Source: an uncultured Aquimarina sp. (GTDB lineage Bacteria; Bacteroidota; Bacteroidia; Flavobacteriales; Flavobacteriaceae). Taken from it: a stretch of DNA of 64,000 nt. The position numbers and the translations under genes are program-made. Below the pieces are notes generated by a model. The model ran no database searches. It was not told where the DNA came from and saw nothing but the letters and a program-made list of their open reading frames with translations. Location: contig CALLUJ010000033.1 in assembly GCA_938011245.1 (NCBI GenBank), forward strand, positions 1 to 64,000, given 5' to 3'. Below, piece after piece: positions 1 through 64,000 of this stretch (its first letter is position 1; each line of letters starts with the position of its first letter).

Positions 1-2
1 TC

Positions 3-197
3 TTCTATAATCACGAATTAGACCAAGTTCGAACCGCTAGAGTAAATTCATTTTTCTCGCTAATCCCAGAAATGACGGGTAATATAGGAAATAAAAAAAG
101 CGGAAATTTTATCAAGTTTGATAAAATTTCCGCTTTAGTGAGCCCTGAAGGATTCGAACCTTCTTCCTTATCCCCTGTATTTACAAGGGTTTTCTAG
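3..197 (+). CDS. Possible 3' end of a chromosomal gene cut by the left edge
   Basis: One frame is open from the left edge to a TAG at 195-197. This is unusual for AT-rich DNA and its early part reads like protein (NHELDQVRTARVNSFF). I do not recognise the family. From about position 93 the frame runs through a terminator hairpin and the att repeat. The last roughly 35 codons are therefore either fortuitous or were altered by the insertion. It would converge on the original tRNA-Arg transcript. Sequence left of the window is needed to confirm it. Confidence 0.35.
   Translation, partial: FYNHELDQVRTARVNSFFSLIPEMTGNIGNKKSGNFIKFDKISALVSPEGFEPSSLSPVFTRVF
100..133 (-). terminator. Original terminator of the tRNA-Arg gene, now stranded left of the element
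   Basis: A perfect 15-bp stem (100-114 with 119-133) encloses a 4-base loop. On the minus strand it is followed by seven T residues (complement of 93-99). It lies immediately beyond the left att repeat, which is where the tRNA-Arg 3' flank would be before insertion, so it was probably that gene's terminator. A short T run on the other side may make it bidirectional. Confidence 0.75.
137..163. repeat. attL: 27-bp direct repeat, duplicated tRNA-Arg 3' end
   Basis: This stretch is identical to 11628-11654 and matches the 3' end of tRNA-Arg (T-arm and acceptor strand, read on the minus strand). It marks the left boundary of the integrated element. Confidence 0.9.
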
Positions 198-212
198 TTA
201 TTTAATAATTAA

Positions 213-232
213 GTATGCCTAAAAGTGTGCCT
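213..232 (+). promoter_or_regulatory. Candidate left arm-type integrase sites (two GTRTRCCT repeats)
   Basis: GTATGCCT (213-220) and GTGTGCCT (225-232) lie 12 bp apart, 50 bp inside attL. The same 20-bp arrangement, with 16 identical positions, recurs at 11485-11504 inside attR. Direct repeats flanking the crossover core are what tyrosine integrase arm sites look like. The role is inferred; the repeat is seen. The second copy abuts the promoter of the ATPase gene. Confidence 0.6.
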
Positions 233-236
233 TTTG

Positions 237-244
237 TATATTTG
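237..244 (+). promoter_or_regulatory. -7 promoter element TATATTTG for the RepA-like gene
   Basis: The sequence matches the Bacteroidota -7 consensus TAnnTTTG. Transcription would start near 251 and leave a leader of about 65 bases before the ATG at 318. The same 13-bp string TTTTGTATATTTG occurs at the polymerase promoter (8600-8612). Confidence 0.55.
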
Positions 245-317
245 TCCACTATATAGTAATATGGACGTTGGACATCTAAATGATGTGTTCAATTGTTCTT
301 ATTTAATCTATTTGATA

Positions 318-1511
318 ATGGCTAAAAAAGACACTAATAGTTTGGATTCTGCATTTGGTGAAGTTATAACCCCAGATGATTCTGATTTTGATGAAAAACC
401 AAAAGCATTAAGTACTTCTTTTGGAGATGTAATAATACCATCTGAAGATGAAATTAGAGGAAACCTTAAATTCATTAAACCTGTAATAAAAGGAAATAAA
501 GCTAAAGCAGCAGATTTTAGTGATTCTGAATATTCTGCCTTTAATCTTTTTAAAACAGAATTTGAAGAAATACCTACTCTTCTAGAGCCTATATTCCCAA
601 AACAAGGTTTAGTTTCTTTAATTGGTTCTTCTGATACTGGTAAAAGTACTTTCCTTAGACAATTTGCTCTTTCTATAGCATTAGGATTAAATGAGTTTGT
701 TGGTTACAAGTTAAATACAGAAACACAGAATGTTATTTTTATTAGTACCGAAGATGACCCTAATTCTGTAAGTAGTTCTATAAAGAAACCTTTAAGAGCA
801 TTATTTAATCAACATAATGCAGATGAATCTTTATTAAATCATTTAAAATTTATATTTGATGTTGACCTTACTGAAAATAGTGAGAACAACATCATTAAAC
901 TTCTCAACAAAGATTTGTCTGAAAAAGGAGTTGATTTAATTATTGTAGATGCTTTTACTGATATTTTTAGTGGAGATATTAATTCAAGCACTAAAGTGAG
1001 AGAGTTTTTAAATCTCTTCAGTAAAATTTCTAAGGAGTATGAATGCCTTATCCTCTTCCTTCATCATACAGGTAAAAAAACAGATAAATTTTCTGCTTCT
1101 AAAAACAATGCTTTAGGCTCTCAAGCCTTTGAAGCTAAAATGAGGGTAATGCTTGAATTAAAGCACCACCCACATAATGACATGCAAAGAACTCTTACTA
1201 TTACTAAAGGAAACTACATTTCTACAGAAATTAAGAAGTACTCTAAAGTTTTAGATTTTAATGAGGAAAATTTATTGTTTACAGATACAGGTAACCCTTT
1301 ACTTTCTGAAAGCATATATGCCTTGAGTAAAACCAACCCTAAGAAGAATAGTTTACTACCAGTAATAGAAAAGCTCCACAAAGAAGGCAATTCCTATAGA
1401 ACCATAGAAACTATTCTTAGAAATAAAGGTCATAAAATTAGTAAATCAACTGTTGAAAATTATTTAAAAGAAATAAAAAACCAATCTGCTAACATAATAG
1501 GGAATAATTAA
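318..1511 (+). CDS. RepA-like AAA ATPase (AAA_25 type) with C-terminal HTH
   Basis: The 397-residue protein has a RecA-fold ATPase core: Walker A GSSDTGKST at residues 103-111, STEDD at 143-147, Walker B LIIVD ending at 211, and a HHTGKK sensor-like segment at 249-254. The family includes hexameric RepA helicases of plasmids, so a role in replicating the element is likely. Residues 355-385 resemble a helix-turn-helix. The first 50 residues are acidic and contain a motif twice (SAFGEVITPDD and TSFGDVIIPSED). I chose the ATG at 318 because it follows the promoter at 237-244; the longer open frame starts at a GTG inside an arm-type repeat. The gene converges on the next one with a 4-base overlap. 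Confidence 0.75.
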   Translation: MAKKDTNSLDSAFGEVITPDDSDFDEKPKALSTSFGDVIIPSEDEIRGNLKFIKPVIKGNKAKAADFSDSEYSAFNLFKTEFEEIPTLLEPIFPKQGLVSLIGSSDTGKSTFLRQFALSIALGLNEFVGYKLNTETQNVIFISTEDDPNSVSSSIKKPLRALFNQHNADESLLNHLKFIFDVDLTENSENNIIKLLNKDLSEKGVDLIIVDAFTDIFSGDINSSTKVREFLNLFSKISKEYECLILFLHHTGKKTDKFSASKNNALGSQAFEAKMRVMLELKHHPHNDMQRTLTITKGNYISTEIKKYSKVLDFNEENLLFTDTGNPLLSESIYALSKTNPKKNSLLPVIEKLHKEGNSYRTIETILRNKGHKISKSTVENYLKEIKNQSANIIGNN

Positions 1512-2002
1512 GAAAGTGAGGAATTATGATATTTAGTATTTCTTATTGAAATCCCTGTATTTTCATCTTTCTTAACTAATAACTCTAAAACTGTATTAGT
1601 ATCTAAATTGCAAGTTGCTCTATAAGCTATAAATGGGTTTATTACCATTCTTCTATTTTTTGGTAAATAGCTATTTATTTCATTTAATAAATATTCAAAA
1701 TGATTTCCTTGAAACCTGTAGTAAACAGCACTCAAAATATCTGCATTAAATAGTAATACAATTCCTCTTGAAATAGGTAAACCAAAAAGTGTTTTAAAGT
1801 CACCCTTTTCATATAGGTATATTTCATAACAGATACCATTAACTGTTTTCTCTCCTTTAGACTTTAAATCAAACTCATAATTTTCATATTGCTCACCAAT
1901 TGTAAACCTAAGTTGCTTTAAAAGGTTCTTTTTACTTTTAAAAATACCTGTAACTAAAAAAAGCCACCTTTTAAGATGGCTTTTGAAAATTTCCTTTAGC
2001 AT
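1508..2002 (-). CDS. Hypothetical protein of up to 164 residues
   Basis: I do not recognise this protein. It is soluble-looking, with a basic N-terminus and no signal peptide or clear motif. Its 3' end overlaps the RepA-like gene by 4 bases. The start is doubtful because codons 6-17 coincide with a strong terminator for the upstream lipoprotein gene (1954-1984). Either translation starts further in at a non-ATG codon, or read-through is regulated. No other ATG is near the N-terminus. Confidence 0.5.
   Translation of the reverse strand: MLKEIFKSHLKRWLFLVTGIFKSKKNLLKQLRFTIGEQYENYEFDLKSKGEKTVNGICYEIYLYEKGDFKTLFGLPISRGIVLLFNADILSAVYYRFQGNHFEYLLNEINSYLPKNRRMVINPFIAYRATCNLDTNTVLELLVKKDENTGISIRNTKYHNSSLS
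1954..1984 (-). terminator. Rho-independent terminator of the lipoprotein operon, inside the next ORF
   Basis: On the minus strand a stem of 11-12 bp (one G-U pair) runs from 1984 to 1959 and is followed by seven T residues. It lies just downstream of the lipoprotein gene stop at 2007, yet overlaps the first codons of the 164-residue ORF. Confidence 0.7.
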
Positions 2003-2006
2003 AATA

Positions 2007-2789
2007 TTAATCTATTGAGTGAGTTGCTGTAGAAAAAGTATAGATAAATGTTTGTCCTATATTAATGGATAAATTATTATCATCAAAGACTACATTATTA
2101 CTTCCATCATATATTTCAACTCTATTTATAACTGTTTGGCTTGCACTTTCAGTTTGATATTTAAAACCAATCTTGTCAAAAGTAGCAAGTGTATTTACCA
2201 CAAAAATATCTGTATTAGTTGTAGTCATTATAGTTTCGGATTCCAAATTACCATTTAAATTACTTTTGTAAAAAGTAGCTGTAAGGGGATATTGTTGATT
2301 AGGTGTTGAAGAACCTGAAAATCTGATTCTGTATTCTCTAAGTTGAATAGAATCACTAGATTCTAGACAATCTCCATCTACAGTATTACCAACTCTTGAG
2401 TATTCAAAGCTATCCCCATCATTTTCAACTCTTAATTTTCTACCATTAACTTTACCAGTTAATATACAGTTGGAAAAAATAGAACCTCCATTACAAACTG
2501 TGTTAAGGGTTATTTCAAGATTCGATGAATTGTAACTATAAGTTCCTTCATATGCTTCTTCATCAACTAAATTGCCATTTCTAAACCCATCAAGAATAAG
2601 TTTTACATCATTGTCATTAAGAAAGTAAAGCAATAAGTCTTGCTGATAACCATCTACTACTGGACTTATGTAATTCCATTCTGTACCACATAAACTTAAT
2701 GGTGTTTCTTCTTGATTATTACCATTATCATCACTAGAACAGGATAGTAATGTAAAAAACGCTATTAGTATTAAATAAATCTGTTTCAT
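2007..2789 (-). CDS. Surface lipoprotein, function unknown
   Basis: The 260-residue protein begins with a type II signal peptide ending in LLSC. The lipidated Cys is followed by SSDDN, which fits the Ser/Asp-rich export signal that sends Bacteroidota lipoproteins to the cell surface. The N-terminal half (CGTEWNYIS onward, then short beta-like segments) resembles lipocalin-like folds; the C-terminal half looks beta-rich. It is the third gene of a membrane operon (3418 down to 2007), 3 bases after the preceding gene, and probably under the Xre repressor. No enzymatic motif is visible. Confidence 0.7.
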   Translation of the reverse strand: MKQIYLILIAFFTLLSCSSDDNGNNQEETPLSLCGTEWNYISPVVDGYQQDLLLYFLNDNDVKLILDGFRNGNLVDEEAYEGTYSYNSSNLEITLNTVCNGGSIFSNCILTGKVNGRKLRVENDGDSFEYSRVGNTVDGDCLESSDSIQLREYRIRFSGSSTPNQQYPLTATFYKSNLNGNLESETIMTTTNTDIFVVNTLATFDKIGFKYQTESASQTVINRVEIYDGSNNVVFDDNNLSINIGQTFIYTFSTATHSID

Positions 2790-2792
2790 AAG

Positions 2793-3233
2793 TTAGTTAT
2801 TAATGTTCTTAATAATATTTGTAATTTCATTTACCATGACATCAAAAGTCTGTAGTTCTTCGGTGTAACTCATTTTGTATTTATTAATTTTCACAACATC
2901 TAATGTTGTTAGTAAAGACTTTTTTATGGTATCAAAAACTACTATATATTTTGATTGCTGTTTTAGTTGCTCTGGTAGATTTATCATATTTAATTGACCT
3001 AACTGAACTGGTTTTTTACCTGCTTTAAGAAAAGCTAAATGATAAACTTTGTGAGACAGTTGGTTTATTTTTTCATCACTACTATTGTCAGGACTTTTAA
3101 ATAGTTCACTAAAATCTGTAAATACTTCATTTTTAAAGGAAATTACTTTAGTTGCATTTCTACTTTTAGTCCTAAAACTATCTATGATAAGCCCAACAAT
3201 TACAGCTATTACAATTGATACAATTATTCCCAT
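2793..3233 (-). CDS. Membrane-anchored hypothetical protein
   Basis: The 146-residue protein has one N-terminal membrane segment (residues 2-18, VSIVIAVIVGLI) followed by a hydrophilic, lysine-rich cytoplasmic or periplasmic domain that is probably helical. I recognise no family. Its start codon overlaps the stop of the upstream 61-residue gene by one base, and the surface lipoprotein follows after 3 bases, so the three are co-transcribed. Confidence 0.65.
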   Translation of the reverse strand: MGIIVSIVIAVIVGLIIDSFRTKSRNATKVISFKNEVFTDFSELFKSPDNSSDEKINQLSHKVYHLAFLKAGKKPVQLGQLNMINLPEQLKQQSKYIVVFDTIKKSLLTTLDVVKINKYKMSYTEELQTFDVMVNEITNIIKNINN

Positions 3234-3418
3234 TATTTATGTTTTTTAAAAAACCATACATAGATAATTCCAAATACTAATATTGCACCTGGTATTAATC
3301 TAACTCCAGCAGAGTTTGAATTTCTAGTTTCTGAAATAAGAGCCATACTTACTGCTGCTACAACTATTACAGCTACAGTGAGTAATATTTTTATTCCCAA
3401 TAATTTTAACTTATTCAT
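3233..3418 (-). CDS. Small membrane protein, first gene of the Xre-controlled operon
   Basis: The protein has about 61 residues and two hydrophobic segments (roughly residues 6-24 and 38-54) ending in a short basic tail. I chose the ATG at 3418 over the one at 3427 because 3427 lies inside a predicted repressor operator and 3418 has the A-rich context typical of this group. A TATATTTG promoter element lies at 3442-3449 on the minus strand. The function is unknown. Confidence 0.6.
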   Translation of the reverse strand: MNKLKLLGIKILLTVAVIVVAAVSMALISETRNSNSAGVRLIPGAILVFGIIYVWFFKKHK

Positions 3419-3420
3419 TT

Positions 3421-3484
3421 TTATCATTTATGATAACTGTTCAAATATAATAAACTTCATCTTTGTATTTATCATAAAAGATAA
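3421..3484. promoter_or_regulatory. Two TTATC-N6-GATAA operators in the divergent xre promoter region
   Basis: Two 16-bp palindromes of identical architecture lie at 3421-3436 (TTATCATTTATGATAA) and 3469-3484 (TTATCATAAAAGATAA), 48 bp apart centre to centre. They sit between the Xre regulator and the leftward membrane operon. The first overlaps the predicted start of the leftward transcript (-7 element at 3442-3449). The second is 13 bp upstream of the xre ATG. Binding by the adjacent Xre protein is inferred. Confidence 0.7.
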
Positions 3485-3497
3485 CTAAGTGTTTAAA

Positions 3498-3719
3498 ATG
3501 ACAGATAAAGAAGAATTACAAAGAGCTGTTGGTAAACGTATTAAAGAATTAAGAGAGTCTAAAAACATTGCTCAACAAGACTTAGCTGCTGCTTGTAATT
3601 TTGAAAAATCTAATATGGCAAGATTAGAAGCTGGAAACACAAATGCTACTATTTATACCCTTAAAATTATTGCTAAAAACTTAAAAGTTGAGTTAGCAGA
3701 TTTAGTTAAAGATTTATAA
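3498..3719 (+). CDS. Xre-family transcriptional repressor
   Basis: The 73-residue protein is almost entirely a Cro/cI-type helix-turn-helix domain (residues 8-66), with the recognition region QQDLAAACNFEKSNMARLE at 26-44. I chose the ATG at 3498; an in-frame GTG at 3489 would add three residues. It is divergent from the membrane/lipoprotein operon, and two matched palindromes lie between them. It probably represses both itself and that operon. Without a protease or dimerisation domain it resembles restriction-modification controllers and small element regulators rather than LexA-cleavable repressors. Confidence 0.85.
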   Translation: MTDKEELQRAVGKRIKELRESKNIAQQDLAAACNFEKSNMARLEAGNTNATIYTLKIIAKNLKVELADLVKDL

Positions 3720-3822
3720 AAACGCTATTAATACCTATCTTAAAATAATTACGGTTTTAAATTAATGCTTAAATAGTGGGAATTTACATAAGTTCACAAA
3801 TACATTTATTCAAAAATTACAG

Positions 3823-3851
3823 TTTTACTATATAAGATTTTTATAGTAAAA
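3823..3851. repeat. 10-bp inverted repeat in the xre-radC gap
   Basis: TTTTACTATA (3823-3832) is followed by its exact complement at 3842-3851. Neither strand has a long T run after it, so it is a weak terminator at best. The rest of 3720-3920 shows no gene or other convincing signal. Confidence 0.4.
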
Positions 3852-3920
3852 TTCAGATAAGATTGATTTTAACCTATAGCAAAAAGTATGTATAAACAAT
3901 ACTTCACTTTTATACAGGTA

Positions 3921-4355
3921 CTACATAATTCCTTCATCATTAAAACTGTAAAAGCCATTTTTTGTAATAATTAAATGGTCTAATACAGCTATATCCAAAT
4001 ATTCTCCTGCTTTTTTAAGTTTGTTAGTCATTATTTTATCAGCTTCACTAATTTTTAGGCTACCACTTGGGTGGTTGTGTGCTACAATAATACCTTTTGC
4101 ATTACATTTTAAAGCTACTGAAAACACCAATTTAGCATCTACATTTACACTAGAACTTCCTCCTTTGGCTAATGGATAAATTCCTAATACTTGATTAGTA
4201 TTATTTAGTAACAATACTTTAAATTCTTCCTGTAATTCTATAGTATGTTTATTCCAACAAGCTAATAGTAAATCATAAGACATTTTACTGTTGGTTATTT
4301 TTAATCGTTTCTTGTTATTGTTGGTGTAAGAAACTTTAATTTCTGCTATTTCCAT
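3921..4355 (-). CDS. RadC-like JAB/MPN domain protein
   Basis: The 144-residue protein matches the C-terminal RadC domain: JAMM metal-binding pattern H93-x-H95 and D106 within HNHPSG...SEAD, plus an upstream Glu (43/44). It lacks the helix-hairpin-helix region of chromosomal RadC, as is usual for copies on mobile elements. The biochemical role of RadC proteins is unsettled; association with DNA repair or element maintenance is a family-level statement. A terminator separates it from the upstream 4415-4813 gene. Confidence 0.85.
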   Translation of the reverse strand: MEIAEIKVSYTNNNKKRLKITNSKMSYDLLLACWNKHTIELQEEFKVLLLNNTNQVLGIYPLAKGGSSSVNVDAKLVFSVALKCNAKGIIVAHNHPSGSLKISEADKIMTNKLKKAGEYLDIAVLDHLIITKNGFYSFNDEGIM

Positions 4356-4373
4356 AAGGTTATAAAAATTAAA

Positions 4374-4402
4374 AAAGGCATCACTTTAGTAGTAATGCCT
4401 TT
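4374..4402 (-). terminator. Terminator of the 4415-4813 gene
   Basis: AAAGGCATCACT pairs with AGTAATGCCTTT (11 of 12 positions) around a 5-base loop. On the minus strand it is followed by a T run (complement of the A run at 4370-4376). Confidence 0.6.
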
Positions 4403-4414
4403 GTTGTTGATTTG

Positions 4415-4813
4415 TTAAGAAGCATACTGTAAAGCTCCATTTTGGCTAAACTGCTCAATGTTTGGTTGTAGTGTTTCAGTCTCTAATGGAATACTTTTAG
4501 CTACAGGTTCTTTTACATCCTCTGGCATATAAGTCCATCTATGATGCATTATAATTTCTTCTCCTGTTTCTGTAACAACATACTCATAAGGCTCACATTC
4601 TTCTTTAATAATGCTACCCTGCATTTCTGTACCTGTTAAAGCAATACAAGTTTGCTCATCAAAAGTTGAAGGTATGTAAGCCTTTTTTGCAGTTGCATAA
4701 AAATTACCTGTAGATTTTGACCTAATCAATTCTACACCTCCTTGAAGTTCTAGAACATTAAATAGTTCTCCGTTTTCTTTTTGTCTTTGTTTGTAACCAA
4801 TAATTCTTACCAT
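4415..4813 (-). CDS. Hypothetical protein of the element
   Basis: The protein is 132 residues from the ATG at 4813 (MVRIIGYK); the frame extends 18 codons upstream to 4867, but that extension (WWYFQLKNLKN) looks non-native. It is predicted soluble, with a beta-rich N-terminal half and an acidic, glutamine-rich tail. I recognise no domain. Its position beside a RadC-like gene is common on mobile elements of this phylum, but this gives no function. Confidence 0.55.
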   Translation of the reverse strand: MVRIIGYKQRQKENGELFNVLELQGGVELIRSKSTGNFYATAKKAYIPSTFDEQTCIALTGTEMQGSIIKEECEPYEYVVTETGEEIIMHHRWTYMPEDVKEPVAKSIPLETETLQPNIEQFSQNGALQYAS

Positions 4814-4867
4814 GTTCTTTAAGTTTTTAAGTTGAAAATACCACCAAGAAAACAATACTTCTACCAT

Positions 4868-5075
4868 AAAAAATTACAACTATCACCTTGAGTTTTTTAC
4901 TGGCTGAAAAAAAATGCTTTCACTATATAAGTGGTGGGGGAATCTTCATTCCTAAAGATGGGTGGGGGTTTTCTATGAGGTATTTCAAGCACTCACTATT
5001 CCTGTGTAATTTTTTTTTAACAAAAAAATATCTCATATATTGGACAATACTAAGATTCTAAATTGTTAAACGTTA
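4868..5075. other. Noncoding gap with paired GGTGGGGG motifs
   Basis: This 208-bp gap between divergent genes holds two copies of GGTGGGGG (4933-4940 and 4961-4968), 28 bp apart, in otherwise AT-rich DNA. A small ATCTT/AAGAT inverted repeat lies between them, and a run of nine T residues followed by seven A residues lies near 5010-5030. It could be a protein-binding or origin site, but nothing here identifies it. Confidence 0.35.
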
Positions 5076-5912
5076 ATGAAATTCATACAGCCATTAGAGA
5101 TAGCTTCTAAAATAATGACACTAATTGAAGAAGCAGAGAAAGAACTAATTATAATCTCCCCTTATGTTGAAATATCTAAATGGAACAAAATGAAAAGCTG
5201 TTTAAATAGAGCTGTTCTTCGAAATGTAAATATTCTTTTTGTAGCAAGAAAAAATGCAAAACAAGATTTGTCCTTTATAACTGAATTGGGAATCAAAGTT
5301 AAGCTAGTAGAAAACTTACATGCCAAATTATATATAAATGACAACTATGCAATAGTAACCTCTCAAAATATTACTTACTATTCAGATGTAAACTCTATTG
5401 ATATAGGCTATAAGACAGATGCAGAAGAAGAAAGAATTGAGCTTATTGAGTTTATTGATAAATATGTGATTAGTAATAGTTACAAAAAGCTAGATACTTC
5501 TAAATCTTTCAAATTTAACATAGTAAAAGAAAGTAACAAACCTCCAATGCTAAATGAATATAAAGTAAATAAGCTGTATGAATCATTCTCTGTTAAGTAC
5601 CCTAATGCTTATTTTTCTAAATCTTCTACTTATCTATATAGTGAAGGACTACTACCTTATGTAGTGATGCTTAGTTCTGATTTAACAGTTAGATTATCTA
5701 AAAAGAATGATGATTGTTTAAAGGTAATAAGTCATTATGAAGCGGTGAATTTCCCATTAATAGAAGATTATAATATTGAATTAAAAGAAGTAACTAATTA
5801 TTTCTATATAAATTTTGTTCCCAAAAATTTAAAAGGATATGGAATACAAAAATTAACCTCTGATTATCATGAAATGGTGAGAACATTTAAAGATAATCCT
5901 ACTAAATTTTAA
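5076..5912 (+). CDS. Phospholipase D-fold protein with a single HKD motif
   Basis: In this 278-residue protein, residues 1-135 form a PLD-like domain. There is a start-of-domain segment LIIISPYVEI, and a complete HKD motif with H82, K84 and D89, followed by S96-Q-N98. One HKD per chain suggests a dimer, as in the restriction nuclease BfiI and the Nuc family. The C-terminal half (about 150-278) is unrecognised and may bind the target. It has its own upstream gap and is followed after 17 bases by two small membrane-protein genes on the same strand. In a mobile element this arrangement looks like cargo. A nuclease role, possibly defensive, is inference. Confidence 0.7.
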   Translation: MKFIQPLEIASKIMTLIEEAEKELIIISPYVEISKWNKMKSCLNRAVLRNVNILFVARKNAKQDLSFITELGIKVKLVENLHAKLYINDNYAIVTSQNITYYSDVNSIDIGYKTDAEEERIELIEFIDKYVISNSYKKLDTSKSFKFNIVKESNKPPMLNEYKVNKLYESFSVKYPNAYFSKSSTYLYSEGLLPYVVMLSSDLTVRLSKKNDDCLKVISHYEAVNFPLIEDYNIELKEVTNYFYINFVPKNLKGYGIQKLTSDYHEMVRTFKDNPTKF

Positions 5913-5929
5913 TCGTTATTCAGAGTAAA

Positions 5930-6328
5930 ATGAAAAGATTAATATCATTAAAGACATTAATTCTAACATTTTTACTGTTATTTGTAGTTTCAGTAAACGA
6001 ATACTCAAGATTTAACAACTCAAATAAAGGCTTTGTTAGAAAAGGAATAACAGCTATTAATCCAAGTATAAAAACACCTGAAAAATGTAGTTGGTATTGC
6101 CACACTGATACTGGTTACTGTAAAAAACATCATACTCATTTACTAAAAAATCATACTTCTAAAATAGACCCTTTTTATTTTGGCATTATAAACTCACTAC
6201 ATAATGCAGGAGATTATGGTTTAGCCAATATTATTTTTTTAGTGATTTTATTTCCTGCATTAATCTATGTGCTTTTAATAAAAAGCATAAGCATTCAAAG
6301 AAAAATAAAAAGACTAAAAAATGGATAG
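5930..6328 (+). CDS. Small membrane protein with a Cys/His cluster
   Basis: The 132-residue protein has an N-terminal hydrophobic segment (about 8-22, LILTFLLLFVVSV) and a second near 98-118, with a loop between them. The loop carries CSWYCHTDTGYCKKHHTH, that is C-x3-C-H-x5-C-x2-H-H-x-H, a plausible metal or haem site facing the periplasm. I recognise no named family. It starts 17 bases after the PLD-fold gene and overlaps the next gene by 8 bases, so the three are likely co-expressed. Confidence 0.6.
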   Translation: MKRLISLKTLILTFLLLFVVSVNEYSRFNNSNKGFVRKGITAINPSIKTPEKCSWYCHTDTGYCKKHHTHLLKNHTSKIDPFYFGIINSLHNAGDYGLANIIFLVILFPALIYVLLIKSISIQRKIKRLKNG

Positions 6329-6536
6329 ATTGATGGATGTAGTGAATTTAGTCTATGCTTATTGTACAGATTTTATAATCAATATAGCTAACATCTTAGG
6401 GTTGTCATATTATGAAGTCAATACTTTCATTTTTGTTATTCTATACCCTTTATTATTAGTTGGTTTAACTTGCTTATTTATAATTCAAATTTTAAGGTTA
6501 AGGTACTGGAAAAAAGAAACCCAACCTCTAAAATAG
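6321..6536 (+). CDS. Small membrane protein, third gene of the PLD module
   Basis: The 71-residue protein has a central hydrophobic segment (about 35-58, FVILYPLLLVGLTCLFIIQIL), a possible amphipathic helix before it and a short basic tail. It overlaps the upstream Cys/His membrane gene by 8 bases. Its last codons coincide with a hairpin that terminates the oncoming DUF3871 gene. The function is unknown. Confidence 0.5.
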   Translation: MDRLMDVVNLVYAYCTDFIINIANILGLSYYEVNTFIFVILYPLLLVGLTCLFIIQILRLRYWKKETQPLK

Positions 6537-6545
6537 AGATTGGGT
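6519..6545 (-). terminator. Terminator of the DUF3871 gene
   Basis: ACCCAA and CTCT pair with AGAG and TTGGGT with one mismatch. On the minus strand the hairpin is followed by TTTCTTTTTT. It lies 6 bases past the stop of the minus-strand gene and overlaps the 3' end of the plus-strand small membrane gene. Confidence 0.55.
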
Positions 6546-6550
6546 AAACA

Positions 6551-7582
6551 TCAACTTAAAAACCAATGAAAAGAACCATCATTGATAGCTTTTGAAATAC
6601 TTTTTGTAAAATCAAATGCATTGATATTACGATTTAAAAAGCTATCAATATAGCTACTCTTATTGGCTGAGGTAAACAAGTTGTACATATCCCAAAGATT
6701 GATGTTTCCATCTTCATTTTTACAAAACCTTTCATCTTGGTAATAATCCTTAGCAATGGTAGAAATTTGTCCATCATTAATAAGTAATTGAGGTATTTCT
6801 AACTTCTCTTGCTTAGGTAAGAATTGATAAAGTTTAGCTCTGCCAACTAATTGGGCAAATTGTTTTTCTGGAAGTTGGTATTGGGTTAAATTTTGCATCG
6901 ACTTAAAATGATGCTCCATTTTGTAAGACTGTAATAACTCCATAATTTTGGCTTTCAATTCTCCATAGCTAGATACTTTTATTTCAGCAGAAAATCCATC
7001 TGTAGAAATACACAAATTACAGCATACCATATTTTGAAAACCTATAAACACTTGAAACTTTTCAAATGATTTTTTACTGTAAAGATTTTCTCTGTTATAG
7101 GCTCTAACTCCACCAACTATTAAGGATAATTTATTACCATTAATAGTTTCAGTAATACTTGGTATTCGGATAATAAAAGCCATTCTTTCAAAATATTGTG
7201 TCCTTTCATAGTCTAATAAATCTTTAGCCGATTTATGTATAGCCTCAGGAGTTCTACCTTTAATTTGGTGGCTAATTCTAATTTCAGGTTTACTAATATG
7301 ATGCCTATTAAACGTTGATGTTACACAGTCATTTGTAATATCAATAAACTCTTGATGTGCTATGGTTTTTTCGTTGTCTTTTGCGAATACAGGAATCACA
7401 CAATCCTGCTTTAAACAAGAAAGGCTAACCTCTTTTGTGTTAGCCTCTATAAAAGGATTTTGCTGAAATTGTAAAGGTTCATTTGATACCTGTATTAAAG
7501 AGGAACTATTGTTATTAACTCTTTTTACTACAGGTACTTTGTTTAGGATGGGTATATCCTTAGATACTGGTATAAGTTCCAT
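6551..7582 (-). CDS. DUF3871-family protein
   Basis: The 343-residue protein fits the DUF3871 family seen on Bacteroidota mobile elements. The N-terminal 90 residues are low-complexity, and a conserved core follows (RISHQIKGRTPEAIHKSA, then FERMAFIIRIPSITETING and LIVGGVRAYNREN). Its biochemical function is not known. It is 15 bases downstream of the Sak4-like ATPase gene on the same strand, so the two form an operon and may act together in DNA metabolism. The family call is from memory of conserved segments and has moderate certainty. Confidence 0.65.
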   Translation of the reverse strand: MELIPVSKDIPILNKVPVVKRVNNNSSSLIQVSNEPLQFQQNPFIEANTKEVSLSCLKQDCVIPVFAKDNEKTIAHQEFIDITNDCVTSTFNRHHISKPEIRISHQIKGRTPEAIHKSAKDLLDYERTQYFERMAFIIRIPSITETINGNKLSLIVGGVRAYNRENLYSKKSFEKFQVFIGFQNMVCCNLCISTDGFSAEIKVSSYGELKAKIMELLQSYKMEHHFKSMQNLTQYQLPEKQFAQLVGRAKLYQFLPKQEKLEIPQLLINDGQISTIAKDYYQDERFCKNEDGNINLWDMYNLFTSANKSSYIDSFLNRNINAFDFTKSISKAINDGSFHWFLS

Positions 7583-7597
7583 AATAATTGATTTTAA

Positions 7598-8473
7598 TTA
7601 GTTAGTAGAAGGTCTATGCACTCCATTAGAACTGAAATTTTGAGGATTTATCAAACTTTCCAATTGTTGCTTTTTAGTTCTAAATTCTTCTTGATGTGAT
7701 TGCTGAAATTGTGGATTTTGCTTGTACAATTCCATGAGCTTATTTACTGAAAGACATTCTTTAATCCTATCTGATATAGGTTTGTTGTGTACAGGCTCAA
7801 TAGTACTCCATTGTAATAGTTTTTTACCTGTAGCAGAAGATATTATAAATTCAGGTTTTCCATTAAACAAGCCTGTCCTGTCTTTTGATGTTTTAACTAA
7901 ATGCTTATCATTAAGGAGTTCAAAGTTAACTGTCAGCTCATACTCAAAACCCTCCCTAGTGATTTCTTTAGTTCCATGTTTTACAACTTTAGTTCTACCA
8001 TTAGAACCTACATCTAAAGAGTAATCAATCTTTCTTCTAGTAGTGGTAATAATATGGCAATTTGACTGTAGTATTTTATCAATAAATGCTTGATGTCTTG
8101 GAGTAACCTTTGCCCAATCTTGAAACCTACCACCTAGTTGTTCTTGTATTTGTAAACAACCACCAGTACCAGACCATTCATGTGTAATGGAATCCAAAAT
8201 GCAGACTTCAATTCCTGCTTTTTCACAAACTTCTATAGCTTCAACATACCTTTCAGGAGAAAATGGAGCTTGTAAATCCAGTACATTATAATTACCTAAA
8301 TGGCTGTACAAACTAGCTGAACTGTTTTCTGTGTCAACAACTGCTATTTTAGACCAGTCATTGGTTAATCCATGTGCCAATAATAAGGCACTTGTTGTTT
8401 TTCCAAATCCACTTGGTCCAGAAATTCCTATGCGTAGTTTTACATTACTACGCTTACTTTGTTTTAATTGCAT
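7598..8473 (-). CDS. RecA-fold ATPase of the AAA_24/Sak4-like type
   Basis: The 291-residue protein has Walker A G19-PSGFGKTT, Walker B ending at D93 (VCILD) and a conserved THEWSG segment after it. This layout is that of phage nucleotide-binding proteins such as Sak4, which act in single-strand annealing and recombination. Residues 225-291 are polar, Gln/Asn-rich and probably flexible, as in proteins that recruit SSB. It heads an operon with DUF3871 and is divergent from the polymerase-like gene. An annealing or recombination role in element replication is inferred. Confidence 0.7.
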   Translation of the reverse strand: MQLKQSKRSNVKLRIGISGPSGFGKTTSALLLAHGLTNDWSKIAVVDTENSSASLYSHLGNYNVLDLQAPFSPERYVEAIEVCEKAGIEVCILDSITHEWSGTGGCLQIQEQLGGRFQDWAKVTPRHQAFIDKILQSNCHIITTTRRKIDYSLDVGSNGRTKVVKHGTKEITREGFEYELTVNFELLNDKHLVKTSKDRTGLFNGKPEFIISSATGKKLLQWSTIEPVHNKPISDRIKECLSVNKLMELYKQNPQFQQSHQEEFRTKKQQLESLINPQNFSSNGVHRPSTN

Positions 8474-8604
8474 AATTTTTATGTTTAAAAAAGTTAATAT
8501 TTATTTGAAAATAAATTAAGGATATAATGAACTAAAAACCTGTAAAACAATATTTTAAAAACAAATATTCAGTCTTTATATTAGTGTTTACTATTCGTTT
8601 TTTG

Positions 8605-8612
8605 TATATTTG
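8605..8612 (+). promoter_or_regulatory. -7 promoter element TATATTTG for the polymerase-like gene
   Basis: The sequence matches the TAnnTTTG consensus and predicts a start near 8618, giving a leader of about 105 bases. It shares the 13-bp string TTTTGTATATTTG with the RepA-like promoter. Confidence 0.6.
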
Positions 8613-8617
8613 CATTA

Positions 8618-8723
8618 GTCATTTAAAACATGAAACTCTAAAGGAGTACTAAATAATTGTGGTGTTTTATTTAGTTTAATACTTCTTAAGTCTGCTTTTG
8701 CAGCCCTCTTTTTTAGAGGGATT
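8618..8723 (+). ncRNA. Structured 5' leader with three hairpins and a mini-ORF
   Basis: After the promoter comes a three-codon ORF (ATG AAA CTC TAA, 8630-8641). Three consecutive hairpins follow. The first is bipartite: 8641-8647 pairs with 8681-8687, and 8648-8654 pairs with 8669-8675. The second is CTGC/GCAG at 8692-8703. The third is CCCTCT/AGAGGG at 8704-8720, three bases before the ATG. The pairings are visible in the sequence; an attenuation or translation-control role is inference. Confidence 0.5.
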
Positions 8724-10238
8724 ATGTCTAACACCATTGACAAATCTCTTGCACCACAGAAATCTAGAGATATAACACCGCAAAACACACCTGTAAGTGC
8801 AAATCAGGAAAGTGTAGAGAATTGTCTTCCTAAAAGTTTAACTGCTTTCATTCCAAGTAATTTAGACCTTGATGAATTACTAAGGTTAATTCCGCCTACT
8901 TTTAAATATGATAAAGATGAATTTTTGTATTTAATAGATTTGATATACAAGTTAGCTTCAAAACAAATTAAAGATGAATCTTTTAGTTTTTTTATAAGAC
9001 CTCATTCTGCTTTAATGCAAAGAAGAGTAAGAGCATATAGAAATTGCCTTGATTACCTTGTTGAGAATAAAATTTTGATAGAGGATTCACAATATATAGT
9101 GAATAAACAATCTAGGGGTTTCATGTTTACACCCCAATATTGTACAGAGTTAAAGCAGACTAAAATAACAAATCAAAAACTCATCAAAAAAATTTTAAAA
9201 TTCTATAAAACAGAAACCAATCAACCTATACTAAATAATGATGGTTTAGATATTTTTCATCTATTAAAATGGTTTGAAAATGGAAAATTAAAAATTGATT
9301 ATCCTAAAGCAAAAGCATATCTAAAAGACCTGTACCATCAAGAAAATAAGAGTATAACAGAAGTAGAACAATATAAAAAAGTCTCTAAGGGCATAGATTA
9401 TAATTTTGAACAATACCAGAATATAAAAGCTATTCTTAGATATAATAGCAGATTAAGACCTCTTATATTATTCAACAATAGCACCTTTAATCCTACTGTA
9501 GATAAAACTGCAGGAAGATTACATTCAGTATTGACTCAATTAAAAAGTGATTTGAGACAATTTATAACCTATAATGGAGAACCATTAGTTTCAATTGATA
9601 TTGTAAATTCTCAACCATATTTAGCATCTGTTTTACTCAATGAAGAGAAATTTAAAGAAAATAAAATAACAAAATTAATACAACTCTACAATCCTAAATA
9701 CATATCTAATAATAATACTTCCATATCTTTCCCTATTATGTTAGCAAAATTAATTCAGCGCATAGAAACTAAAAATGACACTTTGAAATATATTGAATCT
9801 GTTGCCAATGGTCAATTCTATGAAGAGTTTGCTAAGCAGATGGGTGATAATAATTTGAGTAGAAATGCTATAAAAAAAGCAACATTTAGTTCAATATTTA
9901 GCCCCAATCAATTAGCAAAACAGCTTGAAGGTGTCAAATTATTTAAAGACGTTTATCCTAGTGTTTTTAAAGTTTTTTCAAAAGTAAAATCAGGTAAAGG
10001 CACTCATAGAACTTTGGCATGTGTACTACAAAATTTTGAAGCTAAGCTTATACTACATATTGCTTGTAAAAAAATAAGTAAACTCAATCCAGATATACCA
10101 TTATTCACACTTCATGATTCTATAATAACTACTCCAAGATATCAAACTCTTGTTGAGCATATAATGAATGAAACTCTATCTAACGGTGTTGGTTTTCCTC
10201 CAGTATTAAAAGTTGAAAGATGGGAACAGGTAGCTTAA
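8724..10238 (+). CDS. Family-A DNA polymerase-like protein lacking an exonuclease domain
   Basis: The 504-residue protein carries family-A polymerase landmarks in order. GRLHS is at 264-268 (compare TGRLSS in Pol I). LRQFI at 277-281 is followed by motif A V-S-I-D292. An O-helix pattern has R380, K384, F388 and F392 at exactly the Pol I spacing of R754, K758, F762 and Y766. Motif C is LHDS at 463-466. D292 and D465 would be the catalytic acids. The steric-gate Glu of Pol I is not conserved (DIVNSQP). The N-terminal 230 residues are unassigned. It is probably the element's replicase or a primase-polymerase; the assignment is mine, by motif. Confidence 0.6.
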   Translation: MSNTIDKSLAPQKSRDITPQNTPVSANQESVENCLPKSLTAFIPSNLDLDELLRLIPPTFKYDKDEFLYLIDLIYKLASKQIKDESFSFFIRPHSALMQRRVRAYRNCLDYLVENKILIEDSQYIVNKQSRGFMFTPQYCTELKQTKITNQKLIKKILKFYKTETNQPILNNDGLDIFHLLKWFENGKLKIDYPKAKAYLKDLYHQENKSITEVEQYKKVSKGIDYNFEQYQNIKAILRYNSRLRPLILFNNSTFNPTVDKTAGRLHSVLTQLKSDLRQFITYNGEPLVSIDIVNSQPYLASVLLNEEKFKENKITKLIQLYNPKYISNNNTSISFPIMLAKLIQRIETKNDTLKYIESVANGQFYEEFAKQMGDNNLSRNAIKKATFSSIFSPNQLAKQLEGVKLFKDVYPSVFKVFSKVKSGKGTHRTLACVLQNFEAKLILHIACKKISKLNPDIPLFTLHDSIITTPRYQTLVEHIMNETLSNGVGFPPVLKVERWEQVA

Positions 10239-10240
10239 AA

Positions 10241-11443
10241 CTACCTTTCCATCTTGGATTTCAATCTCTTTATTTCCTCACTCACTTTCTTTTGAACCAC
10301 TTCTCCATAGCTATCTTGTGTTACACTCATTTTAGAATGTCCCAATAGCTTAGATACAATTTCCATTGGCACATCATTATAAAGCAATACAGTAGTGGCA
10401 AAAGTCTTTCTAGCAATATGATGAGTGAGCTTCTTTTGAATGCCTAAAACTTCAGCTATTTCTTTCATATAAGAATTGAATTTTTGATTTGAGATTTTTG
10501 GTAAAAGTGATTCCTCAGGTTTATACTTATTTAGTATAATTTTTGCTTGCTCTAAAAGAGGAACTGAAATAAGTTCATTAGTCTTTTGCCTAGTCATTTT
10601 AATCCAGGTATTACCATCAAATTCTTTAACTAAGTGGCTAGAATTGAGGTTTGACATTTCAGTATATGCAAGTCCAGTATAACAACAAAACACAAATAAG
10701 TCCTTTACCTTTTGTAGCCTTTCTTGACTGAAATTATGGTTTTCAAGTAGTTTAAGTTCTTGAGTTGATAAATAAACAATTTTAGTTTTTTGCTTCTTAT
10801 TTTTATACAGGTTAAAAGGGTCTCGTTGCAAATAATTTTCAGCTATTGAAAACTGAATGATTTTCTTAAGCCTTTGCATACTTCTGTATATAGTAGCTTG
10901 CTTTAGCTTCTTTTCAGTTTTCCAATAATACTCTAAGTCCTTTATAAACTTCAAATCAAGTTGTTTTAATTTGATGTCAGATTTATTGTAGTTGTGCTTA
11001 ATAAACTCTGCTACCTTTCTTCTGCTTTCTACATATCTACTCCAAGAGAGTTCATTAAAATCTACCCCAATTAGCTTTTTAGTTTTATCATTATGCAAAT
11101 CATAAGCTCCCAAAAGGGTGATTTCCTCTTTAGAATCTTCTCCTTTAAACTTTCTGTAAATATCATCTACATCAAAGGTATTAGGTAGAATTTGAAGCAT
11201 TAAAAAAGCCTCATTAATCTTTTGACTAATAAGGCTCAGTTGAGTGTTTAAGTTTTTATACTTATTTGGTGGTTTAGCTAATTGTTTTAAACTATCCCAA
11301 TCCTCTGGATTGATAAATAGTCCAGTAGAGAATATTTTTCTCTTTTTTAAATATGTAACCCTACATCTTATGGGACACTTGTTTTGTTGATTCAACCTAT
11401 TCTTTTGTAAAAGAAATAAGATTGATATTTTATAATTATTCAT
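10241..11443 (-). CDS. int: Tyrosine recombinase (integrase) of the element
   Basis: The 400-residue protein has an N-terminal arm-binding domain, a SAM-like core-binding domain (about 110-215) and a catalytic domain. Catalytic residues visible are K287, H342-x-x-R345, H369 (LLGHS) and nucleophile Y379. The first catalytic Arg, expected in TGLR, is A259 (TGLAY). The CTnDOT integrase also lacks this Arg. The gene lies beside attR and the intact tRNA-Arg, with candidate arm sites directly upstream, and should catalyse insertion and excision at the 27-bp repeat. No separate excisionase is obvious. Confidence 0.92.
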   Translation of the reverse strand: MNNYKISILFLLQKNRLNQQNKCPIRCRVTYLKKRKIFSTGLFINPEDWDSLKQLAKPPNKYKNLNTQLSLISQKINEAFLMLQILPNTFDVDDIYRKFKGEDSKEEITLLGAYDLHNDKTKKLIGVDFNELSWSRYVESRRKVAEFIKHNYNKSDIKLKQLDLKFIKDLEYYWKTEKKLKQATIYRSMQRLKKIIQFSIAENYLQRDPFNLYKNKKQKTKIVYLSTQELKLLENHNFSQERLQKVKDLFVFCCYTGLAYTEMSNLNSSHLVKEFDGNTWIKMTRQKTNELISVPLLEQAKIILNKYKPEESLLPKISNQKFNSYMKEIAEVLGIQKKLTHHIARKTFATTVLLYNDVPMEIVSKLLGHSKMSVTQDSYGEVVQKKVSEEIKRLKSKMER

Positions 11444-11464
11444 AATTGTATGTGATTTTGGATG

Positions 11465-11504
11465 GTGTACCTTGAAGAAAAATGGTGTACCTAATTGTGT
11501 GCCT
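11465..11504 (+). promoter_or_regulatory. Candidate right arm-type integrase sites (three GTRTRCCT repeats)
   Basis: GTGTACCT at 11465-11472 and 11485-11492 and GTGTGCCT at 11497-11504 all point the same way. The last two form the same 20-bp pair as at 213-232. They lie between the int start and attR, so integrase bound here could also repress its own gene. The function is inferred from the arrangement. Confidence 0.6.
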
Positions 11505-11595
11505 ATTTTAGTTTATTAGTAAGAAATAGTACAAGGCATAGAAAAGAGTAGAAGTAGGACTAAACCCTTATAAACACTAATATTTATAAAACAAA

Positions 11596-11625
11596 AAATC
11601 CTTACTAAATGAATAGTAAGGATTT
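11596..11625 (-). terminator. Element-supplied terminator of tRNA-Arg
   Basis: An 11-bp perfect stem (11596-11606 with 11615-11625) is followed on the minus strand by six T residues. It starts 5 bases after the tRNA 3' end but lies on the element side of attR, so the element provides a new terminator for the tRNA whose own terminator stayed at 100-133. Confidence 0.75.
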
Positions 11626-11627
11626 AA

Positions 11628-11654
11628 AGTGAGCCCTGAAGGATTCGAACCTTC
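11628..11654. repeat. attR: 27-bp direct repeat within tRNA-Arg
   Basis: This is identical to 137-163. It covers the acceptor 3' strand, the T-arm and the discriminator base of tRNA-Arg, so integration leaves this tRNA copy complete. Confidence 0.9.
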
Positions 11655-11703
11655 GACCGCCTCCTTAGAAGGGAGGTGCTCTATCCAGCTGAGCTAAGAG
11701 CCC
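11630..11703 (-). tRNA. tRNA-Arg (anticodon UCU)
   Basis: The cloverleaf is complete over 74 bases. The acceptor GGGCTCT pairs with AGGGCTC (two G-U pairs). The D-arm is GCTC/GAGC. The anticodon arm is CCTCC/GGAGG with loop CTTCTAA. The T-arm is GAAGG/CCTTC with loop TTCGAAT. CCA is not encoded. It is the integration site of the element to its left. The 218 bases upstream (11704-11921) hold no gene. Confidence 0.95.
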
Positions 11704-11921
11704 TTAGCATACGTTCTCTAAATAATTAATTTTAAAAAACTCAAGAAAAATATTGTTTCTTGAAGCGATGCAAATATACAATAGATATGCATTTAAAAAA
11801 GTATTATGCCTGTTTTTTTTAACAAAATTATCTATTTTTTCGAAATATGAAATTTTGTGTTTTTTATTCTTTTGAAATAAAGAATGTTAACTATTTGAAA
11901 TAATCTAAAAAATTATATTAA

Positions 11922-12620
11922 TTATTGTTTTTTAGCTTCTTCAAGTGCTTCTTTTTGCATTTTTTCATTTGCAACAATTCCAAGTTCTACCCTTCGGTTT
12001 TTCTTACGACCTTCAGGAGTTGTATTATCATATTTAGGTTTAGTTTCTCCAAACCATTGAACTGTAAAGCGATTAGGATCTAATCCATGGCTTTTTAAAT
12101 ATTCAGCTACTGACTTCGCTCTTTTCTCTGATAAAGCTAAATTATATTGGTCGTTACCACTACTATCGGTATGTCCTGTAACTGAAATATTTGTATCGGC
12201 ATAATCTGCTAAGATTAATTTAAGTCGTTCTAATGTTTGTTGCGATTTAGGGTTAATATCGGCTTTATTTGTATCAAAATAAATTCCGCTTTCCTCATCA
12301 AAAATAACATTGATGCTTTCTCCAACTCTATTTACAACTGCTCCAGGAATTTCTTCCTCGATACGCTCTGCTTGTTTATCCATCTTACGACCAATAATTC
12401 CCCCTGCAACGCCACCTACAACACCACCAATAACAGCACCTAATTCTGAATTTCCTCCATTACCTACATTATTTCCTAGTACGCCCCCTAAAATAGCGCC
12501 TCCTATAGCTCCAATACCAGCTCCTTTTTGAGTATTATTTGCATTTTGTAACGTACTGCAATTAGTTAATACAATTAAAGAAATACCTAGTACACTTATT
12601 TTATTTATAGAATTTTTCAT
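11922..12620 (-). CDS. OmpA-family outer-membrane lipoprotein with glycine zipper
   Basis: The 232-residue protein has a lipoprotein signal with Cys in LTNCS (residue 21), then a glycine-zipper segment (about 33-78, repeated GGxxGG). A C-terminal OmpA domain follows (about 110-220) with the peptidoglycan-binding signatures TGHTDSSG, LSEKRAKSVAEYL and NRRVEL. It resembles E. coli YiaD and should tether the outer membrane to peptidoglycan. It follows the lipocalin-like lipoprotein gene by 3 bases on the same strand. Confidence 0.85.
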   Translation of the reverse strand: MKNSINKISVLGISLIVLTNCSTLQNANNTQKGAGIGAIGGAILGGVLGNNVGNGGNSELGAVIGGVVGGVAGGIIGRKMDKQAERIEEEIPGAVVNRVGESINVIFDEESGIYFDTNKADINPKSQQTLERLKLILADYADTNISVTGHTDSSGNDQYNLALSEKRAKSVAEYLKSHGLDPNRFTVQWFGETKPKYDNTTPEGRKKNRRVELGIVANEKMQKEALEEAKKQ

Positions 12621-12623
12621 AAT

Positions 12624-13100
12624 TTATATACTTTTTATAAAGTTCATGGTTATTATAAAAGGTTTGTTTTCAAAATTGAGTTTTTGAGTCCAAACCATAT
12701 TGGTACTAGTTAAACTTTTTAATTGAGTTTTAAAGCCTCTGGTAATTTCTTTTGCTTTTTGGGTAAAGTTTAAAGGTTTCATTAAGAAGTTATAGGAATC
12801 TCCACTGGGTATAGGGATAGTCCATTTTACCTTTCGTATTGTAGTTTCACATTCAGAATTGCTAAATTGATAAGTTGCAGTGTTGTTATTGGGAATAAAC
12901 TTCCAATTACTGTTAATAAAACAATTAGCGCCCGAGTCATTGTATAAATTAACATTAAAACTACCTGGTCTACTATAACTTATGGATGTTAAAGTCCAAT
13001 TTCCTTTTAATGTTCTTTCTGCTAGTTTTACAGGTTTAGTTGCTTTACAAGCCACTAATAATAAAACTCCAAAAAGAAGTATTAACTTTTTACATTTCAT
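12624..13100 (-). CDS. Lipocalin-like lipoprotein
   Basis: The 158-residue protein has a lipoprotein signal ending in LVAC (Cys 18). The domain begins LKGNWTLTSIS, the usual opening of lipocalin-like domains in this phylum, with two Cys residues (in GANCF and SECET) that could form a disulfide. It lies directly upstream of the OmpA-type lipoprotein in one operon. The ligand is unknown. Confidence 0.7.
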   Translation of the reverse strand: MKCKKLILLFGVLLLVACKATKPVKLAERTLKGNWTLTSISYSRPGSFNVNLYNDSGANCFINSNWKFIPNNNTATYQFSNSECETTIRKVKWTIPIPSGDSYNFLMKPLNFTQKAKEITRGFKTQLKSLTSTNMVWTQKLNFENKPFIITMNFIKSI

Positions 13101-13317
13101 GAAATATCATTTTAAAAATACTAAGTTAGCTTTTTAAAGGATAAAAATGAATTTGTTTTTCAACCTTATAAAAAATAAATACTTTATTGGAAAAGTAATA
13201 AATTTATTTAGTCATCCCCATTTTTTTAATCGAATACAAAACAGAGTCTTTTTTGATTTAAGAGAAGATATGTTGATTATTTTCCATCTAGCTCTCGTAG
13301 GTATCAGATTAAACGCA

Positions 13318-13458
13318 TTAAAAAAGGAACTTTTCAACCATCAATAAATAGTCTTAAATCATTGGTTTTTAAGCTTATATTAATTGTTTTTTTAAAACTA
13401 AAACTAAAAATTAATATATTATATTGACTATCAATACAATATAAATTTTGAAAGTTAC
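13318..13458 (+). repeat. Decayed IS 3' end, copy 1 of a dispersed repeat
   Basis: About 140 bases here match 21152-21290 in the opposite orientation, with scattered substitutions. At the start of both copies a frame ends in the same tail KKELFNHQ and a stop, which looks like the C-terminus of a transposase. An open frame reaches back to 13147 but shows no recognisable transposase sequence. The IS family cannot be assigned. Confidence 0.55.
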
Positions 13459-13462
13459 TAGT

Positions 13463-13890
13463 AAAAAACCTCCGTTAGAAACGGAAGCTTTGATTTTCAG
13501 ATTAGCCCCCATAGGGGCAACACGTAAAAGACTATTGGTGCGATTGATATTTGACATACCTTTTTATTGCTATTTTTCCTTTTAGCGTATCCATGAATTC
13601 TGATACAGATAGTTTGGAGGAATTGAATCCAAGAAATGAATGTGATCCAATTGAATATTGACTTACTGAATCTCAACATTTTTCCAATCACATATAGTTT
13701 ACATATCGTGTTCTACTAAAGATTTTATCATCCCTTCTAGAATACGAAATCGATACTTTGGCGTGAAAACAATGTGATAATCGCATTTGTAATAGCCATG
13801 TGTCAATTTTCGATATTTACTCATCTTAAAAAGTTTTAAGAGGTAAAGCAAAGCCTTTAAAACATGACCACCGTCTTTGACGGTGGTTTT
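13463..13890 (-). mobile_element. Decayed IS200/IS605-family element
   Basis: The remnant is bounded by two hairpins typical of this family: a 9-bp stem at 13867-13887 (ACCACCGTC/GACGGTGGT) and a 6-bp stem at 13471-13485 (TCCGTT/AACGGA). Between them are fragments of the tnpA transposase on the minus strand. At about 430 bp it is shorter than intact members and cannot encode a working transposase. Confidence 0.8.
13520..13824 (-). pseudogene. tnpA: tnpA remnant, HUH transposase of IS200/IS605
   Basis: From the ATG at 13824 the frame reads MSKYRKLTHGYYKCDYHIVF and continues PKYRFRILEG, a clear TnpA N-terminus, until a stop near 13699. A second frame carries CDWKNVEIQ, an in-frame stop and then LDHIHF, which contains the HUH metal-binding histidines. 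A third frame carries KLSVSEFMDTLKGK. The C-terminal helix with the nucleophilic Tyr is not found. At least two frame changes and two stops make this a dead copy. Confidence 0.85.
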
Positions 13891-13938
13891 ATATATTCAA
13901 ATAAAAATCATATTATACCCGAAAATAGTGTTAAACTT

Positions 13939-15051
13939 CTATTTTAAAGAAAAACCTTCTATTTGTTGTAATACTTGAAACTCATTATCACAGAGTGATA
14001 ATAATAAATTAGCATACTTCTCCTCCCCTACTAGCTTTTCTATTAAGGGATAAATAGGATATTTTTTAGTCCAGTATTCAGAATTTAGAAATACCATAGG
14101 ACTAGCCACATCGAAACTTAAATAATGATTTTGAGTTGCATCCTGAAAAATTTCTTGAATAGTTCCAGCACTACCAGGCGTAAATACTATTCCTCCTTTA
14201 GCAATGGCTAAAAGGCCATCTTCCCTTACACTATTAGCAAAGTATTTAGCAATTTTTGATGCAAAAGGAGTTGGAGGTTCGTGCCCATACAACCAAGTAG
14301 GAATTCCAAGGCTTTCATAATTAGAACTTGGATATTTATTTAACACTTCAAAACTCTTATCTAACCATAAAGAGTCTTTGTACAATGGTGCTTCAGATAA
14401 TATAGAAATAGCATCAGATAATTCATTTTCTGGTTTTCCTGCAAACCAAGCTCCTACATGAGTCGCTTCCATAGCCCCTGGACCTCCACCAGAAAGCATT
14501 AAATATCCTTTTTCAGTAAGTATTTTACTTATTTTTGCAACCATCATAAATCCTTTATCTTTTCTAGATAAACTATGTCCTCCCATAATTGCCACTTTTT
14601 TATCATCTGGATAGCAATCTAAGAAATCATACAAAGCATCTGTAATCGAATGGTCGTGTAAACGCCTAGCTAATGTTTCTTTAATATCCTTTGCCTCTTT
14701 CCCTGTGGCTATAAAATGATTATAAACTTGTTTGTCTAAACAAGACTCATAAGATGTAGAAATTCCTAACTGGTAATTATTATACAAATCCTCTCTTGTA
14801 TATAATCTATTCATATAAGGATTATATGGCATTTCTATTTTAGGAAAAATATAATTATTCGGATAAATTTCACATATTAATGAATTTGGTAAATCACAAC
14901 CTAAAAACAAGCAATCTTTAATACTTTTTTGATATAATTGCAATTCAAACATCTTAAAATCTAAATTTTGAAAAGCATATTTTGTGATTGTAGATTCTTT
15001 TTCTAAAATTAAACGCAAATCTTCTTGAGTTTCAATTTCTCTATAATTCAT
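13939..15051 (-). CDS. LOG-family protein (nucleotide phosphoribohydrolase-like)
   Basis: The 370-residue protein has a Rossmann-type LOG domain in its C-terminal two thirds, with GGGPGAMEA at 188-196 and PGSAGTIQE at 292-300. LOG/PpnN proteins hydrolyse nucleoside 5'-monophosphates to base and ribose 5-phosphate. The canonical second motif is PGGxGTxxE, so one Gly is Ser here. The N-terminal 120 residues are an extension of the PpnN-like type. It is transcribed alone, divergent from fumarase. Confidence 0.8.
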   Translation of the reverse strand: MNYREIETQEDLRLILEKESTITKYAFQNLDFKMFELQLYQKSIKDCLFLGCDLPNSLICEIYPNNYIFPKIEMPYNPYMNRLYTREDLYNNYQLGISTSYESCLDKQVYNHFIATGKEAKDIKETLARRLHDHSITDALYDFLDCYPDDKKVAIMGGHSLSRKDKGFMMVAKISKILTEKGYLMLSGGGPGAMEATHVGAWFAGKPENELSDAISILSEAPLYKDSLWLDKSFEVLNKYPSSNYESLGIPTWLYGHEPPTPFASKIAKYFANSVREDGLLAIAKGGIVFTPGSAGTIQEIFQDATQNHYLSFDVASPMVFLNSEYWTKKYPIYPLIEKLVGEEKYANLLLSLCDNEFQVLQQIEGFSLK

Positions 15052-15166
15052 TATAAATTTATTTATAACTATAAAGAAAAGAGTTTTCTTTACAAATCAT
15101 ATTATTTCCTCTATAAATATTTACAGAAACTTATAACTAAAAAGCTATTTGCATAGTTTCATTTAT

Positions 15167-15174
15167 TATTTTTG
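15167..15174 (+). promoter_or_regulatory. -7 promoter element of the fumarase gene
   Basis: TATTTTTG matches TAnnTTTG, with a TTTG 15 bases upstream (slightly short spacing). It places the transcript start near 15180, so translation must begin at 15208 rather than further upstream. Confidence 0.5.
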
Positions 15175-15207
15175 GTGTCCAAAAAAATAACTCACAATAC
15201 AATCAAA

Positions 15208-16605
15208 ATGGAATATAGAATAGAAAAGGATACCATGGGAGAGGTTAAGGTACCTGCAGACAAATTATGGGGTGCTCAAACAGAACGCTCTAGAAATAAT
15301 TTTAAAATAGGTAGACCTGCATCTATGCCTTTAGAAATTGTATATGGTTTTGCTTACTTAAAAAAAGCAGCAGCCTATACCAATTGTGAATTAGGTGTAC
15401 TTCCTATAGAAAAGAGAGATTTAATTGCTAAGGCTTGCGATGAAGTTTTGGAAGGCAAACACGACAATCAATTTCCTTTGGTTATTTGGCAAACAGGTTC
15501 TGGAACGCAAAGCAATATGAACCTTAATGAAGTAATTGCTAATCGTGCACATCAAATTGCTGGTAATGTTATTGGCAAAGGAGAAAAAACAATTCAACCA
15601 AACGATGATGTAAATAAATCGCAATCTTCAAACGATACTTTCCCTACTGGAATGCATATTGCTATTTATAAAAAGATTGTAGAAAACACGATTCCTGGCG
15701 TTACTAAACTAAGGGATACTCTCGAAAAGAAAGCTATTCAATTTAAAGACATTGTAAAAATTGGTCGCACACATTTTATGGATGCTACACCATTAACTAT
15801 TGGTCAAGAACTTTCTGGATATGTATCGCAATTAAACCATGGGTTAATTGCCTTAGAAAATACATTGCCCCATATGGCCGAATTAGCTTTAGGCGGAACA
15901 GCAGTAGGTACTGGACTTAATACCCCTAATGGCTATGCTAAGCGTGTTGCAGAATATATTGCCGAATTTACTAAACTGCCTTTTATATCTGCTAAAAACA
16001 AATTTGAAGCACTAGCAGCTCATGATGCACTAGTAGAAACACATGGAGCTTTAAAGCAATTAGCTGTTTCGTTAAACAAAATAGGAAACGATATAAGAAT
16101 GTTAGCTTCTGGACCTCGAAGTGGATTAGGCGAACTTATTATTCCTGCAAATGAGCCTGGAAGTTCTATTATGCCTGGAAAAGTAAATCCTACTCAATGT
16201 GAAGCATTAACTATGGTGTGTGCACAAGTTATAGGAAATGATGTTGCCGTAAATGTAGGAGGAATGCAAGGGCATTTCGAACTAAATGTATTTAAACCTG
16301 TAATGGCTGCAAACGTATTAGAAAGCGCACAACTTATTGGGGACGCTTGTATATCTTTCGAAGATAACTGTGCTAGTGGTATTGAGCCTAACCATTCTAG
16401 AATTACAGAATTACTAAACAATTCTTTAATGTTGGTTACTGCCTTAAATACCAAAATAGGATATTACAAAGCTGCCGAAATTGCTAATACAGCACATAAG
16501 AATGGAACTACTTTAAAAACAGAAGCTGTACGATTAGGCTATGTTACCGAAGCCGAATTTGATAAATGGGTAAAACCTGAAGATATGATTGGAGCTTTAA
16601 AATAA
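15208..16605 (+). CDS. fumC: Class II fumarate hydratase
   Basis: The 465-residue protein matches FumC throughout. The N-terminus is [26 protein letters not shown] lies near residue 100, and the superfamily signature [11 protein letters not shown] provides the catalytic loop. It interconverts fumarate and malate in the citric acid cycle as a cytoplasmic tetramer. I chose the ATG at 15208; the frame extends upstream to a TTG at 15172, but that lies in the promoter. A strong terminator follows. Confidence 0.97.
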
Positions 16606-16624
16606 GTATTCTTAAAAGAGTTTT

Positions 16625-16656
16625 AAAAGCGATACTTGTTAGTATCGCTTTTTTTA
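16625..16656 (+). terminator. Terminator of fumC
   Basis: A 12-bp perfect stem (16625-16636 with 16641-16652) encloses a 4-base loop. It is followed by a T-rich tail on the plus strand. Confidence 0.85.
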
Positions 16657-16677
16657 TTTTTATAGAAATTATTAGCT

Positions 16678-17691
16678 ATGAAAATTAACGATAAATCAAA
16701 TTATCAAATATACACCCCATCAAACACTAGGTATAACAATTTAAAATACAATAGATGTGGTAAAAGCGGAGTATTACTTCCCTCAATTTCCTTAGGTTTA
16801 TGGCACAATTTTGGAAAATACGATATGCTAGCCAATGCCGAAGCTATTTTAAGGACTGCTTTTGATAACGGAATTACACATTTTGATTTAGCTAATAACT
16901 ATGGGCCTCCATATGGAAGTGCTGAAATTAATTTTGGAATACTATATCAACAAAATTTTAAAGCATACAGAGACGAACTTTTTATAGCTACTAAAGCTGG
17001 GTACGATATGTGGACTGGTCCTTATGGGAATTATGGTTCTAGAAAGCATTTAATGGCAAGCATAAATCAAAGTCTTCAACGTATGAATTTAGATTATGTA
17101 GATTTATTTTACCACCATAGACCTGACCCTGAAACCCCTTTGGAGGAAACAGCGGTAGCCCTACGTGATATTGTATTACAAGGGAAGGCTTTATATATAG
17201 GTCTTTCTAACTATAAAGCTCCACAAATAGAAGAAATGACTATGTTGTTAAAAGAAATGAAGGTTCCTTTTATTATAGATCAAGCAAGATATTCTATGCT
17301 GGATCGTAGTATTGAAAATGATATTTTGCCTTGCCTTATAAAACAAAACATAGGTTGCATTGCTTTTTCGCCTTTAGCACAAGGAATGTTAACCGATAAA
17401 TATATTAATGGAGTACCTTCAAATTCACGTGCCGCAAAAAATAAAACATACTTAGATTCAAAAACCGTTCAAGAAAAGCTTCCTATAATTAGAGAATTAC
17501 ATAATATTGCTCAAAAAAGAGGTCAAAAATTGCATGAAATGGCTATATCTTGGTTACTTTTCCAAAAAGGCATAACTTCTGTTTTAATAGGGGCTAGCTC
17601 TCCTAATCAATTAATCGAAAATTTGAAAGCTTCAGAAAATACTATATTCTCTATCGAAGAGTTAAATTCTATAAATAAACTTACCAAATAG
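16678..17691 (+). CDS. Aldo/keto reductase, YghZ-like
   Basis: The 337-residue protein is a TIM-barrel oxidoreductase with the family residues Asp and Tyr in FDLANNYGP, Lys in ATKAGYDM and His in FYHHRPD. A C-terminal NADPH-binding segment ends IGASSPNQLIENL. Similarity in length and in the segment GPYGNYGSRKHL points to the L-glyceraldehyde 3-phosphate/methylglyoxal reductase subgroup (YghZ). The substrate here is not shown. It stands alone after the fumC terminator. Confidence 0.9.
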   Translation: MKINDKSNYQIYTPSNTRYNNLKYNRCGKSGVLLPSISLGLWHNFGKYDMLANAEAILRTAFDNGITHFDLANNYGPPYGSAEINFGILYQQNFKAYRDELFIATKAGYDMWTGPYGNYGSRKHLMASINQSLQRMNLDYVDLFYHHRPDPETPLEETAVALRDIVLQGKALYIGLSNYKAPQIEEMTMLLKEMKVPFIIDQARYSMLDRSIENDILPCLIKQNIGCIAFSPLAQGMLTDKYINGVPSNSRAAKNKTYLDSKTVQEKLPIIRELHNIAQKRGQKLHEMAISWLLFQKGITSVLIGASSPNQLIENLKASENTIFSIEELNSINKLTK

Positions 17692-17832
17692 TTTATAATA
17701 AAAAAATCAAAAAATATACTATAATAATCTTTTATGGATAAATACAATTAAAATATTACTTTTGTTGTAATATTTCATATTTTAAGCTGTAATTTATAAA
17801 TGCTTTAAAATATAAATTTAGAACAATATTAT

Positions 17833-18582
17833 ATGAGGTTTGCTTTAATCTTTTTACTTTCATTACTAGCTTTTAAAGGGTTTTCCCAAAATAATGAAGT
17901 CCCTCTAAATTTACCATCTGAAGATTTTCGTTTTTTTTCCGATGCTATTGCAAATAATATTAGGTTATATAAAGTAAATAGTCAAGTAGCTACAGAAAAA
18001 AAAGATTTAGAACGCATTAAATTTTTATACGATTCACTAGTATCTAAGGTTCTTAAAGGAACACATTTTGATAACTTTTTAGTTACTGATTACAAATCTA
18101 ATAAACCTATTTATCTAGAAAACTTTACTAAACCTATATATTTAAAAACCACCTCTAATTGGTGCGAACCAAACGAATCCGAAATACAAGCATTAAATGA
18201 TATTGCTGAAGAGTTTGGAGACGTTATAGACTTTGTAGTATTGTACTGGGATACTAGAACTACACTCGAAACGGTTAAAAAACCTTATACCGATAATGTT
18301 CATGTAATTTATGTGGACGAATTAGAAAATTACAATTCAACTATAGTGCATGTTGTTAAACATTCTTTAGGAATTCCCTCGATTTTTTTAATGGATAATA
18401 AACGTACTATTATAGATATTAAAAAAGGGGTTTCGCCTTCATTCACCTCTCAACCTACAACCGAATACAAAGGATTTGGAAATTTCAATCCTCCAACTTC
18501 CAAGGAACACTTCATTAACTCTTACACTACCTACTTTGAAGCATTAGCGAAAGATGTGAATACTATTCTTCAAAATATATAG
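17833..18582 (+). CDS. Secreted thioredoxin-fold protein with a single active-site Cys
   Basis: The 249-residue protein has a signal peptide (about 1-18, LIFLLSLLAFKGFSQ), an alpha-helical N-terminal stretch and a thioredoxin-like domain from about residue 75. The active-site position reads NWCEPNES, so the second Cys of CxxC is missing. A cis-Pro-like IPSIF segment follows about 80 residues later. It may act as a monothiol thioredoxin-like protein or have lost redox activity. The 141-base gap before it holds no clear gene. Confidence 0.7.
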   Translation: MRFALIFLLSLLAFKGFSQNNEVPLNLPSEDFRFFSDAIANNIRLYKVNSQVATEKKDLERIKFLYDSLVSKVLKGTHFDNFLVTDYKSNKPIYLENFTKPIYLKTTSNWCEPNESEIQALNDIAEEFGDVIDFVVLYWDTRTTLETVKKPYTDNVHVIYVDELENYNSTIVHVVKHSLGIPSIFLMDNKRTIIDIKKGVSPSFTSQPTTEYKGFGNFNPPTSKEHFINSYTTYFEALAKDVNTILQNI

Positions 18583-18639
18583 TATCCTATTAGGGTATCC
18601 CCTATTTTTGCATTTCTACATTTAACATTATTAATAGTT

Positions 18640-19698
18640 ATGCTAAATTTATATAATACTCAAATAGAATCTTTATCGGTTCATCGTATAGGAAACAAAA
18701 GTAGAAATGAAAACTTATTTCTATCGGAAAACCCTTATCAATTTAATGATGAATTAAATGCTTTACTTAAAGAGTATTTTTTTAAACCTTTTAGAGAAAA
18801 AGAAGAGAATTATTTTCAGTTTAGTAATGAAACAGATTTAGAATTTCATCCTTTATTTAAAATTGTAAACACCATTTTTGAAAACCCTAACACAATCCAT
18901 GAACAATCTAAACACATAGGAAATCTACTTTTTGAGCAATCTCAACACCCACATATTAAAAACGGGGAACTATATATTACTTATTTAGAAAATTGTCTTT
19001 TAGATAATAAAAAGGTAAACGCTATTGGTATTTTTAAATCTGAAATTAAAAATGATTTTCTTCAATTTGAAGAACAAGCTACTGACTTAAATCTTTTATT
19101 ACAACAAGGGGTTTCCTTAAATAAATTAGATAAAGGTTGCTTAATTTTTAATAGTGAAAAAGAAACAGGATATCGCATACTATCAGTAGATTCTAATCGA
19201 TATGACACTAAATACTGGTTAGAACATTTTTTAGGTGTAGAAGCTTTTGCCGATAGTAATTTCCACACAAAAAAATACATCAAATTCTGTCAGGACTTTG
19301 CTAAAGATGTTATTTTACCTGCCGAAGATAAAAAAGAAGAAGTGATGTTTATGAATAGAGCTGTAAATCATTTTGCAAAAAATGACACTTTTGAAGAATC
19401 GAGCTTTTTAAACGATGTTATAGAAAACCCTGAATTAATTCCCGAGTTTAAACATTATAAAGTAGAAAAAGCCCCTAAATATCATATTGAAGATCTTACC
19501 GAATTTCCTATTGCAAATACTGCGGTATCTGCCGCCCGTAAAAAAATAAAAAACGTAATTAATCTTGACACTAATGTTCAAATTAAAATGGATTTTATTA
19601 ATCCCGAGTCTGCAGAGAAGTTTGTAGAAAAAGGGTGGGATGAAGAAAAACAAATGTATTATTATTTAGTATATTTTAACAAAGAGCAAAAGGATTAA
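18640..19698 (+). CDS. Nucleoid-associated protein, NdpA/YejK family
   Basis: The 352-residue protein fits the 37-kDa nucleoid-associated family: an N-terminal segment on His/Arg/Gly (SVHRIGNKSRNE), YITYLENCLLD in the middle, FLGVEAF and a basic C-terminal region KIKNVINLDTNVQIKM. Family members bind the nucleoid; their precise role is unclear. A DEAD-box gene follows 67 bases downstream on the same strand. Confidence 0.75.
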   Translation: MLNLYNTQIESLSVHRIGNKSRNENLFLSENPYQFNDELNALLKEYFFKPFREKEENYFQFSNETDLEFHPLFKIVNTIFENPNTIHEQSKHIGNLLFEQSQHPHIKNGELYITYLENCLLDNKKVNAIGIFKSEIKNDFLQFEEQATDLNLLLQQGVSLNKLDKGCLIFNSEKETGYRILSVDSNRYDTKYWLEHFLGVEAFADSNFHTKKYIKFCQDFAKDVILPAEDKKEEVMFMNRAVNHFAKNDTFEESSFLNDVIENPELIPEFKHYKVEKAPKYHIEDLTEFPIANTAVSAARKKIKNVINLDTNVQIKMDFINPESAEKFVEKGWDEEKQMYYYLVYFNKEQKD

Positions 19699-19765
19699 TC
19701 CTTGTTTACATAACCATTCATTATACAACTCTATAATTAAAATTATAGTTAGCCTTATATATTAT

Positions 19766-20875
19766 ATGACATTTCAGCAATTAGGTATTTCCGAAGATTT
19801 AAATAAAGGTTTAAAAGAATTAGGAATTAAAGTCCCTACTAAAATTCAAGAACAAGCCATTCCTATATTACTGGAAGGTAATAACGATTTTATAGGAAAA
19901 GCACAAACAGGAACTGGAAAAACAGCCGCTTTTGGGCTACCTATGTTAATGCATATAGAACCTTCTAAAAAAGTTACACAAGGACTTATTTTAGCCCCTA
20001 CTCGCGAATTAGCACAACAAATAGCTAAACAGCTCTTTAAATTCACAAAATACAGTGATAAAGTATTTAGTGAATCTGTTTATGGTGGAGAAAAAATAGA
20101 TCGTCAAATACAACGCTTACAACGTCCAACGCATATTGTAGTAGCTACACCTGGACGTTTAGTTGATCTTATAAAGCGTAAAGCCGTAGATATACGTTTT
20201 ATAACAACTATTGTTTTAGATGAAGCTGATGAGATGCTTAGCATGGGGTTTAAAAAGGATTTAGAATTTATATTACAAACCATTAATGAGCGCCGCAATG
20301 TATGGATGTTTTCTGCTACTTTACCTAAAGAGCTTCAGCATATTATACATAAATACGTATCCCCTAAAGCTATTACCATAGAAATTGATAATGCAAATGC
20401 TACTAACAAAAATATTAATCATCAATTTGTAGTTGGAGACGAAGGTAATAAAGTTGATACGATGACGTATTTTCTAAAATCTAATAAACATAAACGGGGT
20501 ATTATTTTTTGCCGAACTAAAGTAGCTGCTCGAAAACTTACGGAACAATTAAAGCAAAGAAACTTTACCTTAGATGTGCTTGAAGGAGATATGCAACAGA
20601 AAAATCGGGACAAAGTAATGCGTGCTTTTAAAAATAAAAAATTAAATTTTTTAGTAGCTACAGATGTTGCTGCCCGTGGTATTGATGTAGATAATCTAGC
20701 TTTTGTTCTTCATTATCAACTACCCGACCAGGCTGAATATTATATACATAGAAGTGGACGTACTGCTAGAGGAGGAAAATCGGGACAATCAATAGCCTTT
20801 TTGGATCATTCCGAAGTAAAATATTTAAGAATTTTAGAAAAACAAATACAACTAAAATTTACTCAAATTCGATAA
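19766..20875 (+). CDS. DEAD-box RNA helicase, minimal core
   Basis: The 369-residue protein contains the Q motif FQQLGI, motif I AQTGTGKT, Ia PTRELA, Ib TPGR, II DEAD, III SAT, V ARGID and VI HRSGRTAR. It ends soon after motif VI without an RNA-binding extension, in contrast to the second helicase at 61367. It is an ATP-dependent RNA-remodelling enzyme, likely RhlE-like in ribosome assembly or RNA turnover; the target is unknown. No gene follows until 21342. Confidence 0.93.
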   Translation: MTFQQLGISEDLNKGLKELGIKVPTKIQEQAIPILLEGNNDFIGKAQTGTGKTAAFGLPMLMHIEPSKKVTQGLILAPTRELAQQIAKQLFKFTKYSDKVFSESVYGGEKIDRQIQRLQRPTHIVVATPGRLVDLIKRKAVDIRFITTIVLDEADEMLSMGFKKDLEFILQTINERRNVWMFSATLPKELQHIIHKYVSPKAITIEIDNANATNKNINHQFVVGDEGNKVDTMTYFLKSNKHKRGIIFCRTKVAARKLTEQLKQRNFTLDVLEGDMQQKNRDKVMRAFKNKKLNFLVATDVAARGIDVDNLAFVLHYQLPDQAEYYIHRSGRTARGGKSGQSIAFLDHSEVKYLRILEKQIQLKFTQIR

Positions 20876-21014
20876 TTAATTCTTGAATTCAAGATTTGTT
20901 TAATCGCTCGTTTTCGTATTTCATTTCTACTTGACGAATCTACTGATCTAAAATCCATATCCTTTATAAGAAAAAGATACGAATAATATCTTATTTAATA
21001 TAATTATATTACCG

Positions 21015-21160
21015 CTAGTCCATTTCATTCCACGATTCTACTCCACAAATCACTGAAATAATTCCAATAACAGGATACTTTCTAAATCATAAAGTTGTTT
21101 GTAAGAGCGTCTAAAGTCGGGTATCTGACCGGGTATAGTCTTTAATTTATTGGTAGCTTC
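21015..21160 (-). pseudogene. ISAs1-family transposase N-terminal remnant
   Basis: On the minus strand, IPDFRRSYKQLYDLESILLL is followed after a frame change by VICGVESWNEM. This matches the opening domain of ISAs1 (H-repeat) transposases, which read IPDxRQ..DILLL..CAVI.G...W.D. The rest of the transposase is absent. It abuts the dispersed IS repeat at 21152. The remainder of the 20876-21341 gap (20876-21010) holds nothing recognisable. Confidence 0.65.
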
Positions 21161-21290
21161 CAAAGTTTATATTGTATTAATTATCAATATAATACACGAA
21201 CCTTTAGTCTAAAAAGCAATCAATATAAGTTTAATAATCAACGATTTAAGATTATTTACTGATGGTTAAAAAGTTCTTTTTTAATGAGTT
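21152..21290 (-). repeat. Decayed IS 3' end, copy 2 of a dispersed repeat
   Basis: This is the diverged, inverted counterpart of 13318-13458. It shares the coding tail KKELFNHQ-stop and about 120 bases of flanking sequence, including an AT-rich stretch containing AATACAATATAAA. It marks a second ancient insertion of the same unidentified IS. Confidence 0.55.
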
Positions 21291-21341
21291 TGACCTGTCT
21301 TAATGCATAATTCAGATTGAAGAGATATTATTGCACATTAT

Positions 21342-23237
21342 TTAACCCAACCAAGACTTCTTAGTTTGTAATTGTAATGGTGTTAAATTTTTACTTGGCA
21401 CCTCCTTAAGTACCTTTTGCAAACTAGTAACCCCTTCTTTAATTGTTGTTTCTAAATAAAGTTCTTTTCCATTTCTATTAACAACCATTATTACAGGAGT
21501 TCCTTTAACCCATTTTTTTGATAGTTCAAATAATAAATAACCGTTATTTAAATCAAATTTTTTACCATTAACAGCTACCAATACATCTCCTTTTTGAATT
21601 TCAAGCTCTTTAAAAAAGCTGCTTTTAACAACATTACTTCTAAAAATAATTTGATTTTTCTCTTTATTAACATCTATATATGAAACGTCTTCGTTTTCCA
21701 TAAAATAAGAAGTGGGTATTGTAGAAACTTCATACTTTAAACCAACGTCTTGGAAAAAATTTGCATAATTAATGGGCTCTGTACCTATTACGTATTTTCT
21801 TAAAAAATTACCTACTTCTGGAAATGTCATATTAGTTACCTCTTCTACTAATACCTCGTCCATGAAAGGCTGTTTGGTTCCATATTTTTTAGATAAAGAC
21901 TTCATTAAATCTAAAATTCCTTTTTCTCCCTTACTTTGTTTTCTAATAATAATATCTATACACATAGAAATTAATGCTCCTTTATAATACACATTATTGT
22001 AATTTCTTTTATAAGGTTCTTCTAAAATATTTTTACTCATTTTAGTAAAAGACAAATAATCATTATAGGTATATGAAATTTCTATTTTTTCAACTATTCT
22101 TCTAAAAAATTCATTTTTAGATATCATGTTTTCTCTTACTTGAAATAGTTGAGCAAAGTACTCCGTTGTACCCTCATACATCCATAAATGTTGTGACATT
22201 TTAGGATTGTTAAAGTCAAAATTGTGAATTTCTTTAGAATGAATTGTTAAAGGAGTAATGATATGAAAAAACTCATGCGCTACAATATCTATTAACGATT
22301 GTTCTAATGCCTCTTTAGAGTATGCTTCTGGCATTACTACTACCGTGGAGTTACTATGTTCTAAAGCTCCGAAACCTTGTGCATCTACTTTGTTGTACTC
22401 CGATAAATATAAAATAATACTATATTTTTTGGTAGAATTAATACTCCCCATAAAATCTTTTTGAGCTTTCATCATTCGCTTCATACTTGGCAATAAACTC
22501 TTTGCTGTATGTACTTTGTTGGGAGAATATACACTAAGTAATATTTCAATATCATTTACTTTAAACGATTCTTGATCTTGTTTAGCATACAGAATAGGAT
22601 CGTCTACCACTTGCGAATATCTATTGTAACGAAAAACATCCACACTCTCTAAATTACTCTTTACTAATTTAGAATTCTCTTCTAAAACGATTTCGTGAGA
22701 AGTGGCACTAGTAATGTTTTTAGGACGTAGTATGGATATCGTATAAGGTTTTTCTTTGGTTTCGTTAAAATATCCTACAAAACCATGTAAGTTCAATAAA
22801 TAATTTTTTTCTTGTAAAATATTGGTGCCAGAAGGCGAAAAAATATCATGTTCTATTTCATTATCAAATGTATCATTAACATAATAAGTAAGTTTATGTA
22901 ATTTTTTAACCTCTTTAATTTCCCAACTATTAACGTCCAATTGTTGTATTGGTAATACTTGTCCATCTCTAGTATAAGCTTTTACATTTTGTATAAAAGC
23001 CCCATAATTATCGTTACTATAAGTTCCTGGAACAATCTTAGGAAAATAAAATATCGCTGTTTCTGAAATAATTTTAGCTGGCAGAAGTTCTACTTTTACT
23101 CGATCCTGCTCTACATTTACTAAATCAATTACTACATCGTTTACGGTATAATTTTCTTTGCTGCTTACTATTGTTTGTTTTGGTTTACAACTAAAAATTA
23201 ATAGGAACGAAACGTAAATTATATATAAGTATTTCAT
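21342..23237 (-). CDS. M61-family metallopeptidase lipoprotein with PDZ domain
   Basis: The 631-residue protein has a lipoprotein signal with Cys 17 (LIFSCKPK). It has an N-terminal beta domain, a catalytic domain with HEFFH at 321-325 (two zinc ligands and the catalytic Glu) and MYEGTTEY, where E355 should be the third ligand. A C-terminal PDZ-like region (LEIQKGDVLVAVNGK) follows. M61 enzymes are glycyl aminopeptidases or related. It is translationally coupled to the upstream HAD gene by a one-base stop/start overlap. Confidence 0.88.
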   Translation of the reverse strand: MKYLYIIYVSFLLIFSCKPKQTIVSSKENYTVNDVVIDLVNVEQDRVKVELLPAKIISETAIFYFPKIVPGTYSNDNYGAFIQNVKAYTRDGQVLPIQQLDVNSWEIKEVKKLHKLTYYVNDTFDNEIEHDIFSPSGTNILQEKNYLLNLHGFVGYFNETKEKPYTISILRPKNITSATSHEIVLEENSKLVKSNLESVDVFRYNRYSQVVDDPILYAKQDQESFKVNDIEILLSVYSPNKVHTAKSLLPSMKRMMKAQKDFMGSINSTKKYSIILYLSEYNKVDAQGFGALEHSNSTVVVMPEAYSKEALEQSLIDIVAHEFFHIITPLTIHSKEIHNFDFNNPKMSQHLWMYEGTTEYFAQLFQVRENMISKNEFFRRIVEKIEISYTYNDYLSFTKMSKNILEEPYKRNYNNVYYKGALISMCIDIIIRKQSKGEKGILDLMKSLSKKYGTKQPFMDEVLVEEVTNMTFPEVGNFLRKYVIGTEPINYANFFQDVGLKYEVSTIPTSYFMENEDVSYIDVNKEKNQIIFRSNVVKSSFFKELEIQKGDVLVAVNGKKFDLNNGYLLFELSKKWVKGTPVIMVVNRNGKELYLETTIKEGVTSLQKVLKEVPSKNLTPLQLQTKKSWLG

Positions 23238-24061
23238 TAATTATTAAAGTCTATATATTTTTTTATAAAATTAGCAACTCCATCCTCCGAACCAGCATTA
23301 GTAACATATTTAGCTATTTCTTTTACCTGAGATTTTGCATTAGCCACAGCAACACCAAAGCCTACAGCTTTTAACATTTCAATATCATTAAAGTTATCTC
23401 CAAATGCTACTGCTTCTAAAAAAGAATATTCTAAATAGTAATTTTCTAATAGAAAGTTTATAGCTGTTTTTTTTGAAACAGCTATTGGCGAAATTTCTAT
23501 ATAAGTACTTTTAGAACGATAAATATGTAAGTGTTCCTTATAATGCTTTTCTAAAAAATCGGATAAAGCATCTATATCATCTATATTCCCCATACACATG
23601 ATTTTATGAGCTCCTTTATTTTCCTTTTGCCATTGGGTAATTACTTGTTTATTGGTCTTTACAATAGGCTCTACTTTTGTATTATTAAACTCTCTTTTTG
23701 CCCAATAGTCCATGGTTGGAACATACCAATCGTCATTGTTATAAAGACTAAAATGTATTTTCTGTTGACTATTATACTTCATTAACGCTTGAATAACAGT
23801 TGTATCTATTTCTAGTGAATAGACTATTTTATTATCTATTTTAATCAACGCTCCATTATAGGCTATAAAAGGAAAACGTGCAATATTCCCCATTTCCTGT
23901 AAATATACCATAGCTTTAGGCATCCTTGCCGAAATAAGGATTATAGGAACTTGATTTTTTATTCTATTAAATTCTTTAATGGTATTTTTAGATAGCACAC
24001 GGTTATTATTTAACAATGTACCATCTATATCCGAAAAAAGAATTTTAGGAGAGTCACTCAT
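23237..24061 (-). CDS. Cof-type HAD-superfamily phosphatase
   Basis: The 274-residue protein has HAD motif I DIDGT with nucleophile D11 and acid D13, motif II ILISA, and motif IV GDNFNDIEML, with a C2-type cap between. Cof-type enzymes dephosphorylate sugar phosphates, pyridoxal phosphate or flavin mononucleotide; the substrate is not predictable here. The M61 peptidase follows with a one-base overlap. Confidence 0.9.
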   Translation of the reverse strand: MSDSPKILFSDIDGTLLNNNRVLSKNTIKEFNRIKNQVPIILISARMPKAMVYLQEMGNIARFPFIAYNGALIKIDNKIVYSLEIDTTVIQALMKYNSQQKIHFSLYNNDDWYVPTMDYWAKREFNNTKVEPIVKTNKQVITQWQKENKGAHKIMCMGNIDDIDALSDFLEKHYKEHLHIYRSKSTYIEISPIAVSKKTAINFLLENYYLEYSFLEAVAFGDNFNDIEMLKAVGFGVAVANAKSQVKEIAKYVTNAGSEDGVANFIKKYIDFNN

Positions 24062-24463
24062 TAATCATGTATTTTTTGAAATTTCTCTCTTCAATTAGAG
24101 GAAGGTTTATGGATATCAATAATTTATTGAATTTATAACTATAATTTTTTATGTGTTATACTTTTAATTAAAAACACTACTAATTCCGTTTCTTATAATT
24201 CAACCTCGCAAATATAATAATTCCACAAAGTTTTAATAATAATCTTTACTAGTTTTAAAGTCTTTAAATATATAAAAACTAACAATATTTTTTACAAAAA
24301 AGTAAATCACCACAATCTTAAAATGTATAATTTTCTTCACAATCTGAAAGTCATCCTACTACAAAATAATTTCTACTATAATCAATTGCACAAAAAGCTT
24401 CATCTATATGAACATTGTCTTAATTATTTTTAAGACTTATAATATAAACTTCAAAACTTATAA
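24062..24463. other. AT-rich intergenic region, no gene seen
   Basis: This gap of about 400 bases between the HAD gene and the terminator of the lipoprotein gene is very AT-rich and holds only short inverted repeats, for example GTCTTAA/TTAAGAC near 24417-24436. I see no coding frame, RNA gene or repeat. Confidence 0.5.
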
Positions 24464-24523
24464 AATCCATATAAAAATAAAGAAGGTCACTTATAGGTGA
24501 CCTTCTTTATTTTTATATGGATT
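24464..24523. terminator. Bidirectional terminator with a perfect 27-bp stem
   Basis: The 27 bases at 24464-24490 are exactly complementary to 24497-24523 around a 6-base loop. The outer part is AT-rich and gives T-rich tails on both strands. It ends 7 bases before the lipoprotein gene stop, so it serves that gene. The stem is unusually long for a terminator. Confidence 0.75.
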
Positions 24524-24530
24524 AATAAAC

Positions 24531-25635
24531 TTACATCATATTACTCCCATTCATAATTGGAGCTGTAGGTTGGGCTTTAACATTTAGTGTTATTGCTCCT
24601 GCTGTACCTAACCCTTCCACAATACTAACAACTTCTATAATTCCTCGAATTCCAGAAGTGTCTAAAAACTCTATTACATTGCCTTCCTCTAACATTGTTA
24701 CTCTTTGTGGAGATGTATTTGAAACGGTAAAAGAATTGTCTATTACTGCATTCAACTGCGATAAGTTAGTTACACTATCAAAGTCTATTGAATTATTTAC
24801 CTGAAAATAAACGCTTTTTAAGTCTTCTGCCATAACCATTGGTTCATCTACTGCTATATTTGCATTAGCTATAGATACAATATCTACTATATTTGTTGGA
24901 TAGTTATTAGCCGAAACTATTGATGCTCTACTACTATTTCCAAAGAAATATCCAAAATCCCAAAAAGTAGACGATTCTGCTCCTTCATTAATTCTGTAAG
25001 TTCTATTCAAATCAAAAAATGATACAAATGTCTCTGAACTACCGTCTTGTAACGGAGCCCTTAATTCTATATTAGTCCCTTCTACAATTCTATTAGCTAC
25101 AGGTTCTCCTATTTTTACTACAATAGTACCTACTCCAATTAATAAACGTTTGTTTGCATCTCTAAAATCTCCTCTGCCCGTTGTTGACCAAAAGTTATAT
25201 ACAATTTCCCCTTCGTCCATCGTATTTGGTACTAATAAATCAAATGTAAAATCAAAACTTTGTTTATTAGAGTCATCTAAGTCAATAGAACCATCTGGCT
25301 TAGTTAATCTTCTTTGTACTCTTGTATCTGTAGGTATTACAAAAGGTTCTGGTGTTCCTCCTGGCAATGTTTGCGTTACATAAAGTCTTCTTTGTGTTCC
25401 ATTTGTAGTAGTAAAAATAACTCTTCCTCTTGCTGTTTCTCCTGCTTCTCCTAATACTTCTGCTACAAACATATCGTCGGGAGAGCCTCCTTCTGTTAGC
25501 CTTATGGTAGCTGTTTCATCTATAATTTCATCAGGATTTGTTTGCACTACGTCAGTATTGTCACTACTACAGCTAGTAATAAAAAGCCCTAAGGACAACG
25601 CTAGTAAACTAATATTTTAAAAAATTCTTTATCAT
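24531..25635 (-). pseudogene. Surface lipoprotein gene with a frameshift in the signal peptide
   Basis: The main frame (25598 to 24531, 355 residues) starts only at a TTG and has just nine residues before the lipobox ITSC. From an ATG at 25635 another frame reads MIKNFLK. Removing one A in the T6A4 run near 25613-25622 joins it to ISLLALSLGLFITSC, a normal lipoprotein signal, followed by SSDN, a surface-export signal. The rest is beta-rich and unrecognised. It may be a real mutation, phase variation or a sequencing error. Confidence 0.6.
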
Positions 25636-25711
25636 TACATTGATTATTAATTAGTTACATTATTTTTTTCTAAGATAATTAGAATATTTTACAATATAAC
25701 TAAAGACAAAA

Positions 25712-25735
25712 AAAACCGCTAAAATTAGCGGTTTT
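25712..25735 (-). terminator. Terminator of the bamD-to-fabI transcript
   Basis: AAAACCGCTAA pairs with TTAGCGGTTTT. A run of T residues follows on the minus strand, 27 bases past the fabI stop. Confidence 0.85.
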
Positions 25736-25761
25736 TTAAAAATAATATTCGATTAAGTGCT

Positions 25762-26577
25762 TTACTTTTCCACAAAACGTTCCATTACTTCTTGGCTTAC
25801 TCCTACATTAGAAAAACCTCCGTCGTTGTATAAGTTTTGAAGTGTAACTCGCTTGGTTAAATCGCTAAATAACGTTACGGTATAGTTAGCACAGTCTAGA
25901 GCTGTAGCGTTTCCTAATGGAGACATTTTATCTGCATAGGCTATAAAACCATCAAAACCTTTTACTCCTTGCCCTGCAGTTGTTGGCGTTGGAGATTGTG
26001 AAATAGTATTTACACGAACTTTTTTATCTTTTCCAAAGAAATATCCAAAGCTACGCGCTATAGATTCCAAATATGCTTTATTATCTGCCATATCGTTATA
26101 ATCTGGAAAAACACGCTGTGCTGCCATATATGTTAAAGCAACAATACTTCCCCATTCAGACATAGCATCTTTTTTGTATAAGGTTTGCATTACTTTATGA
26201 AACGATAATGCAGATACATCCCAACCTTTTTCACTAAAAGAATAATTCAAATCTGTATAATGGCGTCCTTTTCTAACATTTACAGACATTCCTATAGAAT
26301 GCAAAACGAAATCAATTTTACCACCTAAAATTTCTTGCGATTGTTCTATTAAATTTTCTAAGTCGTCTGTAGATGTAGCATCTGCAGGAATTACTTTAGA
26401 ATTTGTTTTTTCTGCTAGTTCATTAATCTTTCCCATTCTCATAGCTACTGGTGCATTGGTAAGCACAAAAGAACCTCCTTCTTCAAAAACACGTTCTGCA
26501 GTTTTCCAAGCAATGGAGTTTTCATCTAAAGCTCCAAAAATAATTCCTCTTTTTCCTTTTAATAGATTATATGACAT
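25762..26577 (-). CDS. fabI: Enoyl-[acyl-carrier-protein] reductase (NADH)
   Basis: The 271-residue protein is a short-chain dehydrogenase of FabI type: N-terminus LLKGKRGIIFGALDENSIAW for NADH binding and the FabI catalytic pattern Y-x6-K in YNDMADNK. The segment SQSPTPTTAGQGVKGF replaces the usual substrate loop. It carries out the last reduction in fatty-acid elongation. It follows recN by about 57 bases on the same strand and ends at a strong terminator. Confidence 0.95.
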   Translation of the reverse strand: MSYNLLKGKRGIIFGALDENSIAWKTAERVFEEGGSFVLTNAPVAMRMGKINELAEKTNSKVIPADATSTDDLENLIEQSQEILGGKIDFVLHSIGMSVNVRKGRHYTDLNYSFSEKGWDVSALSFHKVMQTLYKKDAMSEWGSIVALTYMAAQRVFPDYNDMADNKAYLESIARSFGYFFGKDKKVRVNTISQSPTPTTAGQGVKGFDGFIAYADKMSPLGNATALDCANYTVTLFSDLTKRVTLQNLYNDGGFSNVGVSQEVMERFVEK

Positions 26578-26634
26578 GATTAAGTATATGTTTTATTTTT
26601 GAGCGGTAAATATAGTAAAATTACCCGCTATGTA

Positions 26635-28290
26635 TTAGTTTAATAATAAGGATTCTGCATGGGCTTTAGCGGCATCGGTAAGTTGCTTACCTCCTATCAT
26701 TTCTGCTATTTCTAAAATACGTTCTTCTTTTGTTAATCGCTTTAAATTTGTATGTGTAATATTATTTATATCTTCTTTAAATACCTTATACTGTATTTTT
26801 CCTTTTGCAGCAATTTGAGGTAAATGAGTAATACTAAATACTTGTTGTTTTATACCCATTTCTTGTAATAGGTTTGCCATTTTTTGAGCTACTTCTCCTG
26901 ATACTCCTGTGTCTATTTCATCAAAAATTAAGGTAGGTAACTTAATGTGTTGCGATAAAAGCATTTTAATAGCTAATACAATACGAGAAAGTTCACCACC
27001 AGAAGCTACTGCTTTTAAAGCTCCATATTGTCCTCCTTTATTGGCAGAAAACAATAATTGAAATTCATTACCTCCATAGATATTAAATTCATTTATTCTA
27101 TCTAATACAGGGCTAAAACTAGCGTTCTTCATTCCTAATTCTACTAATATCTGTTCTATTTTTTGAGTAAATTTAGGAAGTACTTTTTCTCTCTTAGCAT
27201 GTATTTTATCTGCAACAATATTCAGTTTTAAATTAATATCATGGATTTTATTTTCTGCATTATTAATAGCATTATCAATATTTTCTGTGTCCGAAACTTG
27301 TTCTTCTAGCGTGTTTTTAATTGTCAACAATTCTTTATTTGAACTTACTCCATGCTTTTTATGTAGTGTATATAACAGCTGTAATCGGTCGCTAACCAAC
27401 TGTAATTTATTAGGATCTGCCTCTAAATTTTCAATTTCTTCTTCTATGCTAGCTCTTATATCATCTAGTTCAATACAAACGCTAGATATTCGTTTTTGCA
27501 ATTCATTATAAGAATCTCCGTAAGAAATTATTTTATTAATACTATTTTTTGCTTCTGTAAGTCGGTCAAAGGCTCCATGATTCTCTATCGCTATACTTCC
27601 AAAACTAAAAGCTAAACGTTCTTGGATTTCTTCTGTATTTGCTAGCTGGTTTTGAAGTTCTTCTAATTCTTGTAATTCTTCGGACTTTATTTTAGCTTCT
27701 TCTAGTTCGTGTAGTAAATGAGAATTATAACTATACTCGTCTTTGTATCGTTGTTGATTTTCTTTAAGAGTATCTAACTCTTTTTTAGCTATTTTTAATT
27801 GTTTTAATCCTCTTCTAAAAGATTCTAATTCTTTTTGATTTTTAGCTAATGTATCTAAAATATAAAATTGAAATTCGTTTGTGGTAACTTCTAAAGTTTG
27901 ATGTTGACTATGAATATCTATTAATTTACCCCCTAAGTCTTGTAAAACACTTAGATTTACAGGAGAATCGTTTACAAAAGCTCTAGATTTTCCGGACGGT
28001 AAAATTTCTCTTCTAATAAAAGTTTGATTCTCAAAGTCCAAGTCTTTATCCTTGAATACTTTTTCTAATTGGTGTTCTGAAATATCAAAGGTGGCTTCTA
28101 CAACACACTTTTTTTCTGTGTTTTTTATTACAGAAGTATTTGTTCTTTTTCCTATAATTAATCCTAAAGCTCCTAAAATTAATGATTTTCCTGCTCCCGT
28201 CTCTCCTGTAATGGTACTTAATCCATTTTCAAAATCAACATTAAGAGTTTCTATTAAAGCAAAGTTTTGGACCGTTAATTTTTGTAGCAA
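26635..28290 (-). CDS. recN: DNA repair protein RecN
   Basis: The 551-residue protein has an SMC-like layout. Walker A GETGAGKS lies near residue 30, a long coiled coil spans about 150-350, and the C-terminal ATPase half has ABC signature SGGELSRI and Walker B LIFDEIDTGVSG. RecN organises DNA ends in double-strand break repair. It lies between porD and fabI on the same strand, an order seen in other Flavobacteriia. Confidence 0.95.
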   Translation of the reverse strand: MLQKLTVQNFALIETLNVDFENGLSTITGETGAGKSLILGALGLIIGKRTNTSVIKNTEKKCVVEATFDISEHQLEKVFKDKDLDFENQTFIRREILPSGKSRAFVNDSPVNLSVLQDLGGKLIDIHSQHQTLEVTTNEFQFYILDTLAKNQKELESFRRGLKQLKIAKKELDTLKENQQRYKDEYSYNSHLLHELEEAKIKSEELQELEELQNQLANTEEIQERLAFSFGSIAIENHGAFDRLTEAKNSINKIISYGDSYNELQKRISSVCIELDDIRASIEEEIENLEADPNKLQLVSDRLQLLYTLHKKHGVSSNKELLTIKNTLEEQVSDTENIDNAINNAENKIHDINLKLNIVADKIHAKREKVLPKFTQKIEQILVELGMKNASFSPVLDRINEFNIYGGNEFQLLFSANKGGQYGALKAVASGGELSRIVLAIKMLLSQHIKLPTLIFDEIDTGVSGEVAQKMANLLQEMGIKQQVFSITHLPQIAAKGKIQYKVFKEDINNITHTNLKRLTKEERILEIAEMIGGKQLTDAAKAHAESLLLN

Positions 28291-28361
28291 TTTCTAATAA
28301 TTTAGGCTATAAAGATACTACTCTATTTGTCTAACTAAAAAAAAGTAAACATTATTATTTA

Positions 28362-29252
28362 CTAGTAGGTAATGGCATCCCAGTCTTTAGAATATAAAGG
28401 AGCTAGCGTACGTAATAATTCTATTGTTTTTGCTGAATCTACCTTAGGTCCTCCCGATAAGACTTTAGAAATTTCATTTGATTTAGCATCAAAGAATGTT
28501 CTAAAAACATAAGAGTTAGGACGCTTATTATTTACTTCCTTAAACATTTTTATAGATTCTATTATCGATTTTTTAGCTTGTTTTTGATCTTCTGACATCT
28601 GATCCAAACCTTCAAAATGATACACATATAATGCTTTTCTATAATTGGTGAAAATTCCCGAAATCATATCATCGTTCCAACGAAAGCGCGATTGGGTACC
28701 CGAAGAGGAGCTCCATCCTGCGGCTCCCGAAGATTGCCCAATATTTACTATTTGTTTCGCTTTTTTGTAAAACTCTGTACCTCCTAATTCTTTAAACGTG
28801 TCTGCTTCTGTGGCTAAAACAGTAAATAAATAATAGGAAATTACCGAAATTAAATTTCCTCCATCAGAGTTTTCATTATACACCAACGGTTCATATTCTT
28901 GATATCTAAAATTAAATTCTTTATCGTTAAAATTAGCAATAGTAGTACTATAACCCGAATTAAAAACAGGCCTAGAAGCTTGTACTTGTAATGAAGCTTC
29001 AAAAGAATTGTTATTATCGTATGCAAGTACGTTTATAAAAAAGGAACAACTAATACGTTCCTGAAGTTTATACTCTGTATTAGTCCATTTAGTATTATTA
29101 ATAAACTCCTGTAAAGATGTTTCTAAGGTTCTAAAAACAGATAAGTTAGGTTGCCCTGTTTGTTCTGCATTTACTTTTACTGTACTTATAAACTCCTGCG
29201 CACTAAGCACATTAACAATAATAAGAAAAAAAATACAGCAAAATTTATGCAT
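28362..29252 (-). CDS. porD: DUF4835 protein, PorD-type component of type IX secretion
   Basis: The 296-residue protein has a signal peptide (about 1-18, cleaved after LSAQ). The sequence fits DUF4835: QEFISTVKVNAEQ at the mature N-terminus, a central NSGYSTTIANFND segment, RFRWNDDMISGIFTNYRKAL, and a C-terminal helix pair. PorD is required for type IX secretion and gliding-related export in Bacteroidota, by family knowledge. Its start overlaps the end of coaBC by 8 bases. Confidence 0.85.
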   Translation of the reverse strand: MHKFCCIFFLIIVNVLSAQEFISTVKVNAEQTGQPNLSVFRTLETSLQEFINNTKWTNTEYKLQERISCSFFINVLAYDNNNSFEASLQVQASRPVFNSGYSTTIANFNDKEFNFRYQEYEPLVYNENSDGGNLISVISYYLFTVLATEADTFKELGGTEFYKKAKQIVNIGQSSGAAGWSSSSGTQSRFRWNDDMISGIFTNYRKALYVYHFEGLDQMSEDQKQAKKSIIESIKMFKEVNNKRPNSYVFRTFFDAKSNEISKVLSGGPKVDSAKTIELLRTLAPLYSKDWDAITY

Positions 29253-30456
29253 GTTGTAATAATTGTATTTCGTTAAGTATATCTTTAGCTACTTCCACTT
29301 TAGACTTTAAATCAAACGTTTTAATTTCTTGTTTATGATTTATTAAGGTTACTTTATTTGTTTTGGCTTTAAAACCTGCTCCCTTATCGTTTAACGAATT
29401 TAAAACAATTAAATCTAAATTTTTACGCTCTAGTTTACCTTGTGCATTTTCTAGTTCATTCTGAGTTTCTAAAGCAAAACCTACTAAAATTTGATTCTCT
29501 TTATGATTTCCCATCCATTTAAGAATATCGGCAGTACGTTCTAATTGTATAGATAAATCTCCTTCTTTCTTCTTAATTTTTTGATTTGAAAAATTCGCTG
29601 GTCTGTAATCGGCAACAGCTGCAGATGCAATAGCCATATCAGATTGGATGTAGGATTCTTTTACTGCATCAAACATCGATTGTGCACTAGTTACTCTGGT
29701 TACAGTTACTCTACTATGCTTACAGCTTAAGGTAGATGGACCTAAAATTAATGTTACTTCTGCTCCTAAATTAGCAGCTTCTGTAGCAATACTAATTCCC
29801 ATGCGACCTGTAGAATGGTTTCCTATAAACCGAACAGGGTCTATAGATTCGTAAGTTGGACCTGCAGTTACTAGCACTTTTTTCCCCTTTAAAGGAAGCT
29901 TGTTTAATATATCTGCTTCTATAAACGTTACAATATCTTCTGGTTCTGCCATACGCCCTTGACCTACTAATCCGCTTGCTAATTCGCCTGAAGTCGCAGG
30001 AATCATAATATTTCCAAATGAAGCAAGTTTTTTAAACGTTTCTGCTGTAGATGGATGTTTATACATATCTAAGTCCATTGCTGGTGCAAAATATACAGGA
30101 CATTTTGCAGAGGTATATGTTGCTAAAAGCAAATTATCGCTTTTACCATATGCCATTTTAGATAATGTATTGGCTGTTGCTGGAGCTATTATAAAATAAT
30201 CTGCCCATAAACCTAAATCTACATGGTTATTCCATAGCTCATTCTCTGCTTCTTTTTCGTAAAAAGTACTATGGACTGGATTTTTTGATAAAGTAGAAAG
30301 CGTTAAAGGGGTAACAAAATCCTTTGCCGCTGGAGTCATCACTACTTTTACTTGGGCTCCCTGCTTTATAAAAGCACGAACAAGCATTGCTGATTTGTAA
30401 GCAGCAATGCCTGCACTAACTCCAAGGAGTATTTTTTTTCCTTGTAATAAAGACAT
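29245..30456 (-). CDS. coaBC: Bifunctional phosphopantothenoylcysteine decarboxylase/synthase
   Basis: The 403-residue protein has an N-terminal flavoprotein decarboxylase (CoaC): KKILLGVSAGIAAYKSAML, a His near HVDLGLWADYFIIAPATANT, and the PxMxxxM-type loop PAMDLDMY. A C-terminal synthase (CoaB) follows with VLVTAGPTYESIDPVRFIGN. Together they make 4'-phosphopantetheine for coenzyme A. It starts 8 bases after rpoZ and overlaps porD by 8 bases, within the bamD operon. Confidence 0.96.
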   Translation of the reverse strand: MSLLQGKKILLGVSAGIAAYKSAMLVRAFIKQGAQVKVVMTPAAKDFVTPLTLSTLSKNPVHSTFYEKEAENELWNNHVDLGLWADYFIIAPATANTLSKMAYGKSDNLLLATYTSAKCPVYFAPAMDLDMYKHPSTAETFKKLASFGNIMIPATSGELASGLVGQGRMAEPEDIVTFIEADILNKLPLKGKKVLVTAGPTYESIDPVRFIGNHSTGRMGISIATEAANLGAEVTLILGPSTLSCKHSRVTVTRVTSAQSMFDAVKESYIQSDMAIASAAVADYRPANFSNQKIKKKEGDLSIQLERTADILKWMGNHKENQILVGFALETQNELENAQGKLERKNLDLIVLNSLNDKGAGFKAKTNKVTLINHKQEIKTFDLKSKVEVAKDILNEIQLLQHA

Positions 30457-30464
30457 ATATCAGA

Positions 30465-30803
30465 TTATAGTTCTTCTGAAATATCGTCTCTTGTATTTCT
30501 ATGGTATATTTTACCTCCAAGCCACTCTTCCACTGCTAAAGCATGTGGTTTCGGTAATTTTTCATAAAACTTAGAAACTTCAATTTGTTCTTTATTTTCG
30601 AATACCTCTTCTAAACTATCATTAAATGTAGCAAACTCATCTAACTTCTCAATCAATTCAGTTTTTATATCTGTATTAATTTGTGTTGCTCTTTTAGCAA
30701 TTATAGAAATAGCTTCATAAATATTATCTGTAGGAGCATCTATAAGGTTTTTATCTATTGTAGTTGTTGCTACAGGAGCATTACTGTTTTTTAAATCCAT
30801 CAT
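30465..30803 (-). CDS. rpoZ: RNA polymerase omega-subunit-like protein
   Basis: The 112-residue protein fits the Bacteroidota omega subunit: a central NIYEAISIIAKRATQI segment matches the conserved omega helix, and the C-terminus is acidic. Omega aids RNA polymerase assembly. Its ATG overlaps the bamD stop in an ATGA arrangement, and coaBC follows 8 bases later. The operon position agrees with the usual flavobacterial order. Confidence 0.85.
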   Translation of the reverse strand: MMDLKNSNAPVATTTIDKNLIDAPTDNIYEAISIIAKRATQINTDIKTELIEKLDEFATFNDSLEEVFENKEQIEVSKFYEKLPKPHALAVEEWLGGKIYHRNTRDDISEEL

Positions 30804-31615
30804 GATTGTATATTAAATGCTTGTTTTCTTTTATTAATATCAGCAGCAATTTCATCTGCTTTTTTCTTAAAGTCTTCACTTACACTACGAGTTATATAGG
30901 TCTCGTAATATTCTTGTGCTTTATCTAAACGTTCTGGTATTAAATCTTCAAAACTATTAATTGCTAGTTTGTATGCCGATTCTAAACGATAATACAATAC
31001 TCTCTCCGAGAATTTAGATCCTGGATAATCAACTAAATAATTAGAAAATGCTTTTATTGCTGGTTTGTATAAATCTCTGTGATGATATTGCTTCGCTATT
31101 TTATAAAACTTTTCTTCTAATTTATTACGCAATTTAGAAGTATGTTCGTTAGCACTTTCTAAAAAAGAACTTTCAGGAAAATCATTTATAAATTTTTGGA
31201 ATTTTTCTAATCCAACAAATGTTTGTTTTTGATCTAAAGAATATCTATTCGTTAATTCGTATATACTTTTAGCTTCTTTATATCTAGCTTCTTCTATTTT
31301 TTTACTTTTAGGATACGCTTTTGCAAAACGCTCAAATTTATATTGAGAAATGTAAAAATCCTCTAAATTATAATATGTATCTGCTTCATGAAATAAAATG
31401 CGTTCTGCTTGAGGTTTGCCTCTGTACGCTGGAACAATTAATTCATACAACCTAAAAGCTTTTTTATAATCCCCTTCATTATAATAAGCATCTGCTGCCT
31501 TAACCTTATCTGCTAAACTCCCCTTACGAAGTAACTGCTGGTATTCGCTACAAGAACCCAGCGTAATAATAGCTACGAGTATATAAAGATATTTTTTTAC
31601 TTGGGATAAACACAT
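30800..31615 (-). CDS. bamD: Outer-membrane protein assembly factor BamD
   Basis: The 271-residue lipoprotein has a signal ending LGSC (Cys 22), followed by TPR-like repeats typical of BamD/YfiO: KVKAADAYYNEGDYKKAFRL, RILFHEADTYYNLEDFY and SKFSERVLYYRLESAY. It works with BamA in inserting outer-membrane beta-barrel proteins. It heads the operon running to fabI. The long gap before pyrG (31616-31926) is AT-rich and should hold the divergent promoters. Confidence 0.92.
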   Translation of the reverse strand: MCLSQVKKYLYILVAIITLGSCSEYQQLLRKGSLADKVKAADAYYNEGDYKKAFRLYELIVPAYRGKPQAERILFHEADTYYNLEDFYISQYKFERFAKAYPKSKKIEEARYKEAKSIYELTNRYSLDQKQTFVGLEKFQKFINDFPESSFLESANEHTSKLRNKLEEKFYKIAKQYHHRDLYKPAIKAFSNYLVDYPGSKFSERVLYYRLESAYKLAINSFEDLIPERLDKAQEYYETYITRSVSEDFKKKADEIAADINKRKQAFNIQS

Positions 31616-31911
31616 TTTGCAAAAGTAGTTTTTTTTGAAATACTTTAAAACTTTTTTTAAGTTGCAAAAAAATTAATTCATTATAATCTTATTTCTCTAA
31701 ATATCGTAATGTAAAATAACAACTCTGTATTAATTTCATAAAATACTTTTTTCATAATTGTGTTCTAAAAATTTTAGCTCTTTAAGTTCGTTTATTTTTT
31801 CAATCAATCTTCAATATCAAAAAAATGAACTTTCACCTTGCTCTAAAATTCCCAAAACACAACGTATTTTATATTCTTATTCGTACTTTTGCGCTTTGAT
31901 TTTTTTTATAA

Positions 31912-33543
<1,632 letters not shown>

Positions 33544-33559
33544 TACGATATTATAATAT

Positions 33560-33586
33560 AAAACATCACAACTATTGTGATGTTTT
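33560..33586 (+). terminator. Terminator of pyrG
   Basis: AAAACATCACAA pairs with TTGTGATGTTTT over 12 bp around a 3-base loop, 17 bases after the pyrG stop. Confidence 0.75.
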
Positions 33587-33613
33587 ATGGTTTATTCACA
33601 ATAGATAAAACTT

Positions 33614-35479
33614 ATGGAAGAAAAACAGTTTGATGCTAAATCGATTATAGGTTATGTATTACTTTTAGGGATTGCCATTTGGTATTTTTATGCCAATAAA
33701 CCCAATATAGACGAATTAAAAGCACAAAAAGAAGCTAAAGCCAAAACAGAGGCTCAGCAACAAATTAAAAATTCCAATATTCCTACTCCTGCTATTACAA
33801 ATTCTGCGGTTACAGATTCTATTGGTAAAATTAAAGCCTATCAAGAATTAGGTGCTTTTGGCTATTCACAAACATTAACCGCTGCTAATGGAGGTGAAAC
33901 AACTTTAGAAAATGAAGTATTATTTTTAAAAATTAATAACCATGGTGGGTATATTTCTGAAGCAAAATTAAAAGATTTTAAAACTTTTAAAGGAGAAGAT
34001 TTATACTTAATAAAAGATGGTGCTAATGCTTCATTTGGAATTGACTTTTCCACTACCGATAATAGAACTTTAAATACCAAAAATTTATTTTTTACACCTA
34101 CTCTTAGTACTGTTGGCAATAACAAGCAACTAAGTATGAAGTTAAAAATATCAGAAGATAAATATTTAGAATATATTTATGTAATTAAGCCTAATGAATA
34201 TATGATGGATTTTGTAATTCGTTCTCAAGGTTTAGAAAACACATTAAACATATCAAAACCTATAAACCTTAATTGGGAATTAGAAGCTTTTAGACATGCC
34301 AAAAGTAATAGCTACGAGAATCGTTACACCAAGTTAATATATGAGTATGAAGATGGACGAGATGATAGCGTAGGACAGCGTGAACTATCCGAAGACGATG
34401 CCGAGGATGTAAATTATGCCGCTTACAAGCAACACTTCTTTTCTTCAATACTAGTTACTAATACTGCTTTCAAAACCGCAAAATTAACAGCTCAAAATTT
34501 AATTAAAGACGAAGATCTAGACACTTTAAAACTTCGCAAATTTACAACGCAAGCTCCATTAGCTTTAACCGCTGGGAATTTAAATTACCAAATGCAATGG
34601 TACTATGGTCCTACCGATTACAAAATCTTAAAAAATTACGACCACAACCTGGGAGAAGTAGTTGATTTTGGATGGGGGATTTTTGGAACAATTAACAAAT
34701 ATGTTTTTACGCCACTATTTGACATTTTAAGTGGTTTTTTACCATACGGAATTGCTATTATTATAATGACCATTTTAGTACGTCTATTAATGTCGCCTGT
34801 AACTTATAAATCCTACGTTTCTCAAGCGCGTATGAAGGTGCTAAAACCAGAGATTACAGAAATTAATGAAAAGCATGCAGACAATCCTATGAAAAAGCAA
34901 CAAGAGACTATGGCACTCTATGGCAAAGCAGGCGTAAACCCTATGAGTGGTTGTATCCCTGCATTACTGCAAATGCCCATTTTTTATGCATTGTTTAGCT
35001 TTTTTCCAACGGCTATTTTATTACGCCAAAAAAGTTTTTTATGGGCAGAAGATTTATCTAGTTACGATGTAGTGGCAGAGTTACCTTTTAAAATCCCTTT
35101 CTATGGAGATCATATTAGTTTATTTCCAATATTAGCCTCTATAGCTATTTTCTTTTATATGCAGATGACTACTGGACAAAATATGCCTACGCAGTCACAA
35201 CCAGGAATGCCTAACATGAAATTTATTATGTATTTATCTCCTGTATTTATGTTAATTTTCTTTAATAATTATGCTTCAGGATTATCGTTATACTATTTTG
35301 TATCTAACTTAATTACTATTGGTATTATGTTAGTAATTAAAAAGTTTATTATTGACGAAAAGAAAATACACGCTAAAATTCAGGAAAACAAAAAGAAACC
35401 TAAAAAGCAAAGTAAATTTAAACAGCGTTTACAACAAGCCATGGAACAGGCAGAAAAACAACAAAAAAATAAAAAATAA
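33614..35479 (+). CDS. yidC: Membrane protein insertase YidC
   Basis: The 621-residue protein has an N-terminal membrane anchor (about 12-25), a large periplasmic beta domain to about residue 355 and a C-terminal insertase core. The core includes LVRLLMSPVTYKSYVSQARM with the hydrophilic-groove Arg, followed by the remaining membrane helices and a very basic Lys/Gln tail. It inserts inner-membrane proteins with or without SecYEG. It starts 27 bases after the pyrG terminator. Confidence 0.96.
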   Translation: MEEKQFDAKSIIGYVLLLGIAIWYFYANKPNIDELKAQKEAKAKTEAQQQIKNSNIPTPAITNSAVTDSIGKIKAYQELGAFGYSQTLTAANGGETTLENEVLFLKINNHGGYISEAKLKDFKTFKGEDLYLIKDGANASFGIDFSTTDNRTLNTKNLFFTPTLSTVGNNKQLSMKLKISEDKYLEYIYVIKPNEYMMDFVIRSQGLENTLNISKPINLNWELEAFRHAKSNSYENRYTKLIYEYEDGRDDSVGQRELSEDDAEDVNYAAYKQHFFSSILVTNTAFKTAKLTAQNLIKDEDLDTLKLRKFTTQAPLALTAGNLNYQMQWYYGPTDYKILKNYDHNLGEVVDFGWGIFGTINKYVFTPLFDILSGFLPYGIAIIIMTILVRLLMSPVTYKSYVSQARMKVLKPEITEINEKHADNPMKKQQETMALYGKAGVNPMSGCIPALLQMPIFYALFSFFPTAILLRQKSFLWAEDLSSYDVVAELPFKIPFYGDHISLFPILASIAIFFYMQMTTGQNMPTQSQPGMPNMKFIMYLSPVFMLIFFNNYASGLSLYYFVSNLITIGIMLVIKKFIIDEKKIHAKIQENKKKPKKQSKFKQRLQQAMEQAEKQQKNKK

Positions 35480-35540
35480 ATCTTTAATTTGAGTTCTGCA
35501 TAATAATTCAAACTTAAGATAATCTTACTAAGACTTCAAA

Positions 35541-35583
35541 AAAACCCAATATTTAAAATCATCAAATATTGAGGTTTTTTTTT
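35541..35583 (+). terminator. Terminator of yidC
   Basis: A 14-bp stem with one bulged A (35541-35554 with 35564-35578) runs into nine T residues on the plus strand. Confidence 0.85.
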
Positions 35584-35736
35584 GACTATCTGGTTTTTAT
35601 AGATGCTTTCAAAAATTAATTTATTTACATCAAAAAGTGTTTTAATAGAAAGAATGCATTATTATTTTTAACGACGAAAGCAAAACCAAAAAGGTTTCCT
35701 AAATTTGCAACAAATTCATAAAAAACAAATCTTAGA

Positions 35737-36651
35737 ATGTCAATAAAAATTTTCGGACATAAATCTCCAGATACAGATGCCACAGCATCTGCTTTAGTTT
35801 GGTCTTGGTATTTAAATTTTAAAGGACAAAAAGCAAATGCATATATTTTAGGAACTCCAAATACAGAAACTTTATTTGTACTAAAATATTGGGGTTTCGA
35901 AGTTCCTAAGCAACTTACTTCTGTTTCTTCAGAAGATAAGGTAGTAATTGTAGACACTAATAACCCCAACGAACTTTTTGATAATATTAATGATACTCAA
36001 ATTATTCAAATTATAGATCATCATAAATTAGTTGGAGGAATACAAACTACTAATCCTATAGATATTTGTATAAAACCGTTAGCTTCAAGCGCATCTGTAA
36101 TGTACACTTTAATGTCCGACTCTGATATTAAAAGTATGCCTAAGAATATTAAAGGTTTAATGCTCTCCTGTGTGTTATCCGATACGTTAGAGTTTAGGAG
36201 TCCAACAACAACAGATTTAGATAAGGACATTGCTACTATATTAGCTAATCAATTAAAAATAGACATTAACGAATATGCATCAAAAATGTTTGAAGCAAAA
36301 TCAGACGTGTCTCATTTTTCTGATGAAGATTTAATTAAATTAGATAGTAAGAAATACGAAGTTAGTGGTAAAAAATACCGCGTATCGGTATTAGAAACTA
36401 CGGCTCCAAATATAGTTTTAGATAGAAAGGATAGTATTTTAAAAACTATTGAAACTATTAAAAAAGACGAATCCCTAGATGAAGTTCTTTTATTTGTAAT
36501 TGATATTTTAAAAGAAGAAGCTACTTTTTTTATTCCTAACAATGCAGTAAAAAATATTGCCAAAAATTCGTTTAAAACAGAAGCTACTTCTGAATTAGTT
36601 ATACTACCTGGTATTGTATCTCGCAAAAAACAAATTATCCCAGTACTATAA
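35737..36651 (+). CDS. ppaC: Manganese-dependent inorganic pyrophosphatase
   Basis: The 304-residue DHH-family protein has metal ligands in GHKSPDTDA (His and two Asp), DTN and the DHH motif IIDHHKL. A C-terminal DHHA2 domain contains SRKKQIIP, the usual substrate-binding end. It hydrolyses pyrophosphate in the cytoplasm. It converges on the prohibitin gene with a shared terminator between them. Confidence 0.93.
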   Translation: MSIKIFGHKSPDTDATASALVWSWYLNFKGQKANAYILGTPNTETLFVLKYWGFEVPKQLTSVSSEDKVVIVDTNNPNELFDNINDTQIIQIIDHHKLVGGIQTTNPIDICIKPLASSASVMYTLMSDSDIKSMPKNIKGLMLSCVLSDTLEFRSPTTTDLDKDIATILANQLKIDINEYASKMFEAKSDVSHFSDEDLIKLDSKKYEVSGKKYRVSVLETTAPNIVLDRKDSILKTIETIKKDESLDEVLLFVIDILKEEATFFIPNNAVKNIAKNSFKTEATSELVILPGIVSRKKQIIPVL

Positions 36652-36685
36652 TTAGGTTTTTAAGTTTAAAAATTTACATTTATAA

Positions 36686-36722
36686 AAAAGCCAAAATTTG
36701 ATAATTTCAAATCTTGGCTTTT
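36686..36722. terminator. Bidirectional terminator between ppaC and the prohibitin gene
   Basis: A 15-bp stem with one mismatch (36686-36700 with 36708-36722) is flanked by A-rich and T-rich runs, so it can serve both convergent genes. Confidence 0.75.
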
Positions 36723-36737
36723 CTTCTTTCTTTATTA

Positions 36738-37550
36738 TTATTTCCCTAAAATAAGCGGTAAACCGTCTTTTGAAGACCCCACCACTACTACTTTAGCGTT
36801 TGGAGATTGTGCTAACATTAGTGTGGCTTCTATTCCTTTTTCTTGAAGAATCTTATCGGTTAGCGAAGCACTTAGTATTCTATTAGCTTCTGCTTTACCT
36901 TCGGCATCAATTTTTTGACGTTGAGCTTCCTTTGCTGCTTTTGTTAAACGAAATTCGTATTCTAAAGATTCTTGTTCCTGTTTCAATTTACGTTCTATTG
37001 CATCTTTAATTGTAGGAGGAAGTGTAACATCTCGTACCAATATTTGCTCAAGGTCTATGTATTGGTTAGAAATAATTTTTTTAGTTTCTGCAAAAATCTC
37101 TTGCTGAATAACATCTCGTTTACTGGAATATAATTGTTCTGGTGTATAACGTCCTACTACACTTCGTGCCGCAGATCTAATTGCTGGTTGAATAATTCGT
37201 TGTAAGTAATTTTTTCCCTTTTCTTTATGCAATGCTCCCAAACTCTCGTATTTAGGTTTATACCATGCCGAAGCTTCTAATTCTATCTCTAATCCATTAG
37301 ACGATAGTACTTGCATTTTTTCAAAAACTTCTTGCTGGCGCACTTCGTACACAATTACATTATTCCAAGGAGCTATAAAATGAAATCCTTCGTCTAAAGG
37401 TGGGTTTTCTGCAGACACTCCTCCTCCAAAAGTTTCATATAACACGCCTGCTTTACCAGACTCTATGGTTATTGTAGATTTAGCAACAAAAATAAGTCCA
37501 AGCACTAATGCTATAATAATAGGTACACCAATTTTTGGTAATTTTTCCAT
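36738..37550 (-). CDS. Prohibitin-family (SPFH) membrane protein
   Basis: The 270-residue protein has one N-terminal membrane segment (about 8-24) and an SPFH/band-7 domain (about 28-200) with RSAARSVVGRYTPEQLY. A helical coiled-coil region rich in Lys/Glu/Gln follows. Bacterial prohibitin homologues form membrane ring assemblies; the client is unknown. It lies alone on the minus strand, about 80 bases downstream of the VWA gene. Confidence 0.85.
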   Translation of the reverse strand: MEKLPKIGVPIIIALVLGLIFVAKSTITIESGKAGVLYETFGGGVSAENPPLDEGFHFIAPWNNVIVYEVRQQEVFEKMQVLSSNGLEIELEASAWYKPKYESLGALHKEKGKNYLQRIIQPAIRSAARSVVGRYTPEQLYSSKRDVIQQEIFAETKKIISNQYIDLEQILVRDVTLPPTIKDAIERKLKQEQESLEYEFRLTKAAKEAQRQKIDAEGKAEANRILSASLTDKILQEKGIEATLMLAQSPNAKVVVVGSSKDGLPLILGK

Positions 37551-37630
37551 AATATGTTTATTAATTAGATTATCTTTTTAAGAGTATCGAAGTTATTATT
37601 TTAATTTGTAGAGCTCTTGTTTTTCTTATA

Positions 37631-39661
37631 TTATATCAATCCATGGTATTTTCTTAAAAACCACTCCATACTAAACAGTATTGCAAGTAAGCCTAATAAA
37701 ATTTTCCAATTTATAAGCGGTTTTTGTTCTTTACTATAGGTTATAGTTGATTTATAATTTTCGGAATTCACTAACTCATCAACTAAATTATTCACTTGAT
37801 TGGGATAAATTAATTTTCCATTATTTCTTAACGTCAATTGCTCTAAAGCATCAATATTAGGGGTTTGAAATTGTTTCTCAATATCGAAATTCTGTATTAC
37901 AAAACTCCCATTAGATTTCAATTTACTTCCTTTTACTTCTACTAAAAAATTATAATTTCCTGCTTCCAAATTTTTAATATCTGCTTCATAAAAAGAACCT
38001 TTTAAAAGCATTGGAATTTTTTGATTACTCGTTTCTCCTTCTTTTTGTATAGAAATTACTAATTGTGCTTTTACATCAAATTCATAATTTTTATTAAAAT
38101 ATGAAGCTGAAATTACAATTGGACTATTTGTAAAATATTCGTTATTATAATTTACAATAAGGCGTTTTCTAGCCTTTTTATTCGATAAATATTGAATAAT
38201 TTTACCAAAAAAGTCATCAAATTTTTCAAAATTACCATCCCGTTTGTAATTCATTAAACGCCATTTCCATATGCCTTCCCCAAATAAAAGTGCTTCATTA
38301 GTATTAGACGAATTTAAAAAAGCTAATAGCGGTTGGGCAGTTATTACTCCTGCAACTTTTTTATACATAAGAATTTCATAATCGCTTGTAATTTGTATAT
38401 CTCCAAAAGCACTCTCTAAAGGAGGGTATTTTTCTAATACAAATTGGTTGGTATTAAAAATTCCGAAATTAGAATTCAATACTGGTAATACTTCTTCTAC
38501 TTGAGTGCGATTCGCCTTCGTATAATTTCGTTGTAATGCGTTTAAAAAATTCCAATCTGTTTGCTTCCCTGTAATGGTAAGTAAAGGCATTTTTACTTTT
38601 GTACACAGTTCGTAAACTTTTTTAAAACTATTATTAGGTTGATAAAGAATTACTAGTGCAATGTTATCTAAAGAATTAATTTCTGTAGGCTTTACAACCT
38701 TTAAACGTCTTCTTTTGTTACTTTCTATATTTCGCTTTAATGCCCCTATATCGGGATGGGTAACTGTTGATACTAATAGTACCGATGCTTTTTCGTCTAT
38801 CGTTTCTATAAGTATATTTTTACTATTATTGGTTTTGTTTTTTTCTTCTGTAAAGGAATTTAATACTATTTTATAATTTTGTAATCCTGCTATAGAAGCT
38901 TTTAATTTGGGGGTAATAAAGTAAGACCGTTTTTCTGCATTAAAGCTTATTTTTTCATTGTATATTTTTTGTTTTCCTCTATAAATAGTTAAATCCGTAT
39001 TACAAGTATCTTTCCCTGAATAATTAACTAAGATTTCTATAGGGAATTCGTTATCTAAATACACATATTTATTAGCATTAACAGTAGTTACTTGTAAATC
39101 GGCTACACGAGTGGTATCTCCTACCGCAATAGCATAAATAGGCTGTTGGTGCTTACTTTTGTAATAGGTATAATCTTTACCATAAGTTTGGTTTCCATCG
39201 GTAAGTAATATTATAGGATTATTAGAGCCTTTGTGTATTTTTTGAATATTTAAAATAGATTGCTGTATTATGGTTTGTGTTTCCTTAAAATTAAAAGTTA
39301 CACTATCTGTAATTTGCTCTCCAAAACCATATGTAAAAACTTCAAACTTCTTTTGTATTTCAGTATTATTAGCAATTTTCGGCACAATATTTTTTAATTG
39401 CTCCTGTTGTTTTAAGTGTTTAATAGATTGGGATTGATCTACTAAAATTTTTAATTCGGGCTTTTGCTCGTTACTTTTTATAATAGTTATTTCTGGATTT
39501 ACTAAAAGTAATAGTATAATAAACACACTTAAAAAACGTAAAAAAGCGAAAAGAATCGTCTTTTTAGACCTTCTTTTCGCTTTAAAAAAGTATTGAAATA
39601 TAGCCACTAATAATGCTATTATGCTAATAGCTATAATCCAAAGTATATTTTCTGTAGTCAA
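37631..39661 (-). CDS. Membrane VWA-domain-like protein, function unknown
   Basis: The 676-residue protein has two N-terminal membrane segments (about 7-25 and 37-57) and a von Willebrand A-like domain. A MIDAS pattern D75-x-S77-x-S79 lies in ILVDQSQS, with ILLTDG about 80 residues later. Long beta-rich periplasmic regions follow, and the last 25 residues form a C-terminal membrane segment. The layout resembles Bat-type or CARDB-like membrane proteins of this phylum. It lies 12 bases after fabG on the same strand. Confidence 0.7.
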   Translation of the reverse strand: MTTENILWIIAISIIALLVAIFQYFFKAKRRSKKTILFAFLRFLSVFIILLLLVNPEITIIKSNEQKPELKILVDQSQSIKHLKQQEQLKNIVPKIANNTEIQKKFEVFTYGFGEQITDSVTFNFKETQTIIQQSILNIQKIHKGSNNPIILLTDGNQTYGKDYTYYKSKHQQPIYAIAVGDTTRVADLQVTTVNANKYVYLDNEFPIEILVNYSGKDTCNTDLTIYRGKQKIYNEKISFNAEKRSYFITPKLKASIAGLQNYKIVLNSFTEEKNKTNNSKNILIETIDEKASVLLVSTVTHPDIGALKRNIESNKRRRLKVVKPTEINSLDNIALVILYQPNNSFKKVYELCTKVKMPLLTITGKQTDWNFLNALQRNYTKANRTQVEEVLPVLNSNFGIFNTNQFVLEKYPPLESAFGDIQITSDYEILMYKKVAGVITAQPLLAFLNSSNTNEALLFGEGIWKWRLMNYKRDGNFEKFDDFFGKIIQYLSNKKARKRLIVNYNNEYFTNSPIVISASYFNKNYEFDVKAQLVISIQKEGETSNQKIPMLLKGSFYEADIKNLEAGNYNFLVEVKGSKLKSNGSFVIQNFDIEKQFQTPNIDALEQLTLRNNGKLIYPNQVNNLVDELVNSENYKSTITYSKEQKPLINWKILLGLLAILFSMEWFLRKYHGLI

Positions 39662-39673
39662 ATTTTGCGTTTC

Positions 39674-40423
39674 TTAGGTCAACATTCCTCCATCAACATT
39701 AAGTACCTGTCCTGTAACATAAGTACTTAAGTCGCTACCCAAATATACACAAGCATTTGCAATATCTTCTGGGGATCCTCCTCTTTTTAATGGAATTCCA
39801 GCTCTCCACCCTTCAACTACCTTCTCATCTAACTTTGCAGTCATTTCTGTTTCTATAAAACCAGGAGCTACTACATTACATCGAATATTACGCGATCCTA
39901 ATTCTAAAGCTACAGACTTAGAAAAACCAATAATTCCTGCTTTTGAAGCGGCATAGTTAGTTTGTCCTGCATTTCCTTTTACACCAACTACAGAACTCAT
40001 GTTAATTATAGATCCTTGTCTCTGTTTTAACATAGTACGTTGTACTGCTTTGGTCATATTAAATACCGACTTTAAATTAACTTCTATAACCGTATCAAAA
40101 TCTTCTTCGCTAATACGCATTAATAAATTATCTTTAGTAATACCTGCATTATTAATTAAAATATCAATTTTTCCGTTAAAATCTTTTAATATCTCTGCAA
40201 CTAAATCTTGTGCTGCTTGGAAATTTGCAGCATTACTTTGGTATGCTTTAGCTTTCACTCCTAAAGCTGTTAATTCTGTTGCTAATTCTTCTGCTGCTGC
40301 AGAAGAAGAACTGTAGGTAAATGCTACATTTGCTCCGTGCTGTGCAAATACTTGTGCTATTCCTTTACCTATTCCACGACTTCCACCTGTAATAATTGCT
40401 GTTTTGCCTTCTAATAATTTCAT
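39674..40423 (-). CDS. fabG: 3-oxoacyl-[acyl-carrier-protein] reductase
   Basis: The 249-residue short-chain dehydrogenase has the cofactor motif TGGSRGIGKG, NNAG, catalytic Ser in NMSSVVG and YAASK (Tyr/Lys). It ends GQVLNVDGGM as FabG proteins do. It reduces 3-oxoacyl-ACP with NADPH in fatty-acid synthesis. The VWA gene follows 12 bases downstream; the link is probably only transcriptional. Confidence 0.95.
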   Translation of the reverse strand: MKLLEGKTAIITGGSRGIGKGIAQVFAQHGANVAFTYSSSSAAAEELATELTALGVKAKAYQSNAANFQAAQDLVAEILKDFNGKIDILINNAGITKDNLLMRISEEDFDTVIEVNLKSVFNMTKAVQRTMLKQRQGSIINMSSVVGVKGNAGQTNYAASKAGIIGFSKSVALELGSRNIRCNVVAPGFIETEMTAKLDEKVVEGWRAGIPLKRGGSPEDIANACVYLGSDLSTYVTGQVLNVDGGMLT

Positions 40424-40517
40424 AGTTAATTATGCTGAAAATGTTTTCGAGTATTCAAATATAACAAATACGATACGTGTTCTTCCGTTTTTAAAATAAA
40501 AAGTAAAAACACCTACA

Positions 40518-41198
40518 TTATTTCAATAACGATTCTCCATTTAAATCGGTCGTTAAAATATCACTCATCAAGTCAAAATAAGGTCGTAATAACTTAAAAT
40601 GTGCTATTACTTTATCTGAGAAATATGGATCTAACACTTCTTTATCTGTATAAAAGTGTTGAAAAAAGAAAGACTTGTTTTTAATTAAATCTATAGCTGG
40701 ATGTGTTTTTTCAAAACCTTTAGGAGCCGTTTTTAATTGATTATACGGTACAAATTCATTTCCATATACTTTAGAAAACTCTTTATTATTCATAATCTCT
40801 CGCATCTCACTATCGTCCATTTCAAACTCTTTACGAATACGCAACAAATCTGCTGGATTAGGTGCAAAAAAACCTCCTCCCACAAATGAGTTTCCCGATT
40901 CAATACTTAAAAAATAACTCCCCCTTCTAGCTTCTCCTTCTCTTTTAAACAGCATTGACCGATTCGTTTTATATGGAGTTTTATCTTTACTAAATCGTAT
41001 ATCTCTGTAAATGCGATATACTTTCATTTTCTCTATTTGATCTGTTTCTTCTAACCCTTTTAAAGTTTTTGCTCCAAAAGATTTAAAATCGGTTTCTTCT
41101 TTTTTAAATCGAGCTTTTTGAGAATCAAACCACTCTCTGTTATTATTGTTTTTAAGTTCTTCTAAAAAAACTAATAAACTTTTAGGAATTCCTGCCAT
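40518..41198 (-). CDS. DUF2461 family protein
   Basis: The 226-residue protein fits DUF2461 (TIGR02453): LVFLEELKNNNNREWFDSQK at the start, VYRIYRDIRFSKDKTPYKTN, and a C-terminal region ending in FKLLRPYFDLMSDIL. The family is widespread in Bacteroidota and has no established function. It is monocistronic and divergent from cysE. Confidence 0.88.
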   Translation of the reverse strand: MAGIPKSLLVFLEELKNNNNREWFDSQKARFKKEETDFKSFGAKTLKGLEETDQIEKMKVYRIYRDIRFSKDKTPYKTNRSMLFKREGEARRGSYFLSIESGNSFVGGGFFAPNPADLLRIRKEFEMDDSEMREIMNNKEFSKVYGNEFVPYNQLKTAPKGFEKTHPAIDLIKNKSFFFQHFYTDKEVLDPYFSDKVIAHFKLLRPYFDLMSDILTTDLNGESLLK

Positions 41199-41326
41199 TT
41201 TTATGAAAGTTATATGCTGCTATACGTCGAAAGATAAAACTACAATTATTTTTTACGATTAGAAATGGGTTTTATTAAAATACATCTATAAATAAGTATA
41301 TTTACCTACAAAGTTTATTTTAAATA

Positions 41327-42130
41327 ATGAATAATCCCAAGCAACATACTATTACCGCTATAGAATCTCAAAAAAAGAATCTCAATTTACCTATTAGATT
41401 AAAGGAACGTACCGAATTTTTCACGTCGCTTCTTTTCGAAACATTGTTTGATATGGAAGCCGATGTTCCTAAAAACATTGATTTATTAGCTTCTATTTTT
41501 AGTGATTTATCCGATTTAGCTTGTTGGAAGCACGATGAATCTTGCAGTGAAATATGGGACGATTACTTAACGCGTTTTCCTACTATTTTAGAGAAATTAC
41601 AATTAGATGCTAAAGCCTTTTTAGATAGCGACCCAGCAGCAAACTCTATAGAAGAAGTATATTTAGCTTATCCTGGTTTTTTTGCCATTGCAGTGTATAG
41701 ATTTAGTCACGAACTATACCTAATGGGATTCCCTTTAGTACCTCGTTTAATGACAGAATATGCTCATCGTTTAACAGGAACCGAAATTAATGCTGGTGCT
41801 CAAATTGGTGATTCCTTTTTTATAGACCATGCCACTGGAACCATTATTGGGGAGACTGTTATTATAAAAAATAATGTAAAAATATACCAAGGAGTTACTT
41901 TAGGTGCTAAATATGTTACTCGCGATTTAAAAGGAACTAAACGTCATCCAACAGTAGAAGATAATGTGATTATCTATGCCAACGCAACTATACTTGGTGG
42001 AGATACTATAATAGGTAAAAATAGTGTTATTGGAGGAAATGTATGGCTAACTAAATCTGTCCCTAAAAATTCAGTAATTTCTATAAATCGTCAGTTAAAT
42101 ATTAAAACACAAGATATTTATGATAAATAA
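41327..42130 (+). CDS. cysE: Serine O-acetyltransferase
   Basis: The 267-residue protein has an alpha-helical N-terminal domain and a left-handed beta-helix with hexapeptide repeats (about 155-255). The catalytic His/Asp region is FFIDHATGTIIGET, with GVTLGAKYV following. It makes O-acetylserine from serine and acetyl-CoA. It overlaps the next gene, cysM, by 11 bases, so the two steps of cysteine synthesis are coupled. Confidence 0.93.
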   Translation: MNNPKQHTITAIESQKKNLNLPIRLKERTEFFTSLLFETLFDMEADVPKNIDLLASIFSDLSDLACWKHDESCSEIWDDYLTRFPTILEKLQLDAKAFLDSDPAANSIEEVYLAYPGFFAIAVYRFSHELYLMGFPLVPRLMTEYAHRLTGTEINAGAQIGDSFFIDHATGTIIGETVIIKNNVKIYQGVTLGAKYVTRDLKGTKRHPTVEDNVIIYANATILGGDTIIGKNSVIGGNVWLTKSVPKNSVISINRQLNIKTQDIYDK

Positions 42131-43007
42131 AAACATTTTAAATCTTATTGGAAATACGCCTTTAGTAAAGGCTAAAAATATTATCGATAATCCTAACATT
42201 ACGTTATTCTTAAAGCTAGAAGGAGATAATCCAGGAGGAAGTGTTAAAGATCGTGCTGCCTATAATATGATTAAATCAGCCTTAGACAGAGGTGAAATTA
42301 ATACTCAAACCAACTTAATAGAAGCTACTAGTGGAAATACAGGGATTGCTTTAGCTATGATTGCAGGCTTGTTTAAATTGAATATTGAATTGGTTATGCC
42401 GGAAAACGCAACGAAAGAACGTGTACAAACAATGCGCGCTTATGGAGCAAAGGTAACACTAACTTCTAAAGATATAGGAATTGAAGGGGCCAGAGACTAT
42501 GCCGAAAACAAGGTTAAAAACGAGGGGTTTGTAATGTTAAATCAATTTGGAAACGATGATAATTGGAAAGCTCATTATAAAACTACCGGACCCGAAATTT
42601 GGAAAGATACTTGTGGAAAAATAACTCATTTTGTTTCTGCCATGGGAACTACAGGAACAATTATGGGAACTTCTACCTTTTTAAAAGAAAAAAATAACGA
42701 AATTCAAATTGTAGGAGCCCAGCCTACCGATGGTTCTAGTATTCCTGGTATTAGAAAATGGCCTAAAGAATACCTCCCTACTATTTTTGATGCTAAAAAA
42801 GTAGATCAAGTTATAGAAGTAAGTCAAGTAGAAGCTACTGTAATGGCAAAACGCTTAGCCAAAGAAGAAGGTGTTTTTTCTGGTATGAGTAGTGGTGGTT
42901 CTGTTTGCGCTGCATTAAAATTAGCTTCTACTTTAAAAGAAGGTATAATAGTTGCCATTATTTGCGATCGAGGTGATCGTTATCTTTCTTCAGATTTATT
43001 CTTATAA
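42120..43007 (+). CDS. cysM: Cysteine synthase (O-acetylserine sulfhydrylase B type)
   Basis: The 295-residue PLP enzyme has the Schiff-base Lys in GGSVKDRAA, substrate loop EATSGNTGIA and phosphate-binding GTTGTIMGT. Its length and the KWPKEYLP segment fit CysM rather than CysK. It combines O-acetylserine with sulfide or thiosulfate. It starts within the end of cysE. Confidence 0.9.
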   Translation: MINKNILNLIGNTPLVKAKNIIDNPNITLFLKLEGDNPGGSVKDRAAYNMIKSALDRGEINTQTNLIEATSGNTGIALAMIAGLFKLNIELVMPENATKERVQTMRAYGAKVTLTSKDIGIEGARDYAENKVKNEGFVMLNQFGNDDNWKAHYKTTGPEIWKDTCGKITHFVSAMGTTGTIMGTSTFLKEKNNEIQIVGAQPTDGSSIPGIRKWPKEYLPTIFDAKKVDQVIEVSQVEATVMAKRLAKEEGVFSGMSSGGSVCAALKLASTLKEGIIVAIICDRGDRYLSSDLFL

Positions 43008-43111
43008 ATTGCAATAACTGCTTTGCAAAACCCACATATTAATAATACAGAGACTACTAAACATATTTATTAAAAAAAATATAATTAATTTGTATTAAAA
43101 TGTTTTTTTTA

Positions 43112-43140
43112 TAAGTTTGAACTGTAATAAAAAAAATTAC
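43112..43140 (+). promoter_or_regulatory. rrf2 promoter with GTAAT-N7-ATTAC operator
   Basis: TAAGTTTG (43112-43119) matches the -7 consensus. The palindrome GTAAT-N7-ATTAC at 43124-43140 sits at the predicted transcript start, 18 bases before the rrf2 start codon. The same 17-bp architecture recurs at 43586-43602, so it is a good candidate for the Rrf2 autoregulatory site. Confidence 0.6.
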
Positions 43141-43158
43141 CGTTAAAATAGAATCAAA

Positions 43159-43569
43159 TTGGTAAAAAGTAAATTTTCCATATCACTACATATAATGTCT
43201 CTTTTAGCCTATTACCCTAAAGAATGGCATTCCTCTTCTAAAATAGCTGTTAGCCTTAACATAAACCCTGTTTTAGTTAGAAAAGAAATTAAAACATTAA
43301 AAGAAAACGGTCTTATAGAAAGTAAAGAAGGAAAAAACGGAGGTATAAAGCTTGGTAAATCGGCTAAAAGTATTACACTAGCAGATATTTTTAGAGCAGC
43401 AAAGGGTAGTAATCATGTACTAAATCTTGCCCGTAATTTGCCCGATGCTACTTGCAAAATTGGTGGACAAATTAATGAAAAGCTCATAGCCATGTTTCAT
43501 GACATTGACCGTGCTATAGTAGAAGCTCTAGAAAATCAGACTTTAGAAGCGTTTAAAAATCAATTTTAG
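43159..43569 (+). CDS. Rrf2-family transcriptional regulator
   Basis: The 136-residue protein has an Rrf2 winged helix: FSISLHIMSLLAYYP, then VRKEIKTLKENGLIESKEGK and GGIKLGKSAKSITLADI. It has a single Cys (ATCKIGG) instead of the three-Cys iron-sulfur cluster set, as in YwnA/HypR-like members that sense thiol or hypochlorite stress. The start is a TTG; the next ATG would remove the first helix. It precedes the NmrA/flavoprotein/NTF2-like operon, which it probably controls. Confidence 0.85.
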   Translation: MVKSKFSISLHIMSLLAYYPKEWHSSSKIAVSLNINPVLVRKEIKTLKENGLIESKEGKNGGIKLGKSAKSITLADIFRAAKGSNHVLNLARNLPDATCKIGGQINEKLIAMFHDIDRAIVEALENQTLEAFKNQF

Positions 43570-43585
43570 TTTTTTAACAAAAACT

Positions 43586-43602
43586 GTAATAAAAATTATT
43601 AC
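43586..43602. promoter_or_regulatory. Second GTAAT-N7-ATTAC palindrome
   Basis: It has the same architecture as the rrf2 operator at 43124-43140; the full palindrome extends to 19 bp (TGTAATAA/TTATTACA). It lies 16 bases after the rrf2 stop and about 100 bases upstream of a TACTTTTG -7 element (43704-43711) for the next operon. Regulation of that operon by Rrf2 is inferred. Confidence 0.5.
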
Positions 43603-43815
43603 AATAAATATTACAACAGCAAAACAAGAAACATGAATAACCTATACTTTTAAAAAAGATAGAAAACAAAATATGAAACCCCTCAATAGGTATTATTAAT
43701 ACATACTTTTGAGTATAAGTATGGTTTAATCGTTCTAAGCAACGAATGCTTCTTAATAAAAGAGCATCAAGATTAATTAAAAAATTCATATAATAAATAA
43801 ATAAATAAAAAAGAA

Positions 43816-44700
43816 ATGAAAGTATTTGTAACAGGCGCTACTGGATTTCAAGGTGGAAACATAGCAGGAGCATTATTAAAAGAGAATCATCAAATCACAA
43901 CTCTTAAACGAGACCCAAACGCAGGCATGCCTGCAATGAATGGTATAGAGGTTATACAAGGAGGGCTGGAGAGTACAGAAGCATTAGCTAAAGCCATGAG
44001 TGGTACACAAGTTGCTGTTTACTCTTTCCCTCTTATTTTTGATATGGAGCTTGCAAAAGCATATACCGAAAACTTTGTAGTAGCAGCAAAACAAGAAAAC
44101 GTTTCGTTAGTAATTTTCAATACCACATTTCACCTTGCTAAAGAAGAGACTGGCTTTTTAGCGTTAGATATGAAAATTGCTATGAAAAAAATATTCGATA
44201 ATTCTGGTTTAAACGTGATTACATTGGTTCCTGATATTTATTTAGATAATATTGCTGCTCCATGGTCTATACCCGTAATGCTAGAACACAAAATTGTTCC
44301 TTACCCACTAGCATCAAATAAAAAAAATCCATGGATTAGTCATTCCGATTTAGGAAAATACGTAGCTAAAGCTTTAACAAAACCCGAGTTAGCAGGACAA
44401 ACATTACCAATCGGTGGTAATCTTTTAACAGGAAATGAAATTACAGCAACTATAGCTTCTAAAATAGATCAAGAACTAAATTTTGTTTCTGTTCCTGTAA
44501 ATGAGTTTGAGCAACAATTAACACCAGGATTTGGTGAATTGGCGGCAAAAGAGATTTCTAATCTTTATCGTTATGTAGAACAAAACTACAATGATTTTAT
44601 AAATAAAGACTTTGACAATACAAACAAATTGTTGGATATAAAGCCACAATCTCTTAACGAATGGTCTAACTCTGTTAATTGGAGTTTATCTCCAGTATAA
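43816..44700 (+). CDS. NmrA-like NAD(P)-binding protein
   Basis: The 294-residue protein has an atypical short-chain dehydrogenase fold with the nucleotide motif VTGATGFQGGNIAGALL at the N-terminus and EVIQGGLES-like strand ends. It has no clear YxxxK catalytic pair, as in NmrA/HSCARG proteins that sense the NADPH/NADP+ ratio or act as quinone reductases. It is the first gene of the operon downstream of the Rrf2 regulator. Confidence 0.85.
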   Translation: MKVFVTGATGFQGGNIAGALLKENHQITTLKRDPNAGMPAMNGIEVIQGGLESTEALAKAMSGTQVAVYSFPLIFDMELAKAYTENFVVAAKQENVSLVIFNTTFHLAKEETGFLALDMKIAMKKIFDNSGLNVITLVPDIYLDNIAAPWSIPVMLEHKIVPYPLASNKKNPWISHSDLGKYVAKALTKPELAGQTLPIGGNLLTGNEITATIASKIDQELNFVSVPVNEFEQQLTPGFGELAAKEISNLYRYVEQNYNDFINKDFDNTNKLLDIKPQSLNEWSNSVNWSLSPV

Positions 44701-44746
44701 CATCTTTTAAATAAATTCTTAAAAATTCTTATTTAAATGTATATCG

Positions 44747-45682
44747 ATGAAAAACACACACTTCCATCAAGGCGAATTAGAAATTCAAAATAAATACAAT
44801 ATCTGGCATGATCCTGCATTAGCAGAGCGATTACTAAAAGATCATATTGTAGAGCAATTAATCCCCTTTATCGAAAAACAATCTACAATAATTTTAAGTT
44901 CTTTGGACTTAGACGGAAACATTTGGACATCTATGCTTCTTGGGAATGAAGAATTTGTTAAAGTAAAAACACGTAAAAAAATTGAAATCTATTTAGATCA
45001 ATTAAAAAGCACTCAATCAGAAATTTTGTTCACTAATTTAAGACCTAAATCTAAAATTGGAGTTTTATTTATAGATACCGCTAGCAGAACAAGGTACCGA
45101 TTAAATGGTTATGCTACTCTACTTTCTAATAAAATAGAAATAACAGTATCTGAAGCTTATCCTAATTGCCCTAAATATATTCAACAACGAATACCTGTAT
45201 TCTCAAAAGAACCTTCTGAACTAGGTATAAAGGAATCTAAAGGACAAGCACTTAACAGTTTTCATAAAACATGGATTAAAAGTGCCGATACTTTTTTTAT
45301 GAGTAGTATGAATAAAGCAGGTGATATGGATGCTTCACATAGAGGAGGCGCTCCCGGCTTTATCGAAATTTTAGAAGACGGTACCTTAAAAATTCCTGAT
45401 TATATTGGAAATAATCTCTTTAACACATTAGGTAACTTATTAAAAGTGCCTAAAGCAGGTTTATTATTTCTCGATTTTAAAGAAGGACATTCACTTCAAC
45501 TTACAGGGAAAACAGAACTTATTTTTGATCAAGAAGAAAATACAGATTTTGAAAAAACAATGGGAACAGGGCGGTATTGGATATTCAAAACAACTCAATG
45601 GATACAAACTAAAGTCCATCATAAAATAGATTGGAAGTTAATTAGCTTTTCCCCCTTTAATCCCAAAATAAAACAATTATAA
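44747..45682 (+). CDS. Pyridoxamine 5'-phosphate oxidase-family flavin-binding protein
   Basis: The 311-residue protein has a split-barrel FMN-binding fold: the first barrel has STIILSSLDLDGNIWTSML and LFIDTASRTRYRLNGYA, the second SADTFFMSSMN and SHRGGAPGFIEIL. The duplicated arrangement matches YddH/MOSC-linked PNPOx-like proteins rather than the vitamin B6 enzyme. A flavin-dependent reductase role is inferred. It follows the NmrA-like gene by 46 bases and precedes three NTF2-like genes. Confidence 0.8.
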   Translation: MKNTHFHQGELEIQNKYNIWHDPALAERLLKDHIVEQLIPFIEKQSTIILSSLDLDGNIWTSMLLGNEEFVKVKTRKKIEIYLDQLKSTQSEILFTNLRPKSKIGVLFIDTASRTRYRLNGYATLLSNKIEITVSEAYPNCPKYIQQRIPVFSKEPSELGIKESKGQALNSFHKTWIKSADTFFMSSMNKAGDMDASHRGGAPGFIEILEDGTLKIPDYIGNNLFNTLGNLLKVPKAGLLFLDFKEGHSLQLTGKTELIFDQEENTDFEKTMGTGRYWIFKTTQWIQTKVHHKIDWKLISFSPFNPKIKQL

Positions 45683-45695
45683 ATAATAAAAAACA

Positions 45696-46094
45696 ATGAA
45701 TAAAAATTTAATAGAAGAAGTCAGAAATGCACTTAATCGTTGGCTAAAAGCATTTAATGATAACGACATTGAAGCATTAATGGCCATATACGACCCAGAA
45801 ATTGTTTATGCCAATAGTGCCAAACCTATAGAAATTGGAATTCCTGCAGTAAAAGCAGGTTTTATAAATAGTTTTGCAATTAAACCAAAAGTGTTTTTTA
45901 AAGAAGAACAAGCTATTGCAGTAGATGGCTTAGGCTATCTTGCGGGACAGTTTAGAGTTGCTGGCACACATCCTGAAGATGGTAGTAACGTAGGTGAAGT
46001 TGGCCGTGTTGTTGTTATTTTTCGAAAAAATGATGCTGGAGAATGGAAATTAGTGTTTGATATGGATAATCGTCCACCAGATGTAACTATTTAA
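45696..46094 (+). CDS. SnoaL/DUF4440-like NTF2-fold protein, copy 1
   Basis: The 132-residue protein is a cone-shaped NTF2-like domain: LNRWLKAFNDNDIEALMAIY at the N-terminal helices and a final strand pair EWKLVFDMDNRPPDV. It is closely related to the next gene (same length, same ends), so the two arose by tandem duplication. A small hydrophobic pocket suggests a ketosteroid isomerase or polyketide-cyclase-type fold. The substrate is unknown. Confidence 0.8.
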   Translation: MNKNLIEEVRNALNRWLKAFNDNDIEALMAIYDPEIVYANSAKPIEIGIPAVKAGFINSFAIKPKVFFKEEQAIAVDGLGYLAGQFRVAGTHPEDGSNVGEVGRVVVIFRKNDAGEWKLVFDMDNRPPDVTI

Positions 46095-46098
46095 AAAA

Positions 46099-46497
46099 AT
46101 GAACAAAGACCTAACACAAGAAATAAGAATTGCTCTAAACCAATGGTTAGAAGCATTTAACAGCAATAACATAGAATCTGTAATAGCACTTTACGATCCA
46201 GAAATTGTTTTCGCCAATCAGTCAAACCCTATAGCTATAGGAATACCCGCAGTAAAAGAAGGATTAATAAAAAGTTTTGCTGTTAAACCAAAACTATCGT
46301 TTAAGGAAGAGCAAATAATTGCTACAGACGGTCTTGGTTATGCTACAGGACAGTATAAAATGACTGGAATACACCCTCAAGATGGAAGCTCTATAAAAGG
46401 AACCGGTCGTGTCGTGGCTATTTTTCGAAAAGATAGTACCGGAAAATGGAAATTAGTATTTGATATGGACAACTGTCCACCAGATGTAACTTTATAA
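46099..46497 (+). CDS. SnoaL/DUF4440-like NTF2-fold protein, copy 2
   Basis: The 132-residue protein is a paralogue of the preceding gene, 4 bases after it: LNQWLEAFNSNNIESVIALY and KWKLVFDMDNCPPDV align without gaps. One difference is Cys in place of Arg before the terminal PPDV. Keeping both copies suggests a dimeric or slightly diverged pair. The role follows the operon and is unknown. Confidence 0.8.
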   Translation: MNKDLTQEIRIALNQWLEAFNSNNIESVIALYDPEIVFANQSNPIAIGIPAVKEGLIKSFAVKPKLSFKEEQIIATDGLGYATGQYKMTGIHPQDGSSIKGTGRVVAIFRKDSTGKWKLVFDMDNCPPDVTL

Positions 46498-46508
46498 ATA
46501 TAACAAAA

Positions 46509-46895
46509 ATGATAACTAGAAAAGCAATGCGACCTAGAGATGTCGCCGATCAAATTAGCGAATGTATATTAGAAGGAAATATAGAAAATATTTTAGATTT
46601 TTTTCATCCAGATTATATTATGTCCTTCCCCCCTTCCGAACCTCTTAAATCTGGCTTAGAAACCATACGAGAAAGCTTTAAACCTTTTATAGAAACAAAA
46701 GCTAGACTTATAAGCAACGTTACTGGAGAATTAATAAATGGAGATACTGCTCTGGTACAAGCAAACTGGAGTATAATTGATGGTTCTAAAAATAAATTAG
46801 CTGAAGGTTCTTCTACAGAAGTACTTAAAAAACGTAAAGATGGCTCTTGGCAATATTTTATAGATTGTCCTTTAGGTTTACCTCCTGTAAAATAA
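46509..46895 (+). CDS. Third NTF2-fold protein of the operon
   Basis: The 128-residue protein shares the NTF2-like layout (RDVADQISECILEGNIENIL, then FHPDYIMSFPP and a terminal strand SWQYFIDCPLGLPPV) but is clearly more distant than the other two. It ends the Rrf2-linked operon. The 254 bases after it (46896-47149) hold no gene and only weak A/T-rich inverted repeats. Confidence 0.75.
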   Translation: MITRKAMRPRDVADQISECILEGNIENILDFFHPDYIMSFPPSEPLKSGLETIRESFKPFIETKARLISNVTGELINGDTALVQANWSIIDGSKNKLAEGSSTEVLKKRKDGSWQYFIDCPLGLPPVK

Positions 46896-47149
46896 GACTG
46901 TATTCAGTTTTAAAACTAAAATAAGTTAGAATACATCTAGTTAATTGCATCTAAATAAATTTGTTTAAGTGCAATTAACTTAGATTTATTTTGAGTAAAA
47001 ATGGACATTAAATTCTTTATGAGTCATTTATTAATTAATTCTAAAAAAATTACCTCTTTAAAATAGAAAAACAGCAATTTAAGTTTTCACTCAAATTACT
47101 GTTTTCACAAGGGGGCAATTGAAATTATTAAACAGACGTTTACTAAATA

Positions 47150-47518
47150 TTACGCTACCTCTGTTCCTTCTACTGCTTCTGCTTTATGTAAGCTTACTAC
47201 TGTTAAAACAGCTATTCCATTAATCCAATAGTAATATGCATCTATTCCTTTAAATGAAAGAATAAAAGGAGCAACAATAAACACTACTGCAACTAAAAAG
47301 TCTACTATTAAATGTACTTTATACGAAATAACACGGATTACTCCTAAATGATGATTTGTTAATATTGTTAAAATGAAAGCAGCTATTCCCGTTGCAACCG
47401 AAAGCTGTAAAGCTAAAGGGTTGGAGCTTCCTAGCCCAAAAATGAAAGGAAGTACTATTAAAGCAATAGCAACAGGATAGTCTAAAAAGGCGTGTATTCT
47501 TTTGGTTACAAACTTCAT
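47150..47518 (-). CDS. SPW-repeat-type four-helix membrane protein
   Basis: The 122-residue protein has four predicted membrane segments in two similar halves (FLDYPVAIALIVLPFIFGL and LIVDFLVAVVFIVAPFILSF), the mark of SPW-repeat proteins. The function is unknown. It lies 20 bases after a YHS-domain gene on the same strand, so they form a two-gene unit. Confidence 0.75.
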   Translation of the reverse strand: MKFVTKRIHAFLDYPVAIALIVLPFIFGLGSSNPLALQLSVATGIAAFILTILTNHHLGVIRVISYKVHLIVDFLVAVVFIVAPFILSFKGIDAYYYWINGIAVLTVVSLHKAEAVEGTEVA

Positions 47519-47538
47519 AATCTTAGGATTTATAATTA

Positions 47539-48009
47539 TTAATTGTGGGTTTTACTGAGCTTTTCCCAGTTTTTATCGGCTACGTTTTTCAATTTTTTAT
47601 GATTATTTTCTGCTAACCATAATTGTTTTGCATCAAGCTCTACGTTTTCTAAGTATAAGTAGTATTTTCCGTCTTCTACTATAAATTTATTTGGATTAAC
47701 TCTAAATTTAGCTCCGGCGTAACATCCAAATGCACAAAATCCACCATATTGAGGAAGGTACTTTTCAGGATTTTTATCGAACGTAGACTTTTGCTCTGCC
47801 GATGTAAAATAATATACTATTTTCTTATGTTCTGATTTAAAACTTTTATTTCCTCTTTGCGCTAATCCTAAATCTAAATAAGAAACAGGGCTATAACCTT
47901 CTAAGGCTATATTGCTATTATCAATATTATTTGCTTTATTATCTTGCGCAAATAATGATGTTGCAAATAAAAACGTCATTAATACAATTGCTTTTTTTAA
48001 AATTTTCAT
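47539..48009 (-). CDS. Secreted YHS-domain protein, copy A
   Basis: The 156-residue protein has a signal peptide (about 1-21, ending LFAQ) and a YHS domain with ALEGYSPVSYLDLGLAQRG and a C-terminal half containing YGGFCAFGCYAGAK. The domain is often metal-binding, and two Cys residues are close together here. It is nearly identical to the copy at 48246-48716 (four residue differences), showing a recent tandem duplication. It pairs with the SPW-type membrane gene downstream. Confidence 0.85.
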   Translation of the reverse strand: MKILKKAIVLMTFLFATSLFAQDNKANNIDNSNIALEGYSPVSYLDLGLAQRGNKSFKSEHKKIVYYFTSAEQKSTFDKNPEKYLPQYGGFCAFGCYAGAKFRVNPNKFIVEDGKYYLYLENVELDAKQLWLAENNHKKLKNVADKNWEKLSKTHN

Positions 48010-48245
48010 TCTTTATTGTTTAAGTCTTCTTAATCCATTCTCAATTTTATCTGACTTTTGGGGGAATAAGTAGAAGTAATTTTTTAATTTTAGGCTAAAT
48101 ATAATTTAAATTACTTATTATCAGCAGTTTAACTGTGATTTATTGTGTTGTATAATATAAAAGTCTAAACTAAATAGCATTTAAATACTACAAAGAAAGA
48201 TTGGAAACTAGATTTCTCTGTAGTATTCAAAATTCTTACGGTATA

Positions 48246-48716
48246 TTAATTGTGAGTTTTACTAAGTTTATCCCAATTTTTATCAGCTACACTTTTCAAT
48301 TTTTTATGATTATTCTCTGCTAACCATAATTGTTTTGCATCAAGCTCTACGTTTTCTAAGTATAAGTAGTATTTTCCGTCTTCTACTATAAATTTATTTG
48401 GGTTAACTCTAAATTTAGCTCCAGCGTAACACCCAAATGCACAAAATCCACCATATTGAGGAAGGTACTTTTCAGGATTTTTATCGAACGTAGACTTTTG
48501 CTCTGCCGATGTAAAATAATATACTATTTTCTTATGTTCTGATTTAAAACTTTTATTTCCTCTTTGTGCTAATCCTAAATCTAAATAAGAAACAGGGCTA
48601 TAACCTTCTAAGGCTATATTACTGTTATCAATATTATTTGCTTTATTGTCTTGTGCGAACAATGATGTCGCAAATAAAAGTGTTACTAATACGATTGCTT
48701 TTTTTAAAATTTTCAT
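48246..48716 (-). CDS. Secreted YHS-domain protein, copy B
   Basis: This 156-residue protein differs from copy A only at M11V, F13L and two positions near the C-terminus (KLKSVADKNWD). The 236 bases between the copies hold no gene. It is upstream of copy A on the same strand and downstream of the AraC-type regulator gene, which is on the same strand too. Confidence 0.85.
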   Translation of the reverse strand: MKILKKAIVLVTLLFATSLFAQDNKANNIDNSNIALEGYSPVSYLDLGLAQRGNKSFKSEHKKIVYYFTSAEQKSTFDKNPEKYLPQYGGFCAFGCYAGAKFRVNPNKFIVEDGKYYLYLENVELDAKQLWLAENNHKKLKSVADKNWDKLSKTHN

Positions 48717-48921
48717 TTTTTTGTTTTTTAATAATTATATTGTTTTGTTGATTTTTTATTGTTAGTTTTTTTAAAAACTCTTTCACGACATTAACAATAA
48801 GCTCTAAAAGAACTATTGATTGCACTCTGTAAATTTTTTAGTTCTCCATTTTTGATTGTTTTTATAATTATACAATGCAAAGATGTGAGTAATGTGAAGT
48901 TTAAATACTACAAAAAAAGGA

Positions 48922-49980
48922 CTAAGAATTGTACTTTTTTAATTTGAATTCGGTAGGACTTAATTTTGAATAATGCTTAAAGAATCTTGAAAAATGATTA
49001 GGCTCTTCAAATCCTAATTGTCTAGATATAGAAGTAATAGATTGATCTTCTAAAATCATCAATTTAGCAGAATTAATTAATTCTAAACGTATAAGTTGTC
49101 CTAAAGAAGTATTCATTTTAGCACTTACTTTACTAGACAATGCTTTTATGGAAAGATTCATTTTATTAGCATAAAACTCAAGAGATCTTTCTTGCGTGTG
49201 GTACCTCTGTATAAGGTCTATAATATCTTGCGAAAATAAATTTCGATTTTCAAAATCAAAATTTTCTCTAAATTGTTTTGGTGTTTGACCTGTAGAGTTT
49301 TTAAAAACTCTATTGAAATATGCATCGTCTTTATAGCCTAAATTATAAGAAATTTCTTGAATATTTCTATTTGTAAATGCAACTTCTTTAAGGCTTTCTT
49401 TAAGTCTTTTTGAAGTCATTAAATTTTTTACAGATAATCCTATTTTATTTTTAATTAAGGCTTGGGCATTATACCCTCTATCATTAATCAAATTTACTAA
49501 GTCGGTACTCGTTAACTTATTTGAGTATTCTTGATCTATAATTTCTTTTGTATCAAAAATAACTTGGTATTCTTCTTTATTGGCATTAAAGGGGTTTTGC
49601 CAAAACCACTGTTTAGACGATACATCAAGTATATTAGTGGAATTATCTGCTAAGGTAGTTTCAGAAAGAAAGTTATTACATTCTTTACACTCTAGAAGAT
49701 CTATATAACCTAAAGAAATTAAATGTTTAAACAGCACTCTAACATCTGTATTATAAAACTTACTTTCATTTAAAAATTCAATTTTTCTTACTATAAAATC
49801 ATTCGATAAAAATTTAATATACTGTCCTTTTTCTAAAAAAATCGCTTTTTCTTGCCAATCAAAGTAGTTCTTAAAATCCACCTGAATCCCCCCTTTTCCT
49901 GAAAGAACATGAATAAGAACATAACCTTCTATAAAATACACTTTATTAATTTCAGGAGAAAATTTTTCTACTTTTTGCAT
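48922..49980 (-). CDS. Transcriptional regulator with two AraC-type DNA-binding domains
   Basis: The 352-residue protein has an N-terminal ligand-type region (about 1-140) without a clear cupin motif. An AraC HTH follows at about 175-235 (IQEISYNLGYKDDAYFNRVF, then GQTPKQFRE). A second complete AraC HTH lies at about 290-350 (ITSISRQLGFEEPNHFSRFF, then SPTEFKL). Two consecutive DNA-binding domains in one chain are unusual. It reads toward the YHS genes and may control them. Confidence 0.85.
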   Translation of the reverse strand: MQKVEKFSPEINKVYFIEGYVLIHVLSGKGGIQVDFKNYFDWQEKAIFLEKGQYIKFLSNDFIVRKIEFLNESKFYNTDVRVLFKHLISLGYIDLLECKECNNFLSETTLADNSTNILDVSSKQWFWQNPFNANKEEYQVIFDTKEIIDQEYSNKLTSTDLVNLINDRGYNAQALIKNKIGLSVKNLMTSKRLKESLKEVAFTNRNIQEISYNLGYKDDAYFNRVFKNSTGQTPKQFRENFDFENRNLFSQDIIDLIQRYHTQERSLEFYANKMNLSIKALSSKVSAKMNTSLGQLIRLELINSAKLMILEDQSITSISRQLGFEEPNHFSRFFKHYSKLSPTEFKLKKYNS

Positions 49981-50193
49981 TGTAATTATTATACCAATAA
50001 AAAACTTTTACTTAATTACAAATTTAAGATTTTCAAAGTATTTATTTATTTGTATTTCTATAATTATCTATTTTATCATTAATATTTAACGACTCTATAT
50101 AATATTTCTTTTTTAAACAAAAACAACTACATTTTGCCTTTTAAGGCTCCTCTTTAAAACCAAATTAACATATAATAGCTTCATTCTTTTATG

Positions 50194-50224
50194 TTGTTAA
50201 AATCTTTGTTTTAAAGTACCTTTG
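50194..50224 (+). promoter_or_regulatory. Promoter of the split metH genes
   Basis: TTG at 50194-50196 and TACCTTTG at 50217-50224 are separated by 20 bases, a good match to the TTG/TAnnTTTG promoter. The predicted leader is about 45 bases, too short for a cobalamin riboswitch. The rest of 49981-50193 holds no gene. Confidence 0.6.
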
Positions 50225-50275
50225 TTGTCCATTATACTTAGGTAATTTACGATTTCCTAAAACAACTATAGTAGC

Positions 50276-51265
50276 ATGAAAAAAGTTCAGGACATATTAA
50301 AAGACCGTATATTAATTCTAGACGGAGCAATGGGTACCATGATTCAGCGTCATAAATTTACGGAAGAAGATTATCGTGGAGAACGCTTTAAAGATTGGCA
50401 ACAACCATTACAAGGAAACAACGATTTGCTAAGCATAACACAACCTGAAGCTATTAAGGAAATTCATGCTTTATATTTTGAAGCAGGAGCAGATATTGCA
50501 GAAACTAACACTTTCTCTGGTACTACTATTGCTATGGAAGACTATGGGATGGAAGAGTTAGTTTACGAACTTAATTATGAATCGGCAAAAATAGCTCGTG
50601 AAGTTGCCGATAAATTTACAGCAAAAAACCCTAAAAAACCTCGTTTTGTAGCAGGTTCTATAGGTCCTACTAATAGGACAGCAAGCATGTCGCCAGATGT
50701 TAACGATCCTGGATACAGAGCTGTAACATTTAATCAGTTACGTATCGCATACAAACAACAAGTGGAAGCCCTTTTAGATGGTGGTGCAGACATTTTGTTA
50801 GTAGAAACCATATTTGATACTCTTAATGCTAAAGCTGCCTTATTTGCAATACAAGAAGTAAATGATGAGCGAAATTTAGATACACCTATAATGATTAGTG
50901 GAACTATAACCGATGCCAGTGGACGCACATTATCCGGCCAAACAGCAGAAGCTTTCTTAGTATCCGTATCACATATTCCCATGTTAAGTATTGGTTTTAA
51001 TTGCGCTTTAGGTGCTAATCAATTAACTCCGCATTTAGAAATATTAGCTAATAAAGGGAATTTTAATGTGTCTGCACATCCAAACGCTGGTTTACCAAAC
51101 GCTTTTGGAGAATACGACGAAACACCAGAGCAAATGGCTAGCCAAATAAAAGAATTTTTAGATAAAAGTTTAATAAACATAATAGGAGGTTGTTGCGGAA
51201 CCACACCAGAGCACATTAAAGCTATTGCCGATATGGCCGCAAAATACAATCCACGAAAAATTTAA
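50276..51265 (+). CDS. metH: Methionine synthase, homocysteine-binding subunit
   Basis: The 329-residue protein corresponds to the N-terminal homocysteine S-methyltransferase module of MetH, with zinc ligands C243 (GFNCALG) and C306/C307 (GGCCGTT) and the opening [12 protein letters not shown]. It is encoded separately from the rest of MetH, which follows 150 bases downstream. In this lineage the two chains are expected to work together to methylate homocysteine from methyltetrahydrofolate through cobalamin. Confidence 0.9.
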
Positions 51266-51415
51266 CTTTATCCTTAAAATTAATTGTAATTTATATTTAC
51301 AAATAAATGAAGCAATTACTAAAACGGGGTTCTTTTATTTTGAAATAAAAAAGATATAAAGCATTATTTACAACAACTTAATTAGCGTTATTTATCGCCA
51401 AAAATCGAACATAAA

Positions 51416-54121
51416 TTGAGCAAAAACATAGAAAACCAACCAACAACTTATAAAAAATATCTCAAACTATCTGGGTTAGAACCTATGATTGTAAATGAAA
51501 ATATGAATTTTATAAATGTTGGGGAACGTACTAATGTAGCAGGATCAAAAAAGTTTCTTCGATTAGTGAAAGAGGAAAAATTTGATGAAGCTTTAGATGT
51601 GGCTCGCCATCAAGTAGAAGGAGGTGCTCAAGTTATCGATATTAATATGGACGACGGGCTTATCGATGGCAAAGAAGCCATGGTACGTTTTCTTAACTTA
51701 ATAATGGCAGAGCCCGATATTGCGCGTGTTCCTATTATGGTAGATAGCTCCAAATGGGATATTATAGAAGCTGGACTCCAAGTAGTACAAGGAAAATGTG
51801 TTGTAAATTCTATTAGTTTAAAAGAAGGAGAAGAGCAATTTATCCACCACGCAAAATTAATTAAGCGCTATGGTGCCGCTGTAATTGTAATGGCATTTGA
51901 TGAAGTTGGGCAAGCCGATACTTATGACCGTAGAATTGAAATAGCAGAGCGTTCTTACAGAGTTTTGGTCGATCAGCTAAATTTTCCTCCAGAAGATATC
52001 ATATTCGATTTAAATATATTCCCTGTCGCAACAGGAATGGACGAGCATAAACTTAATGCAATCGATTTTATTGAAGCCACCCGTTGGGTACGTACTAATC
52101 TTCCTCATTGCAGCGTTAGTGGTGGTGTTAGTAATGTTTCTTTCTCTTTTAGAGGGAATAATCCCGTTAGAGAAGCTATGCATTCCGTATTTTTATTTCA
52201 TGCTATTAAAGCTGGAATGAATATGGGAATTGTTAATCCTGCGATGTTAGAAGTCTATGACGATATTCCAAAAGATTTATTAGAGCACGTAGAGGATGTA
52301 ATACTTAATAGACGTGACGACGCTACTGAACGTTTATTGGACTTTGCTGAAACTGTTAAAGGAACTGGCAAAAAAGATACTGGACAGGATTTATCTTGGC
52401 GAGAAGACCCTTTACAAGATCGAATAACTCGAGCTCTAGTAAAAGGGATTGACCAATTTATAGTAGAAGACGTTGAAGAGGCTAGATTAACTAAAGAAAG
52501 ACCTATCCAAGTTATAGAAGATAATTTAATGACAGGTATGAATGTCGTAGGAGATCTTTTTGGAGATGGAAAAATGTTCCTTCCACAAGTAGTAAAATCG
52601 GCACGTGTAATGAAAAAAGCCGTAGCCTACCTCCTACCTTATATTGAAGCCGAAAAATCGGGTAAACAAGAAGCCGCTGGAAAAGTTCTTATGGCAACTG
52701 TAAAAGGGGATGTACACGATATAGGAAAAAATATTGTTTCGGTAGTATTAGCCTGTAACAACTACGAAATTGTAGATTTAGGAGTTATGGTTCCCCCAGA
52801 AAAAATTATAGAAACCGCTATTGCAGAAAATGTAGATGCTATAGGCTTAAGTGGTTTAATTACTCCTTCTTTGGACGAAATGGTATACATCGCTAAAGAA
52901 ATGAAGCGCAAAAACTTCACAATACCCTTACTTATTGGTGGGGCAACCACTAGTAAAGCACATACCGCTGTAAAAATAGATCCCGAATATAACGGATCTG
53001 TAGTACATGTAAATGATGCTTCTAGGGCAGTAACCGTAGTTGGGGATTTATTAAAACCCGATACACGTGAAGCTTACGTAAAAAGCATAAAAGAAGATTA
53101 CGATGTTTTTAGAGAAAACTTCTTAAAGCGAACTAAAAAGAAAGATTATTTAAGTTTAGCCGATGCCCGAAAAAATAGGTACCAAATAGATTGGGAAACC
53201 ACTTCCATTATCAAACCTAATCAATTAGGAATTCAAATTATAGAGGAGCAAGATTTTTACGAATTAGTAGCATTTATAGATTGGACCCCTTTCTTTAGAT
53301 CTTGGGATTTACATGGAAAATACCCTGCAATATTAACCGACGATATTGTTGGAGAACAAGCTACCGAACTCTTTAAAGATGCTCAAGAAATGCTTAAGCA
53401 AATACTTGAAGAAAAATGGCTATCGGGAAAAGCTATTTATGGTTTATTTGAAGCTAATACTTTAGATAATGCAGATGACATTGAAATTTCATTAGATAAC
53501 GAACAAAAAGCTATTTTTAGAACACTACGCCAACAACTTAAAAAACATGCGGGAAAACCTAATTTTGCATTATCTGATTATATAGCTCCCCAAAGCACTG
53601 GCAAAAAAGACTATATGGGATGCTTTTGCGTAACTACAGGTTTTGGTACAGAAGAAAAGGCTAAAGAGTTTCAAGATAACTTAGACGATTATAATTCTAT
53701 TATGATTAAAGCTCTCGCCGATCGTTTTGCTGAAGCGTATGCCGAATTTTTACATAAAAAAGTACGAACTCAAGATTGGGGTTACGCTAGTAATGAAGGC
53801 TTATCTAATGAAGATCTAATTAAAGAATCGTATAAAGGAATTCGACCTGCCCCAGGCTACCCTGCTTGCCCAGATCATTTAGAAAAGTTAACCATTTGGG
53901 AATTACTACAAGTTGAAGAAAAAATTGGAGTGTCTCTTACCGAAGGTTTAGCCATGTGGCCTGCATCTTCCGTTTCTGGCTATTATTTTGGAAATGAAGA
54001 GGCTCGTTATTTTGGTCTCGGAAAAATAAAAATGGATCAAGTAACCGATTTTGCCGAACGCAAAGAAATTTCAATAGAAAAAGCAGAAAAGTGGTTAAAT
54101 CCTAATATCGCAAACAATTAA
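51416..54121 (+). CDS. metH: Methionine synthase, folate-, cobalamin- and activation-domain subunit
   Basis: The 901-residue protein lacks only the homocysteine module. It has a pterin-binding barrel ([13 protein letters not shown], about 30-280) and a cobalamin cap and binding domain (DVHDIGKNI with the cobalt-ligand His, then GLSGLITPS). A C-terminal S-adenosylmethionine activation domain contains [12 protein letters not shown]. The start is a TTG preceding AGC AAA AAC; an ATG lies 24 codons later but would cut the N-terminus. It is cotranscribed with the 50276 gene. Confidence 0.93.
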
Positions 54122-54202
54122 ACAAAAATTGAAGTTTTTTAGAGATACAACTAATAATACACTTCAAAAAAACATTATTTTTTTGAATATTATAAGGAAA
54201 TC

Positions 54203-55522
54203 TTATTTTAAAACTACTTGTGAATTAGTTACATTCATTTGAATTTCTTTTTGAGAATTTTTAGCCTTAAAAAAACCATGAAGCATTAGATTTTTACGAT
54301 CTCCTAAAGATTTCAAATTTAGTATGCCTTGTGGCATTTTAATTTGACTCATCTCGCCAGAATACACAAAACTAAAAGGTTTATTAGGAATAGAAAGTAC
54401 TACGTCACTATTCGTACTAAAAAAACTAAGCTCTGAAAAATTAGACGATACACTATCTAGACCTAACTGACTAAAACTAGTAGTAAACATTCCTCTTCCT
54501 GATAATGAATGAATTAAAAATCTACTAGAATTAATATTTAAATCAATTTGCCTAGCTTCTTTTATTTCTCCACTTTTTACATATTGCAATTGTAATTTAC
54601 CCATATCCCAAGAGTCTATTTGCACAGGAGCGGACATCACTTTAATATTGGTAAATCTTCCATTAATATGAGATGCTTTAAAAGGAGTGTACTTTAATTT
54701 TGCCTGAAGATTTGTAATTGTATTATTTAATGTTATGCTTCCATAGCGAGTATTTAAATAGGAAAGAGTTGTTTTTGGGATTTTTATTTCAATTACTTTA
54801 TTTACTAATATCTCTGGAGTTGTAACCTTACCTTTATAAAATTGATAAATAATCGTATTCCTATTAACGTTAGTATTGTTAAACCGATTATTCTCAGATA
54901 CTTTTTTAGCTAATTTAGTAGAAACTAATTTAGACCAATTATGAATTCCCTGAGCCGCAGGTTGTCCATAATTTTTCACTAAATTTTCTTCCCAGTTTTT
55001 TAAATAAGCCTCTCCCTCTCTATTATAAGCTTCAAAATCGAATTGTAATTGAGCTAACTTACTCTGAATAATTGACGACATCGATGTATTTTGAAAATTA
55101 GTGAGCATCGGATTCAACAACGATTTTAACAATACATTTAATTGATTGTTAGGAAGTGTATTTGTACTTGTAATTACCTTAATAGGCATTTGTTTACTAG
55201 CATCTGTATTCAATATTAAAATAGAATCTGAACTTTGAATTTGAATCTCCCACAAATCGTTCACATTTTTTAAATACTCTTTATCTACATCTCCAATAGC
55301 ATACGCATTAATTCCTATAGTGTTTTTATCCCAAGGAGTAAATATTAATTGGGTGTGAGAAGCATTTAATTTAAAAAGAGGTATTTGAGAAAAGGAAAAT
55401 TCTTTTTCTAATTTTAATAATTTATTTTGGGCTAAGAACAAATTAACACCCAAAAAAACTAACGTAATAAAAAGAGTATTACGTTTTAAGGTTTTGGTAT
55501 GCTTTACTGGAAGAGTATTCAT
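54203..55522 (-). CDS. Exported DUF4097/GIN-domain-like protein
   Basis: The 439-residue protein has an N-terminal signal or anchor (about 15-32, LFITLVFLGVNLFLAQ) and a long repetitive beta-helix-like region (KIPKTTLSYLNTRYGSITLN, SIKVMSAPVQ-like strands), as in putative adhesins of the DUF4097/GIN type. It is the third gene of the sigma-factor operon. Its first 44 bases overlap the upstream gene, so expression is probably coupled. Confidence 0.65.
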   Translation of the reverse strand: MNTLPVKHTKTLKRNTLFITLVFLGVNLFLAQNKLLKLEKEFSFSQIPLFKLNASHTQLIFTPWDKNTIGINAYAIGDVDKEYLKNVNDLWEIQIQSSDSILILNTDASKQMPIKVITSTNTLPNNQLNVLLKSLLNPMLTNFQNTSMSSIIQSKLAQLQFDFEAYNREGEAYLKNWEENLVKNYGQPAAQGIHNWSKLVSTKLAKKVSENNRFNNTNVNRNTIIYQFYKGKVTTPEILVNKVIEIKIPKTTLSYLNTRYGSITLNNTITNLQAKLKYTPFKASHINGRFTNIKVMSAPVQIDSWDMGKLQLQYVKSGEIKEARQIDLNINSSRFLIHSLSGRGMFTTSFSQLGLDSVSSNFSELSFFSTNSDVVLSIPNKPFSFVYSGEMSQIKMPQGILNLKSLGDRKNLMLHGFFKAKNSQKEIQMNVTNSQVVLK

Positions 55523-56126
55523 TAAAATTTTTAACCTTTTGTTTTAATTGTTCTAAAAGCGCTAGTTGCATTTGCAAATTTTCTACTAACACCTCTACTG
55601 CTTGTGGGGTAATCTTATTTACTTGAAACTCTGATTGGATATCTTGATACTCTTTCTTTAAATATTCAAGCTGTTTAATGTAGCCTTTAACCATAGATCG
55701 ATTAGTGTCATTTACTCGGAGTTCCGCCAGTCCAACATTAATAGTGGCAAGCGACATTTCTTCAAAACGCTTAAATTCTGGGGACACATTAGCTAATGAT
55801 ATTATCTCGTTCTTTTGCTTTTTTATATGAACTATCTTTCTGGGAGGTTGTTGCAGTGTTTTAGTTTCTGTAAATAAATACCAACCTAATCCTACACTAA
55901 TTATTAAAGAAGCTGCCACAGAAAACCCTTTTTTATAAACATTTATTTTTGCAGGATTTTTATTTTTTTCATATCCTGTAAGCAACAAATTAGAGTCTTT
56001 TTCTTTAGCACTAGAAAAAGCACAATCTAACTTATCTAAAAACCGTAATTCATGATCTTTAGATAGTTCTGTAGGGTTTAATTCTAAAGAATCATCCTTA
56101 AAAAGCTCTCTAAGATCCTGTCCCAT
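55479..56126 (-). CDS. Probable anti-sigma factor or sigma-operon membrane protein
   Basis: The 215-residue protein has an acidic N-terminal domain, one membrane segment near residues 88-105 (VAASLIISVGLGWYLF) and a helical, coiled-coil-like C-terminal domain in the periplasm. It has no ZAS zinc motif. It starts inside the end of the ECF sigma-factor gene (17-base overlap), which suggests it controls that sigma factor. The topology supports an anti-sigma role; the sequence alone does not prove it. Confidence 0.65.
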   Translation of the reverse strand: MGQDLRELFKDDSLELNPTELSKDHELRFLDKLDCAFSSAKEKDSNLLLTGYEKNKNPAKINVYKKGFSVAASLIISVGLGWYLFTETKTLQQPPRKIVHIKKQKNEIISLANVSPEFKRFEEMSLATINVGLAELRVNDTNRSMVKGYIKQLEYLKKEYQDIQSEFQVNKITPQAVEVLVENLQMQLALLEQLKQKVKNFNEYSSSKAYQNLKT

Positions 56127-56661
56127 AACGCAAATGTTTTAACTGCTGTTGTAATCGTTTTTTACCACGATGTACTAATGTCCTAGAAGATACAGGAGTT
56201 ATGTTTAAAACCTCTGAAATTTCATTATGATCGTACCCTTCTAACAAAAATAAATGGATAGGAAATTTATATTTTTCCGGAAGAGTATCAATCGCCGCTT
56301 TTACTTCATCAATAGTCGTGCTTTCTTCTACATCCCAATTATTAAACTCTTCTGGAGTCCCCATTATTTGTTCGTTAAGGGCAATAGTTTCTAACTTACG
56401 AGCCTTCAACATATCAATACTTTTATTAATTACAATACGCTTTAACCAAGCTCCAAAAGTAACATCTCCTGTAAACTGATCTAATTTAGTAAACGCTTTT
56501 ATAAACGATTCCTGCATAGCTTCTTCTGCTAAAAAAGAATCTTTAAAAAATCGTAACGCTACAAAATACATCCCTCGTGAGTATTTTTTATAAAGCTCCA
56601 TCTGAGCTTTACGATCATTTTGTCTACATTTTTCTATTAAAATTTTATTATCTAAACTCAT
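56110..56661 (-). CDS. ECF-type RNA polymerase sigma factor
   Basis: The 183-residue protein has sigma region 2 (SRGMYFVALRFFKDSFLAEEAMQ, with FGAWLKRIVINK) and region 4 (LPEKYKFPIHLFLLEGYDHNEIS, helix-turn-helix), joined by a short linker. It is a typical envelope-stress sigma factor that would transcribe its own operon. The two downstream genes, both membrane or exported, overlap in sequence, which points to a sigma/anti-sigma/effector unit. Confidence 0.93.
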   Translation of the reverse strand: MSLDNKILIEKCRQNDRKAQMELYKKYSRGMYFVALRFFKDSFLAEEAMQESFIKAFTKLDQFTGDVTFGAWLKRIVINKSIDMLKARKLETIALNEQIMGTPEEFNNWDVEESTTIDEVKAAIDTLPEKYKFPIHLFLLEGYDHNEISEVLNITPVSSRTLVHRGKKRLQQQLKHLRYGTGS

Positions 56662-56880
56662 CTTCAGTGTTCTCTATATTAAAAACGTCTCATCACTATT
56701 TGTGTTGCAGAAATATACAAACTTTCGTGGTATTTACGAAACCTCTGTTTATTTAACTTTGAATAACAGTAGTTCATATCCCTCTCTTAAAATTAAATTC
56801 ATTTATAGACAACTATTAAAGCATCCATTATACAGTATATTTAAGACAAAAAAGGTAAAATATATTAATCAAAAACATCC

Positions 56881-56911
56881 TTTGAAGCCTGTAAAATAGT
56901 GTCTATATTTG
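56881..56911 (+). promoter_or_regulatory. Promoter of thrS
   Basis: TTTG at 56881-56884 and TATATTTG at 56904-56911, 19 bases apart, are a near-ideal Bacteroidota promoter. Transcription from about 56918 supports the start codon at 56933 rather than the upstream in-frame start at 56909. Confidence 0.8.
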
Positions 56912-56932
56912 CCGTCTAAGTTTATAAGGTAT

Positions 56933-58882
56933 ATGATTAATATTACTTTGCCAGATGGCTCCGTAAGAAACTACGAAAGTGGAATAACAGCAATGGATAT
57001 TGCTAAAGATATTAGCGAAGGTTTTGCCAGAAATGTAATTTCTGCAAGCTTTAATGGGATTATTATAGAAACCAAAACAACGCTAACTACAGATGGAAAT
57101 TTAACTCTATATACTTGGAATGACGATGAAGGTAAATTGGCTTTTCGTCATTCTTCTGCCCACGTATTAGCCCAAGCATTGGAAGAACTATACCCTGGCG
57201 TTAAATTAAGTATAGGCCCTGCAATCGAAAATGGATTTTATTACGATGTAGATTTAGGAAATCAATCTATATCAGATAAAGACTTTAAAAACATAGAAGA
57301 CAAAATGTTAGAAATTGCTCGTGGTAAGCATGAATTTGAACTAACACCTATTACCAAAGCAGAGGCTTTACAAAAATACAAAGAACAAGGAAATGAATAT
57401 AAGGTTGAATTAATAGAAAACCTTGAAGACGGTACTATTACTTTTGTGCAACACGATACATTTACCGATTTATGTAGAGGCGGACATTTACCACATACAG
57501 GATATATAAAAGCCGTAAAGTTAATGAGTATTGCTGGAGCCTATTGGCGGGGCGATGAAAACAATAAACAGTTAACTCGTGTATATGGTACTTCCTTTCC
57601 TAAACAAAAAGATCTTAAAGCTTATTTAAACCTTTTAGAAGAAGCTAAACGCAGAGATCACAGAAAATTAGGAAAAGAGTTAGAGTTATTTACTTTTTCT
57701 AAAAAGGTAGGGCAAGGATTACCCTTATGGCTCCCCAAAGGAGCTGCCTTACGTGAACGCTTAGAAAATTTCCTAAAAAAAGCTCAAAAGAAAGCTGGTT
57801 ATGAGATGGTAGTTACCCCCCATATTGGTCAAAAAGAGTTATACGAAACCTCTGGACATTATGCTAAATATGGTGAAGACAGTTTTCAGCCTATTACTAC
57901 TCCTGCCGAGGGTGAAGAATTTTTATTAAAACCTATGAACTGCCCCCATCATTGTGAAATTTTTAATAGCGGTCCTTGGTCATATAGGGATTTACCCAAA
58001 CGCTATGCCGAGTTTGGAACTGTATATCGTTATGAACAAAGTGGAGAGCTTCATGGATTAACAAGAGTAAGAGGGTTTACTCAAGACGATGCTCATATTT
58101 TTTGCACCTCAGAACAATTAGACAACGAATTTAAAAAAGTTATAGACCTTGTACTTTATGTTTTTGGTTCTCTAGGTTTTGAGAATTTCACAGCGCAAGT
58201 TTCTGTACGTGATTTAACTAAACCAGAAAAATATATAGGTAGTGTCGAAAATTGGGAAAAAGCAGAAAATGCCATAATTAATGCTGCTAAAGAAAAAGGA
58301 CTAGAGTATATTGTAGAAAGTGGAGAAGCTGCTTTTTACGGCCCTAAGTTAGATTTTATGGTGAAAGATGCTTTAGGTCGTAGTTGGCAGTTGGGTACTA
58401 TTCAAGTAGATTACAACTTACCCGAACGTTTTGATTTGAATTATAAAGGTGCTGATAATGAAATGCATCGTCCAGTAATGATACACCGTGCTCCATTTGG
58501 AAGTTTAGAACGTTTTATTGCTATTTTATTAGAACATACTGGAGGAAATTTCCCACTTTGGCTAATGCCTGAACAAGTTATTATCTTATCTTTAAGTGAG
58601 AAATATGAAAAATATGCAGAAAAAGTTTTAAATCTATTAGAAAATCACGAGATTCGCGCACTGGTAGACAATAGAAACGAAACTATTGGAAAAAAAATTC
58701 GTGAAGCAGAGATGAATAAATATCCATTTATGCTAATTATTGGAGAAAACGAAGAAAAAGAAGAAACTGTTTCAGTAAGAAAACACGGAAACAAAGAAGA
58801 CATTGGAAGTATTAATGTACAGTCTTTTATAGAAATAATACAAAAAGAAGTTTCAAAAACACTAACCGTTTTTAACGGATAA
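56933..58882 (+). CDS. thrS: Threonyl-tRNA synthetase
   Basis: The 649-residue protein has a TGS domain ([13 protein letters not shown]), a proofreading domain with [12 protein letters not shown] and RGGHLPHTG, a class II catalytic core with [10 protein letters not shown] and motif 2 [13 protein letters not shown], and a C-terminal anticodon-binding domain. It charges tRNA-Thr. It begins the translation cluster thrS-infC-rpmI-rplT. The start was chosen from the promoter position and the conserved N-terminus. Confidence 0.97.
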
Positions 58883-58911
58883 AATAATAAATTAATTAAA
58901 AATATTTAGTC

Positions 58912-59466
58912 ATAGCAATTCGAAGAAAAAGATCCAGAAGACCCCTTAGGGAAATTAAGGAAGATCCACACAAAATCAATAGATTTATTCGTGCTGAAGA
59001 AGTACGTCTTGTTGGAGAAAATGTAGAAATAGGTGTTTACAAGACAAGGGAAGCTTTGCGCTTAGCCGAGGAACAAGAATTAGATTTGGTAGAAATATCG
59101 CCTAAAGCTGTCCCTCCTGTATGTAAAATTATAGACTACAAAAAATTTCTATACGAGCAGAAAAAACGCGAAAAAGCTTTAAAATCTAAAGCTACTAAAG
59201 TTATCGTAAAAGAAATTAGATTTGGACCTAACACAGATGAGCATGATTATGAATTCAAGAAAAAGCACGCCATCAAATTTTTAGAAGAAGGTGCTAAATT
59301 AAAAGCCTATGTATTCTTTAAAGGTCGTTCCATTATTTATAAAGATCAAGGACAAATTTTATTATTAAAATTAGCCCAAGAACTAGAGGAATTAGGTAAA
59401 GTAGAACAAATGCCTAAATTAGAAGGTAAACGTATGATTATGTTTATTGCTCCAAAAAAGAAATAA
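58912..59466 (+). CDS. infC: Translation initiation factor IF-3, probable AUA start
   Basis: Read from an ATA at 58912 the product has 184 residues and begins (M)[20 protein letters not shown], the expected IF-3 N-terminus. It continues with [20 protein letters not shown] and the C-terminal domain ending MFIAPKKK. No ATG, GTG or TTG occurs between the in-frame stop at 58897 and the conserved N-terminus. E. coli infC starts with AUU and is autoregulated because IF-3 rejects such codons; the same logic may apply here. It follows thrS by 29 bases. Confidence 0.9.
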
Positions 59467-59539
59467 AACACACAACTCTACTAAACATTTTTAGAGTTTA
59501 TTAGTAAAATAGCGGGATTTTTAAATAAAACAGGATATT

Positions 59540-59737
59540 ATGCCTAAAATGAAGACAAAATCTAGTGCTAAAAAGCGTTTTAAGCTTACAGGTACTGGAA
59601 AAATTAAAAGAAAACATGCGTTTAAAAGCCACATCTTAACAAAGAAGTCTAAGAAACGTAAGTTAGCATTAACCCATTCCGGGTTAGTGGACAAAAGTGA
59701 TGAAGCTAATATTTTAACACAATTACGTTTAAAGTAA
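59540..59737 (+). CDS. rpmI: 50S ribosomal protein L35
   Basis: The 65-residue basic protein starts [20 protein letters not shown] and contains [20 protein letters not shown], matching L35 in full. It is the third gene of the thrS-infC-rpmI-rplT cluster. An unusually structured 110-base spacer separates it from rplT. Confidence 0.96.
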
Positions 59738-59847
59738 TTCTGTTTTAAATAAGCCCCATCTGGTTAAAATTAGTTATCAACCCAGGAGTTAGGCTAGTTA
59801 CAAGAATTCAAAATAATTGAATCGCCTACTACTAAAAAATTTAAATT
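59738..59847 (+). other. rpmI-rplT spacer, possible L20-binding leader
   Basis: The 110-base spacer contains CTGGTT/AACCCAG pairing and the strings AGTTATC and CTAGTTAC around a GGAGTTAGG segment. In other bacteria L20 binds its own mRNA near here to repress rpmI and rplT. A fold is possible but not proven by eye. Confidence 0.3.
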
Positions 59848-60192
59848 ATGCCTAGATCAGTAAATTCCGTTGCCAAAAGAGCACGTAGAAAAAAAGTATT
59901 AAAGCAAGCAAAAGGTTACTTCGGTCGTCGTAAAAACGTATGGACAGTAGCAAAAAATGCGGTAGACAAAGCAATGTCTTATGCTTATAGAGACCGTAGA
60001 AATAAAAAGAGAACTTTCCGTGCTTTATGGATTACTCGTATTAATGCAGGAGCAAGACAAGAAGGATTATCTTATTCTCAATTTATGGGAAAATTAAAAG
60101 CCAATAACATCGAGTTAAACCGTAAGGTGTTAGCTGACTTAGCAATGAACAACCCAGAGGCGTTCAAAGCTATTGTTAATCAAGTAAAATAA
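59848..60192 (+). CDS. rplT: 50S ribosomal protein L20
   Basis: The 114-residue basic protein starts [20 protein letters not shown] and contains the conserved [34 protein letters not shown] and NRKVLADLA segments. It is an early 50S assembly protein and usually represses its own operon. A strong terminator follows at 60225. Confidence 0.97.
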
Positions 60193-60224
60193 TTTATTTC
60201 TAAACCTTAGAAATCCCGCCATAT

Positions 60225-60257
60225 AAAAAAAGACCATCAAAAAGATGGTCTTTTTTT
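60225..60257 (+). terminator. Terminator of the thrS-rplT cluster
   Basis: A stem of at least 13 bp (A-run, AGACCATC with GATGGTCT, T-run) with a 5-base A loop is followed by T residues. It ends the ribosomal-protein transcript. The remaining 60258-60452 shows no gene. Confidence 0.9.
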
Positions 60258-60452
60258 ACGCTTTACTTTGAACTACTTTTATTTTTAACCCAAAATTATT
60301 TCATAATTGAATTTAAACTCTCTTAATTTTTACTAGATATTTTTTTAACTCTTATTCAAGCAACTGCTTTTTGATTGAGCATAAAATTTTTAGTTTTACA
60401 ACCTACCTGTTCCTAACTATTCATTATAACTTTAAACCCACTCATTCTCCTC

Positions 60453-61214
60453 CTATCTGCTCAATACCTTATGCTCTTCATAACATTCACTTATAGCATC
60501 TAATATTTGTAAGTCATTAGCCGTTTTAATAAAGCTCTTAGAATAATTACATTTTCTTAATATTTGATCTATATCTACTTTATCTAATTGAAGTAGCGTA
60601 GTTAATGTTTCCCGATCAAATTTATCTTGAAGTAAATTTCTTATTTCTTCGTCTTTTTTAATTTTTCTTAATTTCTTTAATTGATTTTTCTTCTTATTGA
60701 ATAAACTAGCTAAAGGGTTTATAGGGTTTAAAATATTAGTTAAAGCTCTGTTTATTTTTGTAGCAGCATCATCGCCTTCGTAAGTCACCTCTAATCCTGG
60801 GATAGCATATCTTAATCTACTTTCAAATACAGGTATATTATGAGCATCGACATCTAAAAAACCCGTTAGCCCATGGCTAGATATTACTAGTTCTTCTAAA
60901 GCTATTCCTACTTTTGTCAATTTTATATTAATATTACCATAATTTAACCAATCATTAGTAACTGTTGCTTTTAAAGATTTATATCCAATAAAAGAAAAAT
61001 ATAAAGTATCATTAACTTCTGCCGAAATTTCAAAATTACCATTTCTATCAGAAATTACCCCTTTTACAGAATTTACATTTATAATATGAACATTAGACAT
61101 TGGATTATCATTAGCTGCATCTTGAACTTTTCCATTAATAGCCATACGTTGATTTTGTCCACACAAAAATCCAATAGAAAAAACACTTAACATAAAAAAT
61201 AAAAGTTGCTTCAT
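60453..61214 (-). CDS. Exported protein with carboxypeptidase-regulatory-like domain
   Basis: The 253-residue protein has a signal peptide (about 1-20, LLFFMLSVFSIGFLCGQN). A carboxypeptidase-regulatory-like beta domain at about 25-100 (INGKVQDAANDNPMSNVHII, GVISDRNGNFEIS, SFIGYKS) follows, then a Lys-rich helical C-terminal region. Such domains open TonB-dependent receptors and cell-surface proteins in this phylum, but no barrel follows here. The function is unknown and the gene is monocistronic. Confidence 0.75.
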   Translation of the reverse strand: MKQLLFFMLSVFSIGFLCGQNQRMAINGKVQDAANDNPMSNVHIINVNSVKGVISDRNGNFEISAEVNDTLYFSFIGYKSLKATVTNDWLNYGNINIKLTKVGIALEELVISSHGLTGFLDVDAHNIPVFESRLRYAIPGLEVTYEGDDAATKINRALTNILNPINPLASLFNKKKNQLKKLRKIKKDEEIRNLLQDKFDRETLTTLLQLDKVDIDQILRKCNYSKSFIKTANDLQILDAISECYEEHKVLSR

Positions 61215-61304
61215 AAATGATATTAAAATTAAATATATGTAAATCTATAAATAATATATTCTAGTGACTCCTATTTTTATAAACTATTACCAATTTAGTA
61301 CAAT

Positions 61305-61341
61305 AAAAAAATCCTTACATAAATTAATAGTAAGGATTTTT
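61305..61341 (-). terminator. Terminator of the DEAD-box helicase gene
   Basis: AAAAATCCTTAC pairs with GTAAGGATTTTT over 12 bp. On the minus strand the T run follows, 26 bases after the helicase stop. The stem resembles the element-supplied tRNA terminator at 11596. Confidence 0.85.
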
Positions 61342-61366
61342 AATCTATTTTAATTCGTTGGTCGGA

Positions 61367-63130
61367 CTATCTATCTCTTCTTCTTCGACGATCTCTACCC
61401 CCATTACCTTCTTTATTTCCTTTATAATTATCTTTCCCTCTACCACCTTCACTTCGACGACCTCCTTTAAAGCCTCCTCCGTTACGGTTTCCTCCTCTAC
61501 CACGATTACGTCCTCCTCCTCTATTTTCAGAAATCTCGATATTTATACTTCTTCCTTCCAAAGAAAAATCTTCAAATGCCGCTAAAACGGCTTCTTTATG
61601 CTCTGTTTCTGTATTAAAAAACGCAAAATTATCTTTTACATCAACTCGGCTAACCGCATCTCTACCTAAATTTAAAGTATCTTTTAAGAAGTCTTTCAGA
61701 GTCATCCAATTGTAACCATCCTTTTCTCCCACGTTAATAAAGTATCGTGTACCGCGACCACCATTTCGCGCCCCTCCTTCTCTATCTCCTCCTCTACTAT
61801 TAGGATCTATAGGTTGAATGTCTCTCGACTTTTTGTAATAATTATGAAAACGAGTAAACTCAACCGTAACTAATTTTTTAATTAACTCTTCTTTAGATAA
61901 ATGTTCTAAATGAGAATTAATTTCTGGTAAGTACTGCTCTATTTCGTTGTTAATTTCTGTTTTCTCAATATTTTCCGCAAGATTAAACAACTGAGTCTTG
62001 CAGATTTCTTGCCCTGTAGGAACTGTTTTTAACTCAAAAGTAGTTTGAAGCGTACGCTCTAAACTTTTAATTTTACGAACATCACTCTTTGTTGTAATTA
62101 CAATAGATGTTCCTTCTTTACCTGCTCTACCTGTACGTCCACTTCGGTGGTTATATGTTTCATTCTCGTCTGGCAATTGATAATTAATTACGTGCGTAAT
62201 ATCATTTACATCAATACCTCGAGCGGCTACATCGGTAGCTACTAGCATTTGAATTTGACGATTTCGGAAACTTTTCATTACCAAATCACGCTGATTCTGA
62301 CTTAAATCACCATGCAATGCTGCTGCACTATAGCCATCTTCAATTAGCTTTTCTGCTACAGATTGTGTATCTCTTTTAGTTCTACAGAAAATTACTGAAA
62401 AGATATTAGGATTCGCATCTGCTAAACGCTTTAGTGCAGGATAACGATCTCGGGCGCTAACTACATAATATTCGTGAGATACATTTTTATTCGAAGAATT
62501 TTTAGAACCTACAGTAATTTCTACTGGGCTACTCATAAACTTTTTTGCTATAGTAGCTACTTCTCTTGGCATGGTTGCCGAAAACAACCAAGTAGATTTT
62601 TCGTTTGGTGTATGGGATAAAATATTAGTAATATCTTCATAAAATCCCATATTAAGCATTTCATCTGCTTCATCTAGCACACAGTAACCAATTTGAGAAA
62701 TATCTACTAACCGCCTATTAATCATATCCTGCATACGTCCTGGTGTAGCTACAATAATTTGTGCACCACGCTTAATATCTCTAGCTTGATCATGAATACT
62801 TGCTCCACCATACACTGCCACAGAATTTAATTTAGGAATAAACTTACTGTAGTTTTTAATTTCTTGAGCTATTTGCAAACACAGTTCTCTTGTTGGTGAA
62901 AGAATTAAACCTTGTGTTTTTTTACTATTAGGGTCTATTTTTTCTATTAGAGGAAAACCAAATGCCGCAGTTTTTCCAGTACCTGTTTGTGCTAATGCTA
63001 CAATATCAGTATCTTTTTCTAATAGAATTGGAATTGCTTTTGCCTGAACTTCTGAGGGTTCTACGAAGCCCATAGCGTCTACCGCCTGTAGCAATGCTTC
63101 TCCTAACCCTAACGTTTTAAATGTACTCAT
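61367..63130 (-). CDS. deaD: DEAD-box RNA helicase with DbpA-like domain and RGG tail (CsdA/DeaD type)
   Basis: The 587-residue protein has the Q motif FKTLGLGEALLQ, AQTGTGKT, PTREL, DEAD, SAT, ARGID and HRSGRTGR. A DbpA/CsdA RNA-binding domain covers about 455-530 (RYFINVGEKDGYNWMTLKDF). The last 50 residues are Gly/Arg/Asn-rich RGG-like sequence. Such helicases act in ribosome assembly and cold adaptation. It is transcribed alone and divergent from ruvX. Confidence 0.93.
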   Translation of the reverse strand: MSTFKTLGLGEALLQAVDAMGFVEPSEVQAKAIPILLEKDTDIVALAQTGTGKTAAFGFPLIEKIDPNSKKTQGLILSPTRELCLQIAQEIKNYSKFIPKLNSVAVYGGASIHDQARDIKRGAQIIVATPGRMQDMINRRLVDISQIGYCVLDEADEMLNMGFYEDITNILSHTPNEKSTWLFSATMPREVATIAKKFMSSPVEITVGSKNSSNKNVSHEYYVVSARDRYPALKRLADANPNIFSVIFCRTKRDTQSVAEKLIEDGYSAAALHGDLSQNQRDLVMKSFRNRQIQMLVATDVAARGIDVNDITHVINYQLPDENETYNHRSGRTGRAGKEGTSIVITTKSDVRKIKSLERTLQTTFELKTVPTGQEICKTQLFNLAENIEKTEINNEIEQYLPEINSHLEHLSKEELIKKLVTVEFTRFHNYYKKSRDIQPIDPNSRGGDREGGARNGGRGTRYFINVGEKDGYNWMTLKDFLKDTLNLGRDAVSRVDVKDNFAFFNTETEHKEAVLAAFEDFSLEGRSINIEISENRGGGRNRGRGGNRNGGGFKGGRRSEGGRGKDNYKGNKEGNGGRDRRRRRDR

Positions 63131-63307
63131 ATATAATTTTAAATAAGTTGCAAAAGTACGATTAAAATTTGGGTTAATACCTGTTCTTACAATATGGTTA
63201 ATATTATTATTACAACTATTTATCTTTTTTATTATCTATTCTAACTTATAAACATATTACAAAGTCAAAAATTATTTTCTTAATTATAATAAATTACCTT
63301 TGTTATT

Positions 63308-63724
63308 ATGCCACAAATAATAGCCATAGATTACGGAAGTAAACGTACTGGATTAGCAACTACAGATGATATGCAAATTATCGCCAGTCCTTTAGATACT
63401 GTTGCTACTAAAGATTTAATTTCTTTTTTAAAAAACTATACAATACTCAATAAAGTAGAGACTTTTGTTATTGGCGAACCAAAGAGACTCCATGGAGAGT
63501 CTTCCGAAATAGAAGTACAAATTAAAAAGTTTATAACTAAAATAGAAGACACATTTCCCTTAATTACAATTCACCGTATTGACGAACGTTTTACTTCTAA
63601 AATAGCTTTTAATACTATGATTGCTTCGGGTATTTCTAAAAAAAAACGCCAAGACAAAGGAATTATTGATAAAATTAGCGCTACAATAATCCTTCAAGAT
63701 TTCCTTCAAACAAAAAGTTCTTAG
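63308..63724 (+). CDS. ruvX: RuvX/YqgF-type nuclease fold protein
   Basis: The 138-residue protein has an RNase H-like fold with acidic motifs AIDYGSKRTGLA (residues 5-16, first Asp), FVIGEPKRLHG with Glu, and IHRIDERFTS with Asp/Glu. Family roles are Holliday-junction resolution or trimming of the 5' end of pre-16S rRNA. It lies 91 bases upstream of def on the same strand. The 177-base gap before it holds the divergent promoters. Confidence 0.92.
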   Translation: MPQIIAIDYGSKRTGLATTDDMQIIASPLDTVATKDLISFLKNYTILNKVETFVIGEPKRLHGESSEIEVQIKKFITKIEDTFPLITIHRIDERFTSKIAFNTMIASGISKKKRQDKGIIDKISATIILQDFLQTKSS

Positions 63725-63815
63725 ATAAATACACTTTAAGATATACGAAATCCTATTTCTTCTTACTATTTTTGCACTTGCAAAATAAAAGTCCAAACCG
63801 AGAAATCGTAACCAA

Positions 63816-64000
63816 ATGATATTACCAGTTGTTGCCTACGGGGATCCCGTATTAAAGAAAATTGCTAAAGAAGTTACTGTTGAGTATCCTGACTTCGATA
63901 AATTTATATCTGATATGTGGGAAACAATGTATAATGCCCAAGGTGTTGGTTTGGCTGCTCCACAAGTAGGACGTTCCATAAGAGTCTTTTTAGTAGATGC
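63816..64000 (+). CDS. def: Peptide deformylase, 5' part only
   Basis: The gene runs off the right edge after 61 codons. The visible part reads MILPVVAYGDPVLKKIA at the start and motif 1 GVGLAAPQVG (residues 44-53), which is diagnostic of peptide deformylase. The metal-binding EGCLS and HExxH motifs lie beyond the window. It removes the formyl group from new proteins. It follows ruvX on the same strand. Confidence 0.95.
   Translation, partial: MILPVVAYGDPVLKKIAKEVTVEYPDFDKFISDMWETMYNAQGVGLAAPQVGRSIRVFLVD

Follow-up and report, generated by a model that had tools for sequence, protein, structure and literature searches.

A PLD-family protein in the exchangeable defence slot of a tRNA-Arg-integrated element of Aquimarina, beside an independent pair of membrane-protein genes

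A gene for a single-HKD PLD-family protein followed closely by two small membrane-protein genes raises the question of whether the three form one system. We analysed a 64,000-nt stretch of an uncultured Aquimarina sp. (contig CALLUJ010000033.1, positions 1 to 64,000), hereafter the window, the first base of which is also the first base of the contig. A preliminary description of the locus had proposed that a nuclease effector is paired here with membrane partners in the cargo of an element. The ORF coordinates agree with its account of three plus-strand genes, here called A, B and C, with a 17-base gap (5913-5929) and an 8-base overlap (6321-6328). By hydropathy, B and C are membrane proteins as described, B having strong transmembrane segments at residues 4-22 and 99-117 and C one strong segment at 37-55 plus a weaker N-terminal hydrophobic stretch.

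5076..5912, plus strand: A, single-HKD PLD-family protein, probable nuclease, 278 aa, the sole gene of the cargo slot in this element (homologues L126, L141, L142 and L021)
5930..6328, plus strand: B, two-TM protein, 132 aa, with a C/H-rich loop between the helices (C53-x3-C57-H58, C64, H68; alignment of 18)
6321..6536, plus strand: C, membrane protein, 71 aa, with the motif YxYCTDFxINxANxxxxSYYExNxxIF (alignment of 18)

A, B and C lie in an integrative element

The three genes are enclosed by an integrative element of ~11.5 kb, which is bounded by perfect 27-nt direct repeats at 137-163 and 11628-11654, 11,491 bases apart. The integrase, the tRNA target and the flanking direct repeat that define a tRNA-integrated element are all present.

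137..163: left attachment repeat, AGTGAGCCCTGAAGGATTCGAACCTTC, a perfect 27-nt direct repeat of 11628-11654
225..1511, plus strand: AAA_25/KaiC-like ATPase, backbone (Pfam AAA_25, E 8.9e-26); C-terminal part kept in the sister element L029
3489..3719, plus strand: HTH_3 regulator, backbone, 70-90% identical in L029 and L031
3921..4355, minus strand: RadC-like JAB protein, backbone, 91-94% in L029 and L031
4415..4867, minus strand: conserved backbone protein, 89-92% in L029 and L031, the last backbone gene left of the slot
4930..4968, plus strand: conserved G-rich sequence of 39 nt, AGTGGTGGGGGAATCTTCATTCCTAAAGATGGGTGGGGG, at the left border of the slot, with the same letters in L029 and L031
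5031..5929: variable cargo slot; in blastn against L029-L034, the sisters are homologous in DNA up to ~5027-5031 and again from 5907-5994
6519..6545: terminator-like hairpin with a 12 bp stem, between the convergent C and DUF3871 genes
6551..7582, minus strand: DUF3871 protein, backbone (Pfam E 1.3e-135)
7598..8473, minus strand: AAA_24 ATPase, backbone (Pfam E 2.7e-15)
8724..10238, plus strand: 504-aa protein, backbone in some sisters (59% in L029; no Pfam family)
10241..11443, minus strand: tyrosine recombinase (integrase; Pfam Phage_integrase, E 4.8e-13)
11628..11654: right attachment repeat, the 3′ end of tRNA-Arg(TCT) (11629-11703, minus strand)

The 504-aa protein is probably replication-related. 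The G-rich sequence occurs once in its own genome and was not found in the viral contigs, and it may possibly be a transfer origin or a regulatory site. A close homologue of DUF3871 is present in 27 of the 299 sampled Flavobacteriaceae genomes, which were sampled at one per species. The element family is undescribed in the open-access literature searched, a scope with most subscription journals outside it, and DUF3871 appeared there in one unrelated paper. The 10K genomic island of the flavobacterial relative Riemerella anatipestifer (PMC6764341) is likewise a ~10-kb tyrosine-integrase island in an Arg-tRNA with direct repeats; the likeness is one of size, integrase, target and repeats. However, its repeat is 53 bp rather than 27 nt, and the text of that paper contains no RadC or DUF terms.

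The slot holds known defence systems in sister elements

DUF3871, AAA_24 and B/C are common to the window and six sister elements (L029-L034), with which homology is lost 45-50 bases before A and regained at the start of B; the left border was read from L029 and L031, where the left side is covered. With defence genes called by PADLOC profiles, the slots of the sisters contain the following cargo.

L029: LmuA/LmuB Lamassu
L030: type I M
L031: type IIG
L032: type III Mod/Res
L033: HamB-like and PD-T4-3
L034: helicase and PD-T4-3

The genes of the last two are Hachiman/PD-T4-3-like. Known defence systems are swapped at one site across the sister elements, and A, which the preliminary description had called element cargo, indeed lies at this site. 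An Rfam search of the slot gave nothing above threshold.

Twenty further, more distant DUF3871 loci are without B/C. Those scanned carry PglZ/BrxL (BREX) in L123, Cas9 in L124, a type I R gene in L115, a type III R gene in L113 and a HEC-06-like gene in L126. Because distant elements without B/C carry defence genes there, the slot predates B/C in the clade. DUF3871 marks the slot, and B/C marks its right edge in the close clade only.

The comparison of sister elements provides a usable map, in that genes in the slot are likely defence genes; therefore, the unknown slot genes are candidates. These are A and three proteins without a PADLOC match that occupy the right end of the slot, next to Lamassu (L029:6941-7573), type IIG (L031:6582-7205) and type III (L032:6443-7579), the latter three being candidate defence partners.

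A and B/C occur independently of each other

A profile search with C yielded 15 loci in species genomes and two viral contigs, and further loci came from Flavobacteriaceae. B/C was found at 26 other non-duplicate loci in Bacteroidota chromosomes, integrative elements and the two viral contigs; B precedes C at all 26, and the 8-base overlap is often kept. Searches by tblastn and with an A profile in six-frame translations of these loci (383 kb in all) detected A or an A-like gene at 0/26, and tblastn detected B/C at 0/13 A loci. A and B/C are independent of each other.

This contradicts the proposed pairing of a nuclease effector with membrane partners, and the expectation that the three genes move together holds for B and C only: homologues of A and of B/C occur independently with no conserved adjacency. 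A single system of all three genes would be favoured by their common strand and by the 17-base gap, and they likely form one transcript in this element. However, besides the mutual absences at the 26 and 13 loci, the sisters retain B/C while the upstream gene changes, and the two full-length homologues of A at ~50% identity, L126 and L141, both lack B/C. We regard such a system as very improbable.

Conserved residues and relatives of A

The motif of A is HAKLYIND, comprising H82, K84 and D89 of HxK(x)4D, followed by TSQN with S96 and N98; the complete HKD motif had been correctly recognised. H82, K84, S96 and N98 are invariant in a 9-row and a 6-row alignment of A relatives. At the position of D89, by contrast, 12 of the 13 relatives read have E (HxKxYxNE). 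The concern that most relatives might have lost the HKD residues thus applies to D89 only, and D89 is not a family feature. In AgaP, E also replaces D in HxK(x)4D, and the E112A mutant is still toxic (PMC11442185). Since this E is dispensable for toxicity, the swap in A relatives is no argument against catalysis.

A scores 23 bits (E 7.5e-5) against Pfam PLDc_2, below the curated cut-off of 27 bits that is passed by its relatives L142, L024, L027 and L022. The best-scoring family models are the defence PLDs MkoC/MkoB, DrmC and DpdK, all weak, and A has no family-level match to any defence model. A search of solved structures by A sequence found nothing significant. The AF2 model of A, built from 3 sequences, was poor (pLDDT 44) and was left out of the fold search, so that the C-terminal half is without a fold assignment. 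Compared with L126, dN/dS is ~0.24 for A with dS near saturation; the values for the N-terminal domain (0.10) and the C-terminal half (0.47) point to a conserved N-terminal domain and a faster-evolving C-terminal half, though as a direction only because dS is saturated.

Only three near full-length relatives of A were found. L126 (49% over ~270 aa) stands alone in the slot on the 3′ side of DUF3871, and L141 (51%) starts 2 nt downstream of a type IIG gene (1050 aa) in an integrase-bearing element; the two belong to two other genera. A DUF4760 protein lies directly downstream of the type IIG and PLD pair (L141:8185-8814). A-like N-terminal domains are present in ~4% of the sampled genomes of the phylum and differ at their C-terminal ends, which bears out the suggestion of a variable PLD C-terminal domain across this wider set. 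Phage records contained no match to A, plasmids contained N-terminal matches only, in Hymenobacter, and none was confirmed in viral contigs. In the genome of the window itself, a second, distant PLD protein (240 aa) is encoded on another contig (C87:2443-3165); its C-terminal end is weakly HTH-like.

Known PLD proteins compared with A

BfiI, cited in PMC9142583, and Nuc are single-HKD nucleases with one HxK per chain. A shares this arrangement, which would imply an active site formed by a dimer, but solved structures gave no sequence match, and the likeness is that of the HxK arrangement. DrmC of DISARM is, as A may be, a single PLD domain in a defence locus (PMC9142583), and DrmC models are among the best for A. 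These matches are weak, however, at 24.2 bits versus the NCBIfam equivalog cut-off of 133, and the DISARM partners DrmA helicase, DrmB DUF1998 and methyltransferase are all missing from the element genes at 225-11443. A mix-and-match use of PLD nucleases has been proposed for DISARM (PMC9142583), similar to our proposal for A. AgaP, the PLD partner of a prokaryotic Argonaute, is a PLD nuclease in immunity whose E-for-D substitution matches the relatives of A (PMC11442185). A differs from it in that no Argonaute gene lies next to A and in its local TSxN as opposed to a remote GSxN.

B and C form a conserved membrane-protein pair

In the AF2 model of B (pLDDT 85), two long membrane helices flank a loop that contains a beta hairpin and helices bearing Cys and His. 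In this loop, C64 and H68 are invariant and C53, C57 and H58 nearly so. The positive ends of B suggest that its two termini lie in the cytoplasm and its Cys loop in the periplasm. Because C-x3-C-H is haem-like, haem binding was considered for B/C and rejected as a general feature, L037 lacking C57 and H58. C has an unusually conserved polar stretch adjoining its membrane helix, and a Y-x3-N...P motif is common to this helix and the last helix of B (hhalign P 1.8e-5). The dN/dS of B and C against the six sister elements is ~0.1-0.3, and lower without the first 22 codons of B; B/C is evidently under purifying selection.

Foldseek found no match for the B model in the PDB at E up to 10. Searches of PHROGs, Pfam and NCBIfam gave weak, chance-level matches only for B and C, with no holin match in PHROG or Pfam, and tblastn with C found nothing among phage and plasmid records. 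The B/C pair is widespread and conserved, and carries no annotation in any library searched. It is best read as a presumably co-translated pair of small inner-membrane proteins that belongs to the element backbone in this clade.

At four Flavobacteriaceae chromosomal loci, B/C lies within ~5 kb of defence genes, as a raw tally.

L071: type I RM
L073: NucC/CARF
L074: type I M
L075: ZorAB

Housekeeping genes surround B/C at L035-L037, L039-L043, L072 and L076-L078. In the IMG/VR viral contigs (L044:1570-2183 and L045:4716-5316), B/C belongs to a conserved gene run that also includes an HSP20-like gene and, on the opposite strand, a gene for a peptidoglycan-binding protein; in L044, the neighbour has a peptidoglycan-binding domain.

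Explanations for A and B/C

We consider it reasonably likely that the 11.5-kb element in tRNA-Arg has one exchangeable defence slot, that A is its restriction-type PLD nuclease cargo, and that B/C is backbone and not part of the system of A. A would most likely cut DNA as a homodimer and without metal, in the manner of BfiI and Nuc, and its divergent C-terminal half would choose the target or partner. It may restrict phage or plasmid DNA that enters the cell, on its own or together with a restriction system of the host, and could be retained because it restricts invaders. The L141 operon suggests that an A-type PLD can work with a restriction enzyme, and the single copies in this element and in L126 point to action without a partner, or with a host system, as well. 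The PLD fold also occurs in enzymes that act on lipids and in regulators without catalysis, TrmB among them, and A could likewise be a PLD-fold protein other than a nuclease, such as a regulator or an enzyme acting on lipids. A weak match to the TrmB regulator model and the HTH or zinc-ribbon-like C-terminal ends of its relatives agree with this, but the catalytic H, K, S and N are invariant, although a domain without catalysis would be free to lose them, restriction genes are neighbours, and the nearest scored models are those of defence nucleases. We prefer the nuclease and consider a non-nuclease A unlikely.

Alternatively, B/C may be a small membrane module in its own right, protecting the element or host by, for instance, superinfection or entry exclusion or as a membrane-acting anti-phage pair, and defence cargo would accumulate beside it. 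The constrained, co-translated pair, the motif common to the last helix of B and C, the presence in two viral contigs and the four chromosomal loci near defence genes are all consistent with such a module, but other loci lie among housekeeping genes, the defence-neighbour tally is a raw one, and the searches gave B/C no family or fold match. We consider such a module rather unlikely. A broader version is likewise improbable: B/C would be an undescribed two-gene module of related small membrane proteins, one with a Cys/His-rich loop, that serves to exclude phages or to protect the element in Bacteroidota at large and in some of their viruses. It would also mark a so far uncharted family of elements that carry defence genes, and A, as brought to light by their slot, would be a new PLD restriction nuclease.

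Divergent and partial relatives of B/C

The pairs at L076, L077 and L078 are divergent and share a conserved chromosomal place beside an ABC-transporter ATPase gene, gldA-like by eye. A 133-aa protein at L081 resembles, by eye, a fusion of C and B. Lone small C-like proteins without B are encoded at L079, L080 and L082; the copy at L079 is antisense to a gene whose end it overlaps and lies within a run of large phage-like genes.
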